A stretch of 64,000 nt of DNA from Prescottella sp. R16 (GTDB lineage: Bacteria > Actinomycetota > Actinomycetes > Mycobacteriales > Mycobacteriaceae). The DNA is taken from positions 3,782,001 through 3,846,000 of the forward strand of contig NZ_CP130943.1 in NCBI RefSeq assembly GCF_030656875.1. The letters are read 5' to 3'. A program made the position numbers and the translations under genes. Of this stretch, positions 1-64,000 are shown piece after piece. Under the pieces are notes generated by a model that was given only the letters and a program-made list of their open reading frames with translations, did no database searches and was not told where the DNA came from. The first letter of the stretch is position 1; every line of letters starts with the position of its first letter.

Positions 1-433
1 CGACGTAGACGATGCGGTCGAGGTCGGTGTGCGGCACCGGCTCCGCACCCGGAACGCCGGTGCCGGTGCCGGTGCCGGTGCCGGTGCCGTGCAGGCTGCG
101 CGACGTGATCAGGACGCGGGCCCCGGAGCGTCCGATCAGGTGCGCCACTTCCTGTGCACCCGAACGGGATCCGATACCGACCGCGATCCGGCCGGTGCGC
201 CACGCGGCGACCAGGGCGGCGTGGAAGACCATCGTGTCCGGCAGATACACCGCGACCGCACCGTCCGCGGCGCCGGCGAGCGCCGACGCGATCCGATCCG
301 CTGTCGCGTCGTATTCCGCCCAGGAGACGCGGGTGTCGCGGGTGACGAATGCGGGCGCGTCGGGTGTGACGGTCGCGTGGTGGCGGACCAGTTCACTGAC
401 GCTCCGTACGGGGAGGCCCGGATCCTCGTTCAC
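1..433 (-). CDS. Acyl-CoA synthetase (AMP-binding), N-terminal part; runs off the window
   Basis: The reverse strand from a GTG at 433 gives an open frame to the window edge, so only about 144 N-terminal residues are seen. They read like the start of an ANL-superfamily acyl-CoA/acid-CoA ligase: an N-terminal helix (SVSELVRHHA), a TRDTRVSWAEYDATADRIA segment, then AVYLPDTMVFHAALVAAWRT and GSRSGAQEVAHLIGRSGAR, the usual first Rossmann-like subdomain. The P-loop and adenylation motifs lie outside the window. The GTG overlaps the stop of the upstream TetR gene by four bases (GTGA), so the two are co-transcribed and the regulator may control this enzyme. A Gly-Thr dipeptide run (see the 6-bp repeat) sits near the window edge. 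Substrate cannot be inferred. Family call good, exact function open. Confidence 0.75.
   Translation of the reverse strand, partial: MNEDPGLPVRSVSELVRHHATVTPDAPAFVTRDTRVSWAEYDATADRIASALAGAADGAVAVYLPDTMVFHAALVAAWRTGRIAVGIGSRSGAQEVAHLIGRSGARVLITSRSLHGTGTGTGTGTGVPGAEPVPHTDLDRIVYV
56..89. repeat. Hexanucleotide tandem repeat (TGCCGG) inside the acyl-CoA synthetase gene
   Basis: Four exact copies of tgccgg (61-84) with partial copies on both sides. On the coding (minus) strand it encodes an alternating Gly-Thr run. The unit is a multiple of three, so copy-number change would lengthen or shorten a surface loop without breaking the frame. Confidence 0.9.
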
Positions 434-1161
434 CGGGCCACCAGTCGGCGCAGGTCCCGGACCGCAGCCTGCAGCTCGCGCACGTCCCGGCGCAGTCCGT
501 CGAGATCGGAATCGTCGTCACTGTGGTCGATCTCGGGTTCCGGTTCGACGACCCGAGCCGGAACCGGAGCAACAGGCGTGCCCGGCGTCCCGACCGCGAA
601 CCCGTCCAGGAACACGGTTATCAGGTTGTGTCGCAACCGATCCGAGTCCCGGTCCAGGGTCGGCCGACTGTTGCGGACCGTCGACCACACCGCGTCGCTG
701 AGCATCCGGTGGAAATGCCGGACGTCGAGGTCCGCACGGAACTCGCCCGATGCGACCCCGGCCTCGATCGTGGCCGACCAGAGCTCGTGTGCCCGGCGGA
801 CGGCCGCGTTGATCGTGTCGTCCACCGGCTGCGACGACAACACGCTCTCGTTCTGGTAGATCTCGGTCGCGAACGGGTGGTCGATGGCTGCCGCGAATGC
901 GACCGTCACCATGCGGTCCAGATGTTCGCGGGCACTGCCTCCGCTCGCGATCGCGTCCTCGTACCGGTGGTTCAGGTCGTCCACGAACGCGATCACGATC
1001 TCGAACGCGATGTCGTCCTTGGACGCGAAGTAGTGGTACAGGCTGCCGGACAGGATGCCGACCGCGTCGGCGATGTCGCGCACGGTGGTACCGGCGACAC
1101 CGCGTTCGCTGAACAGCTTCGCAGCGTGGAACAGAATCTCTTCCCGTCGGGTCGATGCCAC
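430..1161 (-). CDS. TetR-family transcriptional regulator
   Basis: A 243-residue protein from a GTG start at 1161, preceded by GGAGG at a suitable distance. The N-terminus is a typical TetR helix-turn-helix: EEILFHAAKLFSERGVAGTT, then VRDIADAVGILSGSLYHYFA and SKDDIAFEI. The middle is an all-helical ligand domain. The C-terminus ends in an acidic stretch and a short heptad-like helix (LRRDVRELQAAVRDLRRL), which may form a coiled coil and is unusual for the family. It overlaps the acyl-CoA synthetase start by four bases and is divergent from the decarboxylase-like gene at 1274. The arrangement suggests control of fatty-acid or related acid degradation, probably with autoregulation through the inverted repeat near 1190. 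The ligand is unknown. Confidence 0.88.
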   Translation of the reverse strand: MASTRREEILFHAAKLFSERGVAGTTVRDIADAVGILSGSLYHYFASKDDIAFEIVIAFVDDLNHRYEDAIASGGSAREHLDRMVTVAFAAAIDHPFATEIYQNESVLSSQPVDDTINAAVRRAHELWSATIEAGVASGEFRADLDVRHFHRMLSDAVWSTVRNSRPTLDRDSDRLRHNLITVFLDGFAVGTPGTPVAPVPARVVEPEPEIDHSDDDSDLDGLRRDVRELQAAVRDLRRLVAR

Positions 1162-1186
1162 CCGTGGAACCTCCGCTCCTCAACCG

Positions 1187-1203
1187 ATCGAGCGCTTGCT
1201 CGT
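1187..1203. promoter_or_regulatory. Candidate TetR operator in the divergent promoter region
   Basis: The sequence CGAGC-GCTT-GCTCG (1189-1202) is an inverted repeat of the size and GC/AT pattern of TetR-type operators. It lies 28-41 bases upstream of the TetR start codon and about 70 bases before the divergent gene, so one bound dimer could repress both directions. Inferred from symmetry and position only. Confidence 0.45.
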
Positions 1204-1273
1204 TTTCGCGATGCTACCCCCCACGCGCGTGTTTCCCCGGTGTTTCCCCGCACTCTCCGTATGCTCGGCCGGC

Positions 1274-1843
1274 ATGAGCGCAGACGACGCGACCGACGGT
1301 GACGGCCCCCTCCCCCGGGTCCGCCCGGGACGGCTCCGGGAACTGGGCCCCCTCAACTGGGTGGCATGGCGGGTGCTGTCGCTGGGCTCCGGCACGAAGG
1401 ACGCGCAACTGTTCAGCACGCTCGGCCGGACCGGCGGTCTGTTCCGCGGCTGGCTGCACTACTCCGGGGTGCTGATGCTGCTGCCCGGGACGAAACTCAC
1501 CCGGTTCGAGATCGAGGTCGTCGTGCTGCGGGTGGCGCATCTGCGCGACTGCCGGTACGAGATGGACCATCACCTCCGGCTCGGCCGCCGGGCCGGCGTC
1601 ACCCCACAGATCCTCGACCGCATCCTGCACGGGCCGGACCACCCCGACTGGAGTCCCCGCTACCGGGCGATGCTCGCCGCGACCGACCGGCTCGTGACGA
1701 CCGCCGCGATCGACGACGCCACCTGGTCGGCGCTGGCCGAGCACCTCGACGATCGCCGCCTCGTGGAATTCTGTCTGCTGGTCACCCAGTACGACGGTCT
1801 GGCCACCACGATCGGGGCGTTGCGGATCCGACCGGACTTCTGA
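1274..1843 (+). CDS. Carboxymuconolactone decarboxylase (AhpD-like) family protein
   Basis: A 189-residue protein from the ATG at 1274; the open frame extends further upstream but into the TetR promoter. The core reads TRFEIEVVVLRVAHLRDCRY, then EMDHHLRLGRRAGV, matching the CMD/AhpD helix-turn-helix with the active-site region CxxE...HH. Only one cysteine of the AhpD CxxC pair is present, so classical disulfide peroxidase chemistry is unlikely; many such proteins are decarboxylase- or hydratase-like or uncharacterised. The final third (ATDRLVTTAAIDDATW) is typical of the family's second helical repeat. It is divergent from the TetR regulator and precedes the alarmone synthetase by only 26 bases, so those two may be co-transcribed. 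Confidence 0.8.
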   Translation: MSADDATDGDGPLPRVRPGRLRELGPLNWVAWRVLSLGSGTKDAQLFSTLGRTGGLFRGWLHYSGVLMLLPGTKLTRFEIEVVVLRVAHLRDCRYEMDHHLRLGRRAGVTPQILDRILHGPDHPDWSPRYRAMLAATDRLVTTAAIDDATWSALAEHLDDRRLVEFCLLVTQYDGLATTIGALRIRPDF

Positions 1844-1869
1844 ACCGACCACGGTGGCACACTGGAGCC

Positions 1870-2586
1870 GTGGACCCCGAGCAGCTCCGAACCGACTTCT
1901 CCCCGTTCCTGATGACGTACCGGTTCGGCATCACCCAGCTGCTCACCAAGGTGAACATCCTCAAGGACGAGTTCACACACATCAACCGCTACAGCCCCAT
2001 CGAGCACGTCACCTCCCGGTTGAAGACTCCCGAGTCCATCATCCGCAAGGCCGACCGCATCGGCTGCCCGATCACCCTCGACGACGTCCGCGACCAGATC
2101 CTCGACATCGCCGGCGTCCGGATCACGTGCAGCTTCATCTCCGACACGTACCGCATCGCCGAGATGATCACGAGCCAGCCCGACATCGAGGTCCGCGAGG
2201 TCGAGGACTACATCGCGAACCCGAAACCCAACGGCTACAAGAGCCTGCATCTGATCGTCACGGTGCCGGTGTACCTGAGCGATACCGTGCACACGATCCC
2301 GATCGAACTCCAGATCCGCACCATCGCAATGGATTTCTGGGCCAGCCTGGAACACAAGATCTACTACAAGTTCAATCGCGAGGTGCCGGAGCACCTGCTC
2401 GCCGAACTCACCGAGGCCGCCGAGACCGCGCACCGCCTCGACGTGAAGATGGAGCGGCTCAACGACGAGTTCGCGAAGATCAAGGCCCGGTCCGGATCCG
2501 ACGACGACGCCGCCGAAGTGGCCCGGTCCACCCGCATGCTCGACGCCCTGCAGACCCGGCTGCACGGGCAGACGCCGCCCGACTGA
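1870..2586 (+). CDS. Small alarmone synthetase (RelA/SpoT synthetase domain only)
   Basis: A 238-residue protein from a GTG at 1870; the open frame extends upstream but overlaps the previous gene. It contains only the (p)ppGpp synthetase fold, lacking the HD hydrolase, TGS and ACT domains of the long Rel enzyme. Diagnostic segments are VTSRLKTPESIIRKADR, DIAGVRITCSFISD, the conserved NPKPNGYKSLHLIV and IELQIRTIAMDFWASLEHK. Size and motifs fit the RelP/RelQ (YjbM/YwaC) type of small alarmone synthetase, which transfers pyrophosphate from ATP to GDP/GTP. The last 40 residues are charged and probably form the C-terminal helix used for oligomerisation. Such enzymes are usually controlled at transcription, often by envelope stress. 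Confidence 0.9.
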   Translation: MDPEQLRTDFSPFLMTYRFGITQLLTKVNILKDEFTHINRYSPIEHVTSRLKTPESIIRKADRIGCPITLDDVRDQILDIAGVRITCSFISDTYRIAEMITSQPDIEVREVEDYIANPKPNGYKSLHLIVTVPVYLSDTVHTIPIELQIRTIAMDFWASLEHKIYYKFNREVPEHLLAELTEAAETAHRLDVKMERLNDEFAKIKARSGSDDDAAEVARSTRMLDALQTRLHGQTPPD

Positions 2587-2992
2587 TCGGCGGACCGGAA
2601 CCGAAACCCGTCCGTGCTCCCGATCCTGTAGGAACCCCATGTCCTCAGATGCCCAGGTGTCGTCGCCTCCGGACGTCCGGCCGCCACCCGTCCCAACCCC
2701 AACCACGATCCGCACTGACTCATCCTGTGATCCGAGGCTACGCGGCACCGACCAGAGTGGCGTGCCTGCTGCCTACACCCAGATCCAATTCACGTGCAGC
2801 CACATGAACGCCGCCCGTATCGCAGCTCCGACTTGCGGGCCGACGAACATCTCGAGGTCCAACATCTGGTCCACCACCTTCGACAACGAGCGCCCGACCT
2901 GCAGGCCACGGTACGCCGATGCCGCCGGTACAGATAGCAGAGCGCCCCGACTGCCTCGTCAGCAAGCCAACCGGGGCGCTCGTCGGCTCGTC
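2587..2992. other. Gene-poor stretch between the alarmone synthetase and the serine recombinase
   Basis: About 400 bases with no convincing gene. The reading frames that cross it have atypical codon use and no recognisable product. It probably holds one end of the integrated element carrying the recombinase. A 10-base match (gtgcctgctg) occurs at 2762-2771 and again at 4447-4456 just beyond the recombinase start; this is a weak candidate for part of an attachment-site pair. The only clear structure is the hairpin at 2941-2980. Confidence 0.5.
2941..2980 (-). terminator. Hairpin downstream of the recombinase gene
   Basis: A 9-base perfect inverted repeat (agcgccccg / cggggcgct) with a 22-base loop, ending 13 bases beyond the stop of the recombinase gene on the reverse strand. 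Plausible intrinsic terminator, although the loop is long and no clear T-run follows. Confidence 0.5.
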
Positions 2993-4396
2993 CTAGTCCG
3001 TCGGGAACTTCTTCAGCGTGATCTTCACCAGGTCAGGGTCGAATACCTTGCGCGACTGCCCTTCCGGGATCGGCAGCACGGCCACATCGAACAACGAGGC
3101 CACCAGCACCCGGCGCTCGATCAGCGTCAGCTCGTCCCAATACCGTTGCGGGTCGTCTGTATCCACCGCGCCCACGGTCGGCTCAGGCGATGATTCCGCC
3201 TGCCGCCAAGCTGCCTCGAGCTTCGGCGTGATGCGGTCGCGGATCCGGTGAAACGTGTCCCGGTCGATCTTCTCGTCGGCGTAGTCGTCGGCTGCCTCGT
3301 CGAGCCGTGCCTGCAGCTGCCGGGCGGTGTCGAAGGCGCGTGCCTGCTCGTCGTCGGCCCGGTCACGTTTCGCCAGAGCGCGCCCTGCCTCGGTACCGAA
3401 GAACTCCACAACGGCAGCCGCTACCAACCCGTCCACGAGGTCGATACGCCGGTAAACGCACGAGTTCACGCTGCTGCAGGTGTAACTCGGTTTCGCCACC
3501 GTCGAGCGGGAAGACGCCGACAGCTTTGCCTTACACTTCCCGCACACACCGACAGCAGATAGCAGTGTCGAGGGCGCTCTGCCGAACGTCGGACGGCCCG
3601 GCGTCTTCGCGCTCAGCGCCACCACCAGACGATCATGGGTTTCGATGTCCCACAGCGGCTCCCAGGTACCGGGGATGTCGCGCCCCTTGTACCGGCGGAT
3701 ACCGGCATATACCGGCCGGGCCAGCATCTGGCGCAATGTTGCAGGACGCCAAGCGATCCCGGTCGGCGACGGCAGGCCGTCCTTGTTCAACCTCGTTGAG
3801 AGCGTGTACGCCGAACCACCGGAGAGGATGTAGTCGGCCCACTGGCGCACGAGCACGGCCGTCTCAGGATCCGTGCGCCATCCGATCAGCTTTCCGCTGT
3901 GCTCGTCCCGAACCGCACGGTAGCCGTAGGGGACTTTGCTACTCGGCTTCCCGGCCTCGGCGTGCGCCTTGATGCCGCGCATGGCTCGTCGGCGGATCTC
4001 GTCGGCCTCGTTCTCGGCAACCGCAGCGGAGAATGTGAGTGCCATCCGGTCGGCCGGGTCGGAGAGATCGTAGGTCCGGCCACCGATGCACCATTTCGAC
4101 CCCAGCTCCGAACACAGGTCACGGATGTCGACGTACTGCTGTAGCCGTCGCGAGATCCGGGACGTTTCCCACATCACCAGCACCTGGCCGGGCCGGAGGG
4201 TTCGCCGGAGCTGTTCGTAGCCGGGCCGGTAGCCGTGCTTCGTGTGCCTCGATGCGCCGATGTCGCGGTCGGTGATCTCGGCCTCGATCTCCCAGCCGTT
4301 GCGCTCGCACACGTCGCGGCACTCGGTTACCTGCTGTTCTACCGAGCGCCCGATGCCGCGATCTCGGGACACTCTCGCGTAGATGACTGCTTTCAC
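2993..4396 (-). CDS. Large serine recombinase / site-specific integrase
   Basis: A 467-residue protein from a GTG at 4396. Order: resolvase catalytic domain starting KAVIYARVSRDRGIGRSVEQ with the catalytic serine in ARVSRD; MWETSRISRRLQQYVDIRDL with the conserved arginines; DLSDPADRMALTFSAAVAEN; then the recombinase domain (VPYGYRAVRDEHSGKLIGWR, SPTGIAWRPATLRQMLARPV) and a zinc-ribbon-like region GVCGKCKAKL...YTCSS. The C-terminal half has the coiled-coil and charged tail of phage-type large serine integrases. It is the only mobile-element gene here, so this is probably the remnant of a phage or conjugative element. Its start abuts a truncated MFS gene, as expected when such an integrase sits next to its attachment site. 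Whether it is still active cannot be told. Confidence 0.9.
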   Translation of the reverse strand: MKAVIYARVSRDRGIGRSVEQQVTECRDVCERNGWEIEAEITDRDIGASRHTKHGYRPGYEQLRRTLRPGQVLVMWETSRISRRLQQYVDIRDLCSELGSKWCIGGRTYDLSDPADRMALTFSAAVAENEADEIRRRAMRGIKAHAEAGKPSSKVPYGYRAVRDEHSGKLIGWRTDPETAVLVRQWADYILSGGSAYTLSTRLNKDGLPSPTGIAWRPATLRQMLARPVYAGIRRYKGRDIPGTWEPLWDIETHDRLVVALSAKTPGRPTFGRAPSTLLSAVGVCGKCKAKLSASSRSTVAKPSYTCSSVNSCVYRRIDLVDGLVAAAVVEFFGTEAGRALAKRDRADDEQARAFDTARQLQARLDEAADDYADEKIDRDTFHRIRDRITPKLEAAWRQAESSPEPTVGAVDTDDPQRYWDELTLIERRVLVASLFDVAVLPIPEGQSRKVFDPDLVKITLKKFPTD

Positions 4397-4438
4397 CAGG
4401 TCAGCGTATCGCGTAATGACAGTATTCGATTCCTGGCC

Positions 4439-5176
4439 TGGCGGTGGTGCCTGCTGGTGAACATCCCCATCGCGCTGTTCGCGCTCGCCGTCACCGCACC
4501 CGTCGTCGAGGAGACCAAGGCCCACGGCGACACCAGCTACGACGTCCCCGGCACCGTCCTCGTCGCGGTCGGTCTCGGTTCCCTCGTGTACGGCTTCACG
4601 CAGGCCGAGAAGCACGGATGGGCGTCGGCCCAGACGATCGGGTTCATCGCCGTCGGCTCGATCGCCCTCGTTCTGTTCGTGCTCGTGGAGAAGCGGGCCG
4701 CCAACCCCCTGCTGCCGATGTCGGTGCCGTGGCACCGCAACCGCGGACCCAGCTTCCTCGCATCCGTCACGGTCGGCGCCGCCCTGCTCGGCGGCACCCT
4801 GTACCTGACGTTCTACCTGCAGATCGTCCTCGGCTTCAGCCCGTTCGTCGCCGGTCTCGCCGCCCAGCTCAGCACCCGTGTCGGGCCGAAGCTGCCGATG
4901 ACCGTCGGCCCCGTCGTCGCCGCCGCCGGACTGTTGCTGCTCTCCCGTATCGAGGTCCACGGCTCCTACTGGACCGGCGTCCTGCCCGGCCTGCTCGTGT
5001 TCGGCGCCGGACTCGGCCTGCTCATGGTGCCCATGCAGAACGTCGCCCTCGTCGGCTACTCCCAGGTCTTCCTGTGGTCGGCGGCCCTCATCGTCGTCAT
5101 CGCCCCCGTCGTCGCCGCACTCGTCCGTGCCGAAAAGCACGACCTGCCCACCGAGGGCGCCGTCGGGGCGCACTGA
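4439..5176 (+). pseudogene. MFS drug-efflux transporter (DHA2/EmrB-QacA type), truncated and internally deleted
   Basis: The reading frame enters recognisable transporter sequence at WRWCLLVNIPIALFAL, which in intact DHA2 transporters lies near the end of the first six-helix bundle, so roughly 170 N-terminal residues are missing. Two further in-frame gaps are suspected by comparison with the family. After SPFVAGLA the usual helix is lost and the frame jumps to AQLSTRVGPKLPMTVG. After GLLMVPMQNVALVG the segment normally containing the next two helices is absent, and the frame resumes at YSQVFLWSAALIVVIAPVV near the C-terminus. No stop codons interrupt the rest. The gene lies immediately beyond the recombinase start, so element insertion or excision probably removed the front part. 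Non-functional as a transporter. Confidence 0.8.
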
Positions 5177-5194
5177 TCGCTTCCCCCTGAGACG

Positions 5195-5245
5195 AGCTGA
5201 AGGGTCCCTTCGTACGCTGCGAGCGTACGAAGGGACCCTTCAGCT
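5195..5245. terminator. Strong bidirectional terminator hairpin between the MFS remnant and lpd
   Basis: A perfect 24-base inverted repeat (5195-5218 against 5222-5245) with a 3-base loop. It sits between two converging genes and can serve both strands. Confidence 0.92.
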
Positions 5246-5265
5246 GTTGCGACGGAGAAGAACCG

Positions 5266-6669
5266 TCAGAAGTTGATCATGTGACCGGCGAGACCGTGGA
5301 TCGCTTCCTGCAGCGCCTCCGACAGGGTCGGGTGGGTGTGCACGTTGCGGGCCAGTTCGTTGACGGTGAGGTCCCACTTCTGCGCGAGGGTGAGTTCGGG
5401 CAGGAGTTCGGAGACGTCGGGGCCGATGAGGTGGCCGCCGATGAGCTCACCGTGGGTCTTGTCGGCGATGAGCTTGACGAAGCCGGTGGGGTCGGCGAGG
5501 CCGTGGGCCTTGCCGTTCGCCATGAACGGGAAGGTGGCGACCTTGACGTCGTAGCCTTCGGCCTTGGCCTGCTCCTCGGTGAGTCCGAAGGACGCGACCT
5601 GCGGCTGGCAGAACGTGGCGCGCGGCATCATCCGGTAGTCGCCCAGTTCCATCGTCTCGGCGCCGCCGATGGTTTCGGCGGCGACGACGCCCTGCGCCTC
5701 GGCGACGTGCGCGAGCTGCAGCTTGGCGGTGACGTCACCGATGGCGTAGATGCCGGGGACGTTGGTGCGCATGCGCTCGTCGATGGCGATGGCGCCGCGG
5801 TCGGTGAGCTGCACACCGGTGTTCTCGAGGCCGTAGCCGGTGACGTTGGGGGCGAAGCCGACGGACTGCAGGACCTTGTCGACGACGACGGTCTCGACCG
5901 CGCCGGACTTGTTGTCCTTGATGGCGACGGTGACCTTGGTGCCGTCGTCGTCGATGGTCTGGACGGCGGCGCCGGTCTTGATGGTGACGCCGAGCTTCTT
6001 GTACTGCTTGGCGATCTCCTTGGAGACGTCGGCGTCCTCGTTGGGCAGGGCCCGGTCGAGGAACTCGACGATCGTGACGTCGACGCCGTAGTTCTTCAGG
6101 ACGTAGCCGAACTCCATGCCGATCGCGCCGGCACCGACGATGAGGATCGAGCCGGGCAGGTCGCGGGTGAGGATCTGCTCCTCGTAGGTGACGACGTTCT
6201 TGCTCACCGACGTGCCCGGAAGCAGCTTGGTGGTGCTGCCGGTGGCGATGATGACGTTGTCGAACGTGACCGTCTCGGTGCCGCCCTTGGTGAGGGTGAC
6301 GGAGATCGCGTTGGGTCCGGTGAACGTGCCACGGCCCTCGAACTCGTCGATCTTGTTCTTCTTCATCAGGAAGTGGACGCCCTTGACGCGGCCGTCCGCG
6401 ACCTGACGGCTGCGGTCGAATGCCGCGCCGAAGTCGAAGGTCGCCTCTCCGCTGATGCCGAAGGTCTTGGCTTCCTTGTGGAAGATGTGCGCAAGCTCGG
6501 CGTTGCGGAGAAGGGCCTTGGACGGGATGCAGCCGACGTTCAGGCAGACACCGCCCCAGTACTTCTCTTCGATGATGGCGGTCTTCAGTCCCAGCTGTGC
6601 CGCGCGGATAGCAGCGACGTACCCACCGGGACCGGCTCCGAGGACAACGACGTCATAGTGTGAGGTCAC
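5266..6669 (-). CDS. lpd: Dihydrolipoamide dehydrogenase (E3)
   Basis: A 467-residue flavoprotein that reoxidises dihydrolipoamide with NAD+ in pyruvate and 2-oxoacid dehydrogenase complexes; the mycobacterial orthologue LpdC also serves a peroxidase system. Visible features: FAD-binding [20 protein letters not shown] at the N-terminus, the redox-active disulfide in [15 protein letters not shown], the NAD-binding [14 protein letters not shown], the second FAD motif [20 protein letters not shown], and the C-terminal [13 protein letters not shown] with the catalytic His-Glu pair. Length is typical. It stands alone, with a strong hairpin behind its stop and the small-peptide cluster upstream on the same strand. 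Start ATG at 6669. Confidence 0.97.
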
Positions 6670-6812
6670 GAGGCCCTAGCCTAGTCCCGCCCGGATCGTG
6701 TGTCCCGAGATGGTCCCTACCGAAAAGTAAGATTCGAAGATCGTCTCCGGCACACCCCGGACACACCTGCAGCCCCAGCCGCCGGAGCGACTGGGGCCGG
6801 AGGTGCGAATGC

Positions 6813-6965
6813 TCAGCTGAACGAGATCGAGCTCCCGAGGTCTCCGACGGTGCTCCCGCCGAAGACGCTGCCCCTGCTGAGGCCGAGGACGATGTCGAGC
6901 AGACCCGACAGCGAACCTGTCGCCGACTCACCCAGGGAGCCGAGGTCGATAACGTCCGAGTTCAT
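6813..6965 (-). CDS. Small serine-ending peptide, 50 aa; candidate porin-type peptide
   Basis: ATG at 6965, preceded by GGAAGG about 8 bases upstream; stop at 6813. The 50-residue product begins MNSDVIDLGSLGESATG, continues with a hydrophobic stretch (SGLLDIVLGLS), and ends GSSISFS. There is no signal peptide and no cysteine. It is rich in Gly, Ser, Leu and Asp. It shares the MN.D.I start and terminal serine with the two 27-residue peptides immediately upstream on the same strand, so the three look like one family or operon. Size, lack of signal sequence and genomic position recall PorA/PorH, the alpha-helical cell-wall channel peptides of corynebacteria, whose genes are near groEL2. No sequence homology is claimed. 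Confidence 0.65.
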   Translation of the reverse strand: MNSDVIDLGSLGESATGSLSGLLDIVLGLSRGSVFGGSTVGDLGSSISFS

Positions 6966-6998
6966 GGCAGTCGCCTTCCTACTACTGGTGGTCCGAGA

Positions 6999-7082
6999 TC
7001 AGGAGAGCTCGGTGACGGAGCCGAAGTTCACGACGTTGCCGATGACGCCGATGAGGGCTGCGATGATGCCGTCGAGATTCAT
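6999..7082 (-). CDS. 27-residue peptide, copy B of a tandem pair
   Basis: ATG at 7082 with AAGGAAA seven bases upstream; TGA at 6999. The product is 27 residues, MNLDGIIAALIGVIGNVV followed by NFGSVTELS. It differs from the next upstream peptide by two conservative changes (I11V, V17L). Residues 5-18 form an amphipathic or hydrophobic helix, too short and without the charges of a secretion signal. The duplicated coding unit, each with its own good ribosome binding site, argues that it is a real gene. Role unknown; see the findings for the porin hypothesis. Confidence 0.7.
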   Translation of the reverse strand: MNLDGIIAALIGVIGNVVNFGSVTELS

Positions 7083-7126
7083 TGCGTTTCCTTACTTTCG
7101 TGGTGGTGGTACGACAGGAGAACGAA

Positions 7127-7210
7127 CTAGCTCAGTTCGGTGACGGAACCGAAGTTGACCAGGTTGCCGATGACGCCGACGAGAGCCGCGATGATGCCGT
7201 CGAGATTCAT
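7127..7210 (-). CDS. 27-residue peptide, copy A of a tandem pair
   Basis: ATG at 7210 preceded by GAAAGG at a good distance; TAG at 7127. It is 25/27 identical to the peptide encoded 44 bases further downstream. The frame could be extended upstream to a 65-residue product, but the extension has no similarity to the twin, whereas the twin starts exactly at the corresponding methionine with its own ribosome binding site, so the short start is preferred. Hydrophobic residues run from Ile6 to Val18 and the tail is NFGSVTELS. First gene of the putative three-peptide operon; promoter probably within 7211-7558. Confidence 0.7.
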   Translation of the reverse strand: MNLDGIIAALVGVIGNLVNFGSVTELS

Positions 7211-7558
7211 TTCTCTGCCTTTCGGGGGAGTTTCGATGTCCGTGATTGTCGTGTGATCTGTTTTGCCCGGGCAGGGAGCGTGCGTGCCGGGGGACCCCGC
7301 TCTCCCGGATGCCTTTGCTCCCATGACATCTCGACCGTTTCACACTCCGCACGAGGCAACAGTGGTGTGTTGCTCCGTCGGCTTTCCGGTCGAGATGACG
7401 GCCGCTTCATTTCGGCCGTGACAGAAAGGTAGACCAGTTCGTATCCACTTGTCTTCGGTTTCGTTACATCAACTGGGCAGCCGTCCAGGAAATCTTGAAA
7501 TTCACCCTCCCGCTCACCCTGGACCGCCCGGCGTATTCGACACCGCCACAATGGTGGG
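7211..7558. other. Divergent intergenic region between the small peptides and the prolyl oligopeptidase
   Basis: About 350 bases with no supported gene. It must hold the promoter of the peptide operon (reverse strand) and of the oligopeptidase (forward strand). Locally it is less GC-rich (for example 7425-7500) than the flanking genes, as expected for promoter DNA. I see no convincing operator palindrome. Confidence 0.5.
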
Positions 7559-9694
7559 ATGACGGGACCTACGACGCACTCACCTTCCACTCTGCCGGCC
7601 GACGATCCGAACCTGTGGCTCGAGGACGTCACCGGCGACGACGCCCTCGCGTGGGTTCGCGAGCACAACGAGCAGACCGTCGCGGCGTTCACCGCCACCG
7701 ACGAGTTCACCCGGCTCGAGACCGGGATCCGCACGATCCTCGACACCGATGCCCGCATCCCCTATGTGCGTCGGCGCGGCGACTACCTCTACAACTTCTG
7801 GCGCGACGCCCGACACGTCCGCGGACTGTGGCGTCGTACCACGATGGACGAATACCGCAGCGACACAACGGAATGGGAGATCCTCGTCGACGTCGACGAG
7901 CTTGCCGAGCGCGAGGGCGAGAACTGGGTGTGGTCGGGTGCGCAGGTGCTGCGCCCCGAGCAGGACCGGGCACTGATCAGCCTGTCCCGCGGTGGCGCCG
8001 ACGCCGTCGTCGTCCGCGAGTTCGATCTCACCACCGGCACGTTCGACGACACCGCGACCGGCTTCCACACCGACGAGGCGAAAACCGACATCGGTTGGAT
8101 CGACAGCGAAAACATCTACATCGGAACGGATTTCGGCGAAGGATCTCTCACCGACTCCGGTTACCCGCGGATCGCGAAGCGCTGGCACCGCGGCACTCCG
8201 CTCGCCGACGCGGTCACGGTGTTCGAGGGCGAACGAACCGATGTCGCGGTCTCGGCATGGCACGACAGCACCCCCGGCTTCGAACGGAGCTTCGTCGAAC
8301 GCGCCGTCGACTTCTACACGTCGCAGCGCTTCCAGATCCGCGGCGACGGCACCCTGGCGCGTATCGACACCCCCGAGGACGCCCGGATCTCCGTCTACCG
8401 CGAGTGGCTGCTGATCCGACCCCGCTCACCGTGGACCGTCGACGGCACCACCCACCCGGCCGGCTCGCTGCTGGCCGCGCGGTACGACGCCTATCTCGCC
8501 GGCGACCGCACGTTGACCACCCTGTTCACCCCCGACGAGCACACGTCGCTCGAACAGTACGCGTGGACCCGCCACCACCTGCTCCTCGTGACGCTCACCG
8601 ATGTCCGCTCCGCCGTCCACGTTCTCACCCCGAACGAAAACGGTTGGGAGAAAACCACTCTCGATGGACTCCCGGCGATGACATCCACCGAGATCATCGA
8701 CACCGACCCGCGCGAGAGCGACGACTTCTTCCTCAACGCGAGTGGATACCTCACTCCGGCGACCCTCGTGCACGGCACCGTCGGCGGCCCACTCGAGGCC
8801 CTGAAGGCTGCGCCCGAATTCTTCGACACCACCGGACTGTCCGTGACGCAGCACTTCGCGACCTCCGACGACGGCACCCGCGTCCCGTACTTCGTGGTGC
8901 GCCGCGACGACGCCCCCGCCGGCCCCACCCTGCTCTACGGGTACGGCGGCTTCGAGAACTCGCTGACCCCCGCCTACAGCGGCATCACCGGCACCGCGTG
9001 GCTGCAACGCGGCGGCACCTACGTCGTCGCGAACATCCGTGGCGGCGGCGAGTACGGCCCGGAGTGGCACACGCAGGCCGTCCGCGAGGGCCGGCACCTC
9101 GTGTACGAGGACTTCGCCGCCGTGGCCCGCGACCTCGTCGCCCGCGGCATCACCACGCCCGCACAGTTGGGCGCACAGGGCGGCAGCAACGGTGGGCTGC
9201 TGATGGGCGTCATGCTCACCACGTACCCGGAGTTGTTCGGCGCGATCGTCTGCCAGGTGCCGCTCCTGGACATGAAGCGCTACCACCTGCTGCTCGCGGG
9301 CGCGTCGTGGACGGCCGAGTACGGCGACCCCGACAATCCCGACGACTGGGCGTTCATCTCCGAGTACTCGCCGTACCAGAATGTGCGCGCCGACGCAGAC
9401 ATGGACGTGCGGTACCCACCGATCCTCATCGCCACCTCCACCCGCGACGACCGCGTCCACCCCGGACACGCCCGCAAGATGACGGCCCGGTTGGAGTCCG
9501 AGGGCCATCCCGTCCACTACTACGAGAACATCGAGGGCGGCCACGGCGGCGCCGCCGACAATGCGCAGGCCGCGTTCAAGTCGGCGCTGACCTACACGTT
9601 CCTGTGGGATCACCTGGCGAAACCGTCTTCGGACATCGAGCGCGTGGACTACGATTCGCCCGAATCCGTCAAATCGAATCGAGCCACCACATGA
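7559..9694 (+). CDS. Prolyl oligopeptidase family serine peptidase (S9)
   Basis: A 711-residue cytosolic-type peptidase with no signal peptide. The N-terminal segment DPNLWLEDVTGDDALAWVRE is the family's opening helix. It is followed by a seven-blade propeller region (residues ~70-430) and the alpha/beta hydrolase domain. The catalytic serine is in GAQGGSNGGLLMG near residue 543, aspartate in STRDDRVHPGHARK near 630 and histidine in IEGGHGGAAD near 660. The family cleaves after proline in short peptides. M. tuberculosis has a homologue (Rv0457c) in the same gene neighbourhood. Its stop overlaps the start of the mycoloyltransferase-like gene by four bases (ATGA), so the two are translationally coupled. 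Confidence 0.92.
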   Translation: MTGPTTHSPSTLPADDPNLWLEDVTGDDALAWVREHNEQTVAAFTATDEFTRLETGIRTILDTDARIPYVRRRGDYLYNFWRDARHVRGLWRRTTMDEYRSDTTEWEILVDVDELAEREGENWVWSGAQVLRPEQDRALISLSRGGADAVVVREFDLTTGTFDDTATGFHTDEAKTDIGWIDSENIYIGTDFGEGSLTDSGYPRIAKRWHRGTPLADAVTVFEGERTDVAVSAWHDSTPGFERSFVERAVDFYTSQRFQIRGDGTLARIDTPEDARISVYREWLLIRPRSPWTVDGTTHPAGSLLAARYDAYLAGDRTLTTLFTPDEHTSLEQYAWTRHHLLLVTLTDVRSAVHVLTPNENGWEKTTLDGLPAMTSTEIIDTDPRESDDFFLNASGYLTPATLVHGTVGGPLEALKAAPEFFDTTGLSVTQHFATSDDGTRVPYFVVRRDDAPAGPTLLYGYGGFENSLTPAYSGITGTAWLQRGGTYVVANIRGGGEYGPEWHTQAVREGRHLVYEDFAAVARDLVARGITTPAQLGAQGGSNGGLLMGVMLTTYPELFGAIVCQVPLLDMKRYHLLLAGASWTAEYGDPDNPDDWAFISEYSPYQNVRADADMDVRYPPILIATSTRDDRVHPGHARKMTARLESEGHPVHYYENIEGGHGGAADNAQAAFKSALTYTFLWDHLAKPSSDIERVDYDSPESVKSNRATT

Positions 9695-10755
9695 CCTCCG
9701 AGGACCTTCCAGACTCCCCGGCCTCCCCGTGTCCCCTGTTCCGGCGCCTCGGCGCGGGGGCCCTCGTCACCGCGACCGCGGCGGCCGCACTGCTCACCGC
9801 GGCACCCGTCGCCGCGGCCGGCGGCATCCCGAACACCGCCCCGGCCGCACAACCGGCGGACCCGGCGGCGTCCGGTGCTCACATCACCCGCGTCGAACCC
9901 ATCACCGACCGGTGGGTGCGGGTGTTCGTGTACTCGCCCGCGATGCAGGCCGAGCAGCAGGTGCAGGTTCTGCTGCCGCGCGACACGACCGCCCCGCGGC
10001 CGACGCTGTACCTGCTCGACGGCAGTTCCGCCGACCCCGGTACCAACAACTGGACCGAGGAGGGCGGGGCCGTCGAGTTCTTCGAGGACAAGCCCGTCAA
10101 CGTCGTCCTCCCCACCGGCGGTGAGGCCAGCTACTACACCGACTGGGAGCGCCCCGACCCGAAGCTCGGCAACTACCGGTGGGAGACGTTCCTGACGAAG
10201 GAACTGCCGCCGCTGATCGACGCCCGATTCGACGGCACCGGCGTCCAGTCGATCGCCGGACTGTCGATGGGAGCACAGTCCGCGATGATGCTCGCGATGC
10301 GTGCGAACGGCTTCTACCGCGGTGTCGCGGCGTTCAGCGGGTGCTACCAGACCGTCGACGACCTCGGCTTCACCCAGATGCGGGCCACCGTGTCGTACCG
10401 CGGCGGCGACATCACCAACATGTGGGGGCCGCGCACCGATCCGCAGTGGGCCGAGCACGACGTACTGATCGGCGCCGAGAAACTACGCGGAACCGTGCTG
10501 TACGTGTCGACGGCCACCGGACTGCCCGGGCCGAACGAAACCCTCGACAACCCGAACCTGCCGCTGCTGCTGGCACTGGGCGCGCCGATCGAGGCCGTCA
10601 CCGATCACTGCACGCACCGCCTCGACGACCGACTGCGGTCGCTCGGTATCCCGGCGACGTTCGTCTACAACCCGGTCGGCGTCCACACGTGGCCGTACTG
10701 GCGGGAGGAACTGCCGAAGTCGTGGCCGACGCTCGCGGCGTCGCTCGGCGTCTGA
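9691..10755 (+). CDS. Mycoloyltransferase / antigen-85-type esterase, secreted
   Basis: A 354-residue precursor from the ATG at 9691. A twin-arginine-free signal segment (FRRLGAGALVTATAAAALLT, ending AAPVAAAG) precedes the mature alpha/beta hydrolase. Family marks: VQVLLPRDTTAPRPTLYLLD, the substrate loop NNWTEEGGAVEFFEDKPVNV, the nucleophile serine in IAGLSMGAQSAMMLA and the C-terminal histidine in VGVHTWPYWREELPKSWP, equivalent to the HSWEYW of antigen 85. Enzymes of this family move mycolic acids between trehalose, arabinogalactan and, for corynebacterial MytC, serine residues of small proteins. It is coupled to the oligopeptidase and flanked by genes for tiny serine-rich peptides, which makes protein mycolation an attractive but untested role. 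Confidence 0.88.
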   Translation: MTSEDLPDSPASPCPLFRRLGAGALVTATAAAALLTAAPVAAAGGIPNTAPAAQPADPAASGAHITRVEPITDRWVRVFVYSPAMQAEQQVQVLLPRDTTAPRPTLYLLDGSSADPGTNNWTEEGGAVEFFEDKPVNVVLPTGGEASYYTDWERPDPKLGNYRWETFLTKELPPLIDARFDGTGVQSIAGLSMGAQSAMMLAMRANGFYRGVAAFSGCYQTVDDLGFTQMRATVSYRGGDITNMWGPRTDPQWAEHDVLIGAEKLRGTVLYVSTATGLPGPNETLDNPNLPLLLALGAPIEAVTDHCTHRLDDRLRSLGIPATFVYNPVGVHTWPYWREELPKSWPTLAASLGV

Positions 10756-10780
10756 GCGCGCCCGGTTTCCGAACGGACGA

Positions 10781-10820
10781 GAAGGGCGGTACCGGTGCAC
10801 GTGCACCGGTACCGCCCTTC
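10781..10820. terminator. Bidirectional terminator: perfect 40-base palindrome
   Basis: Positions 10781-10800 and 10801-10820 are exact reverse complements with no loop bases. It lies between the mycoloyltransferase gene and the converging small peptide gene at 10844. Confidence 0.92.
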
Positions 10821-10843
10821 TTCGATGCTCCGAGGAGCCGGTA

Positions 10844-10984
10844 TCAGCTGAGCGAGCTCAGGGAGCCGAGCGAACCGGTCGAGGTCGAATCGCCACCGTC
10901 CGAGCTGCCCGAACCGATCTTGTTCAGCTGCTCGAGAATGGTGGTGAAGGACTTCAGGATGCTGATGATCTCGGTCGAACCCAT
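10844..10984 (-). CDS. Small serine-rich peptide, 46 aa; candidate porin-type peptide
   Basis: ATG at 10984 with AGGGAG about seven bases upstream; stop at 10844, beside the shared palindrome terminator. The product starts MGSTEIISILKSFTTILEQL, a good amphipathic helix, followed by a low-complexity Gly/Ser/Thr/Asp tail ending GSLSSLS. There is no signal peptide or cysteine. The frame can be extended upstream, but that part is basic and unlike the rest. Length, helix-plus-tail design and location a few genes from groEL2 resemble corynebacterial PorH/PorA, and the terminal serines could accept mycolates. It is separate from the other three peptides but shares their serine terminus. Similarity is of kind, not proven homology. 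Confidence 0.68.
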   Translation of the reverse strand: MGSTEIISILKSFTTILEQLNKIGSGSSDGGDSTSTGSLGSLSSLS

Positions 10985-11135
10985 GATTGACTCCCTGCAA
11001 TTACTGGTGGTGTGGCGCCTCGAAGCGAATGCGCTGCGGCCAATATAACGACCGGAACGCGGTCTGGCATCGATTTGGCGCATGAATGCGGGATGAAATA
11101 TCGGGGTGATGCCCGAAGGGAGGATTCGGGGAACG

Positions 11136-11972
11136 TCACTGCTGGTCACGGAGCCAGGCGACGATCCGATCCACGGTACTTTCGGGTGTCCGGATCCAGC
11201 CGTTGTGCCCTAGCTTTTCGGGCTGATGCCAGGTAGTGACGCTCGCACCGGACAATTTACGCAGTAGGTTCTCCGTCGACTGCTGGGGCGCCAGATCGTC
11301 CCCCTCGATCGAGATCGACAGCACCGGCACCGACAGTTGCGCGAGCCGCTCCTCGTAGTCGATGTCCGCCCCCGACGGCTCGATCCGCCCCGACCGCGCG
11401 AACCGCGACCAGTCCGAGATCAGCACCCGCGACTGCCGTCCGAAACCACCGACGTCCAGACGGTCGCCCGGCCAGAAACCCGCGACACTCGCGGTGATCG
11501 ACATCGCCGCGGAGCCGAGCAGCAGCCCCGGAGACCGCGCCCCCGAGAATCCCCGGTAGTACGGCGACCCGGACGCCACCAGGATCAGCCCACCCAGCGC
11601 ACCCCGGATCCGGGCCGCGTACATCGCCCCCAACTGGCCACCCATGCTGTGCCCCAACAGGAACGGGGTGCTCGAATCGAACCGCTCGTGCACCGCCTCG
11701 ACGATCGCCGGCAGGTCCACCGACACCAGTTCCTGATAACCGAACGTGCTCGACGCGTTCGGCCGCGGCCGGCTGTCACCCTGTCCCCGCAACTCCCCCA
11801 CCGCAGCGCAGAATCCGCGGTCGACGATCGACTCCGCGAACCGGTCGTAGAAACCGGCCGGGATCCCCAACCCGGGAACGATCACCACGACGGGTGCGCC
11901 CTCCGGACCGGGAAACAGACGCACCGGCGTCGTCGTCCCGTCGGGCATCTGGATCGGCACGGTCTCCACCAC
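11136..11972 (-). CDS. Alpha/beta hydrolase (serine aminopeptidase/lysophospholipase type)
   Basis: A 278-residue soluble hydrolase from a GTG or ATG-type start at 11972. Fold markers: VVVIVPGLGIPAGFYDRFAE (oxyanion strand), the GELRGQGDSRPRP loop and the nucleophile elbow PFLLGHSMGGQLGAMYAA. The acid is probably in SISIEGDDLAPQQ and the histidine in HQPEKLGHNGWIRTPE near residue 255. The overall pattern matches the monoacylglycerol-lipase/Hydrolase_4 group, acting on esters. No signal peptide, so cytosolic. It runs alone on the reverse strand. Substrate unknown. Confidence 0.82.
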   Translation of the reverse strand: MVETVPIQMPDGTTTPVRLFPGPEGAPVVVIVPGLGIPAGFYDRFAESIVDRGFCAAVGELRGQGDSRPRPNASSTFGYQELVSVDLPAIVEAVHERFDSSTPFLLGHSMGGQLGAMYAARIRGALGGLILVASGSPYYRGFSGARSPGLLLGSAAMSITASVAGFWPGDRLDVGGFGRQSRVLISDWSRFARSGRIEPSGADIDYEERLAQLSVPVLSISIEGDDLAPQQSTENLLRKLSGASVTTWHQPEKLGHNGWIRTPESTVDRIVAWLRDQQ

Positions 11973-12199
11973 GCCCCGAGCCTATGCCCACACGGTCGCG
12001 ACGACCCGGCATTCGCAACGCCGTCGCACACCTTTTCCCGGCATCACACACCCATTCCATATACAGAACGTGTGTGATCCCAGCAGAAGGTGTGCGGTGT
12101 CGACCCGACGCCGGGGCGCCCCCTGAGACGAAAGATCAGGGTGCAGATCCGGGGAAATACCGATGGTGCCGACGGACACCGCGCACCAGACTCGACGTC

Positions 12200-12400
12200 A
12201 TGACCTCCAGCGAATCGCCCCGCCCCTTCGTCCGCTCCCGCAACCAGCGCATGCTCGCCGGAGTGTGTGGCGGCATCGCCGAGTACTTCGGCGTCGACGC
12301 CAACATCGTCCGCGTCCTCGCCGTCCTCGGCGCGTTCGCGTCGTTCGGCACCGTTGCCCTCGTCTACGCCGCCGCGTGGATGCTGATGCCCGACGCGTGA
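12200..12400 (+). CDS. PspC-domain small membrane protein
   Basis: A 66-residue protein from the ATG at 12200. It is almost entirely a PspC domain: RSRNQRMLAGVCGGIAEYFG, then VDANIVRVLAVLGAFASFGT and a transmembrane helix ending AAAWMLMPDA. Stand-alone PspC proteins in actinobacteria are inner-membrane proteins linked to envelope stress. Longer upstream starts exist in frame but the usual N-terminus of the family is only 10-15 residues before RMLAGVCGG, so this start fits. Followed by a strong hairpin shared with groEL2. Confidence 0.88.
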   Translation: MTSSESPRPFVRSRNQRMLAGVCGGIAEYFGVDANIVRVLAVLGAFASFGTVALVYAAAWMLMPDA

Positions 12401-12414
12401 CCCCGGACATGAGA

Positions 12415-12450
12415 GAAGCCCGGGACACCGCATTCGGTGTCCCGGGCTTC
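12415..12450. terminator. Bidirectional terminator between the PspC gene and groEL2
   Basis: A perfect 16-base inverted repeat (12415-12430 with 12435-12450) around a 4-base loop, followed by TTC. Serves the converging PspC gene and groEL2. Confidence 0.92.
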
Positions 12451-12488
12451 TTCGGCTACCTGGGCTCAGGCGTTCCGATCCGAGGGGA

Positions 12489-14278
<1,790 letters not shown>

Positions 14279-14286
14279 GTGTATTT

Positions 14287-14313
14287 CTAGCACTCGGACA
14301 GGGTGAGTGCAAC
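14287..14313. promoter_or_regulatory. CIRCE operator, distal copy
   Basis: ctagcactc, nine spacer bases, gagtgcaac: closer to consensus on the left arm than the first copy. The two operators are separated by eight bases, placing their centres 35 bases apart, about three and a third helical turns. Confidence 0.9.
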
Positions 14314-14347
14314 GTTCCGGAGTACCGCGCACCCACCCCTCACGAGG

Positions 14348-14869
14348 TCAGCCGAGGCAGGTCTGACCGGTCTTCAGATTCCACGCGAACGACAGCGGCC
14401 CGACGCAGTCCACCCGGCCCTGCTCGGCCGTCGCACCCGAACCCCAACCGGCGATCGCGAACGTCGCGTAACCGTCGTCGGCCCACGAGTGCGCGATACC
14501 GCCACCGAGAGCGACGGCCAGCGACTGACCGTTGCCGCGCGACGCGCTCAGCGCCGTGCCGTAGCCCGTCGCGAGACTGTTCGACGACCCGAGGCCCTGC
14601 GCCACCGACACGGCCGTGCCGCTGTCCGCTGCCGCCGACCGGGCCACGCCCTGCTCGAACGCCTGTGCACCACAGCTCGCGAACTCCGAGACCTGGATGT
14701 CGTTGGGGGACACCGGGGACGTGCACACCACCGGGGCCGCCGCCGCGGTACCCGCACCGAGAAGCGAAACACCTGCTGCCACACCGATTCCCGTCACCGC
14801 GACCGTCGCCGCACGCGTCACCGTCCGGCCGAGATCGGAGAGGACACGCAGACGGGAGAAGAGGGGCAT
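14348..14869 (-). CDS. Secreted protein with YadA-head-like repeats
   Basis: A 173-residue precursor from the ATG at 14869. The signal peptide spans about residues 1-45 (VTRAATVAVTGIGVAAGVSL, ending AGTAAAAP). The mature part has four cysteines, two near the front (VVCTSP, FASCGAQ) and two near the end (RVDCVGP, GQTCLG), suggesting disulfides. The centre is built of short degenerate repeats such as DSGTAVSVAQGLGSSNSLAT, GYGTALSASRGNGQSLAVAL and GGGIAHSWADDGYATFAIAG. Their alternating small-residue pattern resembles the beta-roll of trimeric adhesin heads. I do not recognise a named family with certainty. Transcribed toward groEL2 on the same strand, but with the heat-shock promoter between them. 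Confidence 0.75.
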   Translation of the reverse strand: MPLFSRLRVLSDLGRTVTRAATVAVTGIGVAAGVSLLGAGTAAAAPVVCTSPVSPNDIQVSEFASCGAQAFEQGVARSAAADSGTAVSVAQGLGSSNSLATGYGTALSASRGNGQSLAVALGGGIAHSWADDGYATFAIAGWGSGATAEQGRVDCVGPLSFAWNLKTGQTCLG

Positions 14870-14975
14870 TCGAACTCCTTCGAGACAGGGAAAGGGGAGG
14901 CAAGTGTCCGCGACACTACATGCTCGGAATGCCGGGATCCAGGATTTTCGTAGCAAACCGAAGAAGCTCGGCGCG

Positions 14976-15755
14976 TCACCCCAGAGATGCCAGCAGCTCC
15001 GGTAGATCCGCCACCGAATCGACCAGATGATCAGGCCGGTCCACCGCGAGTTCGAGGACCGGTTCCCGGAACTTCCCGGTCCGCACCAGCACCCCCGTCA
15101 TCCCCACCCGCTGCGCCGGCAGGACATCGCCACGGAAGTCGTCACCGACCATCACGGTCGCCGCCGGGTCGCTGCCGGTCAGCTCCGCCGCAGCCAGGAA
15201 TCCGGCGAGCGACGGCTTGCCCACCGACACGATCCGCGAACCGGAGGCCTCCTCGAGCCCCGGAAGGTACGTGCCGACGTCCGCGCGCAGACCGTCCGAC
15301 TCCGCCCACATCGCCGACCGGTGCATCGCGACCACCGGAACCCCCGCCACCATCAGATCCAGGACCCGGCTGAGTGCGGCGTGCGTGAACTCCGGGCCGG
15401 CACCGCCCAGCACGACCACCTCGGGATCGGCGTCGTCGAACACGACGTCGGGCATGTCGGCGCGGACGTCCCCCCGATTGAGGAGCAGCACCCGCGCCCC
15501 CGGATACGTCGACCGCAGATACTCGGTGGTCAGCCGGGCCGCCGTCACGATCTCCCCGGAACGGATGTCGAACCCCACCGCCTTCAGCGAGGCGGCGATC
15601 TCGTCGCACGTCCGCGACGTCGTATTGGTGAGAAAGGCCCGCGGCACGCCCCGGCGGCGGATCTCCTCGAGCGCCGCCACCGCACCGGGCACAGGCTGCC
15701 ACGAGGTGACGAGCACTCCGTCGATGTCGAACAACACGCCCTCGACCCGGCTCAT
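14976..15755 (-). CDS. HAD-IIA family phosphatase (LHPP/NagD-like)
   Basis: A 259-residue HAD hydrolase from the ATG at 15755. Motif I is GVLFDIDGVLVTSWQPVPGA with the nucleophilic aspartates, motif II AFLTNTTSRT, motif III the lysine in SVGKPSLAGF and motif IV MVGDDFRGDVLPAQRVGMTG. The cap lies between motifs II and III, as in subclass IIA. The sequence looks most like the phospholysine phosphohistidine inorganic pyrophosphate phosphatase branch rather than nucleotidases, but the substrate is not predictable. A longer in-frame start is rejected because it would translate the tandem repeat at 15772-15804. Confidence 0.88.
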   Translation of the reverse strand: MSRVEGVLFDIDGVLVTSWQPVPGAVAALEEIRRRGVPRAFLTNTTSRTCDEIAASLKAVGFDIRSGEIVTAARLTTEYLRSTYPGARVLLLNRGDVRADMPDVVFDDADPEVVVLGGAGPEFTHAALSRVLDLMVAGVPVVAMHRSAMWAESDGLRADVGTYLPGLEEASGSRIVSVGKPSLAGFLAAAELTGSDPAATVMVGDDFRGDVLPAQRVGMTGVLVRTGKFREPVLELAVDRPDHLVDSVADLPELLASLG

Positions 15756-15771
15756 ACATCCGAGCGTATCC

Positions 15772-15804
15772 GCCGGACAGGCCGCCGGACAGGCCGCCGG
15801 ACAG
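15772..15804. repeat. 12-base tandem repeat upstream of the HAD gene
   Basis: gccgccggacag occurs twice in tandem (15781-15804), with three quarters of another copy before it. It lies in the divergent promoter region between the HAD phosphatase and the SRPBCC gene. Confidence 0.85.
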
Positions 15805-15904
15805 GTCCGAGAGAAGGACCGCAGTGACCTACCGCACACGACGAGCTACGATCGCCGGGTATCTGTAACCGGCTGTACCGACCACCGTGATGGAGAGCCC
15901 ACTC

Positions 15905-16381
15905 GTGACGAACACCCTCGAAGCCAGCATCGAGATCGCCGCCACCCCACAGGACGTGTGGACGATCGTGTCCGACCTGAAGCGCATGGGCGAATGGAGC
16001 CCGCAGTGCCGGAAGATGCGGGTGTCCGGCGAAGTCCGTGAGGGCACCAAGACGTTCAACATCAACCGCAAGGGCCTCCTCGTGTGGCCGACCACCTCGA
16101 AGGTGGTCCGGTTCGAGCCCAACAAGACCATCGCGTTCCGGATCGCCGAGAACCGCACCATCTGGTCGTACACCCTCGAACCCACCGAGACCGGCACCCG
16201 CGTCGTCGAACGCCGCGAAGCCCCCACCGGCACCAGCAAGGTGTCGCAGTTCCTCGTCAAGACCGTCCTCGGCGGGCCCGACGCCTTCGAAGCCGACCTG
16301 GTCGCCGGCATGAACGCCACCCTCGCCCGCATCAAGAACGCGGCCGAGGCCATCAGCACCGGGGCCGTCGACTCCCGCTAG
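15905..16381 (+). CDS. SRPBCC (START/polyketide-cyclase-like) lipid-binding fold protein
   Basis: A 158-residue protein. The GTG at 15905 is preferred because GGAGAG precedes it by seven bases and the family usually begins [13 protein letters not shown]; an ATG at 15890 is possible. The fold is shown by [36 protein letters not shown] and the C-terminal helix [19 protein letters not shown]. Members bind hydrophobic ligands in a beta-grip cavity or act as cyclases/hydratases; this mycobacterial-type group is uncharacterised. No membrane segments. Divergent from the HAD gene and 94 bases before psd. Confidence 0.85.
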
Positions 16382-16475
16382 CACACATGGCGACCCACCG
16401 GTTCGGGGCAGTCACGTAACCTGTGTCAGCACGCGCGGCGAACCTCGCCGCCCAATTCGACCGGTAAGAGGAAAC

Positions 16476-17189
16476 GTGGCACGTCGACCGACGCCCCCTG
16501 GAACACCCCAGCCCACCGGAGTCGGCCACCTGCTCGACCTCGTCAAGTCGGCCGTTCCCCCACTGCACCCCGCCGGGCTGCCGTTCGTCCTGACCCCACT
16601 CGCCGTCGCCGCGGTCGGACGCAACCGGCCGTGGATACGCCGGGCCGGGCTCGCCTCCGCCGCCGCGTGCGCCGCGTTCTTCCGGCACCCGCACCGGGTG
16701 CCGCCGAACCGTCCCGGCGTCGTCGTCGCCCCCGCCGACGGTGAGGTCGCCCTCGTCGACACCGCCGTCCCGCCCGCCGAACTCGGCCTCGGCGACGCCC
16801 CGGTGCCGCGGGTGAGCATCTTCCTGTCCGTCCTCGACGTCCACGTCCAGCGGGTGCCCGTCGCCGGCGTCGTGAAGAAGGTCGTGCACCGGCCCGGACA
16901 GTTCCTGTCCGCGGACCTCGCCGATGCCAGCGAAGTCAACGAACGCAACAGCATGCTCCTCGAGACCGGCTCCGGGCACAGTGTCGCCGTCGTCCAGATC
17001 GCCGGCCTCCTCGCCCGCCGCATCGTGTGCGACGCGAAGGAGGGCGACGCCCTCACCATCGGCGACACGTACGGGCTCATCCGGTTCGGCTCCCGCGTCG
17101 ACACCTACTTCCCCGCCGGCACCGAACTCCTCGTCGAACGCGGCCAGCGCACCGTCGGCGCCGAAACCGTCCTCGCGCAGCTGCCGTGA
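16476..17189 (+). CDS. psd: Phosphatidylserine decarboxylase proenzyme
   Basis: A 237-residue short-type (archaeal/actinobacterial) decarboxylase from a GTG at 16476 with AGAGGAAA upstream. It converts phosphatidylserine to phosphatidylethanolamine at the membrane. Visible: two N-terminal hydrophobic stretches ([14 protein letters not shown]), the [13 protein letters not shown] segment with its conserved Asp-Gly, [39 protein letters not shown], and the self-processing site in [18 protein letters not shown], where cleavage at Gly-Ser yields the pyruvoyl group. It overlaps pssA by four bases, the conserved psd-pssA operon (Rv0437c-Rv0436c in M. tuberculosis). Confidence 0.96.
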
Positions 17190-18031
17190 GACCACCGCGA
17201 CCCAGTCGGCAGCACGCGGTACGGCTCCTGCCGAGCATGATCACGATCCTCGCGCTGTGCGGTGGCCTGTCCGCCGTCAAGTTCGCGCTCGACGGTGAAC
17301 TCGGCACCGCCCTCGCGATGATCGGCGCCGCCGCCGTCCTCGACTCCCTCGACGGCCGCATCGCCCGCATGCTCGACGCCACCAGCAAGATGGGCGCCGA
17401 ACTCGACTCGCTCGCCGACGCCATCTCGTTCGGCGTCGCCCCCGCGCTCGTCCTGTACGTGACGCTGCTCGACGGCAACCGCTTCGGCTGGATCATCGCG
17501 CTGCTGTACGCGGTCAGCATCGTGCTGCGGCTCGCCCGCTTCAACACCCTCCTCGACGACGACACCGCCCCCGGCTACACGAAGGACTTCTTCGTCGGCG
17601 TCCCCGCCCCCGCCGGCGCCCTCATCGCCCTCGCCCCCCTCTCCGCGTACGTCCAGTGGGGTGACGGCTGGTGGTCGTCGATCGGCATCGTCACCGTGTG
17701 GACCCTGCTGTCCGCCGCCCTCATCGTCAGCCGCATCCCCACCTTCGCGATGAAGAGCGTGTCCGTGCCGCCGCGCATGGTCGCCCCGCTGCTCGCCCTC
17801 GTCGCGCTCGCCGCAGCCGCCCTCGTCACCTACCCGTTCGTGCTGCTCATCGTGCTCGTCGGCGCCTACCTCGTGCACATCCCCTTCGCGATCCGCTCCC
17901 AGCACTGGGTCGCCGCCCACCCCGAAACCTGGGACATCAAACCCGCCGAACGCCGTGCCATCCGCCGCGCCCCCGGCAGCAACCGCCGCTCCGCAGCCCG
18001 ACTGGGCCTGCGTCGACCGCGGCCCCGGTAG
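17186..18031 (+). CDS. pssA: CDP-diacylglycerol-serine O-phosphatidyltransferase
   Basis: A 281-residue integral membrane enzyme making phosphatidylserine from CDP-diacylglycerol and serine, the substrate of Psd. The CDP-alcohol phosphotransferase motif D-G-x2-A-R-x8-G-x3-D-x3-D is complete in [20 protein letters not shown] followed by SLAD. About eight hydrophobic segments follow. GTG at 17186 overlaps the psd stop as GTGA. The C-terminal 40 residues are basic and proline/arginine rich, probably cytosolic. Confidence 0.95.
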
Positions 18032-18044
18032 GCGTCCCGAGCCG

Positions 18045-18916
18045 TCAGAGGTCCGGCCGGCGCTTCTTCCGAGCACTCAGCAGTGCGCCGTGGATCTCGT
18101 CGATCACCGCAGCCGGGTTCACCATCATCTCCTTGGTGACGAAGTGGATCTGCCAGCCGGCCGTGCGCAGCGCATTCTGTCGATTCCGGTCCCGCGCCAG
18201 TGCCACGCGCCGTCGTACTCGACCACGAGCCGCTCCTTCTCGAACGCGAAATCGACGCGGGCCACGAACTTCCCGTCCGCGTAGATCCGCAGTTGTGGTT
18301 CCGGATGCAGGCCCTCGAAGTGCATCCGCACCCGCAGTTCCGATTCGGGTGGTGATTCGGCGCGCGGATCGGTCAGCGCCAACGCCTCGCGGGCCCGCAC
18401 GACCCCGTGATCGTGACGGTCCGCGAGATACGACGCCATCCGCTGCTGCGTCGTCGACCCCGCGCGCAGGATCCGATCGGCGTCCGCCACGGCCCGGATC
18501 AGCGGCCGGCCGGCAAGTACGTCGAACACCATTCGTTCCGGGCTCGCGATCGCGATCGTCCCCCACGGCTGGTGGTCGGTGGACGCGATCCGGACCCGTC
18601 GAACGTTCAGTCCGGGACGACGGTTGACGCGATGCCCGGGCAGTGCGATCACCTCGACCGGATCCGACGTCGACGCCACCTCGACGCCCCGCACCACGGC
18701 CGCCGACCGACCCGTCAGCACGAGCGCTCCGGCCCCGGTGAGCGCGGCCGCCCGGCAACGCAGCTCATGACTGTCGCGGACGACGCTCGGACAGTAGACG
18801 CCGCGGAACAGTCGGCGGACCCGCGGACCCCGCAGATCGGACGCGGTGAGGGCACCGTCGCGTACCGCGTCCCGCCCCACGAACACTTCCGGCAGTTCCG
18901 GCTTTCGTTTCTTCAC
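18045..18916 (-). pseudogene. DUF559 (Vsr-fold endonuclease-like) protein with AbiEi-like N-terminus, frameshifted
   Basis: From a GTG at 18916 the frame encodes an N-terminal winged-helix-like region (KPELPEVFVGRDAVRDGAL, RGPRVRRLFRGVYCPSV) as in AbiEi-type antitoxin/regulator domains. It continues to the DUF559 nuclease-like core ARVDFAFEKERLVVEYDGAW. The frame then changes near 18190-18210: the family sequence continues in another frame as ARDRNRQNALRTAGWQIHFV, running to the stop at 18045. So one small indel around the YDGAWH active-site strand breaks the gene, unless it is a sequencing error. Such proteins are common in several copies in rhodococci and mycobacteria, with unknown function. 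Confidence 0.8.
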
Positions 18917-19018
18917 GACTCGACACGGTGCCGCACCCGACCGTCCGATCCGGCGTCCCGGACCCGAGTTGTCCACAGATTCGAGGGGTCTGCGCGTTTG
19001 TCCACAACCCAATTTCCT

Positions 19019-19163
19019 CGCGTTGTGCGCACTTGTCGCGCATCCGCACCCGGTTTCCTCGCGATAAGTGCGCGAAACGCGAGGGATCCGGCACGCGAGG
19101 AGCGATAAGTGCGCGAAACGCGGGCGGCGGGTGCCGAACCACGCGACAAGTGCGCGAAACGCG
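19019..19163. repeat. Cluster of 21-base repeats spaced exactly 41 bases apart
   Basis: Three direct copies of a 21-base unit, gcgayaagtgcgcgaaacgc plus a final g, begin at 19061, 19102 and 19143, a constant 41-base step. The spacers (20 bases) differ. A fourth, less perfect copy in inverted orientation lies at 19019-19040. The cluster fills the intergenic space between the DUF559 pseudogene and the AAA ATPase gene; only 42 bases separate the last copy from the ATPase start. Confidence 0.9.
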
Positions 19164-19205
19164 GGAGCGAGGGGACGAAACGGGCCCGACACTAGGCTGG
19201 TCCGC

Positions 19206-21404
19206 GTGACCTCTCCCGAACTGACGCTCACGGTCCGGCTCAACACGTCCGCGGCGGACACCCGTCGAGGCGTCGTGCGCCTGCACCCCGAGGTACTCGC
19301 GGCCCTGGGGCTGCGGGAATGGGATGCCGTCTCGCTCGTCGGGGCGCGGACGACGGCCGCGGTCGCGGGCATCGCGCCGAGCGGCACCCCCACCGGAACA
19401 GCCCTGCTCGACGACGTCACGCTGTCGAATGCGGGGCTGCGCGAGAACGCGTCGGTGGTCGTCGCTCCCGTCACCGTGTACGGGGCGCGCGCCGTCACGG
19501 TGAGCGGCTCCGGCCTGGCACAGCAGTCCATCTCGGAGGCGACGCTGCGTCAGGCGCTGCTCGGCAAGGTGTTGACCGTCGGTGACGCGGTGTCGCTGCT
19601 GCCGCGTGATCTCGGCCCGGGCACCAGTACCTCGTCGGCGACGCAGGCCCTGTCGCGGACGTTCGGTGTCACGTGGACGTCGGAGCTGCTGACCGTGACG
19701 GGCGTCGACCCGGCGGGCGGGCCGGTGAGTGTGCAGCCCAATTCTGCGGTGAGCTGGGGTTCCGGTGGCCCGGCGGCAATGACTGCCGCGCAACCGATTC
19801 CGGCGTCCACCACCCGGACCACCGCCACCAGGCCCGCCGGCTCCCGCCCCACCGGGACGGTCCCGGTCGACGAGCTGGTCGGGGTGTCCGCGCAGGCCGG
19901 CAAGCTCACCGAGTGGCTCGCACTCGCCCTCGACGAGCCGGAACTGCTGCGCACGCTCGGCGCGTCCCCGCATCTCGGGGTGCTGGTCACCGGGCCGGCC
20001 GGGGTGGGGAAGGCGACGCTGACCCGGTCGGTGCTCGCGGCCCGGCAGGTCGTCGAACTGGACGGCCCCGGTGTCGGCGCGTCCGAGGCACAGTCGCGGC
20101 TCGAGCGGGTCACCGCCGCCGTGGACGCGGTGCGGTCCGGCGGGGTGCTGTTGGTCACCGACGTCGACGCCCTGCTGCCCGCCACCCGCGAGCCGGTGTC
20201 GACGCTGATCCTCGATCAGTTGCGGCGGGCCGTGGACACTCCGTCGGTGGCGTTCGTCGCGACCACCGCACATCCCGAATCGGTCGACGACCGACTCCGG
20301 GAACCGGAGTTGTGCGACCGGGAACTGACCCTGCCCCTCCCCGACGGCACGGGCCGCCGACAGCTGCTCGAGCATCTGCTCCGACAGGTCCCCACCGAGG
20401 ATCTCGACGTCACCGAGATCGCTTCGCGCACCCCCGGATTCGTTGTCGCCGACCTGGCGGCACTGTGCCGGGAGGCGGCGCTGCGGGCGGCGTCGCGGGC
20501 CAACACCGACAAGACCGAGCCGTGTCTGACGCAGGCCGATCTGATCGGTGCCCTCGACGTGATCCGCCCGCTGTCCCGTTCCGGTACAGAGGAACTCGCG
20601 ATCGGCAGCATCACCCTCGACGACGTCGGTGACATGGTCGAGACGAAACAGGCACTCACCGAGGCTGTGCTGTGGCCGTTGCAGCACCCGGACTCGTTCG
20701 CCCGCCTGGGCGTCGAACCACCACGCGGCGTGCTGCTGTACGGGCCGCCCGGCTGCGGTAAGACGTACCTCGTTCGCGCCCTGGCCAGTTCCGGCCAGCT
20801 CAGTGTGCACGCCGTCAAAGGCGCCGAACTGATGGACAAGTGGGTGGGCGCGTCGGAGAAGGCGGTGCGCGAACTGTTCCAGCGGGCCCGCGACTCGGCG
20901 CCGTCCCTGATCTTCCTCGACGAGGTGGACGCCCTCGCCCCGCGCCGCGGCCAGAGCAGCGACTCCGGTGTCACCGACCGGGTCGTGGCCGCGCTGCTCA
21001 CCGAACTCGACGGCGTCGAACCGCTGCGCGACGTCGTCGTGCTCGGCGCCACCAACCGTCCCGACCTGGTCGACCCGGCACTGCTGCGCCCCGGACGGCT
21101 CGAACGCCTGGTGTTCGTGCCGCCACCGGACGCCGACGCCCGCCGGGAGATCCTGCGGACGTCGGGCCGGTCGGTGCCGCTCGCCGACGACGTGAATCTC
21201 GACGAACTCGCCCACGATCTGGACGGCTACTCGGCCGCCGACTGTTCCGCCCTGCTACGGGAGGCCGCGCTCACCGCGATGCGCCGGGACGTCGATGCCG
21301 CCACCGTCACCGCCGACGACGTCGCGACAGCCCGGAAAGCGGTGCGGCCGTCGCTGGACGCGGCACAGGTGGCGCATCTGAAGGAGTACGCGGAGAACCG
21401 GTGA
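19206..21404 (+). CDS. Two-domain AAA+ ATPase, CDC48/VAT-like
   Basis: A 732-residue protein from a GTG at 19206, orthologous in position and design to Rv0435c. The N-terminal ~190 residues form a CDC48_N-like double-psi barrel region (RRGVVRLHPEVLAALGLREW). The first AAA module has Walker A GVLVTGPAGVGKATLTRS and Walker B VLLVTDVDALLPA, whose usual glutamate is replaced, so hydrolysis there may be weak. The second module is canonical: GVLLYGPPGCGKTYLVRALA, LIFLDEVDALAPRRGQ, ATNRPDLVDPALLRPGR. Probably a hexameric unfoldase or segregase. Ends with the helical lid and a short charged tail. Confidence 0.93.
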   Translation: MTSPELTLTVRLNTSAADTRRGVVRLHPEVLAALGLREWDAVSLVGARTTAAVAGIAPSGTPTGTALLDDVTLSNAGLRENASVVVAPVTVYGARAVTVSGSGLAQQSISEATLRQALLGKVLTVGDAVSLLPRDLGPGTSTSSATQALSRTFGVTWTSELLTVTGVDPAGGPVSVQPNSAVSWGSGGPAAMTAAQPIPASTTRTTATRPAGSRPTGTVPVDELVGVSAQAGKLTEWLALALDEPELLRTLGASPHLGVLVTGPAGVGKATLTRSVLAARQVVELDGPGVGASEAQSRLERVTAAVDAVRSGGVLLVTDVDALLPATREPVSTLILDQLRRAVDTPSVAFVATTAHPESVDDRLREPELCDRELTLPLPDGTGRRQLLEHLLRQVPTEDLDVTEIASRTPGFVVADLAALCREAALRAASRANTDKTEPCLTQADLIGALDVIRPLSRSGTEELAIGSITLDDVGDMVETKQALTEAVLWPLQHPDSFARLGVEPPRGVLLYGPPGCGKTYLVRALASSGQLSVHAVKGAELMDKWVGASEKAVRELFQRARDSAPSLIFLDEVDALAPRRGQSSDSGVTDRVVAALLTELDGVEPLRDVVVLGATNRPDLVDPALLRPGRLERLVFVPPPDADARREILRTSGRSVPLADDVNLDELAHDLDGYSAADCSALLREAALTAMRRDVDAATVTADDVATARKAVRPSLDAAQVAHLKEYAENR

Positions 21405-21422
21405 CCGGCCGGTAGCGTCGAG

Positions 21423-22787
21423 GTGGTGACCACGAACGTCCGCGCCCCGCTGCCCGTTGCCGCCGCCCTGTTCACCGGGGCGCTGGGCACGTATGCGCTG
21501 ATCAGCCCGCCCGAATGGTACGGCGCGTTCGCGGCGTCCAGCCGGCAGCTGCAGTCGTGGCTCAGCGCGATCCCGACGGCCGTCGCGATCGGCACCATCG
21601 TCGCGGTCCTCGCGTACTGGGCACTGCAGCGCACCGCCACCACCCGGCCGGCGTGGGTGACGGCGGCCGTCGCGACCGCCGCGCTGATCGCGATCCGGTT
21701 CGCGGTGCACGGCGCCGCCGACGTCGACGTGCTGACGCTCCTGCACTACGGCAAGTGCATCGCCGCCGGAATCCTGTTGGGGGCGACGGTCGCAGCGGCA
21801 TGGGCCCGCCCGATCCCGCGGCTCGCGCTGGTGATCGCGTCCGCGTCCACACTCGTTCTCGCGCACGGCGCCCGCGCCGGCTGGTCACCGAGCACCTCCA
21901 CCCTCGGCGAGCCGTCGTGGTGGATCCTCGTGCCCGCCCTCGTCCTCGCACTCGCATGCGCGGTCACCGCCACGACGTCCGACGAACCCTCCCGCACCCC
22001 CGCGGAGGTCGCCGGAGCCATCGCGGTCGCGGCCCTCACCCTCGCCGGCGCGCACCGACTGCTGGGGTCGTGGATCGACAGCCCGGACGGCTCCCGGTTC
22101 CGGCTGTGGGTCGTCATCGGCATCAGCCTCGTCCTCGTCGTCGTCCTCACCGAACTGTGGGCCCGACGCCTCGACGCACCGTTCCTGTTCGCCGCGACCG
22201 CCGTCGCCGCCGCCGTCCCGTTCGTCGCGACCGTGCTGTGGCAGGAATCGCTGCAGCAGATCGCGTGGGCCGTGGTGGCCGTCGGGATCGCAGCGGTGAC
22301 GGCCGGAATGCTTGCCGCACCGCGGCTGCCGTCGCCCGTCGTCGGGCCGGCCGTGCTCGCGGTGATCCCGCTCTGGACGCTGATCGACCCGACACCGTCC
22401 ACCGGCGTCGGACTATTGGTCGTCGAACTCGCCGTCCTCGGCGTCGGCATCGGCCTCACCCTCGGGGCGACCCTGCCCGACGTCGGCGGCCTCGCGGTCC
22501 TCGGACTCGTCGTACCACTGCTGTCGCTGGTGTTCACGACGGTCGTCGACATCACGACACGGTTCGAGACCTCCACGGCGTTCGTGCCGGACCACTCTGC
22601 TTTCCATCTCTATGCCGCCCTCGAGATACCTGCCGACACGTCCGTTCCGTTCTCGGACGACATCACCTTCGACCGGCTGGCCGCCGCGGCGCTGCTGCTG
22701 GTGGTCGTGTTCTGCGGGTTCGCGTTGCGGCCCCGGCGGTCAGTCGACGAGGTCGAGTTCCCGGAGGCGGGCGAAGACGAGTCGTGA
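21423..22787 (+). CDS. Multi-spanning membrane protein of unknown function
   Basis: A 454-residue protein from a GTG at 21423 (a second GTG at 21426 is equally possible). It begins 18 bases after the ATPase stop, so it is probably co-transcribed. Hydrophobicity suggests 11-12 membrane helices, for example TAVAIGTIVAVLAYWALQRT, WWILVPALVLALACAVTATT and LLVVELAVLGVGIGLTLGAT. A longer, more polar loop follows residue ~370 (FETSTAFVPDHSAFHLYAAL). The C-terminus ends FPEAGEDES. I do not recognise a family. The last 48 bases overlap, tail to tail, the Nudix gene on the other strand. Confidence 0.75.
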   Translation: MVTTNVRAPLPVAAALFTGALGTYALISPPEWYGAFAASSRQLQSWLSAIPTAVAIGTIVAVLAYWALQRTATTRPAWVTAAVATAALIAIRFAVHGAADVDVLTLLHYGKCIAAGILLGATVAAAWARPIPRLALVIASASTLVLAHGARAGWSPSTSTLGEPSWWILVPALVLALACAVTATTSDEPSRTPAEVAGAIAVAALTLAGAHRLLGSWIDSPDGSRFRLWVVIGISLVLVVVLTELWARRLDAPFLFAATAVAAAVPFVATVLWQESLQQIAWAVVAVGIAAVTAGMLAAPRLPSPVVGPAVLAVIPLWTLIDPTPSTGVGLLVVELAVLGVGIGLTLGATLPDVGGLAVLGLVVPLLSLVFTTVVDITTRFETSTAFVPDHSAFHLYAALEIPADTSVPFSDDITFDRLAAAALLLVVVFCGFALRPRRSVDEVEFPEAGEDES

Positions 22788-23174
22788 GCCGGGGGCGGTT
22801 TCGGGGAGTGCGGTGTATTCGGCTTCGGTGAAGTAGCGGATTTCGTCGACTTCGCTGGTGGCGTGGGGTTCGTCGACGAGGTCGGCGAGGTAGCACGTCA
22901 TGTGGAGTCGGGTGCCGGGGCGGTGTCCGAAGGCGGGGGCTTCGAACACGCCGAGTTCGCGGAGGGTGCCGGGGACGATGCCGGTGTCGAGTTCTTCGCG
23001 GATTTCCCGGTGCAGGGCTTGTTCGGCGGTTTCGCCGGGGTCGATCTTGCCGCCGGCCATGTAGAAGGCGGTCTTGCCGGACGATCGGGCCTGGAGGAGG
23101 CGGCGGTCGCGGATGTGGGCGAGGGCGGCGGTGCGGATCACGGGGAGGTCGTCGTCGGGCACGCGTCGAAACAT
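22740..23174 (-). CDS. Nudix hydrolase
   Basis: A 144-residue protein from the ATG at 23174; longer starts would enter the Mrp promoter region. The Nudix box GKIDPGETAEQALHREIREE, completed by LDTG, fits Gx5Ex7REUxEExGU. It begins PVIRTAALAHIRDRRLLQAR, and has the FYMAGG strand before the box. The group hydrolyses nucleoside diphosphates linked to another moiety; the short length and lack of a second domain suggest a MutT-like or broad housecleaning enzyme. Its 3' end overlaps the membrane-protein gene by 48 bases in antisense. Confidence 0.9.
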   Translation of the reverse strand: MFRRVPDDDLPVIRTAALAHIRDRRLLQARSSGKTAFYMAGGKIDPGETAEQALHREIREELDTGIVPGTLRELGVFEAPAFGHRPGTRLHMTCYLADLVDEPHATSEVDEIRYFTEAEYTALPETAPGSRLVFARLRELDLVD

Positions 23175-23381
23175 ACTCCCGGTCCCGACGCATCCGGCCG
23201 TTCGAGACACCACCCGCCCATTCGAGCGGTTTGCCCGTTTCATACCGCTCGTGAGTGTTGTCGGTGCCTTTTGTAGAATGGCTCCGGTAGTCCGTCTTGC
23301 GACCTGTTCGCCCGGTCTACTCGACTCTCGGTTCGCGCCGATTCGTCACCCCGCCGCCCGGACAACCCGACGGAGTGCCAT

Positions 23382-26216
23382 TTGCTGGTCGTATTGATCG
23401 CTCACGCCCTTGCTGCTGTTCTGGCTCCACTCGTCGTGCGATCAATGGGACGCAACGGATTCTTCCCGCTGGCCCTCGTGCCGCTCGCGAGTCTCGGCTG
23501 GGTGATCGCCAACTGGGGTGTCGAGCGGGAACTGCACATCAGCTGGGTGCCCGGCCTGTCGATGGACATCGACATGCGGTTCGATTCCCTCGCCGCGATC
23601 ATGTCGGTGCTGGTCCTGGGTGTCGGCACCCTGATCCTGGTCTACTGCGCCCGCTACTTCACCGACGACGAACCCCGCCTCGGCATCTTCGCCGCCGAGA
23701 TGGTCGCGTTCGCGGGCGCCATGTTCGGCCTGGTGACCAGCGACAACATGATCATCCTCTACACGTTCTGGGAACTGACGACGATCCTGTCGTTCCTGCT
23801 CGTGGGCCACTACGCCGAACGTGCGACCAGTCGGCGCGCGGCGACGCAGGCGCTGCTCGTGACCACCGCGGGTGGCCTGGCGATGCTGGTCGGCATCATC
23901 ATGCTCGGCCAGCTGGTGGGCAGCTACAACATCTCCGACGTCGTCGCGCACCCTCCGGACGGCTGGCTCGCGAGCGTCGCGATCGTGCTGGTGCTGATCG
24001 GCGCGCTGTCGAAGTCCGCGATCGTGCCGCTGCACTTCTGGCTGCCGGGTGCGATGGCCGCCCCCACCCCGGTCAGCGGGTACCTGCACGCGGCCGCGAT
24101 GGTGAAGGCCGGCATCTATCTCGTGGCGCGGCTGGCTCCCGGGTTCGCGGATTCGCCGCCGTGGCGGGTCACGATCATCGTGTTGGGCCTGATCACGATG
24201 CTGCTCGCCGGCTGGCGCTCGCTACGGTCGTTCGACCTCAAACTGGTGCTCGCGTTCGGCACCGTCAGCCAACTCGGCTTCCTGACGGTCCTCGTCGGTG
24301 TCGGCACCCGCGACGCCGCTCTCGCCGGTATGACGATGGTCGTCGCGCACGCCATGTTCAAGGCCGCCCTGTTCATGGTGGTCGGCATCATCGACCACAC
24401 CACCGGCACCCGCGACATCCGCAAGCTCGCCCGGCTGGGTCCGAGCGCCCCGTGGCTGGCGGTGATCGCGGCCCTCGCGGCCGCGTCGATGGCCGGGCTG
24501 CCACCGTTCCTCGGGTTCGTCGGCAAGGAGGCCGCGCTCGAGGCGATCCTCACCACCGATGTCCTCGACCCGTGGGCGCGCATCGCGACGCTGGCCGGGA
24601 TCGTGCTCGGTTCGGTGCTCACCCTCGCGTACAGCATCCGGTTCGTGTGGGGTGCGTTCGGGCGTAAACGACAGAAGCATCCGAGCCCGGCCGTCGCCAG
24701 CATGCACGCCCCGTCGGCCCTGTTCCTGGCACCGCCCGCGCTGCTCGCGGTCGCCGGCCTGGCCGCCGGACCGCTGTCCCCGCAGTTCGAGAAGCTCCTG
24801 ACGCCGTACACGACGACCCTGCCGGCCGGGCCGCACCCCGACTACCACCTGGCGCTGTGGCACGGATTCAACATGCCGCTGCTGCTCACCGCCCTGGTCA
24901 TCGCACTCGGCACCGTGCTGTTCGTCGCGCACCGGTGGGCGGCCACCCACGTGCGGTTCCAGAATCCGCCGCTCGGCAACGCCGACCGCGTGTACGACGC
25001 CGTCCTGCGCGGCATGGACACCCTGTCGATGCGACTGACCGGTTTCACACAGCGCGGTTCGCTGCCGCTGACGCAGTCCACGATCCTCACGACACTGATC
25101 TTGCTGCCGGTGATCCTGCTGGCACTGAACACCGACGTGTGGGCACGGATCCGGTTGTGGGAGTCGCCGCTGCAGCTCGTCGTCGGCATCATGATGATCT
25201 CGGCGGCACTCTCCGCGGTGGTGCTGCGCAACCGCCTGGCCGCGGTCATTCTCGTCGGCCTGAGCGGCTACGGCTGCGGTGTCATCTTCGCCCTGCACGG
25301 CGCCCCGGACCTGGCACTCACCCAGTTCCTCGTCGAGACACTGACCCTGGTGATCTTCGTGCTGGTGCTGCGCAAGCTGCCCGCCGAAATCGACGAACGG
25401 CAGGCCGTCGGCTTCAAGCTGCCGCGGGCGCTGCTCGCGATCGGCGTCGGCGCCACGATCACGACGCTCGCCGCATACGCGATGAACGCCCGCAACTCGG
25501 TACCGATCCATCTCCAGCTTCCGGAGGCCGCGTACACGCTCGGCAACGGCCGCAACGTCGTCAATGTGCTGCTCGTCGACATCCGTGCGTGGGACACGCT
25601 CGGGGAGATCTCGGTGCTGCTCGTCGCCGCGACCGGTGTCGCGAGCCTGGTGTTCCGGCACCGCCGGTTCGGGACCGCGCCGCGCGTGTCCGACGCCCCG
25701 TCCATCGTGCTGGACGCGGCCGCGTCGAACACCGAGACGACGTGGCTGCGCGGCGGTGACCTCATCGATCCGCGGCACCGCTCGCTCGTCCTCGAGGTGA
25801 CGACCCGGCTGATCTTCCCGACGATGATGGTGCTGTCGGTGTACTTCTTCTTCTCCGGCCACAACGCGCCCGGCGGCGGGTTCGCGGGCGGCCTGACGGC
25901 CGGTCTGGCGCTGGTGCTGCGATACCTCGCCGGCGGCCGCTACGAGCTCGGCGAAACCGTCCCGATCGACGCCGGAAAGATCCTCGGCATCGGCCTGCTG
26001 CTCGCCGCCGGCACCGCCGTGACATCGCTGCTGCTGGGTGCGCCGCCGCTGTCGTCGGCGGTGTTCGAGGTGACCCTGCCGCTGCTCGGGCACATCAAAC
26101 TCGTCACCGCGCTGTTCTTCGACCTGGGGGTGTACCTGATCGTGGTGGGCCTCGTGCTCGACGTGCTCCGCAGTCTCGGGGCCCGACTCGACGCGAAGGA
26201 GGAGGTGAACGCGTGA
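23382..26216 (+). CDS. mrpA: Na+/H+ antiporter subunit A (MrpA/MnhA, fused with the MrpB domain)
   Basis: A 944-residue membrane protein; the TTG at 23382 (GGAGTG upstream) gives the usual N-terminus LVVLIAHALAAVLAPLVV, with an ATG 21 codons later as the alternative. Residues ~60-450 are the NuoL-like proton-channel core (YTFWELTTILSFLLVGHYAE, KSAIVPLHFWLPGAMAAPTP). The middle holds the MrpA-specific hydrophobic part. The last ~150 residues (FFFSGHNAPGGGFAGGLTAG) are the MrpB domain, fused as in most actinobacteria. Mrp complexes use the proton gradient to expel Na+ and support alkaline and salt tolerance. First gene of a six-gene overlapping operon. Confidence 0.96.
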   Translation: MLVVLIAHALAAVLAPLVVRSMGRNGFFPLALVPLASLGWVIANWGVERELHISWVPGLSMDIDMRFDSLAAIMSVLVLGVGTLILVYCARYFTDDEPRLGIFAAEMVAFAGAMFGLVTSDNMIILYTFWELTTILSFLLVGHYAERATSRRAATQALLVTTAGGLAMLVGIIMLGQLVGSYNISDVVAHPPDGWLASVAIVLVLIGALSKSAIVPLHFWLPGAMAAPTPVSGYLHAAAMVKAGIYLVARLAPGFADSPPWRVTIIVLGLITMLLAGWRSLRSFDLKLVLAFGTVSQLGFLTVLVGVGTRDAALAGMTMVVAHAMFKAALFMVVGIIDHTTGTRDIRKLARLGPSAPWLAVIAALAAASMAGLPPFLGFVGKEAALEAILTTDVLDPWARIATLAGIVLGSVLTLAYSIRFVWGAFGRKRQKHPSPAVASMHAPSALFLAPPALLAVAGLAAGPLSPQFEKLLTPYTTTLPAGPHPDYHLALWHGFNMPLLLTALVIALGTVLFVAHRWAATHVRFQNPPLGNADRVYDAVLRGMDTLSMRLTGFTQRGSLPLTQSTILTTLILLPVILLALNTDVWARIRLWESPLQLVVGIMMISAALSAVVLRNRLAAVILVGLSGYGCGVIFALHGAPDLALTQFLVETLTLVIFVLVLRKLPAEIDERQAVGFKLPRALLAIGVGATITTLAAYAMNARNSVPIHLQLPEAAYTLGNGRNVVNVLLVDIRAWDTLGEISVLLVAATGVASLVFRHRRFGTAPRVSDAPSIVLDAAASNTETTWLRGGDLIDPRHRSLVLEVTTRLIFPTMMVLSVYFFFSGHNAPGGGFAGGLTAGLALVLRYLAGGRYELGETVPIDAGKILGIGLLLAAGTAVTSLLLGAPPLSSAVFEVTLPLLGHIKLVTALFFDLGVYLIVVGLVLDVLRSLGARLDAKEEVNA

Positions 26217-26767
26217 TGGACGCCGACCTCGCCTCGCTGATCCTGATCGGTGTGCTGTCCTCGGCCGGCGTGTACCTGCTGATCGAACGCAGCATCACCC
26301 GCATGCTGCTGGGGCTGCTGCTCATCGGCAACGCCGTCAACCTGCTCATTCTCACCGTCGGCGGCCGGTCCGGGAATCCGCCGATCGTCGGACGCGACTC
26401 GATCCACGAGGAGATGGCCGACCCGCTGGCCCAGGCGATGATCCTGACCGCCATCGTCATCACGATGGGCATCGCCGCGTTCGTGCTGGCCCTCGCCTAC
26501 CGCTCCTACAAGATCAACACCGCGGACCGGGTCGAGGACGACCCCGAGGACACCAAGGTGTCCCAGCGGCGCACCCCCGCGGACGCGCCGGACCGCGACC
26601 GCTCCGACGACCCGGTCACCGGTGCACCGTCGAAGATCGGCGACGCCTTCGACGCCGAGGGCAACCCGATCCCCGTCGAACTCGTCGAGGAACCCGAGGA
26701 CTACCGGGCGTCCGAGAACCATCTGGACGACCCCGACGACACGGAATCCGTGGGAGGACACCGATGA
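26213..26767 (+). CDS. mrpC: Na+/H+ antiporter subunit C (MrpC), with a long acidic C-terminal tail
   Basis: 184 residues from GTG at 26213 (or ATG at 26216), translationally coupled to mrpA and preceded by AAGGAGGAGGTGAAC. The first ~105 residues form the NuoK-like three-helix subunit: ILIGVLSSAGVYLLIERSIT, RMLLGLLLIGNAVNLLILTV, AQAMILTAIVITMGIAAFVL. MrpC is usually about 110-130 residues. Here an additional ~70-residue hydrophilic tail rich in Asp, Glu, Pro and Arg extends into the cytoplasm. It overlaps mrpD by four bases. Confidence 0.95.
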   Translation: MMDADLASLILIGVLSSAGVYLLIERSITRMLLGLLLIGNAVNLLILTVGGRSGNPPIVGRDSIHEEMADPLAQAMILTAIVITMGIAAFVLALAYRSYKINTADRVEDDPEDTKVSQRRTPADAPDRDRSDDPVTGAPSKIGDAFDAEGNPIPVELVEEPEDYRASENHLDDPDDTESVGGHR

Positions 26768-28365
26768 CCCTGTCCCCCGACCTCATTGCGACCCTGGCGC
26801 CGCTGCCGGTCCTCATCCCGATGCTCGCCGCGGCCGCCACCCTCGTCGTCGGCCGCCGCTCCACCGTCCAGCGGTGGATCACCGTGGGCGCGCTGGTCGC
26901 CGTCACCGCGATCTCCGCGATGCTGCTGTACCTCGCGGACCGGCACGGCACCACCGCGATCCAGGTCGGCGGCTGGGACACTCCGATCGGCATCACCCTC
27001 GTCGTGGACCGGTTGTCGGCACTGATGCTGCTGGTGTCGGCGATCGTGCTGCTCGCCGTCATGATCTATTCGATCGGCCAGGGCATCCGCGACGGCCACG
27101 AGCAACAGCCGGTGTCGATCTTTCTGCCCACCTATCTCGCGCTCACCGCGGGCGTGTCCAACGCGTTCCTCGCCGGTGACCTGTTCAACCTGTACGTCGG
27201 GTTCGAGGTGCTGCTGGCCGCGAGTTTCGTGCTGCTGACGCTGGGGGCGAGCGCCGACCGGGTCCGGGCCGGCGTCTCGTACGTCATGGTGTCGATGGTG
27301 TCGTCGCTGATCTTCCTGTGCGGCATCGCGTTCGCGTACGCCGCGACGGGAACGCTCAACCTCGCGCAGATGGCGCTGCGGTTCGACGACATTCCCGTCG
27401 GCACCCGCATGGCGATCTTCGGGGTCCTGCTGGTGGCGTTCGGCATCAAGGCCGCGGTGTTCCCGCTGTCGACGTGGCTGCCCGACTCCTACCCGACCGC
27501 CCCGGCCCCGGTCACCGCGGTGTTCGCGGGCCTGCTCACCAAGGTCGGCGTGTACGCGATCATCCGCGCCCACACACTGCTGTTCCCGCAGGGCGAGCTC
27601 GACGGCATCCTCATGGTGTGCGGCCTGCTCACGATGCTCGTCGGCATCCTCGGCGCGATCGCCCAGTCCGACATCAAACGTCTGCTCTCGTTCACCCTGG
27701 TCAGCCACATCGGCTACATGATCTTCGGTATCGCGCTGTCCACCCAGTCGGGACTGTCGGGTGCCGTGTACTACGTGGCGCACCACATCGTCGTGCAGAC
27801 CACCCTGTTCCTGGTGGTCGGTCTCATGGAACGGCAGGGCGGCTCGTCGTCGCTGCGCCGGCTCGGCGGTCTCGCCGCGGCCAGCCCGCTGCTCGCGATC
27901 GTGTTCCTGATCCCGGCGCTCAATCTCGGTGGCATCCCGCCGTTCTCCGGGTTCATCGGCAAGATCGCGCTGTTGCAGGCCGGTGTCGCGCATCCGAGTG
28001 TACTGTCGTGGATGCTCGTCGCCGGCGGCACCGTCACGAGCCTGCTGACGCTGTACGTCATGGCCCGTGTGTGGACCAAGGCGTTCTGGCGGGCCCGCGC
28101 CGACGCCCCGGAGGGGGACCTCGCCGACGTGAGCCCGTCCGCGCTCATCGACGAGTCCGAGGCGGACATCGCGTTCGTCGACCGGGAGGACGTCGGCCGG
28201 ATGCCGGTGTTCATGCTGGTGCCGACCATCGGGCTGGTCGTGGTGGGTCTCGCGCTGACGGTGTTCGCGGGCCCCATGATCGGGGTCAGCGACCGGGCCG
28301 CGAAGGACCTGCAGAACCGCGACGTGTACATCAGTTCCGTTCTCGGTGAGGGAGGCGGCCGATGA
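26764..28365 (+). CDS. mrpD: Na+/H+ antiporter subunit D (MrpD)
   Basis: A 533-residue NuoM/NuoN-like protein with about 14 membrane helices. Recognisable segments: NLYVGFEVLLAASFVLLTLG with the conserved glutamate of helix 5, GIKAAVFPLSTWLPDSYPTA with the lysine of the channel, TKVGVYAIIRAHTLLF and ISLGG-like NLGGIPPFSGFIGKIALLQA. It forms the second proton-translocating module next to MrpA. The C-terminal region after residue ~430 has a polar insert (EGDLADVSPSALIDESEADI) before the last helix. Four-base overlaps at both ends. Confidence 0.96.
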   Translation: MTLSPDLIATLAPLPVLIPMLAAAATLVVGRRSTVQRWITVGALVAVTAISAMLLYLADRHGTTAIQVGGWDTPIGITLVVDRLSALMLLVSAIVLLAVMIYSIGQGIRDGHEQQPVSIFLPTYLALTAGVSNAFLAGDLFNLYVGFEVLLAASFVLLTLGASADRVRAGVSYVMVSMVSSLIFLCGIAFAYAATGTLNLAQMALRFDDIPVGTRMAIFGVLLVAFGIKAAVFPLSTWLPDSYPTAPAPVTAVFAGLLTKVGVYAIIRAHTLLFPQGELDGILMVCGLLTMLVGILGAIAQSDIKRLLSFTLVSHIGYMIFGIALSTQSGLSGAVYYVAHHIVVQTTLFLVVGLMERQGGSSSLRRLGGLAAASPLLAIVFLIPALNLGGIPPFSGFIGKIALLQAGVAHPSVLSWMLVAGGTVTSLLTLYVMARVWTKAFWRARADAPEGDLADVSPSALIDESEADIAFVDREDVGRMPVFMLVPTIGLVVVGLALTVFAGPMIGVSDRAAKDLQNRDVYISSVLGEGGGR

Positions 28366-28934
28366 CCCGGCAACGCGTTCTGCGCTTCGGCATCCTCGTG
28401 TGGCTGGCGCTCGTCTGGACGCTGCTGTGGGGCACGTTCAGCATCGCCAACCTGGTCGGCGGTCTCGCTGTCGGCGCGCTCATCATGTGGCTGCTGCCGC
28501 TGCCCCGCGTTCCCGTCGAGGGGCGGGTGCACCTGTGGTCGATGCTGAAGCTGATCGGGATGGGCATCGTGTACGCCGCCCAGTCGAGCGCGCAGGTCGC
28601 CTGGCTCGCGCTCCGGCCCGGACCGCCCCCCATCACCGGCGTGCTGCGCTGCAAGCTCGGTATCAAATCGGATCTCGTGCTGACGCTGTGCATCGACCTG
28701 CTCAACCTGATCCCCGGCACCATGGTGCTCGAGGTCGATCAGGCCCGGCGCGTCGTGTACGTCCACGTTCTCGATGTCGGCACCACCAAGGCCGTCGACC
28801 AGTTCTATCGGACCACCCGGCGGCTGGAGCGGCTGTTCATCGAGGCGTTCGAACGCGACTCCGACTGGCAGCCGGCGCCGTGGCATCTGCGCGACTACGA
28901 GTACCACGACCAAGGCAGGGAGGATCCCTCATGA
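28362..28934 (+). CDS. mrpE: Na+/H+ antiporter subunit E (MrpE)
   Basis: 190 residues from the ATG at 28362. Two N-terminal hydrophobic helices (LVWLALVWTLLWGTFSIANL, GGLAVGALIMWLLPLPRVPV) precede a conserved soluble part (FRCKLG-like VLRCKLGIKSDLVLTLCIDL, NLIPGTMVLEVDQARRVVYV) that is the hallmark of MrpE. The subunit sits at the edge of the complex and helps assemble it. ATGA overlap with mrpF. Confidence 0.94.
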   Translation: MTRQRVLRFGILVWLALVWTLLWGTFSIANLVGGLAVGALIMWLLPLPRVPVEGRVHLWSMLKLIGMGIVYAAQSSAQVAWLALRPGPPPITGVLRCKLGIKSDLVLTLCIDLLNLIPGTMVLEVDQARRVVYVHVLDVGTTKAVDQFYRTTRRLERLFIEAFERDSDWQPAPWHLRDYEYHDQGREDPS

Positions 28935-29191
28935 CAGCCGTGATGGTCATCGCCGGGGTGATGCTGGTGGCGGCGGCGCTGCTGACCACCTACCGGCTGC
29001 TCGCCGGACCGAGCAGTCTCGACCGTCTCGTCGCGATGGACACGCTCGTCGCGACCGCGATCGGCGGACTGTCGGTGTGGGCGGCATACACGCGGGACAC
29101 CACGATCGTCCCCGCGATCGTCGCACTCGCCCTCGTCGGCTACGTCGGCTCGATCAGTGTCGCCCGATTCCGGGTGAGTGACGACTCGTGA
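28931..29191 (+). CDS. mrpF: Na+/H+ antiporter subunit F (MrpF)
   Basis: 86 residues with three membrane helices, typical for MrpF: VMVIAGVMLVAAALLTTYRL, LAGPSSLDRLVAMDTLVATA and VPAIVALALVGYVGSISVAR. The RLLAGPSSLDRLVA loop is the family signature. The implied start ATG at 28931 overlaps the mrpE stop. Part of the membrane arm thought to form the Na+ path. Confidence 0.95.
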   Translation: MTAVMVIAGVMLVAAALLTTYRLLAGPSSLDRLVAMDTLVATAIGGLSVWAAYTRDTTIVPAIVALALVGYVGSISVARFRVSDDS

Positions 29192-29529
29192 ACACCGTCC
29201 TCGACATCGTCGCCGCCGTCTGCATCCTGGTCGGCGCACTGCTGGCATTGACCGCCGCGATCGGTATCGTCCGCTTCCCCGACACCCTCTCCCGCATGCA
29301 CGCGGCCAGTAAGCCCCAGGTCATCGGGCTGGTTCTGGTTCTGGTCGGTTCGGTGATCCGGTTGCACGGCAACGTCGACATCTGGATGCTCGTTCTCGTC
29401 GGCCTGTTCACGCTGCTCACGGCACCGGTCATCGCGCACAGCGTCGGCCGGGTCGCCTACCGCGAGCAGCGCGGCCGGGACGGGCTGCTCATGGAACAGT
29501 TCGACGAGGATCCGGGAACGTTCCGATAG
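29188..29529 (+). CDS. mrpG: Na+/H+ antiporter subunit G (MrpG)
   Basis: 113 residues from GTG at 29188 (GTGA overlap with mrpF). Three helices with the family motif GIVRFPDTLSRMHAASKPQV between the first two. The last gene of the operon. Its C-terminal ~13 codons overlap the end of the PAP2 gene on the opposite strand by 41 bases; no hairpin separates them, so termination must occur within or beyond that gene. Confidence 0.95.
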   Translation: MNTVLDIVAAVCILVGALLALTAAIGIVRFPDTLSRMHAASKPQVIGLVLVLVGSVIRLHGNVDIWMLVLVGLFTLLTAPVIAHSVGRVAYREQRGRDGLLMEQFDEDPGTFR

Positions 29530-30808
29530 CGCCGGCCCTGCCGTGGAACGTGCGCAGGTAGGCGTAGGCGAACAGGGCCGGAACACCGAGCAGCAGCGGC
29601 GCCGACACCATCGGATACTCGGCGATGGGCACCGCGAGGTAGCGGTAACTCAGCAGCAGTGCCGCGAGCAGCAGGGCGCCGCCGGCGACGAGCCGGATCC
29701 GGAACGCCCCCCACCCGCGTTCGGGGTCGCGCAGCACCGATTCGAGGGTGAGGGTGAGGACCACGCCGGCGATGAGGTCGACGCCGTAGTGGTAGCCGAA
29801 CCCGAGGGTCGCGGCGAGTGTGCACACCAGCCAGAACGTGCCGCCCCAGCGCAGCCAGCGCGGTCCCTGCCGGGAGTGCAGGAAGATCGCGAGTGCCCAC
29901 GCCGTGTGCAGGCTGGGCATGCAGTTGCGGGGGGTGCCGTCGTCGAACGGCATCGGTGACGGCGTCGGATCGAACGGCACGACCGACGGCCAGAAGTCGC
30001 CCACCTGGAAGCCGTTGCCGTCGGCACCGAACGCGAAGATGGGGCCCACCACCGGGAACAGGATGTAGAAGATCGGCCCGATCAGCCCGATCAGCAGGAA
30101 CGTGCGGACCAGGTGGTGCGACGGCCAGCCCTTGCGCAGCTGGTACAGCGCCACGACGATCGCGGCGACGGGCAGTTCGATGTACACCCAGTGCAGGACG
30201 CCGTAGCCGACGGCCCCGGTCGCGTCGACGATGTTGCCCATCACCCACGACGGGTTGCCGAGGGCGTGGTCGGCGAGCTGGACGTACTGGTCGAGGACCT
30301 CCGGCCCGGCGAGGACGGTGATGTGCAGCCACACGTCACCGAACTTGGTGGCGACGATCAGCAGCGCGCCGAGTCCGACGCCCATGAGCGCGTTGCGGCG
30401 TTGCTCGCCGGACCACTTCCAGCCGGCCCAGACGCCGATCGTGGTCAGCACGATCACGGCGCCGTTGCCGACGGTGAGAGGGCCGCCCGCGAGGTACCGG
30501 ATCGCGGCGACGACGACGTCGATCGCGGCGGCACTCGACAGGGCGATCACCCGCTGCCGGTTGGTGAGCCCCACCATCGCGAGCGCGAGCCCGGCCCACG
30601 GCACGGACGCCGATTTGGGGGTGCCGGCAAAATCGTCGAGGAGGCTCGTCAGCGGTCCCTCGAAACCCCGCGACGACGCGAAGATCTGCAGTCCGGCGAG
30701 GGCTCCGACCACCGCGACGACACCGGCGACGAGCAACCGTCGGCGGATATCCGGAGTCAGTTGTACCTGCCCCGTCCGGGCACCGTCGTCCACCAGCACG
30801 CCGTTCAT
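29489..30808 (-). CDS. PAP2-superfamily membrane phosphatase/transferase (Aur1/Ipt1-like)
   Basis: A 439-residue protein with about 12 membrane helices. The PAP2 catalytic motifs appear as CMPSLHTAWALAIFLHSRQG (C2, with the histidine) and GFGYHYGVDLIAGVVLTLTL (C3). This is the arrangement of the inositolphosphotransferase Aur1/Ipt1-like branch, whose bacterial members remodel phospholipid or polyprenyl head groups. A long periplasmic loop (GADGNGFQVGDFWPSVVPFD) precedes C2. The substrate is unknown. Start ATG at 30808. Tail-to-tail overlap with mrpG. Confidence 0.82.
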   Translation of the reverse strand: MNGVLVDDGARTGQVQLTPDIRRRLLVAGVVAVVGALAGLQIFASSRGFEGPLTSLLDDFAGTPKSASVPWAGLALAMVGLTNRQRVIALSSAAAIDVVVAAIRYLAGGPLTVGNGAVIVLTTIGVWAGWKWSGEQRRNALMGVGLGALLIVATKFGDVWLHITVLAGPEVLDQYVQLADHALGNPSWVMGNIVDATGAVGYGVLHWVYIELPVAAIVVALYQLRKGWPSHHLVRTFLLIGLIGPIFYILFPVVGPIFAFGADGNGFQVGDFWPSVVPFDPTPSPMPFDDGTPRNCMPSLHTAWALAIFLHSRQGPRWLRWGGTFWLVCTLAATLGFGYHYGVDLIAGVVLTLTLESVLRDPERGWGAFRIRLVAGGALLLAALLLSYRYLAVPIAEYPMVSAPLLLGVPALFAYAYLRTFHGRAGAIGTFPDPRRTVP

Positions 30809-30832
30809 AGTAAACGGCGGGTGAATGTGGTC

Positions 30833-31972
30833 TTACGTGTCGAGTTCGTCGACGAGGGACGCGACGACGGCCCGCACGTCGCCTCCGGTGGCGGCGGCGA
30901 CCTTGCGCTGACGCTGGTACGACGCGCCACGTCGCGGAATGTCGGCGACGCGGGCGAGTTCGTCGGCGCAGCCGAGGCGGACGGCGGTGGGGGCGAGTTG
31001 CTCGAGCAGGTCGTCGAGGTCGTCGGTGACGAGCCGTTCCCGGTTGTCGGCGCCGAGGATCACTTCGGCGTCGAGCCCGTACCGTGCTGCGCGCCATTTG
31101 TTTTCCTGTACGTGCCACGGCGGCATCGACGGCAGCGTCTCCCCGGCTTCGAGCCGGCGGTCGAGGTCGACGATCAGGCAGTGGACGAGGGCGACGAGGG
31201 CGCTCAGTTCGGTGCGGGTGGAGATGCCGTCGCACACCCGCACCTCGATGGTGCCCCAGCGGGGTGCGGGCCGGATGTCCCAGTGCAGACCGCCGAGGTT
31301 CTCGATGACGCCGGTGGTGAACTGGTCGTGGACGAAGCCTTCGAACTGGCTCCAGCCCTCGAACTGGAACGGCAGGCCGGCGGTGGGCAACTGTTGGAAC
31401 ATGAGTGCCCGGTTGCTGGCGTAGCCGGTGTCGACACCCGTCCACATCGGCGAGGATGCCGAAAGCGCAAGCAGGTGAGGATATTTCAGCAGGAGTGCGT
31501 TGATGATCGGGAACACTTTCTCCTTCGCGGAGACCCCGACGTGCACGTGCACCCCCCAGATGAGCATCTGCCGACCCCACCATTGGGTGCGTTCGATCAG
31601 TTCGTCGTAGTGCGGGGTGCGGGTGAGCAGCTGCGTCGACCACTGCGCGAACGGGTGCGTGCCCGCGCACATGAGGTCGACGCCGAGTGGGTTCGCGGCG
31701 CGCCGCACGAGCGCCGTCGTCTCGGCGAGGTCGTCGACGGCTTCACCGACGGTGTCGCAGATACCGGTGACGAATTCGACGGTGTTGCGCAGCAGTTCCT
31801 TGGTGACGCGGGGTTTCTCGGCGACGGCGTCGACGGCGTCGAAGACGGCCGCAGCGGTGTTGGAGAGGTCGCGGGTGGTCCGGTCGACCAGCGCGATCTC
31901 CCATTCCACACCGAGTGTCGGACGCGGTGAACCTGTGAAGGGGACGCCCACAGCCCGATCCAACCACAGCAT
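30833..31972 (-). CDS. Carboxylate-amine ligase / glutamate-cysteine ligase YbdK type (GCS2)
   Basis: A 379-residue enzyme with the GCS2 fold: SPRPTLGVEWEIALVDRTTR near the N-terminus, TVEFVTGICDTVGEAVDDLA, WGVHVHVGVSAKEKVFPIIN, SSPMWTGVDTGYASNRALMF, PRWGTIEVRVCDGISTRTEL. It corresponds to Rv0433 by content and position, next to sodC. Members form a peptide bond between glutamate and an amine with ATP. Actinobacteria use mycothiol rather than glutathione, so the physiological product is uncertain. The ATG at 31972 lies inside a 20-base direct repeat; a GTG at 31951 (VGVPFTGSPRP) is an alternative closer to the usual family start. Confidence 0.88.
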   Translation of the reverse strand: MLWLDRAVGVPFTGSPRPTLGVEWEIALVDRTTRDLSNTAAAVFDAVDAVAEKPRVTKELLRNTVEFVTGICDTVGEAVDDLAETTALVRRAANPLGVDLMCAGTHPFAQWSTQLLTRTPHYDELIERTQWWGRQMLIWGVHVHVGVSAKEKVFPIINALLLKYPHLLALSASSPMWTGVDTGYASNRALMFQQLPTAGLPFQFEGWSQFEGFVHDQFTTGVIENLGGLHWDIRPAPRWGTIEVRVCDGISTRTELSALVALVHCLIVDLDRRLEAGETLPSMPPWHVQENKWRAARYGLDAEVILGADNRERLVTDDLDDLLEQLAPTAVRLGCADELARVADIPRRGASYQRQRKVAAATGGDVRAVVASLVDELDT

Positions 31973-32024
31973 CCGAGTGCCCGCAGGATGCTCGACGAGC
32001 CGGTATCCGAGTGCCCGCAGGATG
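31971..32024. repeat. 20-base direct repeat across the start of the ligase gene
   Basis: atccgagtgcccgcaggatg occurs at 31971-31990 and again at 32005-32024, a 34-base duplication. The first copy supplies the annotated ATG of the ligase gene on the reverse strand. Confidence 0.9.
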
Positions 32025-32084
32025 CGCGGAAATGCCGGACGGCGGGGCCGTGGTGGCCCCGCCGTCGGGTGGTGCTGGGGGTGG

Positions 32085-32768
32085 TCAGCCCTTGATGACG
32101 CCGCAGGCGACGCGGGCGCCGGCGTCGCCGGTGGCCATGGTCTCCTGGTCGGGTGCGGGTGCGTAGCGGTTGGGGATGTTGCCGAAGTTGTCGGCGTTCG
32201 CGTGGATCATCAGCGCGGTGCCCTTGCCGCCGTTCTTCAGGTCCTGCAGGGTGAAGGCGTCGGTGGTGGTGACGAGGTAGCCCATGCCGTCTTCGCGCAC
32301 TTCGAGGGAGGTGAGGTCGCCGCTGGCCGGGTGGCCGGTGTGGCCTTCGACCTGGAAGTGGCCGCCGGCGGACAGGAAGTTGCCGGGTTCGCCGCCGGTG
32401 GGTGCGACGGAGTTGGGCTCGCACTTGCCGACCGAGTGGATGTGCAGGCCGTGGAAGCCGGGCTCGAGGCCCTGCGCGTTGACGGTGACCTTGACGTGGT
32501 CGCCGGCCTCGGCGATGGTCGCGGTGCCGACCTGGCTGCCCTTGGCGTCCTTCAACTGCACCGACAGGGCCTCGCCGGTTGCTTCGGGGGAGCCGGCCTC
32601 GGTGTGCTCGTCCGTGGGGGCGGGGGCACCGGTCCACACCGGCGGGGTGGTGCCCGGGATGTCGCTGGGCTCCTCGTTGTTCGAGCACGCGGTCAGCCCC
32701 AGTGCCGCGATCGCGACCAACGGGGTCACGACGCGCCAGGACTTGCGACGAGTGAATTGCGAGGCCAT
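32085..32768 (-). CDS. sodC: Cu,Zn superoxide dismutase, lipoprotein
   Basis: A 227-residue precursor. The signal peptide ends in the lipobox [10 protein letters not shown], so the protein is probably anchored outside the membrane through a lipidated cysteine. A Pro/Thr/Glu linker follows. The Cu,Zn-SOD domain shows [20 protein letters not shown], the zinc loop [38 protein letters not shown] and [13 protein letters not shown], holding the metal-binding histidines, aspartate, disulfide cysteines and the active-site arginine. It detoxifies superoxide at the cell envelope. Matches Rv0432 in position. Confidence 0.97.
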
Positions 32769-32830
32769 CGAACCGCTCCTTCGAGGTGGTTGAAATCTGC
32801 CGACGATCATAACCAGCAGGTCCGGTCGGT

Positions 32831-33424
32831 CTACCCGGAGGTGACGATCACGATCACGCCGGGTGATGCGCTGGCGATCCCGGCGAACCGTGGTTCGGCC
32901 TTGACGCCCAGCTGCGCTGCGATGTCCTCGGCGGCCTGCTTCTCGGAGGCACTGTTGCCGTAGTAGACGGTGGTGTTCTGGATGAGTCCGTAGCTGTAGT
33001 TGCCGGTCTCGGAGACGTTCCAGCCGCTCGAGGTGAGGGTGTCCGCGGTCTGTGCGGCGAGACCGGAGACGGTGCTGTTGTTGAACACTCGGACGGGCAC
33101 GGCCTTGTCGCCCGCCGTGGCGACCGCGGAGCTCGAGGCGGCCCCTGTGGTCGTGGTGGTTGCCGCTGCTGCCGTCGTGGACGACGGTGCGGCGGCACCG
33201 GTGGTGGTGGGCGCGGCGGTTGTCGTGGGGGCGACGGTGGTGGGTGCGGAGGTGGTGGTGGGTGCGGAGGTGGTGGTGGGTGCGGCGACCGGTTCCGGCT
33301 CGCCGGAATCCGAGCCGCCGAGGGAGGCGGCGCCCAGTCCGGCGAAGAGGATCGCGAGGGCGATCAGCACCATCGCGATCGCGCGCAGCGGGGGGCCCGA
33401 CGACTCGGGGTTCGGGGTGCTCAC
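32831..33424 (-). CDS. LytR_C-domain membrane protein (Rv0431/VirR-like)
   Basis: 197 residues from a GTG at 33424. One N-terminal membrane helix ([20 protein letters not shown]) is followed by a long low-complexity linker of about 70 residues made of Thr, Ala, Pro and Ser with (T)TTSAP-type repeats. A C-terminal LytR_C domain follows ([40 protein letters not shown]). In M. tuberculosis the orthologue influences vesicle release and envelope integrity. The linker is typical of a protein spanning the periplasm. Adjacent to sodC as in mycobacteria. Confidence 0.88.
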
Positions 33425-33508
33425 GGGTCACGACCTTAATCGGCGCGTCCGACGGTTCCTTCGAGGAGGGGACGGCGGCCGGTGCTGGGGAACGGCGGAG
33501 GTGCTGAC

Positions 33509-33835
33509 TCAGACGGGGCGCTCGAAGCCGAGGCGACGTGCGGCACGTGCCTTCTTCCGACTGTCCCGCAGCCGCTGCAGGCGTTTGACCAGCATGGGGT
33601 CGGCGGCGAGCGCCTCGGGGCGGTCGACGAGCGCGTTGAGGAGTTGGTAGTAGCGGGTGGCGGACAGCGAGAAGCGGTCCTTGATGGCCTCTTCCTTGGC
33701 GCCGGCGTACTTCCACCACTGACGTTCGAACGCGAGGATCTCGTGGTCCCGGCGGGTGAGGCCGTCTGTTTCGCGTTCGTCCCCCGACTCGTTGTCGGGT
33801 TGCTGCGGCTGGTTGCGCGCTGTTGCGCCGTCCAT
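33509..33835 (-). CDS. DUF3263 helix-turn-helix protein
   Basis: 108 residues from the ATG at 33835; the open frame runs further upstream but without family similarity. The core is [40 protein letters not shown] and [23 protein letters not shown]3263 proteins are actinobacterial, have a sigma-factor-region-4-like helix-turn-helix and are always found in this neighbourhood (Rv0430). Likely DNA-binding; target unknown. Co-directional with the LytR_C gene, 84 bases upstream of it. Confidence 0.9.
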
Positions 33836-33978
33836 CTCACTCCTCGACTGCCGGACCCGGGAAATCCAGTATGTCCCGAAGACGAATTGCACCGTTGTTC
33901 TTGCTGGTCATTGAATCACGGGGGTCCGACGTCCGGCGGGACGCGACGCCGGTGTCGCGCCCATTATCCTTGACGACC

Positions 33979-34593
33979 ATGGCCATTCTTCCGATCCGGA
34001 TCGTCGGTGACCCCGTCCTGCACGAGCCGACCGAGCCCGTGACCGAGTCCCCCGCCGAGCTCGCGGAGCTGATCCGCGACATGTACGAGACGATGGACGC
34101 CGCGAACGGTGTCGGTCTGGCGGCGAACCAGGTGGGTGTCGCCAAGCGGCTGTTCGTGTACGACTGCCCCGACTACGAGGCCGGCAAGGACGCGTCGGGG
34201 AAGCCGGTGATGCGCCGCGGCTGCGTGGTCAATCCGGTGCTGGAGACGTCGGAGATCCCGGAGACCATGCCGGACGAGGACGATGTCGAGGGCTGCCTGT
34301 CGGTGCCCGGTGAGCAGTTCCCGACGGGCCGCGCCGACTGGGCGAAGGTGACCGGCACCGACGAGAACGGTGATCCGGTCGAGATCGAGGGTCGCGGGTT
34401 CTTCGCGCGGATGCTGCAGCACGAGACGGGGCATCTGGACGGCTTCCTGTACGTGGACGTGCTGATCGGCCGCAACAAGCGCGCGGCGAAGAAGACGATC
34501 AAGCGGGAGGGCTGGGGTGTGCCGAACCTGAGCTGGACGCCGGGCACGGTCGACGATCCGTTCGGCCACGACGACGAGGACGACGAAGACTGA
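33979..34593 (+). CDS. def: Peptide deformylase
   Basis: A 204-residue Fe2+-dependent enzyme that removes the formyl group from nascent proteins. Three motifs: [10 protein letters not shown] (motif 1), EGCLSVPGE (motif 2, metal-binding cysteine) and [15 protein letters not shown] (motif 3, HExxH). It has the insert [15 protein letters not shown] seen in actinobacterial enzymes and an acidic tail ending DDEDDED. The ATG at 33979 gives the conserved [15 protein letters not shown]-terminus. Confidence 0.97.
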
Positions 34594-34623
34594 CGACGAG
34601 GACCGACGACGGGTAGCGACGGG

Positions 34624-34854
34624 ATGACGACGCAGCCGACGCTCGGGGGCCGGGTGGTGGTGCGGTATCGCCTGCCGGCGGGGGCGTCGCATCCGTTGAC
34701 CGATGTGATCGGCACGCTCGAGCAGCTCGAGCCGTCGGTGGTGGTGCGCACCGCCGACGGCCGGGTGGTGGAGATCGACCGTGACGCGGTGCTGCGGATG
34801 AAGGCGTTGGGTCCGCGGCCCGAGCACCGGGGTCCCGCCCGTCGGAGTGACTGA
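34624..34854 (+). CDS. Small SH3-like protein; stand-alone N-terminal domain of an Rv0428c-type acetyltransferase
   Basis: 76 residues from the ATG at 34624, 30 bases after def. GGRVVVRYRLPAGASHPLTD, VIGTLEQLEPSVVVRTADGR and VVEIDRDAVLRMKALGP look like the small beta-barrel that begins the Rv0428c-type GNAT protein. In M. tuberculosis that protein lies between def and xthA, as here. The frame then stops after PEHRGPARRSD with no GNAT domain following; the next 14 bases lead to xthA. Either the catalytic domain was deleted or the domain is used alone. No premature internal stop is visible, so it is annotated as intact. Confidence 0.7.
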   Translation: MTTQPTLGGRVVVRYRLPAGASHPLTDVIGTLEQLEPSVVVRTADGRVVEIDRDAVLRMKALGPRPEHRGPARRSD

Positions 34855-34868
34855 CTAGTGTCTCGGAT

Positions 34869-35669
34869 GTGCGACTCGCGACGTGGAATGTGAACTCGGT
34901 CCGTGCCCGTACCGACCGGATCGTGGACTGGTTGTCCCGCACCGGCACCGATGTGCTGGCGATGCAGGAAACCAAGTGCAAGGACGAGCAGTTCCCGTAC
35001 GAGCGGTTCACCGAGGCCGGGTACGAGGTGGCGCACGTCGGCCTGAGCCAGTGGAACGGGGTGGCGATCGCGTCGCGGATCGGCCTCGAGGACGTGCAGG
35101 TGGGGTTCGCGGATCAGCCCGGTTTCCACAAGGATCCGGAGGTCGAGCAGGCGCGGGAGGCGCGGGCGATCGGGGCGACGGTCGGTGGGGTGCGGGTGTG
35201 GAGCCTGTACGTGCCGAACGGCCGGGAGCTCGCCGATCCGCACTACACGTACAAGCTGGAGTGGCTGGCGAAGCTGCGGGCGGATGCGCAGGGGTGGCTG
35301 GCGGCGGATCCGAACGCGCAGATCGCGCTGGTGGGCGACTGGAATGTGGCGCCGACGGACGAGGACGTGTGGGATCCGTCGTTCTTCGAGGGCAAGACGC
35401 ACACGTCGCAGCCGGAGCGGGATGCGTTCGACGCGTTCGCGGCGGCGGGGTTCGCGGATGTGGTGCGTCCGCACGCGCCGGGTCCGGGGGTGTACACGTA
35501 CTGGGACTACACGCAGTTGCGGTTCCCGAAGAAGCAGGGCATGCGGATCGACTATGTGTTGGGGTCGCCGGCGTTCGCGGATCGGGTGACGGCCGCGCAC
35601 ATCGATCGGGACGAGCGTAAGGGCAAGGGCGCGAGTGATCATGCGCCGGTGGTGGTGGATCTGGCCTGA
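34869..35669 (+). CDS. xthA: Exodeoxyribonuclease III (AP endonuclease)
   Basis: A 266-residue DNA repair enzyme from a GTG at 34869. The EEP-fold motifs are complete: RLATWNVNSVRARTDRIVDW, VLAMQETKCKDEQFP with the metal-binding glutamate, WSLYVPNGRELADPHYTYKL, VGDWNVAPTDEDVWDPSFFE and the C-terminal RIDYVLGSPAF and GASDHAPVVVDL with the catalytic Asp-His. It cleaves at abasic sites and removes 3' blocks. Same position as Rv0427c. Its stop is 6 bases from the end of the converging acetyltransferase-like gene. Confidence 0.96.
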   Translation: MRLATWNVNSVRARTDRIVDWLSRTGTDVLAMQETKCKDEQFPYERFTEAGYEVAHVGLSQWNGVAIASRIGLEDVQVGFADQPGFHKDPEVEQAREARAIGATVGGVRVWSLYVPNGRELADPHYTYKLEWLAKLRADAQGWLAADPNAQIALVGDWNVAPTDEDVWDPSFFEGKTHTSQPERDAFDAFAAAGFADVVRPHAPGPGVYTYWDYTQLRFPKKQGMRIDYVLGSPAFADRVTAAHIDRDERKGKGASDHAPVVVDLA

Positions 35670-35675
35670 CGGTGG

Positions 35676-36020
35676 TCACCCGACCACGAGGAGGTCACCG
35701 CATTCGGGGTGCAGGCCCAGGTAGCGGACGACGTAGGTGCAGACGGGTCTGATGCGGACGCCTTCGCCGCGGGCCCGGTCGAGGACGGCGCCGACGAGGA
35801 CCGCCGCCCAGCCGCAGCCGCCGCGATCTTCGTCGATCACGGTGTGCAGCAGTGTGAGCACGCCGCCTGCCGTGTCACGGCGGTAGCCGAGGAGGCCGAC
35901 GAGGTCGTCGCCCACCCACAGCTCGTAGCGTTCGTGGTCCGGGTTGTCGACGACCCGCACGGCGTCGTCGGTGACCGGGTGTGCGGCACTGTGTGTCGTT
36001 CCGGTGTTCACGCGTCCCAT
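35676..36020 (-). CDS. Small GNAT-like (YjdJ/Acetyltransf_CG type) protein, copy 1
   Basis: 114 residues from the ATG at 36020, or 111 from a GTG at 36011 (VNTGTTHSAA). It carries the compact acetyltransferase fold: ERYELWVGDDLVGLLGYRRD, LTLLHTVIDEDRGGCGWAAV, LVGAVLDRARGEGVRIRPVC, TYVVRYLGLHPECGDLL. The cysteine of RPVC before the C-terminal helix is the hallmark of the small family. The acetyl-CoA loop reads RGGCGWA where the paralogue has HRGLAAV. The function of this group is unknown. Confidence 0.82.
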   Translation of the reverse strand: MGRVNTGTTHSAAHPVTDDAVRVVDNPDHERYELWVGDDLVGLLGYRRDTAGGVLTLLHTVIDEDRGGCGWAAVLVGAVLDRARGEGVRIRPVCTYVVRYLGLHPECGDLLVVG

Positions 36021-36105
36021 GAAACAGGTGGACTCGCCGCGGCGGGTCCGTTTCGGTACGGGTGGGACGGTTCGTTGCCGATCCGCGACCTCGTGACGGG
36101 GGTCG

Positions 36106-36462
36106 TCAGTTGCGGGATGCGGCGGTGTCGTCGAGTGGCGCCATGAGGTCGCGGTATTCGGGGTGGGCGTCGACGAAGCGTTGCACGTACGTGCACACGG
36201 GGCGCACTCGCCAGCCGTAACCACGGGCACGGTCGAGGGCGTCGCGCACCATGACGGCCGCGAGTCCGCGGTGCCCGAAGTCTTCGACGACGACGGTGTG
36301 CATGAACGAGACGATCGGGGTGCCGGCGCCTGTGCCGCGTCGGCCGACGAGCGTGGTGTCGTAGTAGCCGACGATTCCCACCAGGTCCCCGTTGAGCCGC
36401 AGTTCGAAGCGGTTCTGGTCCGTGTTGTCGGTGACGTCGGCACGGGGCGTATCGGCGAACAC
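36106..36462 (-). CDS. Small GNAT-like (YjdJ/Acetyltransf_CG type) protein, copy 2
   Basis: 118 residues from a GTG at 36462, preceded by GGAGG. It is a tandem paralogue of the next gene, sharing the pattern FELRLNGDLVGIVGYYDTTL, SFMHTVVVEDFGHRGLAAVM, RDALDRARGYGWRVRPVCTY and HPEYRDL. The acetyl-CoA-binding loop (GHRGLA) is better preserved here. The two genes have the same direction with an 85-base gap, so they may form an operon. Confidence 0.82.
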   Translation of the reverse strand: MFADTPRADVTDNTDQNRFELRLNGDLVGIVGYYDTTLVGRRGTGAGTPIVSFMHTVVVEDFGHRGLAAVMVRDALDRARGYGWRVRPVCTYVQRFVDAHPEYRDLMAPLDDTAASRN

Positions 36463-36574
36463 GACACCTCCTCGAGGCACAGTCGATGCAGCAGTGTGAT
36501 CCACATCACTATTTATACAGGCGTGACGTCGAACTGTCAGGCACTTGACCGAATCGGTCCGGCCCGAACCCCAT

Positions 36575-36623
36575 ACCTCGACCGTCCCGGCACCCACCAG
36601 CAGGGCGCCGGGACGGTCGAGGT
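36575..36623 (-). terminator. Terminator hairpin after the 200-residue secreted protein gene
   Basis: A perfect 17-base inverted repeat (36575-36591 with 36607-36623) around a 15-base loop, 11 bases beyond the stop of the gene at 36634. Confidence 0.88.
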
Positions 36624-36633
36624 CCGAACACGG

Positions 36634-37236
36634 TCACGGAGTGACATCGACTCCCGGCGAGAAGGTCAGCATGCCTGTCAGATTGGCGGTGCCGGCACCT
36701 GCCGGCGGGCACACACCGCCGCCGGTGGAATCGAAGTTGACGGTTCCGGAGTTCGAGGCGGTTACCGACGGCTTCGTGTACGGCAGCGGCCCGATGGTGC
36801 TCGCGCCCACCGTGATCGAGCAGCCACTGGACGGCACCGTGACCACCGCTCCACCTACGGGGATGATCAGAGAGCCCTGCGGGGATGCACCGTCGTTGTC
36901 GACCTTCAGCTTCCAGGTTCCGGCGGCGGCGACAGTTGCCGTCTGGCCGTTCAGCTTGCACCCCGACATGCTCACACTGGTGATGTCGATGTCGATCCCG
37001 CCCGTGGACGGGTTGACGTTGCCGGGTGCTGCCGGGGTGGTTCCGGTACCGGACACATTCGTGCAGCGCATGGTGTACCCCGGGGTGAGGATCCGGAGAT
37101 CGTTGCTCGTCGCGGTGACCGGCGTGTTCGCGGGAGTGATCGTCGTCGACGCGGACACCGTCCCCGCAGCCACCAACGTCGCGGCGGCAGCGACAGCCAG
37201 AACCGCGCTACTACGATTGAAAACCTTCGGTGTCAT
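36634..37236 (-). CDS. Secreted protein of unknown function
   Basis: A 200-residue precursor from the ATG at 37236. The signal peptide is clear: NRSSAVLAVAAAATLVAAGT ending VSAS. The mature part is rich in Thr, Ser, Gly, Val and Pro, with four cysteines (YTMRCTN, VSMSGCKL, SSGCSITV, GGVCPPAG), and looks like an all-beta extracellular domain. No catalytic motif is visible and I do not recognise the family. It lies 86 bases downstream of the paralogous secreted protein at 37323 on the same strand and ends in a strong hairpin, so the two may be one operon. Confidence 0.78.
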   Translation of the reverse strand: MTPKVFNRSSAVLAVAAAATLVAAGTVSASTTITPANTPVTATSNDLRILTPGYTMRCTNVSGTGTTPAAPGNVNPSTGGIDIDITSVSMSGCKLNGQTATVAAAGTWKLKVDNDGASPQGSLIIPVGGAVVTVPSSGCSITVGASTIGPLPYTKPSVTASNSGTVNFDSTGGGVCPPAGAGTANLTGMLTFSPGVDVTP

Positions 37237-37322
37237 CTACTTCTCCTTGCGGGAGGTGATGCAGAGCCCGTTCGAATGAACGGTCGAGGTGGAAAGATCT
37301 TGCCGGATCGGGGGTCGCCGTA

Positions 37323-38102
37323 CTACGACAGTTCCCATCCCGCGGCGTTGTAGACGGAACTGGTGGTGGACAGGGAATTTCCCGAGCCGCCCGACGGCAG
37401 GCCCGCGCGCTTGTCGACCGCCCAGTTCAACGAGCCGAAGAGCCCACATCCGGTGGCTCCGGGCACCGCGAAGTCTGCAGCCTTGTGCGTCGCCTGAGGC
37501 CACACCCCGCCGGGTACTCCAGGGACGGTATCCGAAATCCATTCGGCCCCACCGTTGTCGATGAGACCGAGTGAGAGATTGATCGGATTCGAAGCAGAAC
37601 CGATGTAGCAGTTGTTCCCCAGGAGCGGATTGGAGAGCTTGAGTCGCACCGGCAACTGCACTGCGAGGTTGTAGGGATCGACGTCGGGTAGCGCGACAGC
37701 CTCGACGGTTGCCTGGATAGCGGTGGGTCCGAAATCCTCGGCCGATGCAGCACCGAATGCGCCGCCGGGGACAGTGATCGGGTTGGCATACACGCCGAAC
37801 GTGCCGTCGTCGGCGGCCGGAACGAAGACCTGCTCTCCCGTCACGCCACCGGCGATCATCAGACTGCCGTCCGGGATCGCAACGTTCAGACCGCCGACTC
37901 GCATCGTCCCGTCCCGGATGATCACCGTCATGCACGTTCCCAGATCGGTGACGGGGTCGTAGACCTTGTCGAGCTGACAGGTGTCCCAATTCGCGAACTC
38001 GTACTTCGCTCCGGACACCGGGGCCGCGGCGCCGGCCACACCTCCTCCGGCCAGAGCCATAGTTGCTACCGCACCCAAGATCGCGGAGCGAGTCAGAGCC
38101 AT
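37323..38102 (-). CDS. Secreted protein, inverted paralogue A
   Basis: A 259-residue precursor from the ATG at 38102 (an in-frame ATG at 38120 is possible). Signal peptide: TRSAILGAVATMALAGGGVA ending GAAA. The mature protein begins near YEFANWDTCQLDKVYDPVTD and includes DGSLMIAGGVTGEQVFVPAA and VQLPVRLKLSNPLLGNNCYI, and ends SVYNAAGWELS. Four cysteines are conserved with its paralogue. No known family is recognised; probably a cell-surface or secreted beta protein. Upstream, an ATG four bases earlier, equivalent to the paralogue's start, would give only a four-residue product, so a small indel has moved the start. Its central 389 bases are nearly identical to those of paralogue B. Confidence 0.82.
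   Translation of the reverse strand: MALTRSAILGAVATMALAGGGVAGAAAPVSGAKYEFANWDTCQLDKVYDPVTDLGTCMTVIIRDGTMRVGGLNVAIPDGSLMIAGGVTGEQVFVPAADDGTFGVYANPITVPGGAFGAASAEDFGPTAIQATVEAVALPDVDPYNLAVQLPVRLKLSNPLLGNNCYIGSASNPINLSLGLIDNGGAEWISDTVPGVPGGVWPQATHKAADFAVPGATGCGLFGSLNWAVDKRAGLPSGGSGNSLSTTSSVYNAAGWELS
37600..37988 (-). repeat. Long inverted repeat, arm 1 (inside paralogue A)
   Basis: 389 bases matching 39060-39448 on the other strand without gaps; I count 13 mismatches by eye, 12 of them in the first 110 coding bases. A 254-base stretch is identical. Both ends of the match are abrupt. Confidence 0.9.
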
Positions 38103-38354
38103 TTCATGTAGAACCCCCATTCGGATACTCGCTCCGGCGGGCGCGATTCGAGCAGAGCTCGACGTTCCCTGTGGAACGAACTTCTCAGGAAGAGCACCTG
38201 TTCCATATGCGCTGCAACTCGTGCACCATCAATGACGGCGGGCAAGTCGGGTGCGCTGCTGGCGCCTGTCGGGAACGAGCGGGGTTGTGCTCGTTCCCGA
38301 TCTCCCCCGAGATCCCCCCATTCTGAACCGAACCTGTTGCCGGCCCGGCTGTAT

Positions 38355-38374
38355 GCGCGTAACAGATAGTTACA
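38355..38374 (-). promoter_or_regulatory. Conserved palindromic motif, side A
   Basis: gcgcgtaacagatagttaca, containing the perfect inverted repeat GTAAC-N5-GTTAC at 38359-38373. It matches the motif at 38734-38753 at 19 of 20 positions in the opposite orientation, that is, the same orientation relative to each gene, about 255 bases upstream of paralogue A's start. Confidence 0.65.
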
Positions 38375-38551
38375 CAGGAGCCGGCCACGCGTGATGTTTT
38401 CACGAAACCCATACGGGGGGCTTCGATCCACTACCCCACCCGGACTAACGTCCAGAAAATGCTGCTTCCCTGAAGCATTCGGCATGTCGAACAGAGTCCA
38501 CGTCACGGTTCCGACGTGAACCGCTTCACGCATTCATGGAGGAACTCGTTG

Positions 38552-38641
38552 GTGCACAACATCATCGACCTCACTTCTGCCCACACTCACCGTTTCCGTA
38601 CCGGTGACGGAAGACTGCCCCGGCCCGAGCCCTCCAGGTAG
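38552..38641 (+). CDS. Possible 29-residue peptide in the divergent control region
   Basis: GTG at 38552 with GGAGGAAC about nine bases upstream, stop TAG at 38641. The product starts MHNIIDLTSAHTHRFRTG and is basic and proline-rich at the end. No homologue is recognised. The strong ribosome binding site is the main support; it could be a leader peptide or chance. Confidence 0.3.
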   Translation: MHNIIDLTSAHTHRFRTGDGRLPRPEPSR

Positions 38642-38733
38642 CGCAGCTCAAAGTTGTACTGCGGTAAAAACTTCGGAACACGGTGCGGGTTCTCGTCGAT
38701 CTTCCCGAAACCGGTACGAGGCAGAACTGTGTG

Positions 38734-38753
38734 TGTGACTATCTGTTACGCGC
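38734..38753 (+). promoter_or_regulatory. Conserved palindromic motif, side B
   Basis: tgtgactatctgttacgcgc, 19/20 identical to the reverse complement of the side-A motif. Its arms are GTGAC-N5-GTTAC (38735-38749). It lies about 110 bases upstream of paralogue B's start codon. Candidate operator or activator site for both paralogues. Confidence 0.65.
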
Positions 38754-38861
38754 TCGAAGCCGGACCGACACGGCCTCCGACTCGGGGCAGGGGACTCGGG
38801 CAGTCGCAACCAGGTTCGATCGAACCTCCTGGCCGAGTCGACATCCATATGGGGGTACTAC

Positions 38862-39734
38862 ATGCGAAAGAACACCACCCGCTCCGCCATGCTGGCGGCC
38901 GTCGCCGCTCTGGCCCTGGTCGGCGGCGGTGTCGCGAACGCTGCCGGCTCTGCCGACAGCAGCACCGGCAGCAGCGGAAGCCTCTCCGGTTCCGAAGGCA
39001 GCAGCGGATCCACGACCGGCTCGTCGGCTGAACCTGGCACTCCGTACAAGTTCGAGAACTGGGACACCTGTCAGCTCGACAAGGTCTACGACCCCGTCAC
39101 CGACCTGGGAACGTGCATGACGGTGATCATCCGGGACGGCAACATGCGCATCGGCAACCTCGACGTCGCGATCCCGGACGGCAGTCTGATGATCGCCGGT
39201 GGCGTGACGGGAGAGCAGGTCTTCGTTCCGGCCGCCGACGACGGCACGTTCGGCGTGTATGCCAACCCGATCACTGTCCCCGGCGGCGCATTCGGTGCTG
39301 CATCGGCCGAGGATTTCGGACCCACCGCTATCCAGGCAACCGTCGAGGCTGTCGCGCTACCCGACGTCGATCCCTACAACCTCGCAGTGCAGTTGCCGGT
39401 GCGACTCAAGCTCTCCAATCCACTCCTGGGGAACAACTGCTACATCGGCTCCGCCGCCACCCCGATCAACCTGTCCCTCGCACTCGTGGACAGTGCCGGG
39501 CCGGCCGAATGGATCTCGACCAACGGACCCGATGTGCCCGGTGGAGTCTGGCCCCAGGCACCCCACACCGCCACCGACTTCGCCGTCCCCGGCGCCACCG
39601 GTTGCGGACCGCTCGGCTCGCTGAACTGGGCTGTCAACCTGCGGGCGGGCTTGCCTTCCGCTGGTGCCGGTAATTCCTTGTCCACCACCAGCGCCGTCTA
39701 CAACGCGGCAGGCTGGGAGTTGCTCGAACCCTGA
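38862..39734 (+). CDS. Secreted protein, inverted paralogue B
   Basis: A 290-residue precursor from the ATG at 38862 with GGGGG six bases before TACTAC. Signal peptide: TRSAMLAAVAALALVGGGVA ending ANAA. Unlike paralogue A it has an additional ~30-residue Ser/Gly-rich linker (SADSSTGSSGSLSGSEGSSG) between signal and mature domain. The domain then runs from YKFENWDTCQLDKVYDPVTD to VYNAAGWELLEP with the same four cysteines. Function unknown. The linker suggests a surface protein held away from the wall. Followed by a strong hairpin. Confidence 0.84.
   Translation: MRKNTTRSAMLAAVAALALVGGGVANAAGSADSSTGSSGSLSGSEGSSGSTTGSSAEPGTPYKFENWDTCQLDKVYDPVTDLGTCMTVIIRDGNMRIGNLDVAIPDGSLMIAGGVTGEQVFVPAADDGTFGVYANPITVPGGAFGAASAEDFGPTAIQATVEAVALPDVDPYNLAVQLPVRLKLSNPLLGNNCYIGSAATPINLSLALVDSAGPAEWISTNGPDVPGGVWPQAPHTATDFAVPGATGCGPLGSLNWAVNLRAGLPSAGAGNSLSTTSAVYNAAGWELLEP
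39060..39448 (+). repeat. Long inverted repeat, arm 2 (inside paralogue B)
   Basis: Partner of 37600-37988. The identical 254-base core is 39168-39421. Confidence 0.9.
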
Positions 39735-39760
39735 CCCGTCCGTGTCGTCCGACCCACTAC

Positions 39761-39807
39761 CGACATCGTCCCGGTACCCGAATCATGCTGGTACCGGGAC
39801 GATGTCG
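39761..39807. terminator. Bidirectional terminator after paralogue B
   Basis: A perfect 18-base inverted repeat (39761-39778 with 39790-39807) and 11-base loop between the converging paralogue B and the acetyltransferase gene at 39816. Confidence 0.92.
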
Positions 39808-39815
39808 TGTCGTGG

Positions 39816-40343
39816 TCACACTCCGAACGGTTCCGCGTACCGCACGGTGCCGGCCGGCACGTCGGTGTCGCCGAAGGCGAGGGCCATGAGGGCGTCGTCG
39901 GGCACGTCGAACCCGACCCGGACGCCGTGGGTGGAGGCGCGGGTGAACCCGAACCGCGGGTAGTAGTCGGGATGCCCGAGCACGATCACGCTCGACTCCC
40001 CTGCCGCGGCCGCCGCATCCAGCACCGCCCGCGTCACCGCCGCCCCCAGGCCCCGGTTCTGGTACTCGGGTAGCACCGACACCGGCGCCAACGCCAGCGA
40101 CTCCACCCCGTCCACGTGACAGCGGGTGCACAGCGCGTGCGCGACCACCGTCCCGGCGTCGGGGCCCTCGTCCACAACCGCCACCCAGGACAGGCCGTCG
40201 ATCCAGGCCGGATCGGACCGCAACGCGTCCACCAGGTCGGCCTCGTCCGGTTCGGGGAACGCGGCGAGCACCACGGCCCGCACCTGCCCGGTGTCGTCGG
40301 GGCGTTCGGGGCGCACATGGAATCCGGGCACTACAGAGGTCAT
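39816..40343 (-). CDS. GNAT-family N-acetyltransferase (YhbS-like)
   Basis: 175 residues from the ATG at 40343. GNAT motifs: FHVRPERPDDTGQVRAVVLA, SLALAPVSVLPEYQNRGLGA (motif A with the Q-x-x-G-x-G/A loop), AVTRAVLDAAAAAGESSVIV and GHPDYYPRFGFTRAST, the latter typical of the YhbS branch. Acceptor unknown. Stands alone, 67 bases from the divergent thiD start. Confidence 0.88.
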   Translation of the reverse strand: MTSVVPGFHVRPERPDDTGQVRAVVLAAFPEPDEADLVDALRSDPAWIDGLSWVAVVDEGPDAGTVVAHALCTRCHVDGVESLALAPVSVLPEYQNRGLGAAVTRAVLDAAAAAGESSVIVLGHPDYYPRFGFTRASTHGVRVGFDVPDDALMALAFGDTDVPAGTVRYAEPFGV

Positions 40344-40410
40344 CGCCCCAGCATGACGGCACCCCGGAGTGGGGGCAATCGGTTTTCCGCCCCTGGGTAG
40401 GCTCGGGCGC

Positions 40411-41268
40411 GTGGACTACCTGCCCTTGACGCCGACCGGCCAGACCCCGATCCGCGCCCTCACCATCGCCGGCACCGACTCCGGCGGCGGCGCGGGCATC
40501 CAGGCCGATTCGCGCACCATGGCGATGCTCGGGGTGCACGCATGCGTCGCGGTTGCCGCCGTCACCGTGCAGAACTCGGTGGGCGTCAGTGGTTTTCACG
40601 AGATTCCGCCCGAGACGGTGGCCGCACAGGTGCGTTGCGTCGTCGACGACATCGGGGTCTCGGCCGCCAAGACCGGCATGCTCGCGTCCACCGCGATCAT
40701 CGAGGCGGTCGCCGGGGTGTGCCGCGAGGTCGGCATCGGGCGTGACGGCACGATCCCGCTCGTCGTGGACCCGGTGTGCGCGTCGATGCACGGCGATCCG
40801 CTGCTGCACGAGGAAGCCCTCGACGCCGTCCGGAACACCCTCATCCCCATCGCGTCGCTCGTGACGCCGAATCTCGACGAGGTGCGACTCATCACCGGTA
40901 TCGAGGTGGTCGACGACGCCACCGCCCGCCGCGCCGCCGAGGCCCTGCACACGCTCGGCGCGCAGTGGTCCCTCGTCAAGGGCGGGCATCTGCGGACGTC
41001 GGAGGCGTCGACCGATCTGCTGTTCGACGGCGACACGTTCCACGAGTTCACCAGCCCGCGGATCGACACCGGTAACGATCACGGCGGCGGCGACACCCTC
41101 GCGGCGTCCGTCGCGTGCGCGCTCGCCCACGGCTATTCGATGCCCGACGCCGTCGCGTTCGGCAAGGACTGGGTCACGCGGTGCCTCGCGGCGTCGTACG
41201 ACCTGGGTGCCGGTCACGGCCCCGTCTCCCCGCTGTGGCGGCTCGACCCCACGAGTTTCCCTGTGTGA
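40411..41268 (+). CDS. thiD: Hydroxymethylpyrimidine/phosphomethylpyrimidine kinase
   Basis: A 285-residue kinase from a GTG at 40411 (a GTG at 40369 would add 14 residues). It phosphorylates HMP twice to HMP-PP for thiamine synthesis. Visible: ALTIAGTDSGGGAGIQADSR at the N-terminus, VTVQNSVGVSGFHEIP, KTGMLASTAIIEAVA, VVDPVCASMHGDPLL, LVTPNLDEVRLITG, and the anion-hole region TGNDHGGGDTLAASVACALA. The family's usual HGTGCTLS is replaced here by DHGGGDTLAA. Its usual neighbour thiC is not in this window. Confidence 0.93.
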   Translation: MDYLPLTPTGQTPIRALTIAGTDSGGGAGIQADSRTMAMLGVHACVAVAAVTVQNSVGVSGFHEIPPETVAAQVRCVVDDIGVSAAKTGMLASTAIIEAVAGVCREVGIGRDGTIPLVVDPVCASMHGDPLLHEEALDAVRNTLIPIASLVTPNLDEVRLITGIEVVDDATARRAAEALHTLGAQWSLVKGGHLRTSEASTDLLFDGDTFHEFTSPRIDTGNDHGGGDTLAASVACALAHGYSMPDAVAFGKDWVTRCLAASYDLGAGHGPVSPLWRLDPTSFPV

Positions 41269-41285
41269 GTCGTCGGTACGAGAGA

Positions 41286-41471
41286 TCAGTACGAGAAATC
41301 ACGGAAGGTCATCACGAAACCGACCGCGACGACCGCGACCGTGAGGATGTAGACGGTGACGCGCAGCCAGACGGGGCCGACGTAGCTGACGGCCGCCGAG
41401 GCGGCCAGGGCGGCGACGATCATCAGCACCCCGTAGAAGGGGGTGCGCTGCGGATGCTCGCCTGCATGCAT
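41286..41471 (-). CDS. Small two-helix membrane protein
   Basis: 61 residues from the ATG at 41471 with TGGAG upstream. Two membrane helices: YGVLMIVAALAASAAVSYVG and VTVYILTVAVVAVGFVMTFR, ending DFSY. No known family. The long in-frame extension upstream is the antisense shadow of other sequence. Converges with thiD with an 17-base gap. Confidence 0.6.
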   Translation of the reverse strand: MHAGEHPQRTPFYGVLMIVAALAASAAVSYVGPVWLRVTVYILTVAVVAVGFVMTFRDFSY

Positions 41472-41536
41472 GACTCCAGTATGCGCCGCGGGCGGTTGCT
41501 GTGGCATCGGTCGAGAGCAGATCGCAACAACCGCCC

Positions 41537-42364
41537 TCAGTGAGGGGCGGGACGCTGCGGGGCCGGATGCACCACGAACACCGGTAGATCGGTCGGAACA
41601 CCACGTTGCGGACCCGCGAGGAGCCCCCGCCGGTACCGCTTGGCGGTAAACCCCAGTTCGGCGAGCCGGTCGGCGCCGATCGCATCGTGTGTGTTCCCGG
41701 AGACGACGACGTTGCCGTTGCCGCCGAGCTCCATCATGCGGGCGGCGACGTTGACGTCCACCCCGAACCAGTCCGCCCCCACGGCCTGCGGGGCACCGGT
41801 GTGCAGTCCGACGCGCATCCGCGGCCGATACCCCTCGCATTCGAGGGTCGCCAGCGCCGCGCGGGCCGCGAACACCGCCTCGACCGCCCGGTCCGGGTGG
41901 TCGAACACCACCATCAACCCGTCGCCGAGTCGTTTGACGACGCTGCCGCCGCGCTCGACCATCGGCGGCTCGATCGTGGCCGCGACGTCGCGCAGCAACG
42001 CCAGGGTGGGGCCGTCACCCACCTGCAGCGACCAGCTCGAGAACCCCACCAGGTCGGTGAACACGATGGTGACCTCGCCGTTCGCGGGGCTGCCCCACGT
42101 CTTCTCGAGCATCACCTGCAGCACCTGCAACGCCGCCATGCTCACCTCACGGGACGCCCCCGGACCGGTGTCGATCAGGCGGGCCGCGGCGCGGGCACCA
42201 CCGGGTCCGGTGGTCGACAGCGGATCACCGAACGACGGATCACCCGGCAGCGCCCGGCGCAGCCGGCGGACGGCGTCGACCAGAGACGGCAACCGGTCGG
42301 TGTCGCGTACCCACTTCGCTACCGAGCCGGTGACCTTGACGGGATCCCGCTGGTCCTCGTTCAC
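41537..42364 (-). CDS. Class III adenylate cyclase
   Basis: 275 residues from a GTG at 42364. The catalytic domain (residues ~95-260) has all key positions: metal-binding aspartates in VTIVFTDLVGFSSWSLQVGD and GSVVKRLGDGLMVVFDHP, the purine-selecting lysine in VVKRLGD and aspartate in GADWFGVDVNVAARMM (Lys/Asp favours ATP), and the transition-state asparagine and arginine in the same segment. The N-terminal ~90 residues (VTGSVAKWVRDTDRLPSLVD) are a family-typical helical region without a transmembrane helix, so it is cytosolic. It should make cAMP; the activating signal is unknown. Confidence 0.9.
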   Translation of the reverse strand: MNEDQRDPVKVTGSVAKWVRDTDRLPSLVDAVRRLRRALPGDPSFGDPLSTTGPGGARAAARLIDTGPGASREVSMAALQVLQVMLEKTWGSPANGEVTIVFTDLVGFSSWSLQVGDGPTLALLRDVAATIEPPMVERGGSVVKRLGDGLMVVFDHPDRAVEAVFAARAALATLECEGYRPRMRVGLHTGAPQAVGADWFGVDVNVAARMMELGGNGNVVVSGNTHDAIGADRLAELGFTAKRYRRGLLAGPQRGVPTDLPVFVVHPAPQRPAPH

Positions 42365-42431
42365 GGCGGCCAGAGTAATCCTGACCGGCCCGATGCGCAG
42401 AAATACCTGGTACCGCTGGTACCACCGGCGT

Positions 42432-43901
42432 CTATTTCGGTGTCTCGGCGCGGGCCGTGGCCCGTGCGTCCCCCGCGTCCGGCACCCCGTTCGGTCCGTC
42501 GATCGACTGCGCGTACTGCCCGATGCCGTAGGCGATCGCCCGCACGTTCGCCTCGAGCGCCGCCCGGTCGACGGCGTCCAGGGTGTCGCGAACGGTGTGA
42601 TAGTTCGGGTCGAACATCGTGTCCGCCTCGCCACCCCACTTGCGGGCCTGGGCTGCGGTCTTCGTCTCGTCGGCTCCTGTGAACAGGCCGCCCGCCGGAA
42701 TGCCGGCGGCGATGAACGGGCCGTAGTCGGAGCGGCCGTCGAAGTCGGTGCCGTCCGGGGAGATGCCGGACTGCAGCAGGATCGCCTCGAACGCGCGCTC
42801 GATACCCGCCGACCCGTCGGGGCCCGGTCCCTCCCCCACCGCATCGGAATCGTCGCCGTCGTACACGAAGTAGCCGGCGTTGTGGGAGCCGACCATGTCG
42901 AAGTTCAGATACAGCGCGATGTCGGCGCGGGCCGCGTCGTCCAGACCCGCCACGTACGCCTCGGAGCCGACGAGCCCCACCTCCTCGGCACCCCAGAACG
43001 CGAACCGCACCGCGTTCGTGGCCTCCGGCGACACCCCGAGCGCCCGCGCCGACGCGAGCAGCGCCGCCACCCCGGAACCGTTGTCGTCGACGCCGGGCCC
43101 GTCCGGCACCGAATCCAGGTGGGCGCCCGCCATCACGACGTTGCCGTCGTCCCCGGTCCGGGTCTGCGCGATCACGTTGCGGGACACCGCCGATTCCGTC
43201 GTGGTGTCCAGAACGAGGGTGACGTCGACGGTGTCCGGTGCACCGCGCAGTGCCGCGCCGTCGGTCTTCGTGACGGCGGCGGACGGGATACGGGCGTCGT
43301 CGCGTCCGCCGAGAGTGCCGCCGATGAGGTCCTCGTCGACGTTGTCGGCGACGAGGATCGCCGCCGCCCCGCGATCCGCGGCCACCTGCTGTTTCCGTGT
43401 GAACGGGCAGCCGCCACGGTCGGCGAGTACGACGGCACCGGCCACGTCGAGGCCGTCGTAGCCGCCCGCGTCGCAGCCGGACGCCTCCCCCGGCGGCACC
43501 GGCACCAGCCGCGCGGTCAGGCCGCCCGGCGGGGTGGACGGCGAGTACCCGAGTGCCGTCACCGGCACGTCGCGGCCGGCCACCCGCAACTGCTCGGTGT
43601 GCACGGTGAACGTGTCGACCGTGAACTCCGGTGTGTCCACATCGAATCCGGCGTCCTCGAGCTGCCCGACGACATAGTCGACGCTCGCGTCGTAGCCGGG
43701 TGTCCCGACGGCCCGGTTGCCGTCGTGCTCGTCCGCGATGCGCTGCAACTGCTCCAGATCACCGAACGCCGCGCCGAGGTCGACGGCCGCGGCCAGGCCG
43801 GGCCCGTCCACGGGCGCGTCGACGCCGTCGGGGTCGCTGCACCCGGTCACCAGCCCGGTCACCAGCAGCAACCCGAGGATGCCTGCCGCCACGGTGCGCA
43901 T
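42432..43901 (-). CDS. lpqL: M28 aminopeptidase lipoprotein (LpqL-like)
   Basis: A 489-residue precursor from the ATG at 43901 with lipobox LLLVTGLVTGCSDPDG, so it is anchored outside the membrane. A PA (protease-associated) domain (residues ~130-230; GYDGLDVAGAVVLADRGGCP) sits inside the M28 metallopeptidase. Zinc ligands and catalytic residues: GAHLDSVPDGPGVDDNGSGV, AFWGAEEVGLVGSEAY, YLNFDMVGSHNAGYF and FDPNYHTVRDTLDAVD. It trims N-terminal amino acids from peptides at the cell surface. Equivalent to Rv0418; the second lipoprotein LpqM normally next to it is absent here. Confidence 0.94.
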   Translation of the reverse strand: MRTVAAGILGLLLVTGLVTGCSDPDGVDAPVDGPGLAAAVDLGAAFGDLEQLQRIADEHDGNRAVGTPGYDASVDYVVGQLEDAGFDVDTPEFTVDTFTVHTEQLRVAGRDVPVTALGYSPSTPPGGLTARLVPVPPGEASGCDAGGYDGLDVAGAVVLADRGGCPFTRKQQVAADRGAAAILVADNVDEDLIGGTLGGRDDARIPSAAVTKTDGAALRGAPDTVDVTLVLDTTTESAVSRNVIAQTRTGDDGNVVMAGAHLDSVPDGPGVDDNGSGVAALLASARALGVSPEATNAVRFAFWGAEEVGLVGSEAYVAGLDDAARADIALYLNFDMVGSHNAGYFVYDGDDSDAVGEGPGPDGSAGIERAFEAILLQSGISPDGTDFDGRSDYGPFIAAGIPAGGLFTGADETKTAAQARKWGGEADTMFDPNYHTVRDTLDAVDRAALEANVRAIAYGIGQYAQSIDGPNGVPDAGDARATARAETPK

Positions 43902-43920
43902 GCCGCGACGGTACCGGACG

Positions 43921-43963
43921 ACGAAGCGCCCGACCGGAAATCGATTCCGGCCGGGCGCTTCGT
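43921..43963 (-). terminator. Terminator of the ABC exporter operon
   Basis: An 18-base stem with one mismatch (43921-43938 and 43946-43963) and a 7-base loop, 16 bases after the permease stop. Confidence 0.85.
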
Positions 43964-43978
43964 GGCTCAGTCGTGTCC

Positions 43979-44731
43979 TCAGGCGTCGCGCTTGTTCACG
44001 ACGACGAGGGACGCACCGAAGACGATCGCGACGAACACCGCGAAGTAGAGCAGCCCGCCCCACGGCCCCCAGTGGAAGCTGCCGTTCCCGCTGCCGCTGA
44101 GGAAGTGGGACGCATTGTTGAACGGCCCGAACTCGACGAAGTAGTGGCCCACCTTGGGGATGAGGGTGCCCATGCTCTCGAGGACGAGCGGCCACAACAG
44201 CAGCAGCGCGATGGCGCCGGCCGACTGGCGCAGCAGCGTACCGACCCCGACCGCGAGGACCGCCAGGAGCGCGTAGTAGATCGGGATGCCGAACAGTTCG
44301 CGGAGGCTGTCGCCGTCCGACAGCGACAGCGACAGGCCGGACATGGCCTGCGCGACCAGGAACGACAGCAACGCGATGACGAGGCCGAGCACCGCGGCGA
44401 CGACGGCGAGCAGCAGGGCCTTGCCGCCGATGACGCGGGTGCGGTCGGGGATCGCCTGGAACGTGGTGCGGATGACCCCGAACCGGTATTCGGTGGTGAC
44501 GGCCAGCGCCGCCATGATCATGATCAGCATCGACCCGAACTGGGCGGCACCGAGTTGGGTGAAGGCGACCGAGAACTCGCCCATCGAGTCGTCGCCGTCC
44601 CGCAGCATCGCCTTGAACGCGACACCCATGATCGCCGCGAAGCCGACACTGACGGCTACCGCGATGAGGCTGCACCAGATCGGCGACTTGGTGGATGTGA
44701 GCTTGATGCGCTCGGCATTCAACACGCTCAT
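43979..44731 (-). CDS. ABC-2 type exporter permease
   Basis: 250 residues with six membrane helices, for example SPIWCSLIAVAVSVGFAAIM, FGSMLIMIMAALAVTTEYRF, LLLAVVAAVLGLVIALLSFL, and GLLYFAVFVAIVFGASLVVV. The TTEYRFGVIRTTFQAIPDRT segment is the conserved cytoplasmic loop of ABC-2 permeases. Coupled to the ATPase gene by a four-base overlap (44728-44731). Substrate unknown; such pairs export drugs, lipids or peptides, or give self-protection. Confidence 0.88.
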   Translation of the reverse strand: MSVLNAERIKLTSTKSPIWCSLIAVAVSVGFAAIMGVAFKAMLRDGDDSMGEFSVAFTQLGAAQFGSMLIMIMAALAVTTEYRFGVIRTTFQAIPDRTRVIGGKALLLAVVAAVLGLVIALLSFLVAQAMSGLSLSLSDGDSLRELFGIPIYYALLAVLAVGVGTLLRQSAGAIALLLLWPLVLESMGTLIPKVGHYFVEFGPFNNASHFLSGSGNGSFHWGPWGGLLYFAVFVAIVFGASLVVVNKRDA

Positions 44732-45675
44732 CGGAGCGCACCTCCCTGGGTCTGCGGAACAGTCTGCGCGTGGTACTGGACGTCGTCGCCGGTGAGCTTC
44801 ATGAAGGCCTCCTCGAGCGAACCGCGCTGCGACGACAGTTCGTGCAGCACGATGCCGTTGGCGCCGGCGAGTGTGCCGACGTCCTCGGTGCGCGCCCCGG
44901 ACACCAGCAGCGCCGGCTGGTGGTCGGTACCCGCATCGACCCGGACCGTGAGACCCTGCCCGGCGAGAAGCCCCTGCAGTGCCTCGAGTTGCGGGCTGCG
45001 CACCCGCACCGACGATTCGGAGGCCCGCTCGACGAAGTCCCGGACGCTGGTGTCCGCGATGAGGCGGCCACGGCCGATCACGACGAGATGTTCTGCGGTG
45101 AGCGACATCTCGGACAGCAGATGGCTCGATACGAGGACGGTGCGCCCCTCCGCGGCGAGGCTCTGCATGAACGTGCGGATCCACACGATGCCCTCGGGGT
45201 CGAGACCGTTGACGGGCTCGTCGAACAGCAGCACCTTCGGGTCGCCGAGCAGCGCACCGGCCAGACCGAGTCGCTGCGACATGCCGAGCGAGAATCCGCC
45301 GGCCTTCTTTCCGGCCACCTCGGTGAGCCCGACCAGACGCAGCACCTCGTCGACCCGTGACTTGGGCAGCGAGTTCGCGGCGGCCATCCACTGCAGGTGC
45401 GCCTTCGCCGACCGGTTGGGGTGCACCCACTTGGCGTCGAGCAGCGCGCCCACAGTGCGCAACGGCTGCTTCAACCGGTGGTAGGGCACACCCCCGATCG
45501 TTGCGGTACCCGACGTCGGCGCGTCGAGACCGAGGATCATCCGCATGGTCGTCGATTTGCCGGCACCGTTCGGGCCGAGGAAGCCGGTGACGATACCCGG
45601 CTTCACGGAGAACGTGAGATCGTCCACCGCTTTCGTCGACCCGTAGGTCTTCGTCAGTCCCCTCACTTCAATCAT
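44728..45675 (-). CDS. ABC exporter ATP-binding protein
   Basis: 315 residues from the ATG at 45675. Walker A VTGFLGPNGAGKSTTMRMIL, signature KAGGFSLGMSQRLGLAGALL, Walker B DPKVLLFDEPVNGLDPEG and switch histidine TVLVSSHLLSEMSL are all intact. The C-terminal ~90 residues (SSVRVRSPQLEALQGLLAGQ) are the extension seen in DrrA/CcmA-type drug exporters. Powers the permease encoded immediately downstream. Confidence 0.94.
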   Translation of the reverse strand: MIEVRGLTKTYGSTKAVDDLTFSVKPGIVTGFLGPNGAGKSTTMRMILGLDAPTSGTATIGGVPYHRLKQPLRTVGALLDAKWVHPNRSAKAHLQWMAAANSLPKSRVDEVLRLVGLTEVAGKKAGGFSLGMSQRLGLAGALLGDPKVLLFDEPVNGLDPEGIVWIRTFMQSLAAEGRTVLVSSHLLSEMSLTAEHLVVIGRGRLIADTSVRDFVERASESSVRVRSPQLEALQGLLAGQGLTVRVDAGTDHQPALLVSGARTEDVGTLAGANGIVLHELSSQRGSLEEAFMKLTGDDVQYHAQTVPQTQGGALR

Positions 45676-45761
45676 GGGGACCACTCTGCCCGAAACATCC
45701 CCTCCCGCGCATCGGACCACGGTCGATTCCAGGGTCATCCCCGAGGATGACCCGACCCTGA

Positions 45762-45791
45762 CCCCGACCCCGAGACTCCTCGGGGTCGGGG
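45762..45791 (-). terminator. Terminator of the pentapeptide-repeat gene
   Basis: A perfect 13-base GC stem (45762-45774 with 45779-45791) and 4-base loop, 22 bases beyond the stop at 45813. Confidence 0.88.
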
Positions 45792-45812
45792 CGGTCCCGG
45801 ACCCGGGACGGG

Positions 45813-46352
45813 TCAGACGCGGATCATGCCGTCCGGCATCGTCACATCGGTGAGGTCGGCGCCGGAGACGTCGGCGGTCTCGAGCACCGCGCCGGTCAGA
45901 TCGGCGTGCGCGAGGTACGCCCCCGAAAGTCTGGCCCCGGTGAGATCGGCGTCCTCGAGATGCACCCCGGTCATGTACGCCCCGGACAGGTCGGCGCCCG
46001 CCAGGTTGGCGCGCGCCATGTACGTCGACGTCAGGAACGACAGCGTCAGGACCGCGCCGGTGAGGATCGCATTGGTCAGGTACGCGTTGGTGAAGTCGGC
46101 GTCCGCGGCGACCGCCCCGGTGAGGTTGGCACCCGTCAGGTTCGCACCGCCGAGTTCCGCGGACCGCAGGTCCGCCCCCGACAGATCGATGCCCGCCATG
46201 TTGGCGCCCGTCAGGTTCGCACCGGCGAGATCCGCACCGGACAGGTTCAGCCCGTGCAGATCCGGTGCGTCGGGCAATTCGTCCCGCCGGGCGTTCCACG
46301 CCACGACATCCGAGCGCAGCAGGTCGAGGAGATCGGTACTCAACGTCGTCAT
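45813..46352 (-). CDS. Pentapeptide-repeat protein
   Basis: 179 residues from the ATG at 46352 (an in-frame GTG nine codons upstream is possible). After a 35-residue helical start (TTLSTDLLDLLRSDVVAWNA) the protein is about 28 consecutive A(D/N)LxG-type pentapeptides: LNLSGADLAGANLTGANMAG, ... ADLTGARLSGAYLAHADLTG, ending MPDGMIRV. It should form a right-handed quadrilateral beta-helix. Some members (MfpA/Qnr) mimic DNA and protect gyrase from quinolones, but most have no known target, and this one lacks the MfpA context. Confidence 0.9.
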   Translation of the reverse strand: MTTLSTDLLDLLRSDVVAWNARRDELPDAPDLHGLNLSGADLAGANLTGANMAGIDLSGADLRSAELGGANLTGANLTGAVAADADFTNAYLTNAILTGAVLTLSFLTSTYMARANLAGADLSGAYMTGVHLEDADLTGARLSGAYLAHADLTGAVLETADVSGADLTDVTMPDGMIRV

Positions 46353-46411
46353 GGCAGGCCCTCCCGGCACTGGAACCAACGGAGCAGACGCTTCCGAGCC
46401 TAACCCGAAAA

Positions 46412-46455
46412 CCGCGAAACCGCGCCGACCCTGCGAGTTCGGCGCGGTTTCGCGG
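46412..46455 (-). terminator. Terminator of the thiOSG operon
   Basis: A perfect 17-base inverted repeat (46412-46428 with 46439-46455) and 10-base loop, seven bases beyond the thiG stop. Confidence 0.9.
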
Positions 46456-46461
46456 GTCGGC

Positions 46462-47433
<972 letters not shown>

Positions 47434-47437
<4 letters not shown>

Positions 47438-48504
47438 GCCATCATCACACGTGAAAAACGTTCGGGGGAAGCAGCTTCCGCCTCCTGCAGAGGCGCGCCG
47501 TCCAGGATCGCGACCACCGCGTCGGCGGTCAGCGGTGTCATGAGGACACCGTTGCGGCCGTGCCCGGTCGCGAGGACCACCCGATCGGACGCCCGGCCGA
47601 CGATCGGCAGGTTGTCCGGGCTCATCGGCCGCAGACCGGCTTTCGCCTCGTACAGCTCGTACTCACCGATCGCGGGCATCAGCGCCTCGGCGTCGGCGAT
47701 GAGGTCGCGCACCCCGGCGACCGTGACCTGGGTGTCGTAGCCGTGTTCGTATTGTGTTGCGCCGACGACGATTCCGTCGGCCCGTGGCACGAGGTACGAC
47801 GGCCGCCCGTGCACAGTACCGCGGATGGTGCGGCTCGGTGCGGGGGTGACGCCGGGGCGGGCACGCAGCCGCAGGATCTCCCCCTTGACGGGGCGCACCG
47901 GTAGTCCCGGCCACAGCTGCGCGGCGTGCGATCCGGCGGCGAGTACCACCTGGTCGGTGGTGAGCTCGTCGAGGTCGGTGACCGAACGTTCGACCAGTTC
48001 GACGCCCGCTTCGACGGCCGCGGTCCGCAGCGCCTGCACGAGCAGCCGGTTGTCGACGGCCTGTTCGGTGGGGGCGTGCAGCGCCAGCCGGATGCCCCGT
48101 CCCAGCGACGGTTCGAGTTCCCGGATCTGCGCCCGGTTCAGCACCGCCAGCTCGTGGCCCTGCGCAGCCGCGAATTCGGCGATCGTGTGCAGGTCGGCGG
48201 CGTCGGCGGCGTCGAGTGCGACGGTCAGCGAATCGTCGGACGTGAACAGCCGTACGCCGGCGATGCGTTCGAGTTCGCCGCCGAAGTCGGGCCACCGCTG
48301 CAGCGACGCCGCCCCGAACGCGAGCGCGGCCTCCTCACCGGGCCAGCCCTCGGACAGGGGGGCGAGCATGCCGCCGGCCACCCACGACGCGCCCGAACCG
48401 ATTGCGGGGTCGTACAGGGTCACCGTCCACCCACGGCCCGCAGCCCGCCACGCGACGGACAGGCCGACGACACCGCCGCCGACGACGGAAAGGGTTCGAG
48501 TCAC
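47434..48504 (-). CDS. thiO: Glycine oxidase
   Basis: 356 residues from GTG at 48504 (GTG at 48513 also possible). FAD-dependent DAO-family enzyme that oxidises glycine to the iminoacetate used by ThiG. Rossmann motif LSVVGGGVVGLSVAWRAAGR, then SGASWVAGGMLAPLSEGWPG, VVLAAGSHAAQLWPGLPVRP, YLVPRADGIVVGATQYEHGY and the C-terminal FAD motif VVLATGHGRNGVLMTPL. First gene of thiO-thiS-thiG, directly behind the TPP riboswitch, as in many actinobacteria. Confidence 0.95.
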
Positions 48505-48515
48505 TGTTTCCACCT

Positions 48516-48617
48516 CACTCCCTGCGCCGGCATGATCCGGATCAGGTATGACGGTCGGGACCGGCAGGTCCCCTCTCAGCCCCGCGCACCGATATCTGCG
48601 CTCCTGGGACTCCCGTG
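48516..48617 (-). promoter_or_regulatory. TPP riboswitch (THI element) upstream of thiO
   Basis: Read on the reverse strand it has the universal THI-box parts in order: GGGGCTGAGAGGGGACC, CCGTCATACCTGATCCGG, ATCATGCCGGCGCAGGGA. The 3' end of the element lies only a few bases before the thiO ribosome binding site, so TPP binding probably blocks translation initiation of the operon. Confidence 0.97.
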
Positions 48618-48652
48618 TTGATTCGTCCGCGGTAAAGACTACCGTTCGACGT

Positions 48653-49339
48653 GTGGAAGCCTCCGACACACACTTCACCCCGCGGGAACGCCTCTCCGGC
48701 GCTCGCCTGTACCTGTGCACCGATGCCCGCCGCGACACCGGCGACCTGGCGCAGTTCGTCGACGCCGCCCTCGCCGGCGGTGTCGACATCGTCCAGCTCC
48801 GGGACAAGGGGTCGGCGGGCGAACGCGAGTTCGGCCCGCTCGACGTGAAGGAAGAGCTGGCGGCGCTCGCGGTGATCGGGGCGGCGACCCGTCGGCACGG
48901 TGCGCTGCTCGCGGTCAACGACCGCGCCGACATCGCGCTCGCGGCGGGCGCCGACGTCCTGCATCTGGGGCAGAACGATCTGCCGGTGCACTATGCGCGG
49001 CGAATCGTCGGCCCCGACGTGGTGATCGGCCGGTCCACCAACAATCGGGCGCAGGCGAGCCTGGCGGCGATCGAGGACGACGTCGACTACTTCTGCACCG
49101 GCCCGGTGTGGGCGACGCCCACCAAGCCGGGGCGGACGGCGTCGGGCCTGGACCTGGTGCGCAGCACCGCCGACGCGGAGCCGACCCGGCCGTGGTTCGC
49201 AATCGGCGGCGTCGACGAGGAGCGGCTGCCGGAGGTACTGGCGGCGGGCGCGTCCCGCATCGTCGTGGTGCGGGCGATCACCGCCGCGGACGATCCGGAG
49301 GCCGCCGCGCGGGCGCTGTCGGACGCCCTGCGCGGCTGA
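48653..49339 (+). CDS. thiE: Thiamine-phosphate synthase
   Basis: 228 residues from a GTG at 48653; it couples HMP-PP and thiazole phosphate to thiamine phosphate. TIM-barrel motifs: [97 protein letters not shown] and [20 protein letters not shown]. It is transcribed divergently from thiOSG; its start is about 35 bases beyond the riboswitch, whose strand it does not share. Confidence 0.95.
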
Positions 49340-49347
49340 CCTTCGGG

Positions 49348-49788
49348 TCAGCAGTCTCCGGTGATGCCCTTGTCGACGGCCTTCTCGATGAGGTCGCGGC
49401 TCTCGGCGGGCATGTCCTCCCACGTCGCGGTGGAGGGGTCGAGGGTCGGCTGGCCGACGGCCTCGGCCTGCTGGTTGTAGGCGGCCACCCACACGCCCGA
49501 GTTGGACTTGAGTTCGCCGAGGAACTCGTCGCCCTTCGCGGCCCGGTCGAAGGACTCGCCCGCGGTCTCCGCCTGCTGCTCCGACACGTCGAGGTAGGTC
49601 AGGACCTGCGTGCACATGGCCGAGACGGCGGTGTCGAGGAGGTCGTCGCCGGTCGATTCGGCGGCGGCGGGCCGGTCGGCGGACGTGGTGGCGGGGTCGG
49701 CGGCCTCCTCGCTGTTGCTGCATCCGGTGAGGACGAGCACGGCGGCGGGGACGACGGCGATCAGGTGGCGCATCTTCATGCCGGACAT
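49348..49788 (-). CDS. Small lipoprotein of unknown function
   Basis: 146 residues from ATG at 49788 (a second ATG at 49779 fits equally). Signal peptide with lipobox VVPAAVLVLTGCSNSEEAAD. The mature part is helical and acidic, with two cysteines (SAMCTQVLTYLDVSEQQAET; terminal GITGDC). No family recognised. It converges with thiE with an 8-base gap and has no hairpin between. Confidence 0.78.
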   Translation of the reverse strand: MSGMKMRHLIAVVPAAVLVLTGCSNSEEAADPATTSADRPAAAESTGDDLLDTAVSAMCTQVLTYLDVSEQQAETAGESFDRAAKGDEFLGELKSNSGVWVAAYNQQAEAVGQPTLDPSTATWEDMPAESRDLIEKAVDKGITGDC

Positions 49789-49806
49789 GGTGACAGGCCG
49801 TCCGAG

Positions 49807-51060
49807 TCAGGCGTCCGACGGGTACCTACCGACCGGTGTTCTCCCCCGGAAGGCGATCGCGGCGGTCCCGATCAGGATCGCGACGTAGAGCAGCGGGTAG
49901 ACGTTGACGAAGATCTTGGTGAACGTCCACCACGGGGGGTACAGGAACAGGCCCACCACGACGACGTGCTCGTCCCACCGGTAGGGCCAGGCTCCGGCGG
50001 CGAGGTAGACGACGAGCGCCGCCGCCCACCAGCGGGGATTGTTCGCGGCGCGGTGCACGATCCACACCAGCAGCGGTACCAGCCACACCCAGTGGTGGCT
50101 CCACGAGAACGGTGACACGGCGGCCGCGGTGAGGCCGGCGAGAGTCACCGCGAGGAGTCGTTCCCCGCGGGCGTGCAGCCGCACCACGATCCACATGCTG
50201 ACGGCGACGACGACGGCCGAGCACACCAGCCACAGCAGCACGGGGGCGTCCCGGCCCAGCACGTGGGCGATGGCTCCGCGGATCGACTGGTTCGACGGGT
50301 GCGTGTCCGGGGCGATGCGGGTGGATTCGAAGAACGTCTTCGTCCAGTACTGGCGGGAATCGTCCGGCAGCAGCAGCCAGCTCACCCCGACCGTCGCCGC
50401 GATCGTGACGACGGCGACGGCGGCGGCCCGCCATCGACGCAGGACGAGGTAGTAGAGGACGAAGTAGGCGGGCGTCAGTTTGATGCCGGCGGCGATACCG
50501 ATTCCGACGCCCTTGAGCCGGCTGTGGTCGCCGCGGGAGACGTCCCACAGCACGAGCGCCAACAGCACCAGGTTGATCTGCCCGTAGAACAGGGTGGTGC
50601 GGACGGGTTCGAGGAACGTGCACGCGAGTGCCAGCAGCCCGGAGGTGGCCACCGTCGCCCCGGTGACCCGTTCACCGAGCATCCGCCGGCACGCCACCAC
50701 GATCACGGCCAGCAGCGCCAGGTTCGCGGCCATCCAGATGTACTTGTCCGAGTCGAGGGGCAGCAACCCGAACGGCAGGAACACCAGCGTCGAGAACGGG
50801 GTGTACGTGTAGAGCAGGCCGTAGACGACGGGCTGGGTGTACAGCGGCAGATCCGCCATGACGTGCCGGGCACCGTCGCGGTAGACGTCCAGATCGGTGC
50901 CGCCGGCGAAGATTCCGATCTGCGGTGCCCACGGCGACACGGTCGTGAACACGAGCACCACCGACACGATCGCCCACAGGGCGAGGACGACGGTGTGACC
51001 GACGCGGCGTGGCGTCGGCCGGTCGTCGGTCGTCCCGGACTGCAACGAACCCTCGAACAA
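49807..51060 (-). CDS. GT87-family (DUF2029) polyprenol-phosphate-mannose-dependent mannosyltransferase-like protein
   Basis: 417 residues assuming the TTG at 51060 with GAGGGGGCCGAGG upstream; the frame extends further but without family sequence. About 11 membrane helices. The first loop carries the family's GGTDLDVYRDGARHVMADLP and PVVYGLLYTYTPFSTLVFLP, with the acidic pair near the first helix typical of GT-C enzymes; AAGIKLTPAYFVLYYLVLRR and SPFSWSHHWVWLVPLLVWIV follow. Members add mannose or other sugars to lipomannan, arabinan or proteins on the periplasmic face. The gene is not part of the conserved mycobacterial order here, so it may be a lineage-specific insertion. Confidence 0.83.
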   Translation of the reverse strand: MFEGSLQSGTTDDRPTPRRVGHTVVLALWAIVSVVLVFTTVSPWAPQIGIFAGGTDLDVYRDGARHVMADLPLYTQPVVYGLLYTYTPFSTLVFLPFGLLPLDSDKYIWMAANLALLAVIVVACRRMLGERVTGATVATSGLLALACTFLEPVRTTLFYGQINLVLLALVLWDVSRGDHSRLKGVGIGIAAGIKLTPAYFVLYYLVLRRWRAAAVAVVTIAATVGVSWLLLPDDSRQYWTKTFFESTRIAPDTHPSNQSIRGAIAHVLGRDAPVLLWLVCSAVVVAVSMWIVVRLHARGERLLAVTLAGLTAAAVSPFSWSHHWVWLVPLLVWIVHRAANNPRWWAAALVVYLAAGAWPYRWDEHVVVVGLFLYPPWWTFTKIFVNVYPLLYVAILIGTAAIAFRGRTPVGRYPSDA

Positions 51061-51266
51061 CCTCGGCCCCCTCGTCGATCTGCCCGACCAGACTAGGCAA
51101 CGATCCGTCGCCGCGGCGGCGCGGGTACCACGGAGTGAGATCCACCGTGCGCCGCAACACGTCCGGACGCCGACCTCCCCGGCGACGGGGGCTTCGCTCA
51201 CTACACTCGCCCCGAACGGACCGTCCCACCTGCACATCCGGTGCGGCACACCACGGAGGACCGACC

Positions 51267-51674
51267 ATGATTCGTTTTCTCGTCCGCGCCGCGATCTTCC
51301 TGGGCTCCGCCGCGCTCGGCATCCTCGCAGCGGTCATGCTGCTGCCCGAGGTGTCGGTGAGCATCAGCGGATTCCTCACGGCCGTCGTCCTGTTCGCGGT
51401 CGCGCAGAGTCTGCTGTCGCCGTTCATCACGAAGGTCGCGGCCCGCAACGCGCCGGCGTTCCTCGGTGGGATCGGTCTCGTCACCACGTTCGTGGCGTTG
51501 CTGATCGCGTCGGTGTTCGGGGGGCTGTCGATCTCCGGGTGGCGTACGTGGGTCCTCGCGACGATCGTCGTGTGGCTGGTGACCGCGCTGGCCACGGTGC
51601 TGCTCCCGCTGGTGTTCGTGCGCGACAAGGTCGCCGAGCACCGTGACGGCGGCGACAAGAAGGCCGCCGCCTGA
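51267..51674 (+). CDS. Four-helix phage-holin-superfamily-IV-like membrane protein
   Basis: 135 residues from ATG at 51267 with CGGAGGA upstream. Four hydrophobic helices: AAIFLGSAALGILAAVMLLP, FLTAVVLFAVAQSLLSPFIT, GIGLVTTFVALLIASVFGGL and VLATIVVWLVTALATVLLPL, then a charged tail. This matches the Mycobacterial_4-TMS-holin type. In the actinobacterial chromosome these are not lysis proteins with certainty; function unknown. Confidence 0.82.
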   Translation: MIRFLVRAAIFLGSAALGILAAVMLLPEVSVSISGFLTAVVLFAVAQSLLSPFITKVAARNAPAFLGGIGLVTTFVALLIASVFGGLSISGWRTWVLATIVVWLVTALATVLLPLVFVRDKVAEHRDGGDKKAAA

Positions 51675-51680
51675 GAGTGC

Positions 51681-52367
51681 TCAGCCGAGCCACTCCCGCA
51701 CCGTCGACGGTGTCAGGGTCAGCGTCGGCACCGGTCCCGGGACGCGGACACCGGCGGCGATCCCGGTACCGCGCGCCTGCGCCTCCCGGATCACCTCGAT
51801 CCGCGGCAGCCAGCAGAAGCCGCCGCCGGGCAGTTCGACGGTGCGCGGCAGTGCCTGCGCGAACCGGTCCAGCAGCTCGGCGGTCCCGGCGTCGAGCAGC
51901 ACCTGCACCTCGCACGTGCGCAGCCCCGGCCAGGCGTCCGCGAATCCCGGATGCAGCGGCAGGTCCGTCACCTCGGCTTCCCGGACCCATCGCAGTTCGG
52001 TGCTCTCCCCATTCGGGACGAGCGACAGGATCTTCTCGGAGTCGGCGACGACGGTCGTGTACGTCCACCCGCCCGCGACGACCGAGGTGACCCGCTCGGC
52101 CCGCACCCGGATCGCGTCGACATCGATACCGGTCTCCTCCTGGGCCTCGCGGACCGCGGCGTGGACCGTCGTCTCGTGGCTGTCGCGGGCCCCGCCGGGC
52201 AACGCCCACGTGCCGCCCTGATGACTCCACTCGGCCCGGTGCTGCAGCAGGACGGCCGCCGATCCGTCCGGCAGCGGAGCCCGCAGCAGCAGGCCCGCCG
52301 CACCGTGCCGGCCCCAATGCCGAACCCCGTCGGGCGTCGTCGCCCAGCCGTCTCCGTCACCGCGCAT
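51681..52367 (-). CDS. mutT3: Nudix hydrolase MutT3
   Basis: 228 residues from ATG at 52367. Nudix box GGARDSHETTVHAAVREAQE followed by ETGI; WSHQGGTWALPGGARDS and LLLRAPLPDGSAAVLLQHRA precede it, and a C-terminal part ELPGGGFCWLPRIEVIREAQ follows. In mycobacteria MutT3 hydrolyses 8-oxo-dGTP/GTP-type damaged nucleotides, limiting mutation. Position equals Rv0413. Converges with the holin-like gene with a 6-base gap. Confidence 0.92.
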   Translation of the reverse strand: MRGDGDGWATTPDGVRHWGRHGAAGLLLRAPLPDGSAAVLLQHRAEWSHQGGTWALPGGARDSHETTVHAAVREAQEETGIDVDAIRVRAERVTSVVAGGWTYTTVVADSEKILSLVPNGESTELRWVREAEVTDLPLHPGFADAWPGLRTCEVQVLLDAGTAELLDRFAQALPRTVELPGGGFCWLPRIEVIREAQARGTGIAAGVRVPGPVPTLTLTPSTVREWLG

Positions 52368-52528
52368 GGAGTGCCTCTCACCTGCCTGTCCTCGAGCCTC
52401 GTGTCACCCTCACGTGCTCCCAGGATGCCACTCGAGTATTCCTCGCGGCATCTGTGAAACGGCGGAGCAACACGACGACGCGACCTATATGCTCGGCACC
52501 AGTCGAGCGCCGAACCGAGGATGAGAGC

Positions 52529-53835
52529 GTGGTAGTTCCGGATCGGGTCCACGCGCTGCGGAGTTTCGTGCCGGTGCGCCCCCGTCAGATGTCGACCCGG
52601 GACCTGCTGCGGGCCACCCCCACCCGCCTGCTCGCCGCCGGGATCGTCCTGCTCGTCGCGACGATCGCCGCGGGACTGATCTCGTCGAACATCGCCGACC
52701 AGCGCAAGCAGGATCTGGACCGGCTGTTGTCGACGACCGAGCCGCTGGCCCGTTCGTCACAGAACCTGTACGCGTCGCTGTCGGTCGCCGACGCCGCGGC
52801 CGCCACCGCGTTCCTGTCCGACGGCGCCGTCTCCGGCGCGGCCCGGGACCGGTACGCGCAGGCGATCGGCACCGCGTCCGCGGAACTGGTCGCGACGTCC
52901 GACGTGCTCGGCGGCGACGACGAGGGCCGCCGACTCCTCACCACGATCGCCACGACGCTGCCCACGTACACCGGACTGGTGGAGACCGCCCACACCAACA
53001 GCCGGGTCGGCAACCCGGTCGGCGGCGCCTATCTGGCGGAGGCGTCGTCGCTGATGCAGCGGAAGATCCTGCCGGCCGCCCAGGCCCTGCACGCCGAGCG
53101 GTCGGCGGCCGCCCGCGCCCCGCAGGCCGGTTTCGGACATCCGCCCTGGACGGCGATCGGTGCACTGGTGGCATTGCTGGCAGCACTCGTGGCGACCCAG
53201 GTGGCGATGGCCCGACGCACCCGGCGCACACTCAACGCGGGGCTGCTGTTCACGACGGTGGCGTTGTCGGCGCTGCTGGTGTGGGTGCTCGGAGTCGGGC
53301 TCGTCTCGGCGGTGGCGGCGCACCGCGCGGTCCGGGAAGGTTCCGATCCACTCGCCACCCTGTCCGAGGCGCGACTGCTCGCCCAGCAGGCGCGGGCCCA
53401 GGAGAACCTCCAACTGGTGCGGCGGGAGGAGAACACCGAGCACGCGGCCCGCTTCCGGGAGGACACCGACCGCCTGCGCAGTCTGCTGCACGACTATCCG
53501 CACGAGGTCGGCTCCGACGAGGCCGCCGCCGCGGCGCAGGCGCTCGACGGGTGGACGGCATCGCATCAGCGGGTGACCGACGCGCTGCAGGCCGGGGACG
53601 TGGCGACGGCCACCGGCACGATGGTCGGCACCGGCACCGACTCGTCGGCGACACATTTCGAGGCCGTCGACGACGCCCTGTCCGCAGGTTCCGCCCGGGC
53701 CCGCACAGAACTGCGCGACGACGTCGGCTACGCGTCGACGGTGCTGTCGGCACTGGGTCCGGGCGCGGTGACGATCACACTGGTCGGCGCGATCGGGATA
53801 CCGCTCGGGCTGTGGCCTCGACTGCGGGAGTACCA

Positions 53836-53839
<4 letters not shown>
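52529..53839 (+). CDS. Two-helix-pair membrane protein in the pknG operon (Rv0412c-like)
   Basis: 436 residues from a GTG at 52529, similar in length to Rv0412c, which lies in the same place. Helix 1 TPTRLLAAGIVLLVATIAAG, then a ~135-residue extracytoplasmic helical region (LSTTEPLARSSQNLYASLSV), two helices in the middle (WTAIGALVALLAALVATQVA, LLFTTVALSALLVWVLGVGL), a second helical outside region (LLAQQARAQENLQLVRREEN) and a last helix GAVTITLVGAIGIPLGLWPR. Two sensor-like loops of similar type suggest a ligand or partner outside the membrane. Its GTGA overlap with glnH shows an operon with GlnH and PknG. Confidence 0.86.
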
Positions 53840-57110
<3,271 letters not shown>

Positions 57111-57114
<4 letters not shown>

Positions 57115-58874
57115 GCTCGTGCCGGTTCCTGCACTGTCTGTTCCTTGCCGCCGTGTCCCCATCCGACGTGGGATTCGGCGCGCAGGCGTTCGACCATGTG
57201 CGGGTAGTGCAGCTCGAATGCCGGGCGCTCCGAACGGATCCGGGGCAGTTCGGTGAAGTTGTGCCGCGGCGGCGGGCAGCTGGTGGCCCACTCGAGGGAG
57301 TTGCCGTAGCCCCACGGGTCGTCGACGGTGACGACCTGGCCGTAGCGGTAGCTCTTGAAGACGTTCCACAGGAACGGCAGCGTCGAGGCGCCGAGGATGA
57401 ACGAGCCGATCGTGGAGATCGTGTTCAGTGTGGTGAACCCGTCGGTGGGCAGGTAGTCGGCGTAGCGGCGCGGCATGCCCTCGTTGCCGAGCCAGTGCTG
57501 CACCAGGAACGTGGCGTGGAAGCCGACGAACGTCAACCAGAAGTGCCACTTACCCAACCGTTCGTCCATGAGGCGGCCGGTCATCTTCGGGAACCAGAAG
57601 TAGATGCCCGCGTAGGTGGCGAACACGATGGTGCCGAACAGCACGTAGTGGAAGTGCGCAACCACGAAATAGGTGTCGGTGACGTGGAAGTCGATCGGCG
57701 GGGACGCGAGCAGCACGCCCGACAGGCCACCGAACAGGAACGTCACCAGGAAGCCGACCGCGAACAGCATCGGCGACTCGAACGTGAGGTGGCCGCGCCA
57801 CATGGTGCCGATCCAGTTGAAGAACTTCACGCCGGTCGGCACGGCGATGAGGAACGTCATGAACGAGAAGAACGGCAGCAGAACGGCTCCCGTGGCGTAC
57901 ATGTGGTGCGCCCACACCGCGATCGACAGGGCCGCGATGCCGATGGTGGCGTACACCAGGCCGCTGTAACCGAAGATCGGCTTGCGCGAGAACACCGGGA
58001 AGATCTCCGAGACGATGCCGAAGAACGGCAGCGCGATGACATACACCTCGGGGTGGCCGAAGAACCAGAACAGGTGCTGCCACAACATGACTCCGCCGGT
58101 CGCCGGGTCGAACAGGTGCGCCCCGAGGTGCCGGTCCACCCACAGGCCGATCAACGCGGCCGCGAGCAACGGAAACACCAACAGGATCAACAGCGACGTG
58201 ATCAGGATGTTCCACACGAAGATCGGCATCCGGAACATGGTCATGCCGGGTGCGCGCAGGCACACGATCGTGGTGATGAAGTTGACCGCACCGAGGATGG
58301 TGCCGACGCCGCCCAGGGCCAGACCCATGATCCACAGGTCCGCGCCGACGCCCGGGCTGTGCACACCGTTCGACAGCGGCACGTACGCGGTCCAGCCGAA
58401 GTCCGCGGCACCACCGGGGGTGATGAAGCCGGCCGTCGCGATCAGACCACCGAACAGGTAGAACCAGTAACTCAGCGCGTTCAGACGCGGGAAGCTCACG
58501 TCCGGCGCACCGATCTGCAGCGGGACGATGTAGTTCGCGAAGCCGAACACGACCGGCGTCGCGTACAGCAGCAGCATGATCGTGCCGTGCATCGTGAACA
58601 GCTGGTTGAACTGCTCGTTCGACAGGAACTGCAGACCCGGCACCGCGAGCTCGGTACGCATCAGCAGCGCCATCAGGCCACCGACGAGGAAGAAGGCGAA
58701 CGCCGTGACCAGGTACATGATCCCGAGCACCTTGGGGTCGGTGGTCGTCACCATCTTGTGTACGAAGGCACCCTTGGACCCGGCTGCGCCGCGGCGGGCG
58801 GGCAGCGGCCGCGACGCCGTCGGCGTGCGTGGTGGAGCGAGATCGATCTCGGGGTTGGCAACCATACCGGACAT
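57111..58874 (-). CDS. ctaD: Cytochrome c oxidase subunit I
   Basis: 587 residues from the ATG at 58874 (ATG at 58865 is a close alternative). The aa3-type heme-copper oxidase core: [20 protein letters not shown] with a heme a histidine, [20 protein letters not shown] with the Cu-B His-Tyr pair, WAHHMYATG with the two other Cu-B histidines, [20 protein letters not shown] with the heme histidines. Twelve membrane helices plus a C-terminal tail. Terminal oxidase of respiration. In mycobacteria this gene is elsewhere, so its place between pknG and ackA marks a rearrangement. Confidence 0.96.
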
Positions 58875-58951
58875 ATTCGGACGTCCAAGGGTTCCCGGAC
58901 GAGGGGCCAAAGTCCCGTTGCCGGTGGCCGACCGTCCCCGATCTGCGGGAA

Positions 58952-60142
58952 CTACACGAGCGCGATCGATTTTCGTGCGATCGCGAGTTCCTCGTCGGTG
59001 GGGATCACGAGGATCTCGACGGCCGAGCCGTCGGCCCCGATCCGGCGTTCACTGCCGTCCGGGGACTCGTTGCGGTCCGGGTCCACCACGATACCGAGAC
59101 CGCCCAGTCCGGCAAGTGCGTCCCGGCGCAGGATCGCACTGTGCTCGCCCACCCCGCCGGTGAACACGATCGCATCGGCTCCCCCGAGTTCGACGAGATA
59201 GGCGCCCAGGTAGCGACGCAGCCGGTGCACGTACACGTCGTACGCCAGCCGTGCGGCCGGGTCACCGTCGTCGATCATGGCGCGCACCGCCCGGAAGTCG
59301 TTCTCCCCGCACATTCCGAGCAGCCCGGAGTGCCGGTTGAGCAGGTCGTCGAGCTCGTCGACCGTCATGCCCGCGTTCCGGATCAGGTGCAGGATCACGC
59401 CGGCGTCCAGATCGCCGCTGCGCGTTCCCATCACCAGGCCCTCGAGCGGTGTCATCCCCATCGACGTGTCGACCGCGACGCCACCTCGGATCGCCGACAC
59501 CGACGCCCCGTTGCCCAGATGCAGCACGATCTGGTTCGTCTCCTCGAGGTCCCGTCCGAGGAACGCGGCGGCCCGCTCGCCGACGTACTCGTGTGACGTT
59601 CCGTGGAATCCGTAGCGGCGCACCCCGTTCGCGTGGGCCACCGCGGTGTCGATCGCGTACGTCGCGGCCGCCTCGGGCAGGGTGTGGAAGAAGGCCGTGT
59701 CGAACACGGCGACGTGCGGTACGTCCGGCAGCAGCCGGCGCGCCACCTCGATACCGGCAACGTTCGGCGGATTGTGCAGCGGCGCAAGCGGAGACAGCCG
59801 TTTCAGTTCGGCGACGACAGCGTCGTCGAGCAGCGTCGGCTCCCGGAACACGGGCCCGCCGTGCACCACCCGGTGCCCCACCACCGCGACACCCCGTTCT
59901 GCGAGGGAACGTCCCGCTTCGGCGACGACCTCCTCGGCGGCGTGCAGTCCGGCGGTGTGGTCTTCGATCACGTCGTCGCGTTCGATCACCCCGCCGTCGT
60001 AGTGGTAGACGAGATGCCCCGACGACTCGCCGATGCGCTCGATCAGCCCCGACCCGTCTACCCGCCCCGACCCCGGTTCGACGAGCTGGAACTTGATCGA
60101 CGACGATCCCGAATTGATCACCAGCACAACCGGTTCGCTCAC
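58952..60142 (-). CDS. ackA: Acetate kinase
   Basis: 396 residues from ATG at 60142, overlapping the pta stop by four bases. Family motifs: [118 protein letters not shown] and [14 protein letters not shown]. Interconverts acetyl phosphate and acetate with ATP formation. Confidence 0.98.
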
Positions 60143-62220
60143 TTCTGCACCTCCTGGGCCTGGATCGCGGTGATCGCGACCGTGTTGACGATGTCCTGTA
60201 CGGTCGCGCCGCGGGACAGGTCGTTCACCGGACGGTTCAGGCCCTGCAGGACCGGTCCGACGGCGACCGCCCCGGCGCTGCGCTGCACGGCCTTGTACGT
60301 GTTGTTGCCGGTGTTGAGGTCGGGGAACACGAACACCGTCGCCCGACCGGCCACCTGCGACCCCGGCAGCTTGGTGTGCGCGACGGTGGGTTCGACGGCG
60401 GCGTCGTACTGGATGGGGCCCTCCACGAGCAGGTCCGGCCGCCGATCGTGCACCAGAGCGGTGGCGGCACGCACCTTGTCGACGCCGGCGCCGCTACCGG
60501 AGTCGCCCGTCGAGTAGGACAGCATCGCGATCCGCGGTTCGATCCCGAACACCGCTGCCGTCTCGGCGGACGAGATCGCGATGTCGGCGAGCTGTTCGGC
60601 CGTCGGGTCCGGGACGACCGCGCAGTCCCCGTACGCGAGGACCCGGTCCGCGAGGCACATCAGGAAGATGCTCGACACCGTCGACACCCCGGGCCGGGTC
60701 TTGACGATCTCGAACGACGGCCGCACGGTGTGCGCGGTCGTGTGTGCGGCACCGGACACCATTCCGTCTGCGATTCCCTTGTGCACCATCATCGTTCCGA
60801 AATACGAGATGTCGGTCATGACCTCGCGTGCCCGTTCCGTCGTCATGCCGCGGTGCGCCCGCAGCCGCGTGTACTCGGCCGCGAAGTCCTCGAGATATTC
60901 GGATCGTCCCGGGTCCAGGACGGTCGCCGACGCCAGGTCCACGCCGAGTTCGGCGGCGCGGGACCGCACCCGCGTCTCGTCGCCGAGGAGGATCAGATCG
61001 ACCACGCGGCGGCGCAGCAGCCGGCCCGCCGCACGCAGGATCCGGTCGTCGTCGGCCTCCGGGAGCACGATCCGTTTCGGGTCTGCGCGAGCCCGGTCGA
61101 GCAGCTGGTACTCGAACATCTGGGGTGTGACCACCGACGGGAACTCCACCCGCAGCCGTTCGATCAGGGCGGGTGCCTCGACATGCCGCTCGGTCAGCGC
61201 CAGCGCGATGTCGATCTTGCGCAGCGCCCCCGTCGACATCCGGCCGCGGGTCTGCGCGGCCACGGTCGCGGCCTCGAACGAGCCGAGCGTCGTCGCCAGG
61301 ATCGGCAGCCGCGGCCCGAGGCCGGCGATCAGTTCGGCCACCGCCGGGTGCGGGAGGATTCCGCCGCTCATCACGATCCCCGACAGCGACGGGAAACCCT
61401 GCGCCTCGTGCGCGTTGACGAGAGCGAGCAGCACGTCCGACCGGTCCCCCGGCACGATGACGAGTGCGCCCTCGGTGATCCGTTCGAGAATGTGCTCGGC
61501 GGTCATCGCCCCCACCGACACCTCCACGGCCTCCCGGTGCAGCAGCTCCGGGTCACCGCTGAAGAGGGTGCCGCCGACGGCGTCGAGCAGTTCGGTGACC
61601 GTGGGCGCGAACAGCAGTGGAATCTCCGGCAGGCTCCACACCGGAACGCCGACGACGGACGGCGCGGCCGCGTACTCGTCGAGCCGGTCCGGCGGGCACC
61701 GGTTCACGACGATCGCCACCGGATGTGCGTGGTGCGCAGTCAGTTCCGCGACGCACACGTCGGCGAGCTGCCCCACCTCGTGCGGGGTACGGCGGGCGCC
61801 GCGCAGGGTCAGCAGAACCGGCGCCTCGAGGTTCGCGGCGATCCGGGCGTTGTAGCCGAGCTCGCTGGGGTTCGGCACGTCGGTGTAGTCGGAACCCACG
61901 ATCACGACGGCGTCGCACCGGGCGGCCACGTCGTGGTAGCGGGAGACGATCTCGGCCAGGGCGCCGTCGGGGTCGGCGTGCACCTGCTCGTACGTCACCC
62001 CCACACACTGCTCGTACGTGAGATCGGCCGTCGCATGGTCGAGGACGAGTTCGAGAATGTGGTCCGTCTCGTCGACCGAACGGGTGATCGGCCGGAACAC
62101 TCCCACCCGCGCCGTCGACGCACACAGCATCCGCAGCACCCCCAGCGCCACCGTGGACTTGCCGGTGTCGCCCTCCGGTGCCGCGATGTACACGCTCGAC
62201 ACGGTCCCCGTATCAGCCAT
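60139..62220 (-). CDS. pta: Phosphate acetyltransferase
   Basis: 693 residues from ATG at 62220. The long form: an N-terminal DRTGG/BioD-like P-loop domain (SSVYIAAPEGDTGKSTVALG), the central DRTGG region (ALVIVPGDRSDVLLALVNAH) and the C-terminal PTA_PTB catalytic domain (DPKRIVLPEADDDRILRAAG, MMVHKGIADGMVSGAAHTTA, STVSSIFLMCLADRVLAYGD). Converts acetyl-CoA and phosphate to acetyl phosphate. Operon with ackA as in M. tuberculosis. Confidence 0.97.
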   Translation of the reverse strand: MADTGTVSSVYIAAPEGDTGKSTVALGVLRMLCASTARVGVFRPITRSVDETDHILELVLDHATADLTYEQCVGVTYEQVHADPDGALAEIVSRYHDVAARCDAVVIVGSDYTDVPNPSELGYNARIAANLEAPVLLTLRGARRTPHEVGQLADVCVAELTAHHAHPVAIVVNRCPPDRLDEYAAAPSVVGVPVWSLPEIPLLFAPTVTELLDAVGGTLFSGDPELLHREAVEVSVGAMTAEHILERITEGALVIVPGDRSDVLLALVNAHEAQGFPSLSGIVMSGGILPHPAVAELIAGLGPRLPILATTLGSFEAATVAAQTRGRMSTGALRKIDIALALTERHVEAPALIERLRVEFPSVVTPQMFEYQLLDRARADPKRIVLPEADDDRILRAAGRLLRRRVVDLILLGDETRVRSRAAELGVDLASATVLDPGRSEYLEDFAAEYTRLRAHRGMTTERAREVMTDISYFGTMMVHKGIADGMVSGAAHTTAHTVRPSFEIVKTRPGVSTVSSIFLMCLADRVLAYGDCAVVPDPTAEQLADIAISSAETAAVFGIEPRIAMLSYSTGDSGSGAGVDKVRAATALVHDRRPDLLVEGPIQYDAAVEPTVAHTKLPGSQVAGRATVFVFPDLNTGNNTYKAVQRSAGAVAVGPVLQGLNRPVNDLSRGATVQDIVNTVAITAIQAQEVQK

Positions 62221-62260
62221 GCGGCACAGCCTAGTGAGCTGTCGCGCATAATCGACGCCC

Positions 62261-62770
62261 ATGAGTGATTCGACATTTCCGGACGTCCGGTGGGGCTCGG
62301 AGACCAGCATCCTGCGCCGCCCCGGCATCGCGTTCGCGTCGACACGGCTCGGGTCGTGGACGATCCGCAATCTCGCCGGCGTCGACCGGCGTCTCCTCGA
62401 ACGCAGCCGGGGCCGGTTCACCGTCCTCGGCCCCATCGGCGCACCGACCGTGCTGCTCAACACGATCGGCCGCAAGTCCGGGCAGCGCCGCACCAGTCCC
62501 CTGCTGTACATCCGGGACGCCGACCGCCTGGTCGTGGTGGGCAGCAACTTCGGGCAGGCCCACCACCCCGCCTGGACCGCGAACCTGCTGGCACAGCCGG
62601 AAGCGAGCGTGACGATGGCCGGACGAGACATCCCCGTCCTCGCCACCCGTGTCACCGGCGACGAGAAGGACCGGCTGTACGCGAAGTTCGTCGATCTGGC
62701 CGGCGCCTACGGCGTCTACCGGGGACGCACCGACCGCGACCTGCGCATGTTCGTGCTCACCCGCCGCTGA
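62261..62770 (+). CDS. F420-dependent nitroreductase/quinone reductase (Ddn-like)
   Basis: 169 residues from ATG at 62261. The deazaflavin-dependent split-barrel fold is shown by RGRFTVLGPIGAPTVLLNTI, GRKSGQRRTSPLLYIRDADR, LVVVGSNFGQAHHPAWTANL and the C-terminal YRGRTDRDLRMFVLTRR. The family uses F420H2 to reduce nitro compounds or menaquinone. Its location close to fgd, the F420 reductase, supports F420 use. Divergent from pta. Confidence 0.9.
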   Translation: MSDSTFPDVRWGSETSILRRPGIAFASTRLGSWTIRNLAGVDRRLLERSRGRFTVLGPIGAPTVLLNTIGRKSGQRRTSPLLYIRDADRLVVVGSNFGQAHHPAWTANLLAQPEASVTMAGRDIPVLATRVTGDEKDRLYAKFVDLAGAYGVYRGRTDRDLRMFVLTRR

Positions 62771-62795
62771 TCAGGCGACCTCGGCGGTGCCGGGA

Positions 62796-63398
62796 TCAAG
62801 CAACCGACGGCCGGTCGATGTTCGACACGTCCGCGCCGGCTTTTTCGAGGCGGGTGAACAGCTCGTCGGTGCCGTAGCGGGATGCGAACTGCAGTTCGGC
62901 GTCGGTGACGGGGACGGCCTGCAGCCACGTGTCCACGGCGTCGTCCCGGTCGACGAGGATCTCGAGGTCGGGCCAGAGGAACGGGACGACCAGCAGCACG
63001 TGCCGTGTGGAGTGTCCCGGGTCGGCGTCGTGAACGGCGTTGGGCACGATGGTGTTCGGGGTGACGTGGAAGGAGCCGGCGGCGATCCGGAACGCGCACC
63101 GGGCGAGGACGTCGGACATGGGCCGGTAGTCGGCGCGGCCGACGGTGATCAGTTCGGTGCGGATCGGGCGGCCGTCCTCGGTGGTGACGTTCGTCGGGAA
63201 CCGCGTCATGTCCAGCGTCGCGTACGACGCATATCCCGGGCCGGGGCAACCGTCGCCGACCGCGATCGCCACCTCGTCCGGCTTCTCGCCGTCCGTGTCG
63301 TCCGGGGTCGCGTCCCGGAACCGCAGCACCTGGGGTGCTCCACCGAACACCTCACCGATGCGGTGTGCTGCGGCCCGGACGTCTTCGCTGGATTCCAT
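62796..63398 (-). CDS. Suppressor-of-fused (SUFU) domain protein
   Basis: 200 residues from ATG at 63398. The bacterial SUFU pattern is seen in TELITVGRADYRPMSDVLAR, IVPNAVHDADPGHSTRHVLL, VVPFLWPDLEILVDRDDAVD, and WLQAVPVTDAELQFASRYGT with DELFTRLEKAGADV. Bacterial members often act as immunity proteins to polymorphic toxins, but no toxin gene is adjacent. It could also be a general small scaffold. Converges with the Ddn-like gene. Confidence 0.82.
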   Translation of the reverse strand: MESSEDVRAAAHRIGEVFGGAPQVLRFRDATPDDTDGEKPDEVAIAVGDGCPGPGYASYATLDMTRFPTNVTTEDGRPIRTELITVGRADYRPMSDVLARCAFRIAAGSFHVTPNTIVPNAVHDADPGHSTRHVLLVVPFLWPDLEILVDRDDAVDTWLQAVPVTDAELQFASRYGTDELFTRLEKAGADVSNIDRPSVA

Positions 63399-63436
63399 GG
63401 GAACGAGCCTAGAGGCCGGTTCCGGTGGAACCCGCG

Positions 63437-64000
63437 TCAGGCCAGTGCGCGCAGCCGCGGTGCGAGGTCACGCTCGAACAGGTCGAGGAACCGCTTCTGG
63501 TCGTGGCCGGGTGCATGGAACACGAGGTGGTTGAGTCCGGCGTCGAGGTAGGGCTTGATCTGTTCGACGGCGGCGTCGGGGTCGGAGGCGACGATCCACC
63601 GCTTGGCGACCTGTTCGATGGGCAGGGCGTCGGCGGCGGCCTCCATCTCGATGGGGTCGTCGATGGAGTGCTTCTGTTCCGCGGTCAGCGACAGCGGCGC
63701 CCAGAACCGGGTGTTCTCCAAGGCGGCCGCCGGATCGGTGTCGTACGAGATCTTGATCTCGATCATGCGGTCGACGTCGTCGAAGTTGCGGGCCGCCTTC
63801 TCGCACCCCTCCTTCACGGCGGGGATCAGCTTCTCGGTGTACAGGTCCATGCCCTTGCCGGACGTGCAGATGAACCCGTCGCCCGCGCGGCCCGCGTAGC
63901 GGGCGACGACGGGACCACCGGCAGCGATGTAGACCGGGATGCCGCCCTCGGGGACGTCGTAGATCGACGCACCCTTGGTGCGGTAGTACTGGCCCTCGAA
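63437..64000 (-). CDS. fgd: F420-dependent glucose-6-phosphate dehydrogenase, C-terminal part; runs off the window
   Basis: 188 C-terminal residues are in the window; the start lies beyond 64000. The sequence is the luciferase-like TIM barrel of Fgd: [100 protein letters not shown]. It reduces F420 with glucose-6-phosphate, providing F420H2 for enzymes such as the Ddn-like protein upstream. Same order as Rv0407-Rv0409 with the SUFU and Ddn genes inserted. Confidence 0.95.

Follow-up and report, generated by a model that had tools for sequence, protein, structure and literature searches.

Four tiny conserved genes of Prescottella probably make very short peptides for the waxy outer membrane

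Four tiny conserved genes near groEL2 in a genome of Prescottella (the Rhodococcus equi group) probably make very short peptides for the waxy outer membrane. The four peptide genes, called A to D, are real, and their frames are conserved and selected. The features below lie within the window, i.e. the whole stretch of 64,000 nucleotides that was analysed.

5266..6669, minus strand: lpd, dihydrolipoyl dehydrogenase type (Pfam), downstream of C and adjoining it in 13 of 13 relatives
6813..6965, minus strand: peptide C, 50 residues, Ser/Gly-rich, C-terminal end GSSISFS (open reading frame)
6999..7082, minus strand: peptide B, 27 residues, C-terminal end GSVTELS (open reading frame)
7127..7210, minus strand: peptide A, 27 residues, hydrophobic, C-terminal end GSVTELS (open reading frame)
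7559..9694, plus strand: ptrB-type prolyl oligopeptidase, S9 (Pfam PF00326/PF02897)
9691..10755, plus strand: Ag85/Cmt-type mycoloyltransferase (PF00756, 1.7e-33)
10844..10984, minus strand: peptide D, 46 residues, amphipathic N-terminal helix and Ser/Gly tail, end GSLSSLS (open reading frame)
11136..11972, minus strand: abh, alpha/beta hydrolase (Pfam), between D and groEL2
12200..12400, plus strand: pspC, PspC-domain small protein (PF04024, 1.7e-24)
12489..14114, minus strand: groEL2 (PF00118, 5.1e-74)

Conserved frames at a fixed locus

The original prediction described four frames of 27, 27, 50 and 46 residues, each with its own ribosome binding site. All four were found on the minus strand, and a Shine-Dalgarno-like site precedes every one of them (GAAAGG before A), as such sites also precede the peptide genes of relatives (51 genes listed). 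B is a tandem copy of A, identical at 71 of 84 nucleotides; the predicted average masses are 2717.1 Da each for A and B with the Met and 2585.9 without it, 4833.3 for C and 4565.0 for D. By reading of the sequence none of the four has a basic N-terminus: Lys, Arg and His are absent from A and B, the first basic residue is R31 in C and K11 in D, and the net charge is negative throughout. A promoter search gave no match within 6650-7600 and one weak match upstream of D. High expression inferred from codon usage was rejected, as the values for A, B, C and D (0.79, 0.78, 0.60 and 0.68) are not distinctive against pieces of three neighbouring genes (median 0.68; 95th percentile 0.84 for 26-codon pieces).

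A frame of the A/B type (26/27 residues) occurs in all 14 genomes of the genus and in none of the 287 other genomes of the family that were searched, at E<=0.05. The locus holds one to three copies, and the 34 matches in the 14 genomes contain no stop. The C type (50 residues) and the D type (46 residues) are likewise present in 14 of 14, a single-sequence search for D retrieving 12 of them. Against the nearest relative, pN/pS is 0.28 for A and B together, 0.12 for C and 0.41 for D, all below 1, and in distant comparisons it rises to 0.8 for A and B and 0.86 for D; conservation of the spacers is about equal to that of the frames. The absence of stops, the presence of C and D in every genome and the pN/pS values below 1 indicate that the frames are more than chance, and both expectations of the original prediction, that related genomes keep the frames and that their codon pattern shows selection, were borne out.

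The D type has relatives in another genus, with E values of 2.6e-5 and 7.4e-5. Searches with C outside the genus gave weak matches in 14 further genomes (E 0.003-0.05), which were taken as chance, most of them sitting in long unrelated frames. Within the set, the profile of C compared with that of A/B gave nothing past the first six residues, and compared with that of D gave no match.

The predicted distances of 1.5-5.7 kb to groEL2 were correct: D shares the strand of groEL2 and begins 1.5 kb downstream, separated from it by abh and pspC, and A-C lie 5.3-5.7 kb away. The abh gene is present at the locus in 13 relatives (partial in L039, at the end of its stretch), and in 11 of 13 relatives the portion of groEL2 that falls within their stretch is 97.9-99.8% identical, those from G007 and G009 ending before the gene.

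Comparison with corynebacterial micropeptides

Like PorA/PorH, PorACj and PorACur of Corynebacterium, A-D are tiny, leaderless and of the helix type, with their own ribosome sites; all are below about 60 residues, as are PorA and PorH, and no signal peptide is apparent on reading. PorA, PorH and ProtX are themselves described as lacking signal sequences in PMC12632848. ProtX (Cg2875), set beside A-D by description only, is also very small and leaderless and is predicted to be helical (PMC9671496). The helix expected in each product is convincing for D, whose hydrophobic moment of 0.58 was reached by 0 of 2000 shuffles and whose model has a helix at residues 2-25 (mean pLDDT 88 over residues 1-10 and 94 over residues 11-20). 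Amphipathicity is weak for A and B, matched by 100 and 90 of 2000 whole-peptide shuffles respectively, and not unusual for C, matched by 420; for C, the AlphaFold2 single-sequence model shows helix over most of its length, with low confidence (mean pLDDT 68).

The proposal that A-D are equivalents of PorA and PorH stands in part. The peptides are leaderless and helix-type and belong to a mycolate-bearing family, and their genes share the strand of groEL2 and lie downstream of it, but homology was not found at the sequence level. None of NF033938, NF033925 and NF038022 (PorA/PorH/PorACj, NCBIfam) matched A-D at E<=10, profile-profile comparison with PorA/PorH gave a probability under 1%, and A-D matched no Pfam or NCBIfam family, apart from a meaningless match to MoeB; no sequence-level homology to known porins was found, the search of solved structures covering A, B and D. 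NF033938 exceeded its cut-off in none of 21 genomes, of which 13 belong to the genus (our own included), and in 1 of 14 control genomes. Below cut-off, a peptide of G016 matched PorACj (E 0.0097) and a peptide of G074 matched PorA (E 0.0038); such matches mean little, since the PorH model gives them in E. coli and B. subtilis too. A further peptide of our own genome, L240:5635, outside the window, has this G074 peptide as a syntenic relative. A-D differ from PorA/PorH also in that A and B have only 27 residues, in the C-terminal motif described below, in the other genes that separate them from groEL2 and in the coexistence of MspA porins.

Three Corynebacterium-like (g3) genomes, and G016, a genome of another genus with the same neighbour genes, have short leaderless peptides on the strand of groEL2, 0.6-1.7 kb downstream of it. 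The order in G016 is groEL2, three peptides, myt (mycoloyltransferase), abh, ptrB, lpd. There myt and abh follow each other in a different order than in Prescottella, and myt is on the other strand; the G016 myt resembles L143, another paralogue in our own genome, more closely (53%) than the enzyme of the window (35%), and the D profile has no match in G016. When the surroundings of lpd in 13 genomes from other genera were filtered for ribosome site and composition, such peptides turned up in G016 alone. Among the matches listed from the open-access literature, none deals with short peptides of the porin type in Rhodococcus or Prescottella.

The C-terminal motif and the adjacent enzyme

The adjacent enzyme is a predicted mycoloyltransferase of the Ag85/Cmt family. 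Its coupling to ptrB was correctly foreseen, its start (9691) overlapping the ptrB stop (9692-9694), and its N-terminus reads like an export signal. The best solved-structure match is Cmt1/MytC (4h18, 1.2e-62), with GMSMS and HSW of Cmt1 aligning with GLSMG and HTW, which we take to be the catalytic nucleophile and histidine motifs. It is nevertheless only third of nine own-genome paralogues in similarity to Cmt1, two others, C1:2300186 and C1:1022533, scoring higher, and the mycoloyltransferases of this locus form their own Prescottella clade in the tree (support 99/97), which argues against its being the Cmt1/MytC orthologue. G010 has no match to the enzyme at the locus and G007 retains only residues 225-354, though both keep A, B, C and D; G003, with a split myt, was left out of this count, as its ptrB is also split and the assembly is 79% complete. 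The suggestion that the locus encodes the peptides' own modifying enzyme is accordingly rejected as a general statement.

All four window peptides end G-S-x-x-x-[L/F]-S. The motif GSxxx[hydrophobic]S was defined after looking at the peptides, so its counts are post hoc statistics: it occurs in 4 of 298 small ORFs of the window, which are A-D only, and in 0 of 1836 small ORFs of 400 kb elsewhere (20 control stretches, four placed over mycoloyltransferase or MspA genes and the rest spread over the chromosome). Across the genus it is carried by 33 of the 33 A/B-type genes read (34 found) and by 14 of 14 C genes. For D the exact motif is present in 6 of 14 genomes and a terminal serine in 11 of 14; the claim of a terminal serine in every product thus holds for the window's peptides and fails for D in the genus at large. 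That the C-terminal serine motif is fixed in A, B and C suggests a signal for processing or attachment. PorH is mycolated at Ser56 of 57 and ProtX at Ser37, and the ends of PorB and PorH are alike (PMC5310785), and mapped O-mycoloylation sites fall in Ser/Gly-rich flexible stretches (PMC11066868). The Ser/Gly-rich ends of A-D resemble such reported O-mycoloylation sites, and the peptides are possibly mycolated on serine. The serine of ProtX is penultimate, whereas in the window peptides it is the last residue, within a longer motif.

Possible functions

The explanation we prefer, to which we give an even chance, is that A-D are genus-wide leaderless mycomembrane micropeptides, ProtX/PorH-like in kind and possibly serine-mycolated. 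Export through the plasma membrane would take the signal-less route that PorA, PorH and ProtX use, and mycolate would be esterified to at least one serine near the C-terminus by a mycoloyltransferase, which need not be the neighbouring enzyme. Anchored by the acyl chain and the helix, the peptide would sit in the mycomembrane as a surface component like ProtX or PorH. Helical oligomers may form, with A and B as membrane-spanning helices and D as an amphipathic partner.

That the peptides are true mycolated porins, with A/B (and D) oligomerising into helical water-filled channels and mycolated by the adjacent enzyme, is unlikely. The genomic region and the peptide design are as in the PorA/PorH loci, and the cell wall of R. 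equi is credited with two channel-forming proteins and an anion-selective channel (the former from a title cited in PMC9233653). Channel peptides of corynebacteria go down to 37 residues (PMC5944148), but A and B at 27 are shorter than those of the cited literature, and the enzyme is neither constant at the locus nor the best match to Cmt1. Moreover, all 14 genomes of the genus encode MspA-type porins, so A-D would not be the only pores, and the idea that they fill a missing porin niche was rejected. The MspA-family porins of Rhodococcus/Nocardia, which in related species are the channels established for the mycomembrane (PMC9233653), are much larger, Sec-exported beta proteins, unrelated to A-D and encoded separately in the same genomes.

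A non-acylated structural or adhesive role in the mycomembrane, as determinants of surface properties or as phage receptors, appears improbable. ProtX is a likely phage receptor whose function is otherwise little known (PMC9671496), and the variable copy number of A/B would suit such a role, but the constant motif at the ends of A, B and C suggests processing or attachment. Still less credible are hydrophobic inner-membrane micropeptides, e.g. type I toxins or stress peptides. Tandem copies occur in some type I toxin families, and A/B are hydrophobic, 27 residues long and tandemly duplicated; yet they share their C-terminal motif with C and D and carry no positive charge, the location is constant in 14 of 14 genomes, and Rfam, which holds described RNA families only, gave no match at E<=1 on either strand of 6600-11200. 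The least probable reading of all is that of leaderless peptides secreted as surfactants or bacteriocin-like agents, in the style of the phenol-soluble modulins. The strongly amphipathic, leaderless helix of D speaks for it; the net negative charge of A-D, the absence of a transporter gene from lpd to groEL2 and the same constant location speak against it.

A wider reading, less probable than the preferred one, is that Prescottella and related rhodococci possess a repertoire of leaderless mycomembrane micropeptides parallel to MspA. GSxxx[hydrophobic]S would then be, for the first time outside Corynebacterium, a recognisable sequence signal for O-mycoloylation or for another form of attachment to the mycomembrane. 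No proteins of this kind would be smaller than A/B, and some of the peptides may correspond to the small channel that was reported for the R. equi cell wall. The passage of PorA, PorH and ProtX across the plasma membrane without a signal is called unclear in PMC12632848. A second peptide set that evolves differently, ends in a fixed motif and occurs beside MspA in the same genus would offer a comparison with the corynebacterial peptides that could address recognition by the transferase, the export signal, and the role as pore or anchor. As A-D match no Pfam or NCBIfam family, they suggest that short envelope genes of rhodococci are easily overlooked.

Four short genes between lpd and groEL2

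The 4.57-Mb genome that contains the window is of the genus Prescottella, i.e. the Rhodococcus equi group, as are 13 relatives, which include P. subtropica (G012, the nearest), P. agglutinans, P. equi, R. hoagii, P. defluvii, R. xishaensis and Rhodococcus sp. OK519. Four small frames sit on the minus strand between lpd (dihydrolipoyl dehydrogenase type) and groEL2, A and B being tandem copies of one type.

6813-6965, minus strand, peptide C, frame of 50 aa
6999-7082, minus strand, peptide B, frame of 27 aa
7127-7210, minus strand, peptide A, frame of 27 aa
10844-10984, minus strand, peptide D, frame of 46 aa

Between A and D the plus strand carries a prolyl oligopeptidase gene and then a mycoloyltransferase gene overlapping its stop codon, while an alpha/beta hydrolase and a PspC-domain protein separate D from groEL2. 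Elsewhere in the window, the region 2993-5173 has a large serine recombinase (Resolvase and Recombinase domains) beside what by eye is part of a membrane transporter (4235-5176, no Pfam match), perhaps an element inserted into a transporter gene.

The four tiny genes of the original prediction were confirmed here and extended to the whole genus, as each type was found in 14/14 genomes. The A/B type occurs in one to three copies at the locus, each 27 aa long except in G002, G004 and G006, where the length is 26 aa; the third copy of G001 has a GTG start. Seven genomes (G004, G005, G007, G008, G009, G010 and G012) carry an extra A/B copy away from the locus, and no further copy was found outside the locus in the window's own genome; none of the 34 places in total has an internal stop. 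The C of G009 is a weak match (E 9.9e-6, 33 aa), and D was detected in all 14 genomes by profile and in 12 by single-sequence search. Ribosome sites precede the 51 peptide-gene copies checked, and lpd adjoins C in 13/13 relatives.

Conservation is about equal in the spacers and in the peptide frames, so that DNA conservation as such does not speak for genes; the case is made by synonymous bias, uninterrupted frames, starts and length changes in whole codons. In the comparison with the nearest relative, pN/pS was 0.28 for A+B, 0.12 for C and 0.41 for D; pooled over genome pairs it was 0.58 for the first A/B copy (11 of the 14 genomes given), 0.37 for C (14 genomes) and 0.68 for D (10 of 14 given), with maxima in single distant pairs of 0.80 (A+B) and 0.86 (D). 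The expected conservation of frames, starts and codon pattern in relatives is borne out, with frames open, ribosome sites kept and pN/pS below 1. The hexamer CACCAC stands before the start of B, D and other peptide genes, in the 45 nt upstream (28/51 locus peptide genes versus 3/117 longer ORFs, counts that are not independent because the 51 are related).

The shared C-terminal motif

All four products terminate in G-S-x-x-x-[L or F]-S. Among the window's 298 ATG frames of 20-60 codons, a GSxxx[LIMFV]S end occurs in exactly A-D, as against 0/1836 small frames in 400 kb elsewhere in the same genome (Fisher p 0.0004, a post hoc comparison). The motif was present in all 33 A/B-type genes read (34 found; the second copy of G010 left out) and in 14/14 C genes, both read without pattern-based selection. 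D is looser, with the exact motif in 6/14 genomes and a terminal serine in 11/14, so that the terminal serine noted in every product holds for the window peptides and the A/B and C types and is not universal for the D type. The amphipathic helix of D has a hydrophobic moment of 0.58, attained by 0/2000 shuffles; its structure model gives a helix at residues 2-25 followed by a low-confidence Ser/Gly tail, and that of C is helical with low confidence.

The locus mycoloyltransferase

The best match of the locus enzyme (9691-10755, plus strand) among solved structures is Cmt1/MytC (1.2e-62). In the reverse direction Cmt1 finds two other paralogues of the window's own genome first (1.4e-81 and 4.5e-74; locus enzyme 7.9e-63), and the locus enzymes group in a tree as a clade of their own, separate from Cmt1. 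G010 has no match to the enzyme at the locus and G007 matches only residues 225-354; A, B, C and D are retained in both, so the pairing is not obligatory. The proposal that the peptides have their own modifying enzyme was accordingly not upheld; another of the eight other family members in the genome could act in its place. These two genomes also carry an extra 43-aa peptide between A and the oligopeptidase (L037:7373 in G007, L040:5833 in G010; 58% identical to each other).

Relation to corynebacterial envelope peptides

As family membership, the suggested equivalence to PorA/PorH fell away: A-D matched none of the PorA, PorH and PorACj families, showed no similarity to them at profile level, and are not members of the ProtX/PorH families by any sequence criterion tested. 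Below-cut-off matches carry little weight, since E. coli and B. subtilis also yield them with the PorH model. A 30-aa peptide of G005 (L206:7512, MDLSFLSEFFGAFSDLFGALDFFSGSAGAI) has such a PorH match (E 0.03), with a mycoloyltransferase gene in the same 16-kb stretch.

In location there is a parallel. In three genomes of genus g3 (G015, G065 and G132), groEL2 is followed at 0.6-1.7 kb downstream, on its own strand, by short peptides without a leader; the PorH cut-off is exceeded in G015 and G065, by which we infer these to be Corynebacterium, and not in G132. In the Corynebacterium-like G015, lpd has as neighbours a pair of Cmt1-like mycoloyltransferase genes whose products share 53% and 49% identity with Cmt1 (L109:13044-15465). 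G016 (genus g4) has groEL2, three short peptides, mycoloyltransferase, hydrolase, oligopeptidase and lpd, which is the Prescottella neighbour set, but with the mycoloyltransferase and hydrolase in reversed order and the former on the other strand. This enzyme is 53% identical to paralogue L143 of the window's own genome and 35% to the window enzyme, the D profile has no match in G016, and the one match of a G016 peptide to PorACj stays under the cut-off (E 0.0097), all of which, with the changed order and strand, argues against a simple one-to-one reading. No peptide of this kind was seen beside groEL2 in G021 and G017, and of the lpd surroundings in other genera, 13 stretches in all, the one from G016 alone showed such peptides. 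The Prescottella and PorA/PorH-type peptides likely share a niche; common descent is not shown.

The A/B profile matches 14/301 family genomes (1 of 31 genera), and the D profile a further 18 genomes at E<=0.05. Two g21 matches (2.6e-5 and 7.4e-5; short frames, GTG start, ribosome site) appear convincing as D-type relatives, and those in G090 and G074, also g21 (E 0.0066 and 0.0345; short frames with ribosome sites), are plausible. Matches in G105 and G244 of g23 (E 0.016 and 0.045) fall within clusters of four short leaderless peptides with Ser/Gly-rich ends (L202:7890-8850 and L204:7978-8940); most of the remainder fall within long frames and appear to be chance matches. The window's own genome encodes a leaderless 45-aa peptide (MGSAEVLPYVKFF..., L240:5635-5772, plus strand; about 3625635 on its contig) between genes for a TetR-type regulator and an enoyl-CoA hydratase. 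It has no family match itself; its syntenic relative in G074 (L203:7819, 46% identical) matches the PorA family weakly (E 0.0038, 17.2 of 50 bits). With the g21 and g23 matches, this pair suggests that short peptides of the A-D kind may form a wider class. CACCAC also precedes the L240 start. A 48-aa leaderless Gly/Ser-rich peptide with a ribosome site (MSISALFSALLNAMFGG...) lies elsewhere in the window's own genome at L233:18806 (minus strand).

In passages of the literature, PorH carries its mycolate on Ser56 of 57 residues and ProtX on the penultimate Ser37, the C-terminal end of PorB resembling that of PorH (PMC5310785); O-mycoloylation is described at flexible, Ser/Gly-rich sites (PMC11066868); and PorA, PorH and ProtX are described as having no signal sequence, their export being unexplained (PMC12632848). 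Channels from corynebacteria that are 40 and 37 aa long and lie at the groEL2 locus are described as having escaped BLAST with porA (PMC3792995, PMC5944148). For R. equi, PMC9233653 and its reference list report two channel-forming proteins of the wall as well as an anion-selective channel. MspA porins occur in 14/14 Prescottella genomes and 233/301 of the family (none from g3 or g4 among the matches listed), so that Prescottella need not depend on A-D as pores. Acylation at the terminal motif can reasonably be inferred, pore formation less strongly. The mycolated-porin interpretation is partly supported: the leaderless, helix-type peptides in the groEL2 region stand, and homology to PorA/PorH and a dedicated enzyme found no support. 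The best-supported reading is that A-D are a set of leaderless mycomembrane micropeptides, at a locus that probably works like ProtX/PorH.
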